Source: a virus
Virus record (IMG/VR): IMGVR_UViG_3300020213_001038
Coordinates: 1-21,546 of that record
Reading direction: 5' to 3' (one strand)
Length of the DNA stretch: 21,546 nucleotides
Numbering within the stretch: the first letter of the stretch is position 1; each line of letters starts with the position of its first letter. This document shows, in pieces, positions 1 to 21,546 of this stretch. The notes beneath the pieces are model-generated. The model made no database searches. It saw only the letters and a program-made list of their open reading frames with translations, and was not told where the DNA came from. The translations under genes and the position numbers were made by a program.

Positions 1-1235
1 GTCTGATCCTGCTCCATGAAGCCGGCCAACAACTCTTTATTCGCCAGGTTCGAGAACAGCCCCGGCAACGACAGGGTGCTGTATCCGGCAGCGTGGATCG
101 GTGCAAAGGCGGCTTGCATCACCTGCCGCAGGTTGTCCCGCGAGATGGTCAGGCGGCCTTGATAGCCGTTCGCTTGTGCGACCATCAGGATTGCTTCCTG
201 GAGGCCCAACGACCCAAACTCGTGCGCCGCCTCCAGCGTCTCCGCGCGGAAATGCCGCTCGATATTCGGGAGATTTAGCGTCGTGCAGAGCGCGGCCTCG
301 AGCACGTCGCCGTTCGGCAGGCCAGCGCCGCCACTGGCGGAGCCGTGAATCGAGGGCGCTGCCGGTCGATTGGCGCGCAGCACTTCGAGCTCGGTCCGCG
401 TTGCGTCCCACCCTTCGTCAATCGCCTTGGCCTCGATATCGGAGTGCTTGCTGGCGCACACCTTGCGAATGCCGGCGACGCGGTGGGCCTCGGCCGACAA
501 TTGCGAACGCATCTCCGCCACGGCGGTTTGCGCCTCCTTTCCCGCCGCGGCGCGCGTGGCTTCCGTGCCGCTGCCATTGCAACTGGCGTCGAACATGGCT
601 CTGAGGTTGGTGGTTTGCTGCTCGGTCAGATCGTCCACGACGAATCCCTGAGCTTCGATCCACGGAGCGAATTCCATTACGTTGGTCTCCTTGATTGGAC
701 TTGCGGCCTGGGCCGCAATGTTGATGCTCGTGCTGCCGTCGGCACCGTTGGGAACGATGGCCACATGCTTCAGTCGGGAGCGCCGCACCAGCAGGAAGCT
801 GCCGGCCTCGGCGCGGATCGTGCGGCCGTTGACGACCACCTGGCGACCCTTGGCGATTCGCTCCGTCTCCAGGGGCTCCGCGCCGACGCTCGCTTGGAGC
901 GGCACGCCGTCCCGAGCCAGATCGATCACGCGACTGGCCAGTTCATTGGTGCGCGACAGCGTGCCGTGGATCGCCAGGCGGCCTTCACCGTGAATGGGCT
1001 GTCCGCTCCCCAGCACGGCGTGAATCCGGTTCTCGTGATCCGCGAGCAACGGCACGCGATCCGGCGATTCGATGCCTTCGAGATCGATTACCACCGGGCC
1101 GAATCCGGCGACGGTCATCAGGCCGCCGTTGTAGGCCGCCACATGGATAGTCGCCGGCTTGTCGCCCTTCTCGCCGGCCTCCAGCGTCAACTCGACCGGA
1201 CTTACGAGCCGCAGCTCGCGCACATCAATCGTCAT
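1..1235 (-). CDS. Prohead protease / major capsid fusion protein (partial, 3' end outside window)
   Basis: This reading frame is open from an ATG at 1235 to the window edge (about 411 codons) and has no stop, so the C-terminus is missing. The first ~190 residues look like a phage prohead protease: after an MTIDVRELRLVS start come an LADHEN segment and a HVAIVPNGADGSTSI segment, which is the shape of the conserved 'IVxxGAD' stretch of capsid-maturation proteases. The later part, ending in SLPGLFSNLANKELLAGFM, resembles the capsid half of protease/major-capsid fusions, where one polyprotein supplies both the protease-scaffold and the shell subunit. The middle (about residues 200-300) is Ala/Glu/Arg-rich, as expected of a scaffold or delta-domain linker. 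The ATG overlaps the portal stop by 11 bases, which fits the portal-protease-capsid order of siphoviruses. The fusion call is by recollection of the family and is fairly strong; catalytic residues were not assigned. Confidence 0.82.
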   Translation of the reverse strand, partial: MTIDVRELRLVSPVELTLEAGEKGDKPATIHVAAYNGGLMTVAGFGPVVIDLEGIESPDRVPLLADHENRIHAVLGSGQPIHGEGRLAIHGTLSRTNELASRVIDLARDGVPLQASVGAEPLETERIAKGRQVVVNGRTIRAEAGSFLLVRRSRLKHVAIVPNGADGSTSINIAAQAASPIKETNVMEFAPWIEAQGFVVDDLTEQQTTNLRAMFDASCNGSGTEATRAAAGKEAQTAVAEMRSQLSAEAHRVAGIRKVCASKHSDIEAKAIDEGWDATRTELEVLRANRPAAPSIHGSASGGAGLPNGDVLEAALCTTLNLPNIERHFRAETLEAAHEFGSLGLQEAILMVAQANGYQGRLTISRDNLRQVMQAAFAPIHAAGYSTLSLPGLFSNLANKELLAGFMEQDQ

Positions 1236-2676
1236 CGCCCGGCTCCTCCATGACAGCGGTCGAAGTCTCCGTCGCCACGGGTTGGGTGGTCGGCGGCGTG
1301 ATCTCTAGCTCTTTCAGAAGCGCAATCTCCTTGGCCCGCTGCCGCAGCGCCTCTTCCCAGTCGCGTCCCTGCCTGGCGTATTCATGGGCCAGCGTGGTCG
1401 TGTGGTTGGCCAGTCGCGTCGCTTGCGCCGTGGCTTCCTTGGCGGGATCGACATGCTCGTGACCGTCCCAAAACCACTGGTGCGGCCAGTCGGCGATGGG
1501 ACCAACGCCGCCGGGCAGGAGGCCTGGAATCAGAACCGCCTCGTCGAACCAGGCGGCCAGAATGCGATCCAGCACGACGCACTCAAGTTGCGACTGCTCG
1601 ACGCGGATCGCCTTGAAATAGGTCTGGTGGTCGAGACGACCGGAGGCATAGTTGTAGCCCGACGAATTCCCGGCCGCGACATTGAACGGCATGTTGAAAC
1701 AACGCGCGATCTCGTTGAGAATCTCGTGCTTGAACTCGGCATAGGTGGTCGCCGGTTGCTCGGCCTCCATCTGGCTCATCTTCCAGCCGCCGGGCATCGT
1801 CAGCAGGGCCCGCTTCTCCAGTTCGATCGGCTCGAACGGTTCGGCGGCGTCGGCCTCGCCGTTGGCCGGCGCGTCGGTGTAGAGAATGCCGGCGAAGTCG
1901 GCGGCTGTTTCCGCAGCGGCCAGCACGGCCAGCGTAAAGCGACGGAGCTGCGCGAAGAGCGGCAGCGCCGGCATCATGTCGGGCACTCCGCGCGCCTGGC
2001 CCGGTCGGTCGGTGCGGAACCAGTGGATCGTCGCCGTGGCCGGGATGCGGTCGTATTCCCGCAGTAGGCCCGTGCCAGCGTCGCCGGGGTGGGACTTGAG
2101 AACGTGGTATTCGATGGGGTTGCCGGCGTCGTCGAATACGATTCCATCGACCGCGTTCGGGCTGCCACGAAGCAAGTCGGGAGTGGTGACCTGATCGGCT
2201 TCGACAAGTCGTAGGTCCAGTTGGACCATCATCGACAGCGCAGGATTGTTGGTCAGCACGGTGAACGCCTCGCCATCGGAAGCCCGCGCCATCCGCATCG
2301 TGCGGAGCTTGTCGGCGAGGCTGACCGTCTTGGACCAGCGAGCGAACGCCTGTTCGATCCGCCGGTTCGCCTCCGCGTCCGTGGTCAGCAGTTGCAGCCG
2401 GGGGCCGGTTCCAATCACGTCGTTGGCCAGCGTCAGCACGATCCCGCGGGCGTAGCTGTTGTTGGCCACCTCGTATCGCGTGCGATTCCGCAGAATGCGA
2501 CGGACCTCGGGGCTATTGGCGGCATTGGCCGAGAGACCGTCCGCGTTGGCCCAGTGACGACGGTTGTCGTCGGTGGTCACCGCCGCGTCGTAGCGGGCCC
2601 GCACCAGGCGCGTGGCGCGACCGATAGTCGCACGCTGCGGCTTCGCGGAGAACATATTGGTCAGCCAGGTAAGCAC
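1225..2676 (-). CDS. Phage portal protein, lambda family
   Basis: The 483-residue product is the portal: a dodecameric ring at one capsid vertex that the terminase docks on and DNA passes through. The family signature is strong. RARYDAAVTTDDNRRHWANAD lies at about residues 26-46, followed by LRNRTRYEVANNSYARG (62-78) and NDVIGTGPRLQ (85-95), the typical N-terminal blocks of lambda gpB-type portals. The length matches that family (about 480-530). The start is a GTG at 2676, three bases after the TGA of the 65-residue gene. An internal ATG at codon 8 is the alternative, but it would remove little. The stop overlaps the start of the protease/capsid gene by 11 bases, suggesting translational coupling. 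The acidic C-terminus ends in EEPGDDD. Confidence 0.95.
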   Translation of the reverse strand: MLTWLTNMFSAKPQRATIGRATRLVRARYDAAVTTDDNRRHWANADGLSANAANSPEVRRILRNRTRYEVANNSYARGIVLTLANDVIGTGPRLQLLTTDAEANRRIEQAFARWSKTVSLADKLRTMRMARASDGEAFTVLTNNPALSMMVQLDLRLVEADQVTTPDLLRGSPNAVDGIVFDDAGNPIEYHVLKSHPGDAGTGLLREYDRIPATATIHWFRTDRPGQARGVPDMMPALPLFAQLRRFTLAVLAAAETAADFAGILYTDAPANGEADAAEPFEPIELEKRALLTMPGGWKMSQMEAEQPATTYAEFKHEILNEIARCFNMPFNVAAGNSSGYNYASGRLDHQTYFKAIRVEQSQLECVVLDRILAAWFDEAVLIPGLLPGGVGPIADWPHQWFWDGHEHVDPAKEATAQATRLANHTTTLAHEYARQGRDWEEALRQRAKEIALLKELEITPPTTQPVATETSTAVMEEPGDDD

Positions 2677-2679
2677 GTT

Positions 2680-2877
2680 TCAGTTGGCCCCAGGGGGAAC
2701 GAACTTATTGAACTGCAGTCCACGGCTCTTCGACTTCGCGGCCTCCTTGGAGGCCAGGTACTTATCCGCCTCGATCTGCTCGGACAGCTTGTGCTGCTCG
2801 ATGCTGCCGGCGTCGCCAGCGGCCTTGGCCGGCCCCTGGGCGTTCTGACGGATCGTGTCTTCGAGGTCGTCGGCCAT
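2680..2877 (-). CDS. Small phage head-region protein, unknown function (65 aa)
   Basis: This short acidic/basic protein begins MADDLEDTIRQNAQGPAKAA and ends FNKFVPPGAN. It sits directly upstream of the portal gene with a 3-base gap, the slot that in lambda holds the gpW head-tail joining protein. The sequence is predicted mostly helical (IEQHKLSEQIEADKYLASKEA), with no cysteines, membrane segment or signal peptide. I recall similar small proteins next to lambda-type portals but no assigned function, so gpW-like head completion is an inference from position and size only. The ATG at 2877 has only a weak TGGA upstream. Upstream of it lies a long inverted-repeat element rather than another gene. 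Confidence 0.7.
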   Translation of the reverse strand: MADDLEDTIRQNAQGPAKAAGDAGSIEQHKLSEQIEADKYLASKEAAKSKSRGLQFNKFVPPGAN

Positions 2878-2894
2878 CGGTGGTGTCCAAAATG

Positions 2895-3004
2895 CAGCCG
2901 GTCGGGCGAACCCACGGTTCCGGCGGCGCGAGCGATTGCTTCGCGTGCGCCAGAGCGGGAGAGGCCACCCGGCGAAGGATTGACACGTTCGCCCGAGCCG
3001 GCTG
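2895..3004 (-). repeat. 110-nt non-coding element bounded by a 17/18-bp inverted repeat
   Basis: The ~200-base gap between the zinc-ribbon gene and the 65-residue gene is not empty. The sequence at 2895-2911 is the reverse complement of 2987-3004 except for one extra base. On the minus-strand transcript the arms pair as CAGCCGG/CCGGCTG (7 bp), a bulged C, then TCGGGCGAAC/GTTCGCCCGA (10 bp). Inside the 75-base interval is a second imperfect hairpin, GGCGC-GA-GCGA (2925-2935) against TCGC-GT-GCGCC (2941-2951). The outer stem ends 17 bases before the downstream ATG and is followed by CATTTTGG on the minus strand. It could be a structured mRNA leader, a weak terminator, or a remnant of a small mobile element; no target duplication is visible. 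Confidence 0.7.
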
Positions 3005-3077
3005 TCTCAGGTTACGTATGCCGTCGGTAGCTTCGACTGTCCGCGTGGGACCGAGAATCGTGGAGAGATTGCTATAT

Positions 3078-3266
3078 CTAGCGATCCGACTTGGCCGGCG
3101 CGATGACCGAAGCCTCGTAGGTCACGATGCGGTGGCCGCAGTGGCGACAGACCTTGCGCCGGCGAATGCGACCATCGCGGAGCGGCTCCGTATGCGTCGT
3201 GTAGAAGTGACGGCAGGCGCAGCGCGGGCATTCGAGGCCGAATTGTGAGGAGCGGGGTTTCTTCAT
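3078..3266 (-). CDS. NrdR-like zinc-ribbon mini-protein (62 aa)
   Basis: The product is 62 residues with two CxxC pairs: CPRC at residues 13-16 and CRHC at about 40-43. The spacing and the sequence between and after them (GRIRRRKVC...CGHRIVTYEAS) closely follow the N-terminal zinc ribbon of the ribonucleotide-reductase repressor NrdR, whose hallmark is IRRRReC...CgrRFTTYE. The ATP-cone domain that makes up the rest of NrdR is absent, so this is a stand-alone ribbon that probably binds DNA or protein. Its ATG overlaps the terminase TGA (ATGA), so it is translated with terminase in the packaging operon. A Mu Com/Ogr-like transcription or translation factor is an alternative. Function is not established. 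Confidence 0.75.
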   Translation of the reverse strand: MKKPRSSQFGLECPRCACRHFYTTHTEPLRDGRIRRRKVCRHCGHRIVTYEASVIAPAKSDR

Positions 3267-5530
3267 CGCCGTCGCCTCCGCTGCAAGTCGGCGAAGCTAA
3301 CCCGGTCGCGCTTGGCCGGGGCGGAGCCATCGGTCCCCAGCAAGATCGCGCCCAGCATCGAGGCCGCTACCGAGCAGCCCACGAGGCAATCGAACCAGTG
3401 GTTGTCTCCCCGCTCAGGACGCATTTTCCATTCGTCCACGGTTCGGCCACGCCCCTCCGTCTTCACCCGGTATTCGGCCGTCAGATGCTCGGCGAGCAGC
3501 CGGTGCTGATCGGGCCTCTCGCCGAAGAGCGACAGGCAACTCCGGTCCCCCATCGGCACCGCCAAGCGAGCGTGGACGAACGACTTCCAGTAGTTCGTGT
3601 CGAACACGATATGGCGCACGGCCCGCTTGCCATGCACGTTCGGCATGCGCCAGTTGTGCCCGACGCGGTCGCCGGGCTTGCGTTTGTATTCCGAAAACGG
3701 CTGGCTCGAAGCGCCGACGAACCGTCCGTGGCTCGGCATGACAATTCCGGCGTGCGCCGACTGGCGGCAGAACTGATAGACCACATCGGTGGACGATCCC
3801 CAGTTGGCATCGACGAGACACCTCTCAATCCGCAGCATGGCCCCGTCGTCCCGCCGCCATTCGCGGGCCAGGTACGCGCCCGTGAGTTGCTCGAGGCCGG
3901 CGTAGATTGTCCCCTCCAGCCCAGAAGCTCTCGTCGTTGCCGCCAATGTGTGGCGGGCGTCGCGGAGCGTGAAGTAGGAACGTTGCTGGTCGGGATAGGT
4001 GCCATAGTCGATGACGTAGCCCGTGAAGTCGTCCTCCCAGGCCGCGACCACGAAGAACAAGAGCGAGGCCTGCACGTCGACAAACATCGTCAGGTGGTTG
4101 CACCCAATCGGCACTTCGGCACGTTGCATCCGATTGAATTTGTCGGCGATCTGGTCGGCGGTCAGTTCGTCGTCGGATGCGGTGTCCGCCGGCAGCGGCT
4201 CGTTCTGGTACTCGGCAAAGAACGCGGCCTCGTCCTGCAACTTCAGATTCATCGCGTGCTGTATGGCCGAGAGTTCGTCGTGGTTGAATCGCTCGGGCCA
4301 GGCGATCACCGCGCCAGCGTCCATCGCGTCGCGGTTCTGCCCGTAGAACCCGGTCGCCTCCTCGCCGGCGTTGCCAGCCCGCATGCTCTCGGCGCGAATT
4401 TCCGCGTACCGTTGCCACAGCTTCTCGTCCGTGGGGAACGCATAAACCATCTTGGTCCGCTCGCCATTCCACTCCGGATGCTTGTCGCGGCTCAAAATGC
4501 TGTCCGCCATGTCGCTCGGTCGAATGACCGTACAAGGCATGATGCCGGAGATCTTCTGACCGGGGCCGGTGAGGCCCAACACAGCGCCCGCCAGAATGCT
4601 TTCGCGCGTCGCGCATTGCGAAAGCGAGCGGGCCGACTCGTCCGTTTGCGGATCGTCCAGCACGACGAGCGTCGGCCGTACGGTGTGGCCATCGGCCCGT
4701 TTGTACTTCATGCCACGGATGCGACCGGTGATTCCCGCGACCTTGATGATCGCTCCGCTGGCCCCGCTCCCCGGCATGGTCGGCAAGACGACCTCGCGAG
4801 CTGTCCAGCCGATGTGGGTTCGTTCGCCTTTGTAGAGTTGGCCATTGCAACGATTGGCGATCCCATCGAGCGCCTGAATGGGATAGACAACCTCGGGGAA
4901 ATCCTCCAGCAGCAGATCGTTGCCATCGAGTTCCATCTTGATCGACTCGAGCATGTCCATCGCGTGACCTTCGTCGCTGCCGATCAAGCAGACGAACTCG
5001 CGGTGCCCAAACAACACCGCCCAGATGCAGGCGCACTCGCAGATGGTTGTCTTGCCGCTGCCGCGCGGCATCGCCATCGCAAACAGACCGCCGCGAATAA
5101 CGGCCTGTACGATCTTGGCGATGACCTTCAGGTGGTCTGGCGACCACGGCAGATGAAACGTGAGCGGAAAGTACGACTCGCAGAAGAACCGGAAGTCGGA
5201 GGCCGCGCGAGCCTTGCGGTCGGAGTTCACGACCTCAGGCAGATCGCCGATGTCGCGGCCGGCGATGGCTAGCGCCACGTTCCGCGCCCGAGCGCGGTCT
5301 TTCATCTTCTCATACGGGTCGCTGTCGGGCTCGGGCTTCGGCGCATGTCGAATCTGGACCAGCCACGCGACGTAGCGCAACAGATCGACGTGCCGCGCGT
5401 CGCCGATGCGCAGACCAGCGCGCGTGCGGTGGCGATGCAATTGCCGCTCGTTGATCACCTCGCCTAGCGCGGTCGAGTTGAGCAGACGACAGAGTTCGCT
5501 CGGTCGCAGCTTGCGCGGATCATTCGCCAT
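3263..5530 (-). CDS. Phage terminase large subunit (DNA-packaging ATPase/nuclease)
   Basis: This 755-residue protein is the motor that cuts concatemeric phage DNA and pumps it into the prohead. The ATPase half has a Walker A at MPRGSGKTT (residues 154-162) and a Walker B at TLVVLDDP (287-294). The nuclease half carries acidic residues in the expected RNase H-like pattern: FVDVQ (D485), CLVDANWG (D574) and DNHWFDCLVG (D709/D714). The size is larger than many TerL proteins and nearer the gpA class. Residues 8-60 form an extra wHTH-like module resembling the whole product of the next gene upstream (5520-5759). The start at 5530 follows an AGGGGAA sequence and overlaps that gene by 11 bases. The C-terminus is very basic (RRRRR). 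The call is firm. Confidence 0.95.
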   Translation of the reverse strand: MANDPRKLRPSELCRLLNSTALGEVINERQLHRHRTRAGLRIGDARHVDLLRYVAWLVQIRHAPKPEPDSDPYEKMKDRARARNVALAIAGRDIGDLPEVVNSDRKARAASDFRFFCESYFPLTFHLPWSPDHLKVIAKIVQAVIRGGLFAMAMPRGSGKTTICECACIWAVLFGHREFVCLIGSDEGHAMDMLESIKMELDGNDLLLEDFPEVVYPIQALDGIANRCNGQLYKGERTHIGWTAREVVLPTMPGSGASGAIIKVAGITGRIRGMKYKRADGHTVRPTLVVLDDPQTDESARSLSQCATRESILAGAVLGLTGPGQKISGIMPCTVIRPSDMADSILSRDKHPEWNGERTKMVYAFPTDEKLWQRYAEIRAESMRAGNAGEEATGFYGQNRDAMDAGAVIAWPERFNHDELSAIQHAMNLKLQDEAAFFAEYQNEPLPADTASDDELTADQIADKFNRMQRAEVPIGCNHLTMFVDVQASLLFFVVAAWEDDFTGYVIDYGTYPDQQRSYFTLRDARHTLAATTRASGLEGTIYAGLEQLTGAYLAREWRRDDGAMLRIERCLVDANWGSSTDVVYQFCRQSAHAGIVMPSHGRFVGASSQPFSEYKRKPGDRVGHNWRMPNVHGKRAVRHIVFDTNYWKSFVHARLAVPMGDRSCLSLFGERPDQHRLLAEHLTAEYRVKTEGRGRTVDEWKMRPERGDNHWFDCLVGCSVAASMLGAILLGTDGSAPAKRDRVSFADLQRRRRR

Positions 5531-5759
5531 TGCGTTCCCCTGCGGTGCTGGCCATCTCCTTCACAAGCCACGCCGCGTAATGGACCAGGCTGAGCGTTCC
5601 GTCCGGGTTGGCCGGCGCACCGCTGGCCAGATCGTCCCGCAACATCGCCTCGGTGACGGGCTGGCCCCCGACCTTTGCCAATAAACGGGCCGCGTCCGCC
5701 AACCCCAGCGCCGTCGGGTTCAGGCCCGAAGTGGGCCTGTTTTCGGGACTTACGGCCAT
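5520..5759 (-). CDS. Nu1-like small protein, candidate terminase small subunit (79 aa)
   Basis: This is the first gene of the packaging operon, placed exactly where the small terminase subunit normally is. Residues 18-69 begin LGLADAARLLAKVGG and end SLVHYAAWLVKEM, which has the look of a winged-helix DNA reader: a helix with RLL, a basic turn, and a closing aromatic-AWLV helix. The same layout occurs at the N-terminus of the large subunit (SELCRLLNSTALGE...LLRYVAWLVQI), so the two may be relatives. The protein could recognise the packaging site, as gpNu1 does at cos; that role is inferred from position and fold impression. The ATG at 5759 is preceded by a GGGGGG run 7 bases upstream, a G-rich but non-standard ribosome-binding sequence. 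Confidence 0.65.
   Translation of the reverse strand: MAVSPENRPTSGLNPTALGLADAARLLAKVGGQPVTEAMLRDDLASGAPANPDGTLSLVHYAAWLVKEMASTAGERNGE
5721..5743 (+). terminator. Terminator-like hairpin inside the 5' end of the Nu1-like gene
   Basis: CAGGCCC (5721-5727) and GGGCCTG (5733-5739) form a perfect 7-bp stem with loop GAAGT, followed on the plus strand by TTTT (5740-5743). It lies within the first codons of the minus-strand gene starting at 5759, so it could fold near the start of that mRNA or stop antisense transcription entering from the operon. Codon constraint on Gly/Pro codons could produce this by chance. Confidence 0.3.
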
Positions 5760-5881
5760 GATTTGCCCCCCGAAAAAAAGCTGCGGAATCTCGCCAAAAC
5801 TAGCTGGATGTTTCTGCGAACCCGAGGTAACTGTGTGCTTGTGCGATGACGCAAACCATTACCACAAAAGGAGAAACGACC
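5760..5881. promoter_or_regulatory. Divergent intergenic region between the packaging operon and the plus-strand cassette
   Basis: These 122 bases separate two divergent start codons (5759 minus, 5882 plus), so promoters for both directions should lie here. I could not find a convincing -35/-10 pair on either strand. Visible are an A-tract at 5773-5779 and a strong ribosome-binding site AAAAGGAG at 5866-5873, eight bases before the plus-strand ATG. The region is more AT-rich than its flanks. Confidence 0.5.
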
Positions 5882-6214
5882 ATGACCGACGCTAACGAAA
5901 CAAACGACCTGGACCTTGGCGACGACCTCGAAATCACCAAGACCACCCGTCGCGCCTCGGGGGGCGGAACCTGGGTTTGCGGACGCCTCGCCGGGCACCG
6001 CTTCGACGCCCTGGTGTTCCCCGAACACGCCGACAACCCGGAATGGGAACTGGGCGACAGCCGCATCTCGAAGCTCTGGGTCCAGCGCTTGGCCGACATG
6101 CAAACGGTCTTCAGCTGGGACCGGGGAATGGACGTGCCGGCTGCCGACCAAATGGCCGGCGCGGTGATCGATTTCCTGGCGGCGGGTCTCGCCGACCATA
6201 CCTACGCCGAATAA
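5882..6214 (+). CDS. Small acidic protein of unknown function (110 aa)
   Basis: This is the first gene of the plus-strand cassette. The start chosen is ATG 5882, because AAAAGGAG sits eight bases upstream; an upstream in-frame ATG at 5846 has no such site. After a disordered, acidic N-terminus (TNDLDLGDDLEITKT) comes a compact domain with GGTWVCGRLAGHRFDALVF, then SRISKLWVQRLADMQ and a C-terminal helix. The pattern W-x-x-G-x-(L)-x-G-H-x-F-x-A-x-x-F followed by ISKLW looks like a conserved small beta-rich family of phages and plasmids that I have seen without a function. No membrane segment, no metal motif and a single cysteine are present. It is a real gene by ribosome site and composition; function is unknown. 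Confidence 0.75.
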   Translation: MTDANETNDLDLGDDLEITKTTRRASGGGTWVCGRLAGHRFDALVFPEHADNPEWELGDSRISKLWVQRLADMQTVFSWDRGMDVPAADQMAGAVIDFLAAGLADHTYAE

Positions 6215-6220
6215 GCCGAA

Positions 6221-6259
6221 ACGCGGGTTCGCCCCGCGTCGCTCGACCGTGGTTGGTCG
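6221..6259 (+). other. Two consecutive hairpins in the leader of the HARE-HTH gene
   Basis: In the 96-base gap between plus-strand genes, ACGCGGG (6221-6227) pairs with CCCGCGT (6233-6239) around a TTCGC loop. CGACC (6244-6248) pairs with GGTCG (6255-6259) around GTGGTT. No T-run follows either hairpin, so neither is a classic rho-independent terminator. They may stabilise or separate the mRNA segments, or lower expression of the downstream gene. Confidence 0.5.
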
Positions 6260-6310
6260 GGCCTGATGATGGCAGCCACCCCATCGAACCCATGTACGAG
6301 GAGACGAATC

Positions 6311-6631
6311 ATGTCCGCGAAGAAAACCACCAAGACCAAGGCCTCGGCCCCGAAGGCAACCAAGACGACGAAGGCCGCGCCGGCGAAGGTTACCAAGACC
6401 AAGAAGCTCAGCGCCATCGACGCCGCCGCGAAACTGCTGGCGGCAACCAAAGCGCCGATGAACTGCAAAGAGCTGATCGACGCGATGGGGTCCAAGGGTT
6501 TGTGGACCAGCCCCGGCGGCAAGACGCCGCACGCCACGCTGTACAGCGCGATCCTGCGGGAGATCGCCACCAAGGGCAAGGACGCCCGGTTCACCAAGAC
6601 CGAGCGCGGCAAGTTCGCCATCAACGCCTGA
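6311..6631 (+). CDS. HARE-HTH winged-helix protein with lysine-rich histone-H1-like tail (106 aa)
   Basis: The N-terminal ~35 residues are a low-complexity basic tail of Lys, Thr, Ala and Pro (MSAKKTTKTKASAPKATKTT and onward), like histone H1 tails. From about residue 36 the sequence reads LSAIDAAAKLLAATKAPMNC, then ELIDAMGSKGLW, TPHATLYSAILREI and RFTKTERGKFAI. This is the diagnostic order of the HARE-HTH domain (HB1, ASXL, restriction endonuclease helix-turn-helix), a winged helix linked to DNA binding and sometimes to sensing modified bases. The start at 6311 has GAGGAG seven bases upstream (6298-6303); the longer in-frame start at 6266 lacks a site. It may be a phage nucleoid or regulatory protein. 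The domain call is strong; the role is inferred. Confidence 0.85.
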   Translation: MSAKKTTKTKASAPKATKTTKAAPAKVTKTKKLSAIDAAAKLLAATKAPMNCKELIDAMGSKGLWTSPGGKTPHATLYSAILREIATKGKDARFTKTERGKFAINA

Positions 6632-6645
6632 TCGGAGACGAGGCC

Positions 6646-6840
6646 ATGAACGAAGTTGCTGACGCCCTTCGCAAGGTGACCGCCGCCATGCAAACGGAAC
6701 TCGAATCGGGCCGGCGCTCGACACGAATCGACGCCAATGACCTGATCGACCTGCTGCTGGCGGTGGCCGACGAGATCGACCCGCCGTTCGCCCCGCAACT
6801 GCGCGACGAACGGCCCCGCGAGCCGCGCCAGGACCGGTAG
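6646..6840 (+). CDS. Small protein of unknown function (64 aa), last gene of plus cassette
   Basis: The ORF begins at an ATG 14 bases after the HARE-HTH stop, with GGAGACGAGG upstream. It reads MNEVADALRKVTAAMQTELE, then a stretch with ANDLIDLLLAVADEIDPPF, and ends in a charged RDERPREPRQDR tail. It should be two amphipathic helices, with no cysteine and no membrane segment, and I do not recognise a family. A longer in-frame reading from 5977 exists but overlaps both preceding genes in another frame, so the internal ATG is preferred. The stop is followed 17 bases later by the strong terminator hairpin, consistent with it being the end of the three-gene transcript. Confidence 0.65.
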   Translation: MNEVADALRKVTAAMQTELESGRRSTRIDANDLIDLLLAVADEIDPPFAPQLRDERPREPRQDR

Positions 6841-6857
6841 CCCCGGACTCGGCTGAT

Positions 6858-6889
6858 AACGCCCCAAATTCGCCACGTTGGGGCGTTTT
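6858..6889 (+). terminator. Bidirectional rho-independent terminator
   Basis: AACGCCCCAA (6858-6867) and TTGGGGCGTT (6878-6887) form a perfect 10-bp stem around a 10-base loop. TTTT (6886-6889) follows on the plus strand, and the mirrored sequence is also usable on the minus strand. It lies between the convergent ends of the plus cassette (6840) and the methyltransferase gene (6952). Confidence 0.88.
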
Positions 6890-6951
6890 CTCGTTGGCAG
6901 GCGTGCTGGCCCAACAACCCCGCCCGTCGCCACTCAACGCCAGTGTCGCGT

Positions 6952-8268
6952 TCACGCGGCTACCTCCTCGGCGGCCTTGCGTTCCGCCTTCCGCCCCGTG
7001 AACTTCTCCCACCGCTCGACGATCACGTCGCAATACGGCGGATCGAGTTCCATCAGAAACGCTTTGCGAGTGGTTTGTTCGCAGGCGATGAGCGTCGAGC
7101 CGCTGCCGCCGAAGAGATCGAGCACGTTCTCACCAATGCGCGACGAATACTGCATCGCCCGCACCGCGAGCTCGACGGGCTTCTCCGTGAGGTGAACCAT
7201 CGACTGCGGGTTGACCTTCTTGACGTGCCACAGGTCGGTGGCGTTGTTCGGGCCAAAGAACTTGTGTCCCGCGCCCAGCCGCCAACCGTAGAAGCAGATT
7301 TCAAACGCACCCATGAAGTCCTTGCGCGTCAGCACGGGATGCTGCTTGTCCCACACGATGCCTTGGCTGAAATACAAATCGTGCTTCTTCAGAAACGGCG
7401 GGTAGTTGCCGAGGTTGGCGTACCCGCCCCAGATGTAGAATCCACGACCGGTTTCCAGCACGCGGGCCATGTTGCCGAACCAGGCGTCGAGCAATTCATC
7501 GAACGCTTCGTCGGTCACGAAGTCGTTGGCCAGCGGCCGATCCTTCGCCCGCATTTTTTTATGCGTCGCCTTCGCCTTCTCGGGGTGGCGCTCCAGGTCA
7601 AACTTCTGGTGGTGCTTGTTCGGATTGGTGAAGCTGCTGTTGCCGGCCGCGATGGCGTTGTTGCTGCGGGGCTCGACCTTGACGTTGTAGGGTGGGTCCG
7701 TGTTGACCAGATGAATCACCGCGCCGTCGAGCAGCCGGTCTACATCCGCTGGCTTGCTGCTATCGGCACACAGCAAACGGTGGTCGCCTAGAATCCAAAG
7801 ATCGCCGGGCTGAGTGATGGCCTCGTCGGGCGGCTCGGGAACGTCATCGGGGTCGCAAAGCCCCTCGTTCAAATCGCCGCCGAGCAGCTTGGCCAGCTCG
7901 TCCTGGTCGAAACCGAGCAGACCAAGGTCGTAGTTCGCCGCCTGCAAATCGCCGAGTTCGATCGGCAGCAGATCGTAATTCCAATCCGCCAGCGACGCCG
8001 TTTGGTTATCGGCGATCCTAAACGCCTTGATCTGATCGGGCGTCAGATCCTTGGCGACATGCACCGGCACTTTCTCCAGGCCTAGTTTCTGCGCGGCCTT
8101 GAATCGGGTGTGGCCGCACACGATCACGCCGTCAGTGTCGACGACGATCGGTTGGCGGAACCCGAACTCGCGGATCGAGGCCGCGACGGCATCGACCGCG
8201 TCATCGTTGAGCCGCGGGTTGTTGGCGTACGGCTTGATCTCGGAGAGGGGGCGAAGTTCGATCTTCAT
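6952..8268 (-). CDS. ParB/Srx-domain DNA methyltransferase fusion
   Basis: The product (438 residues) joins two domains. Residues 1-~125 are a ParB/sulfiredoxin-like nuclease fold: MKIELRPLSEIKPYANNPR at the start, then VIVCGHTRFKAAQKLGL (49-65), the conserved GxxR box, and KAFRIADNQ (81-89). From ~155 there is a DNA methyltransferase with LVNTDPPYN (188-195, the catalytic DPPY) and, later, TEKPVELAVRAM and LDLFGGSGSTLIACE (383-397, the SAM-binding loop). DPPY before FGGSGS is the beta-class order; this class methylates adenine N6 or cytosine N4. The start chosen is ATG 8268, where the ParB domain begins, with AAGGA seven bases upstream. The longer frame encodes unrelated residues. The likely role is modifying phage DNA to evade host restriction. 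No partner restriction enzyme is adjacent. Confidence 0.93.
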   Translation of the reverse strand: MKIELRPLSEIKPYANNPRLNDDAVDAVAASIREFGFRQPIVVDTDGVIVCGHTRFKAAQKLGLEKVPVHVAKDLTPDQIKAFRIADNQTASLADWNYDLLPIELGDLQAANYDLGLLGFDQDELAKLLGGDLNEGLCDPDDVPEPPDEAITQPGDLWILGDHRLLCADSSKPADVDRLLDGAVIHLVNTDPPYNVKVEPRSNNAIAAGNSSFTNPNKHHQKFDLERHPEKAKATHKKMRAKDRPLANDFVTDEAFDELLDAWFGNMARVLETGRGFYIWGGYANLGNYPPFLKKHDLYFSQGIVWDKQHPVLTRKDFMGAFEICFYGWRLGAGHKFFGPNNATDLWHVKKVNPQSMVHLTEKPVELAVRAMQYSSRIGENVLDLFGGSGSTLIACEQTTRKAFLMELDPPYCDVIVERWEKFTGRKAERKAAEEVAA

Positions 8269-8431
8269 GAGTGCGTCCTTGTCGGAAGGGGTTGAATGAA
8301 AACAGCAGGCACACGAGCAGTGCGAACCAGAGCAGGTTCCAGATGAACCTCTCCAGGCCGCTGGCCGTGGTGACGGCCAAGGCGTGCCAGGAGGTTTCCC
8401 GGCGAGGTTCGCGTGGCAGTTCCGGTGACAT
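8201..8431 (-). CDS. Small membrane protein overlapping the methyltransferase start (76 aa)
   Basis: The ATG at 8431 has one of the best ribosome-binding sites in the window, AGGAGG seven bases upstream. The protein is a charged N-terminus (MSPELPREPRRETSWHALAV), one hydrophobic helix at about residues 30-47 (FIWNLLWFALLVCLLFSF), and a polar tail. The last 68 bases overlap the methyltransferase gene in a different frame, so the tail after the helix may be constrained mainly by that gene. It could be a single-pass membrane protein, or a leader whose translation couples to the methyltransferase. I do not recognise it. The evidence is the ribosome site plus the hydrophobic segment. Confidence 0.5.
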   Translation of the reverse strand: MSPELPREPRRETSWHALAVTTASGLERFIWNLLWFALLVCLLFSFNPFRQGRTHEDRTSPPLRDQAVRQQPAAQR

Positions 8432-8636
8432 GGCAATTCCTCCTGAGGGGTTCGGACAACGAAAACAAACTCTGTCTAGGCTGGCGGCTGTTCCCGCAGA
8501 CCTCTCCTGACGACTTTCGTCCGGGAGTACCTATTGGCCGGCTGGCAGGTGCGGTTTGTCTCTGCCACTTTGGCACTCGCCCCGTGCGCCCCAGGGCGGT
8601 CCGCAGGTGCAACGACGCGGTCGGGCGAACAACGGT

Positions 8637-8688
8637 GGCCAAGGTCGCCCACCATCGCCAACGTGGGCCAACCGTGGCGACCGTGGCC
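8637..8688. repeat. Inverted repeat with internal tandem GCCAACGTGG copies
   Basis: GGCCAAGGTCGCC (8637-8649) is the reverse complement of 8676-8688 (GGCGACCGTGGCC) with one mismatch. Between the arms are tandem GCCAACGTGG (8657-8666) and GCCAACCGTGG (8667-8677). It could be an operator, a replication-initiator site or a cruciform-forming sequence. Confidence 0.6.
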
Positions 8689-8799
8689 GCGAGCGTTGGC
8701 TCGTGCCAGGGGCGGGAGCAGCCCTCGTTCTTCTTTCGCCCCCCTCCATACGCGCACGCGCTTTCGCGCGGGTGCTGGCAGGTGTGGGTGGGTACGGGT

Positions 8800-8823
8800 G
8801 AAAGAGAGAAAGAAGAGAGAGAG
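8800..8823 (+). other. 24-base purine tract
   Basis: All 24 bases are A or G, dominated by GA and GAA steps, directly following a GGTGAA motif in plus orientation (8797-8802). Such mirror-like polypurine runs can form triplex or easily melted structures. No coding explanation is visible. Confidence 0.5.
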
Positions 8824-8857
8824 TAGTAGTTTTCCTGTATGTATTGGCTCATCTTCA

Positions 8858-8960
8858 TTCACCCTTCTTTCACCTTGGTTCACCATCCTTCACCGCCGCC
8901 GGCCGGTTCCCGGCCGGACTTCTTTCACCAGCGGGCGTTGTTTCACCCAGTTCCTTCACC
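8858..8960 (-). repeat. Seven directly repeated GGTGAA iterons, four of them at helical spacing
   Basis: On the minus strand GGTGAA occurs seven times in the same orientation; plus-strand left ends are 8858, 8869, 8879, 8889, 8924, 8942 and 8955. The first four are 11, 10 and 10 bases apart, one per DNA turn. The longer form GGTGAAAGAAG is perfect twice (8864-8874 and 8919-8929); others fit GGTGAANGA. The array overlaps the last codons of the primase gene, whose own TGA lies in a GGTGAA copy. Phased direct repeats of this kind are typical of iterons or cooperative regulator sites. Confidence 0.7.
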
Positions 8961-11240
8961 CCCTTCGCTGACCAGTCGATAGGCTCGCTGCGGCCGGCCC
9001 GCCGTCGTCTGCGTCACCGTGGACACGTCCCCTTGCTGTTCGAGCGTGGTGAGCAGCTCCTGGAACGTCTTGGCGTCGATCTTCATCCGCTTGAGCAGGA
9101 CGCTGTGCGCGAGTTGCTGCTCGGGCGCTTCGCGCAGCTTGCGAATCAGCTTCAGGCACTCGGCGTGAAACGGGTTCTCGGCCACATGGTTGTGGGCCAT
9201 GAACAACATTCGCCGCGTCTGGTGCAGCAGGAAGTCGGTCGCCCACCGCACGGCCGCGACGTTGATCCGTGGCGTTTCATGGCGGACGCTGATCGCGTGC
9301 AAGATCGCCAGCTTGCGAATCTGCTCTGGGACGCGCCCCCACACCGTGGTGCCGACGGGATCGCCACGAGCCTCGGCGCGGGCATACTCGGACTCGGAAG
9401 TCTGCCTCGCGTCGGCCAGCAGCACGCGGGCGTCGTCGTCGGCTTCGACGATCCGGGGTTGCGGATGCCAGGTTTCGAGATTGCCGGCGCCGGGGCAGAA
9501 CTCGGCCCACCAGCGGGCCGTCTCCATCACGCGCGGCGGCGGGTCGATGATGCCTGGCTCCTGGCCCACGCTGCGCGGGCCGCTTTCGACGATCACCATG
9601 CGGGCGAAGAAGCCGTTGGTCAGCATCCGCTCCGACAGCGCCTCGTAGTAATGCGTTGGGATCGCCGTGCCGTAGACCACCAGGCACGGCTGATCGATCA
9701 CGCCGGGCGGCTCCTTGCCGGCCTTGCGCCGCATCGGGTAGATGCTGTTGGCCGCCGAGTACATCGTCAGGAGCGTGCCCAGAATGTTTTCGTGACGGGC
9801 GTCGCGGGCCTTGTTGATCGACTGCAAGAGGCCGTCGATCTCGTCGGTCTGGAAGAGCATGGCCGGCGTGCCAAACAGTGAGTCCTGAATGCCCTCGCCC
9901 GAGGCGAACTTCTCTCCCAGCGCATTCACCAGCCCCACGCGGTGCATGACGCACGTGTTGACCTTCCGGGGCCAGTCTTTGCCGACCGACGAATAGGCCA
10001 GCGCCAGCAGATAGAGGTTCGTCCGGTTGTCGGCCTGGTCGCGTACCTTGCGGCCGGCGAGCACCGCCTGGAGAGCCATCGCCCCGCAGAACGACAGCGC
10101 CGCGTTGGGATAGGGCGCGGTCGCCAAGCAATGGTCCATCACCTCGGACACGAAACCGGGCACCCGGAACAACTCCGCCGGCACCGGACCCGGATCGGGC
10201 CAGGTTTCCGGCAATGCGGCGGACTGCGGGGCCGGCGACAATACCGCAGTGCCATTGCAGACGATCCGCGACAGGTCGACGTTGCCGCCATCGGCAACTT
10301 GTCCAAAGCCGTCTGCTCGCAGCGCCGCGGCGGCCGCTGCAAAATCGCCCGCATGATCCAACAGCGTATAGACCGAGAACGGGGCGTAGGCCCGATCTGG
10401 CTCGAACGGCGCGGCGTTCGACGAAAACACGTACAAGATTCCATTCCTGAGCGTCGCGCTCCAGCCCTGCTCTTTGCCGGGTCGTCGCCAGTATTCGTTC
10501 TCGCCACCGCGCACGAGTTGCCAACCGTGGCGGCGCAGCACTTCTCGTATCTCGCCCCGCTCGTTGAAGTCGTCACCTGGCCGACCAGCAACCGCTGCTG
10601 CACCACGCGCCCGCTCGGTCGGTGGGATCGCCTCGTTGAGCGAGCAGGCCGCCTCGATGAGTATGTTTCGCTCGGCCTCGCTGACAACCGGAATCTGCTC
10701 GAAAATCCCCTGCTCGACGCGGTAGCCGGGCGTCGGGGCGCAGAGGAATAGACCTCCTTCGCCACGCGTCTCGATCAGCGTACAGAGAACCTCGAAGTGA
10801 TCGCCGACACGGCGCGGCACGTAACGCTTGCCGGCGATGATCACCGGCTCGGCGCTGGCCACGATGATGGTGCGTTGGGCCAGCTTGCGATTGCCAGGCA
10901 CCGGCGCTGTACTGCGATACGCCACATGTCGCCCACCGGACTGCGAGCTTTCGATCACGAGTCGCTCGACCAGCCCCGGCGACTCGGTCGCTATCAGCTC
11001 ACGCCAGGCGTCGAACAATTCCCCGGCGTGGTCGAAGTCGATCATCTCCAGGTTGGCCGACACCGCGCCGGCCAGAACGCACAGCGGCGGGCCGTCGGCG
11101 AACCACGCGGCCACCTGCCGCTCGGTTGGCAACCGGCGCTGATACTGTTTCCAGCCCGACAGCGCAGGCCGCTTTTCCGCGAGAATTGCGGGCAGCACGC
11201 ACAAGCCGGCACGGAGATAGGAGGTGGCGGTGTCGATCAT
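8943..11240 (-). CDS. Primase-polymerase (AEP) / DUF3987 helicase-like ATPase
   Basis: The protein (about 765 residues) combines a priming domain with a motor-like domain. The N-terminal ~200 residues match bifunctional primase/polymerase enzymes of the archaeo-eukaryotic primase fold: catalytic MIDFDH (about residues 66-71 from the chosen start), then the nucleotide-binding SGGRHVAY (~101-108) and a basic YVPRRVGDHFEV stretch. The C-terminal ~400 residues resemble DUF3987: NLYLLALAYSSVGKDWPRK contains a degenerate Walker A (SSVGKDW instead of GxGKS/T), followed by MLFQTDEID as Walker B. The very C-terminus ends in a probable winged helix (LLKRMKIDAKTFQELLTTLEQQG). It probably starts and drives phage DNA replication. 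ATG 11240 is chosen two bases after the helicase stop; a TTG at 11246 is the alternative. Confidence 0.9.
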   Translation of the reverse strand: MIDTATSYLRAGLCVLPAILAEKRPALSGWKQYQRRLPTERQVAAWFADGPPLCVLAGAVSANLEMIDFDHAGELFDAWRELIATESPGLVERLVIESSQSGGRHVAYRSTAPVPGNRKLAQRTIIVASAEPVIIAGKRYVPRRVGDHFEVLCTLIETRGEGGLFLCAPTPGYRVEQGIFEQIPVVSEAERNILIEAACSLNEAIPPTERARGAAAVAGRPGDDFNERGEIREVLRRHGWQLVRGGENEYWRRPGKEQGWSATLRNGILYVFSSNAAPFEPDRAYAPFSVYTLLDHAGDFAAAAAALRADGFGQVADGGNVDLSRIVCNGTAVLSPAPQSAALPETWPDPGPVPAELFRVPGFVSEVMDHCLATAPYPNAALSFCGAMALQAVLAGRKVRDQADNRTNLYLLALAYSSVGKDWPRKVNTCVMHRVGLVNALGEKFASGEGIQDSLFGTPAMLFQTDEIDGLLQSINKARDARHENILGTLLTMYSAANSIYPMRRKAGKEPPGVIDQPCLVVYGTAIPTHYYEALSERMLTNGFFARMVIVESGPRSVGQEPGIIDPPPRVMETARWWAEFCPGAGNLETWHPQPRIVEADDDARVLLADARQTSESEYARAEARGDPVGTTVWGRVPEQIRKLAILHAISVRHETPRINVAAVRWATDFLLHQTRRMLFMAHNHVAENPFHAECLKLIRKLREAPEQQLAHSVLLKRMKIDAKTFQELLTTLEQQGDVSTVTQTTAGRPQRAYRLVSEGGEGTG

Positions 11241-11242
11241 GC

Positions 11243-12904
11243 TCAAAATGGAATCTCGTCGGGGTCGTAACTCCCAAAGTCGCCAGCGGGCAGCGGGGCC
11301 GGCAGCTGTCCCAACCTGTGGGCGACAATCCGGTCGTACTTCTCGCCGGCAATGGTGCGCACGGTGATCTGTTCGGTGTGGGCCAATCCGCCGCCGCCAG
11401 CGATCTCAACGGCCCGTTCCGCCGAGTCGGGCACCGGATCGGGCGAGCGCCTCCGCCACCACGCCTCGGCCTTCTGCCGGGCGAAGCCGTCGTGCTCTAC
11501 GCAGATGAATTCGCTCTGCCAGTGGTTGAGCCCCAGGCGATAGTCGACGCGCATCGTCCGAGGCGCATCGGGCGGGGCGGCGCGTTTCGTATGGACGCTA
11601 TAGGAGACCTCGTGGACTTCGTACTCGACATCGGTCACCTGGCCAGAAAGAATGCCGGCCTCGGTCGCCTTGGCCTCGTGCTTTTTTCGCTCGGGCGGCG
11701 GGAACGCGTACCCGCACTGCGGGCACGTTGTATAGCCGGCGGCGATCAGCGCCATGCACTTGGGGCATTCCTTGACCGGCGCTTCGCCGTTGCCGCTGCC
11801 GGCCGGTTTGATGCGCAGATCGTCCACCGGGCCGTGCCGAATCACGTTGCCGCCAAAGTCGAGCACGAGACAATTTCGCTTCTCGGCGTGCAGCCGAAAG
11901 CCGCGCCCGACCATTTGGTAATAGAGTCCCGGCGACATCGTTGGTCGCACCAGCGCCACGCAATCGATGTGCGGCGCGTCGAAGCCGGTGGTTAGCACGT
12001 TCACATTGCACAGGAACTTCAACTCACCTCGCCGGAACCGGCCAAGTACGGCATCCCGCTCCTTGGTCGGCGTCTCGCCGCTGACGAAGCCGCAGTCGAT
12101 GCCGTGCTTCTCGGCCAACACGCGCACGATGTGCTGGCCATGCTGGATGCCGCTGGCGAAGATCAGCACGGCGTGGCGGTCGCCGGCGTAGCCTACCGTC
12201 TCGCCGCAGGCGGCCTCGACGAGCGAGTCCTGGTCCATCAGGCTCTCGACTTCGTCGGCCACGAACTCGCCGGCCCGCACGTGCAACTGCGTCGTGTCGA
12301 TCTTGTTAGTGCCGGCCTTGGTCACCAGCGGGCACAAAAAGCCGTCGCGGATCAGTTCGCGGACGCCTACCTCGAAGCAGATGTGGTTGAGAAAGCCGTC
12401 CGGTGTGCAGATCGGCCCCGTCTTCAGGCGAAACGGCGTGGCGGTGAACCCGATGATGCGGACGTTGGGATTGAGCACTTTGGCCTCGGCCAGGAACTGC
12501 CGGTACATGCCGTCTCCTTCGGGCGGAATCAAATGCGCCTCGTCGACCATGATCAGGTCGAATGCATCGAGCTCGCAGGCTCGCCGATAGATCGACTGGA
12601 TGCCGGCGACGATCACCGAGTGCGACGTGTCACGCCGCTTGAGCCCCGCTGAGTAAACGCCGTAGGGCACCTCGGGGCAGACGAGCCGCAGCTTGTCGGC
12701 AGTTTGCTCGAGCAGCTCTTTCACATGGGCCAGGATCAACACGCGCCCGTTCCACGCGCCGACCGCGTCCTTACAGATTGACGCCATGATCGGCGTCTTG
12801 CCGCCGGCGGTCGGCACCACGGCGCACGGGTTGTCGTCCCGCGTTCGCAGGTGCTCGTACACGGCGCTCTTGGTCGCGTCCTGATAAGGTCGAAGTTGGA
12901 GCAT
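11243..12904 (-). CDS. SF2 DEAD/DEAH-box helicase with inserted zinc ribbon
   Basis: This 553-residue superfamily 2 helicase begins with LRPYQDA (a Q-motif-like start). It has Walker A VVPTAGGKT (29-37), DEAH box MVDEAH (118-123), motif III FTATP (152-156), and motif VI YYQMVGRGFRLH (327-338) preceded by LTTGFDAP (303-310). After the motor comes a zinc ribbon, CPKC...CPQC (cysteines at about 379, 382, 393, 396), found in a class of phage replication helicases. The remaining ~150 residues are variable and end DEIPF. It should remodel DNA or R-loops during phage replication or recombination. The start codon abuts the RusA stop (TAGATG), showing tight coupling. Confidence 0.94.
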   Translation of the reverse strand: MLQLRPYQDATKSAVYEHLRTRDDNPCAVVPTAGGKTPIMASICKDAVGAWNGRVLILAHVKELLEQTADKLRLVCPEVPYGVYSAGLKRRDTSHSVIVAGIQSIYRRACELDAFDLIMVDEAHLIPPEGDGMYRQFLAEAKVLNPNVRIIGFTATPFRLKTGPICTPDGFLNHICFEVGVRELIRDGFLCPLVTKAGTNKIDTTQLHVRAGEFVADEVESLMDQDSLVEAACGETVGYAGDRHAVLIFASGIQHGQHIVRVLAEKHGIDCGFVSGETPTKERDAVLGRFRRGELKFLCNVNVLTTGFDAPHIDCVALVRPTMSPGLYYQMVGRGFRLHAEKRNCLVLDFGGNVIRHGPVDDLRIKPAGSGNGEAPVKECPKCMALIAAGYTTCPQCGYAFPPPERKKHEAKATEAGILSGQVTDVEYEVHEVSYSVHTKRAAPPDAPRTMRVDYRLGLNHWQSEFICVEHDGFARQKAEAWWRRRSPDPVPDSAERAVEIAGGGGLAHTEQITVRTIAGEKYDRIVAHRLGQLPAPLPAGDFGSYDPDEIPF

Positions 12905-13249
12905 CTACAGTTTCCGAATGCAGACGGTGGTCTTGCCGCCCACGACGGGCTCGCCTTTTTCGATGGTCAACCGTACGATCTGGCTGTCGTCCTCATACGC
13001 GCCGCCATGCTGGAGCGCGTCGAGCAGGGCTTTTTGGACGTTGTCGATGTCGCGCCGGCGTCGGTCGGGCGGGAGTATGACGACGTCCACGACCAAGGGA
13101 CCGATCAGGGGACGAACCCCGCGGGCCGCGAGGATCGAGCAAACCGCCTGGCGGAATGCTCGACCCCCGCGACTGATGAGCGTCCGTGCCCTCACGCGCC
13201 GCCAGTAATGGTTCACTGACGGCGGATACGGCAGTTCGATGTGCAGCAT
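12905..13249 (-). CDS. rusA: RusA-type Holliday junction resolvase
   Basis: The 114-residue enzyme cuts four-way DNA junctions and is dimeric in its family. It opens MLHIELPYPPSVNHYW, the classic RusA start, and has RRRDIDNVQKALLDAL followed by GGAYEDDSQI. Counting from the chosen start, Asp67, Asp69, Lys73 and Asp88 keep the same spacing as the catalytic Asp70, Asp72, Lys76 and Asp91 of E. coli RusA, so it should be active. The ATG at 13249 overlaps the previous stop by one base (TGATG). The longer upstream reading runs through the DUF669 gene in another frame and is rejected. It resolves replication or recombination intermediates before packaging. Confidence 0.95.
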   Translation of the reverse strand: MLHIELPYPPSVNHYWRRVRARTLISRGGRAFRQAVCSILAARGVRPLIGPLVVDVVILPPDRRRRDIDNVQKALLDALQHGGAYEDDSQIVRLTIEKGEPVVGGKTTVCIRKL

Positions 13250-13713
13250 CACGAGCGCTTCCACGGCGGCGTGCTCCCCACCGCAGCGGGCGCGGACGGA
13301 GACGTGGGCGGCGGGGTCTCTTTCTTCGCGCACCCCTTGATCTCGTTCGACAACTCCCCGGTGTCGGCCCGCTTGACGCATTTGACGTGAATCACGAGCG
13401 GGAGGTTGTGCAGGTCGACCGAGTCGTTCGGTGCCAGCACGCCGACGGCCCGACAGATCGCCGAGAGTTCCCCCTGTGCGATCTGCACCGCCGTCGCGTT
13501 CGGATTGTCGAGATTCAAGCGGGCCCACAGAATTCGGTTCTTGTAAGGCCCTTCCTGAATCTGGAAGGTCAATTGCAAGTATTTGCCCGCGCCGCTCTTG
13601 GTCGGCTTCATTTCGCTCTCGGTGATCGCGGCCGCGTACTTGCCGGCCGGAATCGGCTCGAAGTCGCGAGAAGGCTCCACTTGGTTCGCATCGAATCCGC
13701 GCAAATCTGCCAT
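13249..13713 (-). CDS. DUF669 phage protein, probable ssDNA-binding protein (154 aa)
   Basis: The sequence starts MADLRGFDANQVEPSRDFEP and continues IPAGKYAAAITESEMKPT, then GKYLQLTFQIQEGPYKNRIL and RLNLDN. This is the order typical of DUF669, a phage family repeatedly found beside recombinases and considered OB-fold, ssDNA-binding-like. After about residue 130 comes a proline-rich disordered tail (ETPPPTSPSAPAAV) ending PPWKRS, in the position where single-stranded binding proteins keep a protein-interaction tail, though it is basic rather than acidic. It is placed between the RecA-fold ATPase and RusA, starting one base after the former's TAA. The family call is confident; the biochemical role is inferred. 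Confidence 0.85.
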   Translation of the reverse strand: MADLRGFDANQVEPSRDFEPIPAGKYAAAITESEMKPTKSGAGKYLQLTFQIQEGPYKNRILWARLNLDNPNATAVQIAQGELSAICRAVGVLAPNDSVDLHNLPLVIHVKCVKRADTGELSNEIKGCAKKETPPPTSPSAPAAVGSTPPWKRS

Positions 13714-13714
13714 G

Positions 13715-14491
13715 TTAGTTGGCTCCTTCGGGTTGTTGGTTGGTCATGGCCGCCATGATCGCCGGCCACGAGAGCGGCAATTCCTGCGGCAACTGGTAAC
13801 GGTTCTTGGCGATGCACGACGGGCCGCCGATGCAGCGCAGGATGCGCTCGCCGCCGTCCTTGCCGATGGCATGGGCAATGGTCCGCTTGCGGTTGAAACC
13901 AGCATCCTCGGATTGCGTGCGCATCTTGCGCGTGGCGAACAACACGGCGTCGCACCATTCGCAGACGAGTGCCCCGGCATGCTTGTGCAACCGTGGCGAA
14001 TAACGGTCGTAGGGCGAACTCTCGGGGTCCTCGAAGCGTTCGACCTTGGCGTGCGCGATCAGCAAGATCGCCATGCCCCGCACGGTCCGCAGCGCATTCA
14101 GGTGGTCGAGAATCTCGCGCCAAAAGGTGAGCGCGTGCGTGTAGCCCCGGGCGTAGCCGCCATCGACCTTTTCAATCGAGTTGACGCCATACTGGGCACA
14201 GAGCTTGTCCCACACGAGGCGTTCCAACCAATCGAGCGAATCGATCACGACCGTCTCGAACTCGTGCTTCTCAGCACGCAATTCGGCCAGCGCCGCAATG
14301 ACCTCGTCGAAAGTTGTGGCCAACGGAAACTTGTCGCAGTCGATCTCGTCCAATCCGTCCTCGGTCGGGACGAAAATGGGCTTGGGTGCTTGCGACGCCA
14401 GAGTGGATTTGCCGATCCCCTCCGTGCCGTAAGTCAGAATGCGCGGCGGCATCCGCGTGCGTCCTCGTTGGACGCGCGACAATAAAGTCAT
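13715..14491 (-). CDS. RecA-fold ATPase, Sak4/AAA_24-like single-strand annealing partner
   Basis: The 258-residue protein has a Walker A at YGTEGIGKST (21-30) and a Walker B-like VVIDSLDWLE (81-90), followed by LLIAHAKVERFEDP, a sensor-like segment, and a basic KMRTQSEDAGFNRKR region. This is the core layout of phage AAA_24 nucleotide-binding proteins, which include the Sak4 recombinases that work with an ssDNA-binding protein. The neighbouring DUF669 gene strengthens that reading. Sak4 would anneal or pair strands in phage recombination. Uncertainty remains between Sak4 and other AAA_24 proteins. The start overlaps the preceding gene by four bases (ATGA). Confidence 0.85.
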   Translation of the reverse strand: MTLLSRVQRGRTRMPPRILTYGTEGIGKSTLASQAPKPIFVPTEDGLDEIDCDKFPLATTFDEVIAALAELRAEKHEFETVVIDSLDWLERLVWDKLCAQYGVNSIEKVDGGYARGYTHALTFWREILDHLNALRTVRGMAILLIAHAKVERFEDPESSPYDRYSPRLHKHAGALVCEWCDAVLFATRKMRTQSEDAGFNRKRTIAHAIGKDGGERILRCIGGPSCIAKNRYQLPQELPLSWPAIMAAMTNQQPEGAN

Positions 14492-14790
14492 GCTGCGACC
14501 TCCTTGGGTTGATGGATTGCTTGGTTCACTCGTTCGACTTGGAATGCGTCTTCGCCGAATTCGCGCAGAAGGAGCGACGTAAAAACGCGAATCACTGACG
14601 CGCCAACCTCGGTTGTGCCGTCAACCAAAATCGCCTGCCGGGGCGAATCGAGGTGGTAGGCGAACTCAAGGCGGACGCGGGCCACGCCGAACAGTCCCTC
14701 CACGGCAAACGTCGCGAGTTGCAGCGACATCTCCGCTTCCTCCAGCGGGACTTCCGACGACAAACGGAACCGGAACACGTCGACGGTCAT
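14488..14790 (-). CDS. Hypothetical phage protein (100 aa)
   Basis: Translation begins at ATG 14790 with AAGGAG six bases upstream, so the gene is real. It reads MTVDVFRFRLSSEVPLEEAE, then a hydrophobic beta-rich middle (GLFGVARVRLEFAYHLD, RQAILVDGTTEVGASVIRVF) and a C-terminal helix. There are no cysteines or known motifs, and I recognise no family. Its place between the sigma-like gene and the RecA-fold gene, overlapping the latter by ATGA, points to a role in early phage replication or recombination. About 80 bases upstream of it hold nothing I can name. Confidence 0.75.
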   Translation of the reverse strand: MTVDVFRFRLSSEVPLEEAEMSLQLATFAVEGLFGVARVRLEFAYHLDSPRQAILVDGTTEVGASVIRVFTSLLLREFGEDAFQVERVNQAIHQPKEVAA

Positions 14791-14872
14791 GGGTAACTCC
14801 TTGGCAGGCGATGCACGGTGGCCTTCCCGGTGTTATCTATGCCGTCGACGCGCCCCGGTGTCCGCGACTTCG

Positions 14873-15439
14873 TTACTCTTGGCCAAATCCCGCCCGCTCG
14901 AAGTGCTGCCGAATGACGACCATCGCTGCCCGAACCTTGCGCCGCGAAAGTCCCGCTCGGGAGCCGCCCAGGATTCGGCAGCAGATGTCGCGGTGTTCGG
15001 GCGACATGGATTCCATCGCGGCGGCGAAAGCTTCTGCGTTCTCAAAGATCGCCGTGTTGGGCTGGGACAAGCCGCCGGTGCGTCGGTCCAGATCGGCTAA
15101 CGAGATCGTCGCCCAAAGCGGTGTTGGCGGCTCGCCCCGCACCTCCACCATCACCTCGAGCGATTGAATCTCGGTGCCATCAGCCGGCGCTCGCTTCAGC
15201 CGGCCACGGTCCCGCAGCAACATCGCCACAGCCGAGTCGACGACTCGGGCTATGAACGTGTTGAGGGATGATCGCGTCGGATCGAAGTGCTGAGCCTGAC
15301 GCAGAAGGTGCAGATTCAATTTCTGCACAATGTCGCCCTCGTCGGACCGGCTGAAGCCGGGGCGACGAATCAGTTGGCGGGCCTTCACCCGGATCAGGGT
15401 GCTGGCGTACTCGTTGCAAACCTCGTTTGGTGCCTGCAT
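14873..15439 (-). CDS. Sigma-70-like factor, phage-encoded (188 aa)
   Basis: This looks like a compact two-domain sigma factor. Residues about 11-85 resemble region 2: YASTLIRVKARQLI, RSDEGDIVQKLNLHLLRQ and FDPTRSSLNTFIARVVDSAV, close to the 'EDLVQEvfLkl...FDPerGsl.TWl' layout of sigma-70/ECF proteins. Residues 145-183 (SMSPEHRDICCRILGG, GLSRRKVRAAMVVIRQHFE) have the position and shape of region 4, a helix-turn-helix that reads the -35 box. It is the first gene of the early operon, so it may redirect host RNA polymerase to phage promoters. The start at 15439 is preceded by GGAGGT, with a short 4-base spacing. The match is by pattern; low similarity leaves some doubt. Confidence 0.75.
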   Translation of the reverse strand: MQAPNEVCNEYASTLIRVKARQLIRRPGFSRSDEGDIVQKLNLHLLRQAQHFDPTRSSLNTFIARVVDSAVAMLLRDRGRLKRAPADGTEIQSLEVMVEVRGEPPTPLWATISLADLDRRTGGLSQPNTAIFENAEAFAAAMESMSPEHRDICCRILGGSRAGLSRRKVRAAMVVIRQHFERAGFGQE

Positions 15440-15636
15440 GGCTACCTCCCGAGGGCGGAGGCAGAACCAGGCACGAAGAGTACGCGCGAAAAGCTGTGCT
15501 GCGGTGACCGCAGATACTACACAGACGCGACTTTCGACCGCCGGGTTATGGGCCTCTCAGCCCTCGGCAGGCGGCCGCCGTGTCGCATTCCTGAGGTTTG
15601 CGCACGGGTTGCACGCTGCTTGTTCAGCGGCGTAAG
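15440..15636. promoter_or_regulatory. 197-base intergenic region with a perfect operator-like palindrome (15499-15513)
   Basis: Between the end of the 325-residue gene and the sigma-like gene. The palindrome CTGCGGTGACCGCAG is a perfect 7-1-7 inverted repeat. It directly abuts a minus-strand TAGTAT hexamer (15519-15514) that could serve as a -10 box; no matching -35 is evident. An outer CTGTG/CACAG pair (15494-15498 and 15520-15524) surrounds the palindrome. This is a likely regulator site for the early operon. Nothing else codes here, and no T-run terminator is seen for the upstream genes. Confidence 0.5.
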
Positions 15637-16614
15637 TTATTCCTCATCAATGGGTTGTGATTGGGGGAGTGGTTTTCCATGTTTGTCGCGTCGCTGCGAC
15701 GCGACACCGCGCACGACGGAGTTGCTATCCTCGCTGTTCAGCACGGCGGCAGCGCCGCCCGTGCGAGTAAGGGCCCGCTGGACTTGATCCTTGGACACGT
15801 CCTGGTTGGTTTCCTGCGTAAGAAACGCGGCGGCCTCGCGGACCGAGCCGCACTGCCGATACGCTTCCACGTAAGCGGCGTCGGTAAGGCTCGTCTTGCC
15901 TTCAGCTTTCACTTGTTGGCGGATCATCTGCTTCAGCCCCTCTTTGGTTAAGGGTGATCCCAGGGCGGACGCCGCCTGCGCGTCGGCGTCGTGTATTGCC
16001 GCCGCGATTTCGAGCGACTCAACCTCGATGCGACCATCGCCAAGCATCGCCACGTGCGACAACACCAGCAGCGGCGGCACCGTCCGCCAGAACTCATCGG
16101 GCGGCCGGCGCAGCGGCACGAACACGATCGGCTTTCGACCACGCACCACCGTGGTGCGCACAGTCGCGCCGTCATCCCAATGCAGTCCGCGGGCAAACAG
16201 CACGTCGCGCGACTTGTCTTGCCACTGCGTTCGTCCCAATCGCCATAAACGGCTCGCCACCAGTTCCTTGAAATTGCCGGTGAGCGCCAAGCTGATGAGG
16301 AGCGCCGCTGCCAAAGCTGCGTGGTCAACAGACCACTGGCGCAGCGCGGCCGATGGGACTTCGGCCCGCATCACCTCGGGGCATGGAATCATGAAGCGGG
16401 TTTTCCCGCCCGGCCCGTCGACGGCATTCACCACTTCGACGTGCCCGTGACATTCCGGGCACAGCACTCGGTCCGCTCGTTCGGCTTCGCGTAGAAGACC
16501 GAGATCAACCAGCCGCTGGTGAACGCCCGATGGCCAACAGGCGACGACATGCGCCGCAACGATTGGCTCGGGGGCGTCCACCAGGGGCCACAGAAACTCC
16601 AGGGGATCATTCAT
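15637..16614 (-). CDS. Unrecognised 325-residue protein with CxxC knuckle and C-terminal helix-turn-helix
   Basis: The start is ATG 16614, which overlaps the previous stop by eight bases (ATGAATGA). A longer frame start at 16656 would lie inside the neighbour. Visible parts are a zinc-knuckle-like LCPECHGHVEV (Cys52, Cys55, His56/His58) with a partner PCPE (Cys78) about 20 residues later; a hydrophobic helix AALAAALLISLALTG (~100-112) that is helical rather than clearly membrane; a basic beta region VRTTVVRGRKPIVFVPLRRP; and residues ~245-285 (AAYVEAYRQCGSVREAAAFL...SKDQVQRAL) that look like a helix-turn-helix DNA reader. The tail is low-complexity. I do not recognise the family. It is translated with the 394-residue gene, so the two probably act together. 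Confidence 0.7.
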   Translation of the reverse strand: MNDPLEFLWPLVDAPEPIVAAHVVACWPSGVHQRLVDLGLLREAERADRVLCPECHGHVEVVNAVDGPGGKTRFMIPCPEVMRAEVPSAALRQWSVDHAALAAALLISLALTGNFKELVASRLWRLGRTQWQDKSRDVLFARGLHWDDGATVRTTVVRGRKPIVFVPLRRPPDEFWRTVPPLLVLSHVAMLGDGRIEVESLEIAAAIHDADAQAASALGSPLTKEGLKQMIRQQVKAEGKTSLTDAAYVEAYRQCGSVREAAAFLTQETNQDVSKDQVQRALTRTGGAAAVLNSEDSNSVVRGVASQRRDKHGKPLPQSQPIDEE

Positions 16615-17791
16615 GCAAAATCCCCCAGCGACGAATGCAGCGGTCGCCAACAACACGTAAGTCGTCCGGCTTGCTCTTCAGATCGCATGTATTCGGACAG
16701 GTCACATTGAAGGTCATGGTCTTTGGCTTATGATGGCCATCGCTCATGAACTGCAACTGAATGCTGACTTGGTTCACCCACACCTGGGACCGCGTAAGAT
16801 TGTACGCACCGAGAAGCTTGTCGATGGCCGACAAGACTTCGGTGCGGGTAGCAGTCTCTTTGAACTTCAACTCCGGGTACTCAATGGCCGGCACGCTCAC
16901 CTGCGGAACAATGCGAACGCGGCGCAACCGTGCTGCCGCGATCCGGTCTTCAGCCTCGGTCGTAAATGAGAATTCTGGGTTCAGCAGATGGTCCAGTTGG
17001 TAGACGTTGCGAACCGGCTCGTCGTCGTCCACCTCGATCCCCAGCACTGCGCGACAGAAAGCCTTCCGCAACGGCAACTGGACCTTCCTGCCGCCTTTGG
17101 CGATCAGTTCAATGGCACCTTCGGACGGAAGGTAGACGAACACGTTATTGAACGTGTAGCTCTCCTCGCGGGGAGTGAGATTGCCGTCCGAATCGAACAC
17201 CAGCAGCTTGTCGGGCCAGTCCGGCAGGTAGGCGAAGAAGAACTCCGCGCCGCCCATCCGCTGGTAGTGATGCACGCGGCACACTTCGCCACGCAGTTCC
17301 TTTTGCCAGTAATACGACCGCACCTCTTCTTCCAACGCCGCGATCATGGCGTCGGAAACGGTAATCAGTTGCTTCGGCAAGCCATTCCAGCGGTTGGCGA
17401 AGTGGCCAGTGCGCAGCGCCTCGGCCCGCGCGAAGATGGCCGCCTCGTCGAACGCCGGGCGCGCCTCGAGAAAGGCCCACAGTGACTTGTCGGCCGGACT
17501 CTTCAGCGCCTGGAACGCCGGCAGCTTGTCCGGGCACCGCCACTGCATTTCTTCCAGGAGCACCTTCTGGCCGCGCGGATCGGCCAGTTCGTTCACGTCC
17601 TGAAGGATTACCTGGAAATGGCGGCGGGCGTCGCCCATCGCCTCCCATTCGCTGACGATCGGCTCCACTTCGTGAGGCCGCAGCGTATCCCACGGCACAC
17701 TCACCATCGCCCCCTGATCGGCGAACAGCCGGCGCAGAAGGCCATTGTCATGCAGCTTGAGCTGCTTCCTCAAATCAAACGTCTTGGCCAT
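16607..17791 (-). CDS. Unrecognised 394-residue protein, partner of the zinc/HTH gene
   Basis: ATG 17791 is the start: GGAGG lies eight bases upstream, while the in-frame ATG at 17806 has no site. The protein (MAKTFDLRKQLKLHDNGLLR and onward) is mixed helical in its first ~190 residues, then has aromatic beta segments (VHHYQRMGGAEFFFAYLPDW, LLVFDSDGNL, YTFNNVFVYLPSEG), a DDDEPVRNVYQLDHLLNPEF stretch and a C-terminal domain ending RRWGILHE. There is no Walker motif, no HExxH, no HKD, and no transmembrane helix. A single CPNTC near the end could bind metal. It could be a structural, sensor or effector component. It is paired with the 325-residue gene by an 8-base overlap, and separated from the ImmA gene by a terminator. 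Confidence 0.7.
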   Translation of the reverse strand: MAKTFDLRKQLKLHDNGLLRRLFADQGAMVSVPWDTLRPHEVEPIVSEWEAMGDARRHFQVILQDVNELADPRGQKVLLEEMQWRCPDKLPAFQALKSPADKSLWAFLEARPAFDEAAIFARAEALRTGHFANRWNGLPKQLITVSDAMIAALEEEVRSYYWQKELRGEVCRVHHYQRMGGAEFFFAYLPDWPDKLLVFDSDGNLTPREESYTFNNVFVYLPSEGAIELIAKGGRKVQLPLRKAFCRAVLGIEVDDDEPVRNVYQLDHLLNPEFSFTTEAEDRIAAARLRRVRIVPQVSVPAIEYPELKFKETATRTEVLSAIDKLLGAYNLTRSQVWVNQVSIQLQFMSDGHHKPKTMTFNVTCPNTCDLKSKPDDLRVVGDRCIRRWGILHE

Positions 17792-17848
17792 TCGTTGGCC
17801 CTCCATTGATAGAGCGTCTCCGTTCGCTGAACAGTAAACGCCAGGTCC
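17792..17848 (-). promoter_or_regulatory. Probable promoter/leader of the two-gene orphan operon
   Basis: A rho-independent terminator ends upstream transcription at about 17849, so the 394/325-residue pair needs its own promoter in these ~57 bases. A minus-strand TTTACT, 19 bases before TCTATC, is a weak -35/-10 candidate. A short inverted repeat GTTC-GCT-GAAC (17822-17832) overlaps the spacer and could be an operator. The evidence is thin. Confidence 0.35.
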
Positions 17849-17882
17849 AAAAAAAATGACGCTGCTCGACTAGAACAGCATC
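17849..17882 (-). terminator. Rho-independent terminator after the ImmA/IrrE gene
   Basis: Read on the minus strand: GATGCTG (17882-17876), loop of 11 bases, CAGCGTC (17864-17858), one A, then eight T (17856-17849). The stem has seven pairs including one G-T wobble. It spans the TAG stop of the peptidase gene. It should end transcription from the Res-XRE-ImmA operon, or act as an attenuator before the next genes. Confidence 0.85.
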
Positions 17883-18622
17883 TTAGGTCGCTCGTGTACG
17901 AACAAATTCAGTCCCTCTAGTCGAATCCGCATCGCCTCCGCCGAAACCTCGAATTGCTTCGCCAGCGGCGCGCAAAACTCTTCCATCACGGCTTGGTCCT
18001 TTTCCTCGTCGGTGGTCGCCAGCCGACCGCGGCGCAAAAGCGCCGCGCCCGCGAACTGCGAACGCAATTCTCCGATCACAATAGGACCATCGTCGCCCCC
18101 ACGAAACTCCGACCACGCCGCGTAGACCAGCTTTCGCGGCATCAACAGGTAGGAGGCGAACTTGTCGGCCTGCCATTCCACTGGCTTCTTGGCCTCGCTT
18201 GAACGGCAAACGACATCCGGCGTCGAGGTGCCATCGTCAAACAGCCGGCGCTCAGCCGGGTTCTTCTTGTAGTGCTCGCGATGCAATCGCCAGTGGCCGA
18301 CTTCATGCGCCAGCGTGAAGTGATACCGGCCGAGGCGACTGGGATTGGTTTTGGGATCGAGGCTCTGATCCACGCCAACCGTCTTGCGCTCGAACCAGAT
18401 CGCGCCATGCACGTCGGCGAACGGGAACAACGCCTTCATATCCTTGTATTCAAGCGCCAGCTGAAGGTGCAACTCGGCAATCTCGTCGATGGGGACCGGC
18501 GGCGCGGTAATCACCGTAAAGTGCTCGCCGTACTCGGCAAGCAGAAGGTCCGCGTCTGCCTCGATTCTTTTTTCGGGCAGATACGGTACGTCGCCATTGG
18601 AAGCCGCGATTCGCCGAGCCAT
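17870..18622 (-). CDS. ImmA/IrrE-type zinc metallopeptidase
   Basis: The 250-residue protein has the diagnostic YHFTLAHEVGHWRLH (HExxH at residues 106-110), which binds the catalytic zinc of the ImmA/IrrE family. After it come an Arg-rich stretch, PVEWQADKFASYLLMP (the EWQAD..A..LLMP helix that contributes the third ligand), and a C-terminal segment with FEVSAEAMRIRLEGLNL. Family members cleave or inactivate a repressor, as ImmA does to ImmR in ICEBs1. An XRE repressor gene lies immediately upstream, with only nine bases between, which fits that logic. ATG 18622 is chosen, with GAGG seven bases upstream; a GTG at 18625 is the alternative. It ends within the terminator hairpin. Confidence 0.93.
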   Translation of the reverse strand: MARRIAASNGDVPYLPEKRIEADADLLLAEYGEHFTVITAPPVPIDEIAELHLQLALEYKDMKALFPFADVHGAIWFERKTVGVDQSLDPKTNPSRLGRYHFTLAHEVGHWRLHREHYKKNPAERRLFDDGTSTPDVVCRSSEAKKPVEWQADKFASYLLMPRKLVYAAWSEFRGGDDGPIVIGELRSQFAGAALLRRGRLATTDEEKDQAVMEEFCAPLAKQFEVSAEAMRIRLEGLNLFVHERPKMLF

Positions 18623-18631
18623 CACGTCACC

Positions 18632-18985
18632 TCATTGCTCCTTGAGCTTTTTGATTTGTTCCCGCAATTGCCGAAGCTGAACGGCGGAAAGACCGCTCGC
18701 CTCTCGTAGCAGCTCCGGCATCTCCGTCGGCTGCTGCTGAATGATTCCAGACAGGTCTTCAGGCACGCGGCCGGCCAGGCCGGTCCATTCATCAGGGTTC
18801 TCCCCCAGTAGCTCTGCCATCCTTTTTACACGATCCGCCGTCGGCGGCATGACGTTTTCTTGCTCGACCTGCGATAGATAAGTCGGACTTACACCGACGA
18901 GCTCCGCAAACTTGCGCAAGCTGAACTTCTTTGCAAGCCGCTTTTCACGGAGCAGTCGGCCGAAGCTGATCTGCTGTTTGGTCAT
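18632..18985 (-). CDS. XRE-family helix-turn-helix regulator
   Basis: The 117-residue protein is a lambda-Cro/CI-like regulator. Residues about 8-62 contain FGRLLREKRLAKKFSLRKFA, ELVGVSPTYLSQVEQE and RVKRMAELL, the standard XRE helix-turn-helix with recognition helix SPTYLSQVE. The remaining half is helical and charged (QLRQLREQIKKLKEQ at the end, a short coiled-coil-like helix) and could mediate dimerisation or be the peptidase's target. The start overlaps the Res stop (ATGA), so it is translated with it. It probably represses its own operon; no operator can be assigned because the operon's promoter lies outside the window. Confidence 0.93.
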   Translation of the reverse strand: MTKQQISFGRLLREKRLAKKFSLRKFAELVGVSPTYLSQVEQENVMPPTADRVKRMAELLGENPDEWTGLAGRVPEDLSGIIQQQPTEMPELLREASGLSAVQLRQLREQIKKLKEQ

Positions 18986-21546
18986 GGCGAGACTCCCGCC
19001 GAACCTTGTGGGCTAGGTCCATCCATCCGCGCTCCGTATTGCTTTGCCAACCCAATCAGGGTCATGTTTTCGGCGATCACATCGTGCGGAATGAGCACGT
19101 ACTGCCACGGCTTGCCGCCGCACGTTTTTGCATGGTCGCTCGCGTGCTTGCACCATTTTACCGCCGCATCGCGTTTGGCCAGCACAGCCGCCTCTTCCAT
19201 CGCGCTGGACGCCTTCGGCTCCAACATATAAATGACGTCTGCCATTTCGCCGACAAAGTCGGGCTGATACTCTAGATGTTCCCCGTTGGAAAGATAGAAG
19301 ATCTGGAACTGTCCCTTGGCCGGCTTGAACCACTTCAGCGATTCACGGTCCAGGATGACTGACAACTTGCGTTCCGAGTCGGACTGAAATTTCAGCGCGG
19401 GATACAGGCAACGTTGGAAGCCGCCAAAGACGTACTTCGCCATATTGCTCTTGTCGCTGGGTGCATGGCGGAAATCGCGCACCGCCTCCGTGGCCGAGGC
19501 CGTAAAGGCGCACGGCTTGAGCTCGGTGAATCCCTTGCTCACTTTGACTTCGTAACCGGCCGCTTCTTCCCAATAGTGATCCTGCATCTGGGCATGAATG
19601 AACTGGGCAATCGGCGTCTGGAAACAGCGGAGTACCTTGCGCGTATCGTCTTCCGAAAGGTAGCCCTGCAAATGGTTCACGACCTGGCCCGCCAGATCGT
19701 ATAGCAGGTCGGCGTGGTCGTCGTAGGAAACGTCGTCGTAGTCCACCAATCCGCTGACGACGTAGTCCTCCAGGCGAGACTCTTCGATTCCTCCGCGGCC
19801 CATTGCCAGTACTTCGACTTGACCCGTGCGCAGGTGCTGGGCCCAAAGCTCGTCAGATGGCGGCTGGTAGTTCAAAGAACCCAGCTTCAACGAGAATGGT
19901 CGAAATCCCGAGCGCACTTGGCCCGTGGGCACCACGAGAATGCGCGGAATATCAATCGTCTGATCGATAACCATCTGCGCCGTCTTAGCCACGACCGCCG
20001 CGATGTCCACTTCGGCCTCAACACCGGGCAACTGCAATTGGGACGGTCGCAGTTGACTGGCGACCGCCTGGACGACCTGCGCCTGGACCTCCGGCCTTTG
20101 CAAATAGGCAACGCTCGGCACCGTTTGCGGTTGGTTTTCCAGCCGGCGAATCACCTCATAGGCGACCTGCGCGACTTGCTGCTCGGCTGGCGATGTGAAC
20201 GCGGGAACCGCGTTCGTCGGCGCAACCATTGTGCTGGTCGTGGTCTGTGCCGGCTGAATGCCCAACTGGCTGGCCAACTGCGGTTGCGATACGACCGTCA
20301 CCGTCTTCTCGCCAAGCTGCTCGCCGCTCAGCACGACCTGTTGCAGGCGGATCGTCGAACCCGGCTTGTTCGCCTCGTCGATGATCTCCTGAAATTTGTC
20401 GTGGGCGACGATATTGAGCCGGTCAACGGCCATGACGCCCGTCCGTTTGCCGTACGGCAAACGCAGGCCGCGACCGATCGATTGCTCGATCAGAATACGG
20501 GCGTTCGCGGCGCGCAAGGGGACAATCGTATACAGGTTCGTCACGTCCCAGCCTTCCTTCAGCATGTTGACGTGAATCACGATCTCCGTCGGCTCTTCGG
20601 TGCTTTCGACCGCCAGCAGTCGCTGGATCATTTCGTCTTCTTCCGCGCCGGTCTTGCTCGAATCGACCTGGATCACCTTTTCCCGATACCGACCCTCGAA
20701 GAATGTGTCCGATTGGATTAACTGCACGAGTTGGCCGGCGTGCGTTGTGTCGCGGGCGATCACCAGCAGGAACGGCTTGACAATGGGATTGGCCGTTTCG
20801 CGGGCGTAGGTCTCCAGTTCGACCTTCACGGATTCATGAAGACGCACGCCGTCTTCGAGCTTCAGCCGCTCGATCTCGTCAGCCGACATGCCCGCGGGGT
20901 TGAAGTTCTTTCGCGTGACCACCGCCGGCTCCTTGACGAACCCGTCCGCCATAGCTCGCCCCAGCGGATAGTCGAGGATTACGTTCTTGAACGGTATCGC
21001 CCCTTTGCTGGTTTCGACAAATGGCGTGGCCGTCAGTTCCAAGCCCAACACGGGGTTGAGGTCGTTAATAGCCCGCACCCCGGCCGACGCGCGATAGCGG
21101 TGCGACTCGTCCATGATCAGCACCAGGTCGTCCAGCCCGGCCAGATAATCGAAATAGCTCTGGCCGATGTATTCCGAGAGCCGTTTAATGCGCGGCAATT
21201 TGCCGCCGCGAACTTCGCTATTGATCTTCGAGATGTTGAAGATGTTCACCTTGCAACGGGTCAATTGATCGAACAGGTTGCCGGCCTGCGACTCGTAGTT
21301 GTCGCCGGTGACGATGGCTGGCGTGTCGATGGCGAACTCGGCAATTCCCTTAAATACGTACTTGGACGTGTTGGGAGTGAAGTCGACGATCAGCTTGTTG
21401 TAGATCGTCAGGTTCGGCGCGAGCACGAAGAAGTTTCTGAATCCGTGCGCCAGGTAAAGGTAGCTGATAAAAGCCCCCATCAGCCGTGTCTTGCCGACGC
21501 CTGTCGCCAGCGCAAAGCAGACCGATGGGAAGTCTCGCTCGAAATC
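18982..21546 (-). CDS. Type III restriction Res-like SF2 helicase/nuclease (partial, 5' end outside window)
   Basis: The reading frame continues to the window edge without a start, so at least the N-terminus is missing; 854 residues are visible. Walker A is LATGVGKTRL (residues 13-22), the DEAD-like box is IMDESH (144-149), then LELTATP (169-175) and motif VI LIEQSIGRGLRLPYG. The C-terminal end has PDFVGEMADVIYMLEPKA (762-779), a PD-(D/E)xK nuclease pattern with D763, E776 and K778, as in Res subunits of type III restriction enzymes. A Gln/Pro/Ala-rich linker follows the motor. Res normally needs a Mod methyltransferase, which is not in the window and may lie beyond 21546. It could be a Res-like enzyme of another defence type. 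It shares ATGA with the XRE gene. Confidence 0.9.
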   Translation of the reverse strand, partial: DFERDFPSVCFALATGVGKTRLMGAFISYLYLAHGFRNFFVLAPNLTIYNKLIVDFTPNTSKYVFKGIAEFAIDTPAIVTGDNYESQAGNLFDQLTRCKVNIFNISKINSEVRGGKLPRIKRLSEYIGQSYFDYLAGLDDLVLIMDESHRYRASAGVRAINDLNPVLGLELTATPFVETSKGAIPFKNVILDYPLGRAMADGFVKEPAVVTRKNFNPAGMSADEIERLKLEDGVRLHESVKVELETYARETANPIVKPFLLVIARDTTHAGQLVQLIQSDTFFEGRYREKVIQVDSSKTGAEEDEMIQRLLAVESTEEPTEIVIHVNMLKEGWDVTNLYTIVPLRAANARILIEQSIGRGLRLPYGKRTGVMAVDRLNIVAHDKFQEIIDEANKPGSTIRLQQVVLSGEQLGEKTVTVVSQPQLASQLGIQPAQTTTSTMVAPTNAVPAFTSPAEQQVAQVAYEVIRRLENQPQTVPSVAYLQRPEVQAQVVQAVASQLRPSQLQLPGVEAEVDIAAVVAKTAQMVIDQTIDIPRILVVPTGQVRSGFRPFSLKLGSLNYQPPSDELWAQHLRTGQVEVLAMGRGGIEESRLEDYVVSGLVDYDDVSYDDHADLLYDLAGQVVNHLQGYLSEDDTRKVLRCFQTPIAQFIHAQMQDHYWEEAAGYEVKVSKGFTELKPCAFTASATEAVRDFRHAPSDKSNMAKYVFGGFQRCLYPALKFQSDSERKLSVILDRESLKWFKPAKGQFQIFYLSNGEHLEYQPDFVGEMADVIYMLEPKASSAMEEAAVLAKRDAAVKWCKHASDHAKTCGGKPWQYVLIPHDVIAENMTLIGLAKQYGARMDGPSPQGSAGVSP

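Follow-up and report, generated by a model that had tools for sequence, protein, structure and literature searches.

The GGTGAA array that straddles the 3' end of a phage primase gene is very probably a replication origin. Its initiator would be the product of that gene, a PrimPol-type replicase, which would bind the array through its C-terminal winged helix. The origin reading, one of the two offered in the original prediction, is well supported at the level of sequence by the conservation of the array with the primase, by a core and layout resembling those of P4 and PICI origins, and by coevolution of the iterons with the winged helix. Iteron spelling moves in step with the C-terminal tip of the primase across about 100 related genomes, which suggests a natural DNA-recognition code.

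The array lies in a linear, incomplete virus fragment of 21,546 bases, the whole of which was analysed and is here called the window. Its recognizable genes lie on the minus strand and include helicases, HTH, sigma-like, Sak4-like, RusA, PrimPol, ParB-methyltransferase, terminase, portal and head-protease-like genes. The ParB-methyltransferase (6952-8436, minus strand) fuses a ParB N-terminal domain (PF02195, E 2.9e-9) to an N6/N4 DNA methyltransferase, a fusion common in IMG/VR (142 stretches) whether or not the primase is present. The features on which the argument draws are the following.

8943..11246, minus strand: PrimPol-type replicase of 767 aa, the proposed initiator (PF09250, E 1.6e-10; Foldseek 1rni; PHROG DNA primase families)
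8970..9167, minus strand: C-terminal winged helix, residues 694-759, the proposed iteron-binding domain (AF2 pLDDT 84; Foldseek; iteron coevolution)
8994..8999, minus strand: codons for wing residues G750-R751, which predict iteron bases 8-10 (wing-word comparison)
8955..8960, minus strand: iteron 1, GGTGAAGGAAC, in the coding end of the primase (GGTGAA scan)
8942..8947, minus strand: iteron 2, GGTGAAACAAC, containing the primase TGA stop (GGTGAA scan)
8924..8929, minus strand: iteron 3, GGTGAAAGAAG, full word 8919-8929 (GGTGAA scan and word search)
8889..8894, minus strand: iteron 4, GGTGAAGGATG, opening the phased run (GGTGAA scan)
8879..8884, minus strand: iteron 5, GGTGAACCAAG (GGTGAA scan)
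8869..8874, minus strand: iteron 6, GGTGAAAGAAG, full word 8864-8874 (GGTGAA scan and word search)
8858..8863, minus strand: iteron 7, GGTGAATGAAG, closing the phased run (GGTGAA scan)
8803..8857, no strand: AT-richer stretch (about 60-65% AT versus 35-37%; offsets +80 to +140), candidate DNA unwinding element
8797..8802, plus strand: inverted iteron, the eighth copy, GGTGAAAGAGA on the plus strand (GGTGAA scan)
8730..8740, minus strand: degenerate direct iteron, the ninth copy, GGCGAAAGAAG, partner of the inverted iteron
8723..8823, minus strand: possible large stem-loop, weak in the window, with a GC-rich and partly alternating purine-pyrimidine loop

The seven same-strand GGTGAA copies first noticed in this stretch are real (iterons 1 to 7), as is the 11/10/10 spacing of the four at 8858, 8869, 8879 and 8889, and the array does sit at the end of the PrimPol gene, starting within its 3' end and running on downstream. 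GGTGAA occurs 22 times in the whole window against 10.0 expected, a count reached in none of 100 shuffles, and the 500 nt round the primase stop hold eight copies in either orientation against 0.32 expected, with a maximum of three in 300 dinucleotide shuffles. The best iteron word is the 11-bp GGTGAA(A/G)GAAG. At up to one mismatch, all four occurrences of GGTGAAAGAAG in the window fall in 8720-8970, and no second cluster of GGTGAA or GGTGAAAGAAG was seen within this 21,546-nt fragment of the record. The primase stop codon (8943-8945) falls inside iteron 2, while iteron 1 is coding; overlap of the stop with an iteron is common to 26 of 63 relatives. The commonest spacing of same-orientation neighbours is 10 or 11 bp, a phasing that makes cooperative binding, as originally proposed, plausible.

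The initiator is proposed to combine an N-terminal AEP primase-polymerase, a DUF3987-like middle and a C-terminal winged helix. The earlier PrimPol/DUF3987 label stands in its first half, through the PF09250 match; DUF3987 itself went undetected in the window protein and was found in 16/25 of the family alignment. The N-terminal domain resembles pRN1 ORF904, its nearest solved relative (Foldseek to 1rni, E 6.7e-7). For the middle domain, no clear helicase-family match was obtained besides DUF3987, and its model is poor (pLDDT <50). The AF2 model of the C-terminal domain has three helices and a beta hairpin, and its Foldseek matches are generic winged helices, including DNA complexes, with PadR/MarR repressors as neighbours; the P4 origin-binding domain is not among the best 50.

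The array is conserved in related phages. Repeats are present at all 25 primase loci of a viral set that comprises the window together with 24 primase relatives of 55-82% identity, and 23 of them have four or more copies. The original prediction would have been refuted had related phages shown no repeats at this place, and on these counts it was not. The gene ends of these loci carry 166 GGTGAA/TTCACC in 12.4 kb against 8.3 expected, the reversed control word occurring 11 times, and the rest of the same loci carries 171 in 257.5 kb. The layout is likewise shared. In the window, direct iterons are followed by the AT-rich stretch, the inverted iteron and the degenerate direct iteron; an inverted copy stands about 60 nt ahead of a direct copy (interval 42-72 nt) at 47 of 63 loci, and AT excess over the 63 loci (mean +0.20 to +0.22) peaks at +80 to +120 behind the primase stop.

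It is also possible, although unlikely, that the functional element is a large stem-loop downstream of the gene, as it is in pRN1, and that GGTGAA is accessory or merely marks the stem. ORF904 of pRN1 requires no more than a 100-nt stem-loop downstream of its gene (PMC4234260), and it shares with the window protein the PrimPol fold, the C-terminal winged helix and a cis element 3' of the gene. Several relatives do have strong stem-loops (z of -2.8 to -6.4 in L002, L007, L012, L017, L019, L023 and L027), closed in several cases by an inverted/direct iteron pair, and purine-pyrimidine alternation is 0.59 against 0.50 shuffled. However, the stem is on the whole poorly paired outside the iterons (7.2 of 14 versus 5.0 shuffled), the window z of -1.3 is not significant, and the direct iterons are better conserved and coevolve with the winged helix. 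The stem-loop was set aside as the main element on account of the window and relatives alike. pRN1 has no iterons, whereas the window system is dominated by them and its stem-loop is variable. In the same intergenic gap, GC-rich inverted repeats lie at 8622-8703; their 28-nt arms are 71% complementary and separated by 26 nt. A block GGCCAATAGGTACT at 8526-8539 (minus strand, primase stop +403), located after the stem-loop region and before the methyltransferase gene, is also found behind the primase in L006, L012 and L017, and its core CCAATAGG is present in six further loci.

Cellular relatives (80 sampled of 205 confirmed genome relatives) carry at least three GGTGAA in 31 of 76 cases. Many relatives lacking GGTGAA have another iteron in the same layout, among them CGTGACGGATT, CGTGAAGGATT, TGTGAAACGTG, CGGAAAGAAG, GCGGTTTTCT and GCGCAANAGGTT; L233, 77% identical to the window, has one GGTGAA and gGGGAAAGAAGT copies in its place. 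Over 67 non-redundant loci, iteron similarity follows the identity of the winged helix (Spearman 0.78) and hardly that of the helicase (0.22) or PrimPol domain (0.09). The partial winged-helix correlation given the helicase is 0.77, a value reached in none of 500 permutations. With only sites 3' of the stop counted, the correlation is no higher than 0.32 for any 60-residue stretch that ends at or before residue 690, and rises to 0.77 for residues 699-759.

The pattern extends to single residues. Positions 750-751 are located at the hairpin turn of the wing, and iteron bases 8-10 read GAA with GR at these positions (26/32 loci), CTT or CAT with GW (10/10), GAT with TK (9/11), and CGT with GS or GA (three of four loci, the other having CGA). 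At residue 718, Leu goes with base A6 in 57/57 and Met with C6 in 5/6. On a tree of the helicase region, from which the winged helix was left out, wing and word changed jointly in independent pairs at 6:0, 6:0 and 3:0; the first two give p of about 0.03, and the third comprises too few pairs. Applied to held-out loci, that is, methyltransferase-linked loci outside the derivation set, the wing rule fitted 16 of 17, and 12 of the 13 with less than 90% identity to any training domain.

It could be argued that this correlation reflects only the physical linkage of co-inherited neighbouring DNA, with no recognition involved. Iterons and winged helix lie within about 500 nt of each other and move together on the helicase tree, and some of the correlation is due to exchange as one cassette, because the array and the winged-helix coding sequence adjoin. 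L002 and L007, for example, have closely related helicases and different wing-word pairs, and such cases point to a winged helix and array swapped as a unit. However, one word is held in 6-11 copies across about 300 nt, the GR, GW and TK wing types pair with the same words in independent pairs, and the correlation falls steeply just upstream of the winged helix. Linkage alone is thus an improbable explanation. Since many copies share a word and the wing-word pairs are independent, we argue that recognition maintains the match, though linkage adds to the correlation.

Beyond this, the planctomycete phage PrimPol family may have arrived at eight or more origin-word types by small winged-helix changes together with swaps of whole winged-helix-array cassettes, with wing residues 750-751 corresponding to bases 8-10 and helix residues 716/718 to bases 1 and 6; for this reading the case for and the case against seem to us evenly balanced. 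If it is true, origin specificity would be readable from the protein, and the initiator would suffice for locating origins in uncultivated viruses. Diversification may keep co-resident prophages compatible with one another, or help to evade parasites or nucleases directed at origins. At least five such primases occur in one complete planctomycete chromosome, CP087563 (L259, L291, L305, L311 and L312), and some of them have different iterons; this set could offer a test of compatibility-driven diversification. No earlier account of the array was found in the literature, mostly open-access journals, and in two phage papers that contain both GGTGAA and the word primase (PMC3483164, PMC3952083) GGTGAA appears only in ribosome-binding-site columns. 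As far as the search extended, the kind of origin is known and the winged-helix-iteron code is new.

The second reading in the original prediction took the array for a regulator site of the methyltransferase operon. In methyltransferase loci that have 1.5 kb or more of upstream sequence, GGTGAA arrays were present in 16/43 with an adjacent primase, in 0/22 without a primase and in 0/6 with the primase further off. On the L007/L037 contig, about 2.8 kb separate the primase gene from that of the methyltransferase, and the array stays behind the former. The methyltransferase-operator reading is contradicted by these counts and was rejected because arrays track the primase and not the methyltransferase; by its distribution, the array belongs to the former. 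In a wider form, the array would be an operator, bound by a phage repressor or by the winged helix of the primase, that controls transcription of the primase or of the downstream methyltransferase, and not replication. Winged helices also regulate transcription, as the PadR/MarR neighbours of this one illustrate, and the array does lie between the two genes. However, the 3' end of the primase gene is no promoter position; a search of 8300-9100 for promoters of the sigma-70-like type, the one type covered, found none, and no minus-strand terminator was found adjoining the array. Loci without the primase moreover lack the array, whose presence does not depend on the methyltransferase, and the AT-rich stretch and inverted iterons recur, so that an operator of this wider kind is very unlikely. 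That the array is a partition or centromere site read by the adjoining ParB-domain protein is scarcely credible, for although centromeres are often iteron arrays, the same 22 primase-less loci carry the ParB-methyltransferase and have no array, and the iteron word tracks the primase winged helix.

As a replication origin, the array may be envisaged to work as follows. The PrimPol C-terminal winged helix would bind the 11-bp iterons, and the phased run would align several initiator molecules along a single side of the DNA. The adjoining AT-rich stretch, bounded on its far side by the inverted iteron, would then melt, and the ATPase/helicase-like middle domain could assemble there, with the N-terminal PrimPol domain making the first primers. 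GC skew, put forward earlier as a check, was run on the incomplete 21.5-kb fragment, where it gave no usable switch and speaks neither for nor against an origin. The model would extend the P4/PICI origin plan to tailed Planctomycetota phages with a PrimPol/DUF3987 replicase and may supply a rule for finding such phage origins without culture. The many natural winged-helix-iteron pairs would form a panel for studying site selection by winged helices and change of origin word.

Among known systems, P4 offers a close parallel. In the GenBank record of P4, repeats resembling GGTGAACAGT carry the label 'ori type 1 repeats'. In ori1 a trio at 10/11 bp precedes an inverted copy, which is followed by another pair, and crr is found some 46 nt downstream of the alpha primase gene. 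Shared with the window are the GGTGAA core, the phasing of about 10/11 bp, the inverted copy after a trio (as in ori1) and a cis site directly 3' of the primase gene (as in crr). P4 alpha has a winged-helix origin-binding domain, according to a passage of PMC4234260 that cites Yeo 2002. P4 has two separate cis sites, ori1 and crr, where the fragment analysed shows one cluster. However, the P4 word ends in CAG(T) where the window word has AGAAG, and the iterons of the window do not match the full P4 iteron GGTGAACAG. P4-type alpha is also built of Toprim, D5_N/DUF5906 and Pox_D5, in contrast to the AEP PrimPol and DUF3987-like domains here: a search for the P4-type domain set returned the full set in a P4-like alpha, only Prim-Pol in the window protein, and DUF3987 in its relatives. 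In an unbiased scan for three phased GGTGAA, the matches listed mostly have a P4-like layout; the neighbours identified include a P4-like alpha, D5/Pox_D5, VapE and Prim-Pol/DUF3987 proteins, several matches having no primase nearby.

In PICIs the origin follows directly on the 3' side of the initiator gene and has an AT-rich region between two sets of iterons, an organization stated in 2018 to be known in no other bacterial replicon (PMC6092414), and SaPI Rep reads its iterons with a C-terminal domain (PMC7581432). The window has the same position and plan, its second set being one inverted and one degenerate copy, and coevolution lends indirect support to a C-terminal domain as the candidate iteron reader here too. 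The difference is that the window belongs to a tailed phage with its own terminase, portal and PrimPol-type replicase: PICI satellites are marked by a helper-supplied virion, and the window itself encodes a terminase gpA nuclease domain, a portal and head protease-like genes. Judged from these comparisons, the window system is one that would work like P4 and PICI origins, and it is placed outside the P4 alpha family because it was compared with the P4 domain set and the full P4 word and matched neither.

In the Vibrio cholerae PLE, the origin covaries with the DNA-binding domain of RepA and the two are exchanged together as modules, for which selection by an origin-directed nuclease has been argued (PMC8263062). 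The cassette exchange proposed here resembles these modules; however, PLE uses RepA_N, long semi-palindromic iterons and two module types, as against a winged helix, 11-bp iterons, many types and a residue-level pattern. The SCCmec helicase Cch2, whose C-terminal domain binds AAGTG direct repeats (PMC7581432), likewise has short iterons directly behind its gene, but works with a separate A-family primase-polymerase and belongs to another initiator family.

Of nine cultured phages whose primases are distant (22-32% identity), three have arrays behind the gene and six show no clear array by the method used. The array of Arthrobacter phage ChuckDuck is clear and that of Sinorhizobium phage AP-16-3 weaker. 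Moraxella phage Mcat10 follows the same plan with another word, GCAGACA at +3, +12 and +23 and inverted at +33. In this phage (L435), GCAGACA has nine copies against 0.18 expected, directly behind a primase-like gene whose stop is at 3552, and just before and around the annotated attL.

The host of the window phage is probably a planctomycete, since cellular-genome relatives of the primase are nearly all Planctomycetota. Elsewhere in the window, a sigma-70 region 2 protein (14873-15439, minus strand; PF04542, E 9e-7) is encoded in the phage early region, and a large ResIII/SNF2-like helicase with a weak C-terminal endonuclease match (18982-21546, minus strand; PHROG 15427) adjoins HTH and IrrE-like genes.
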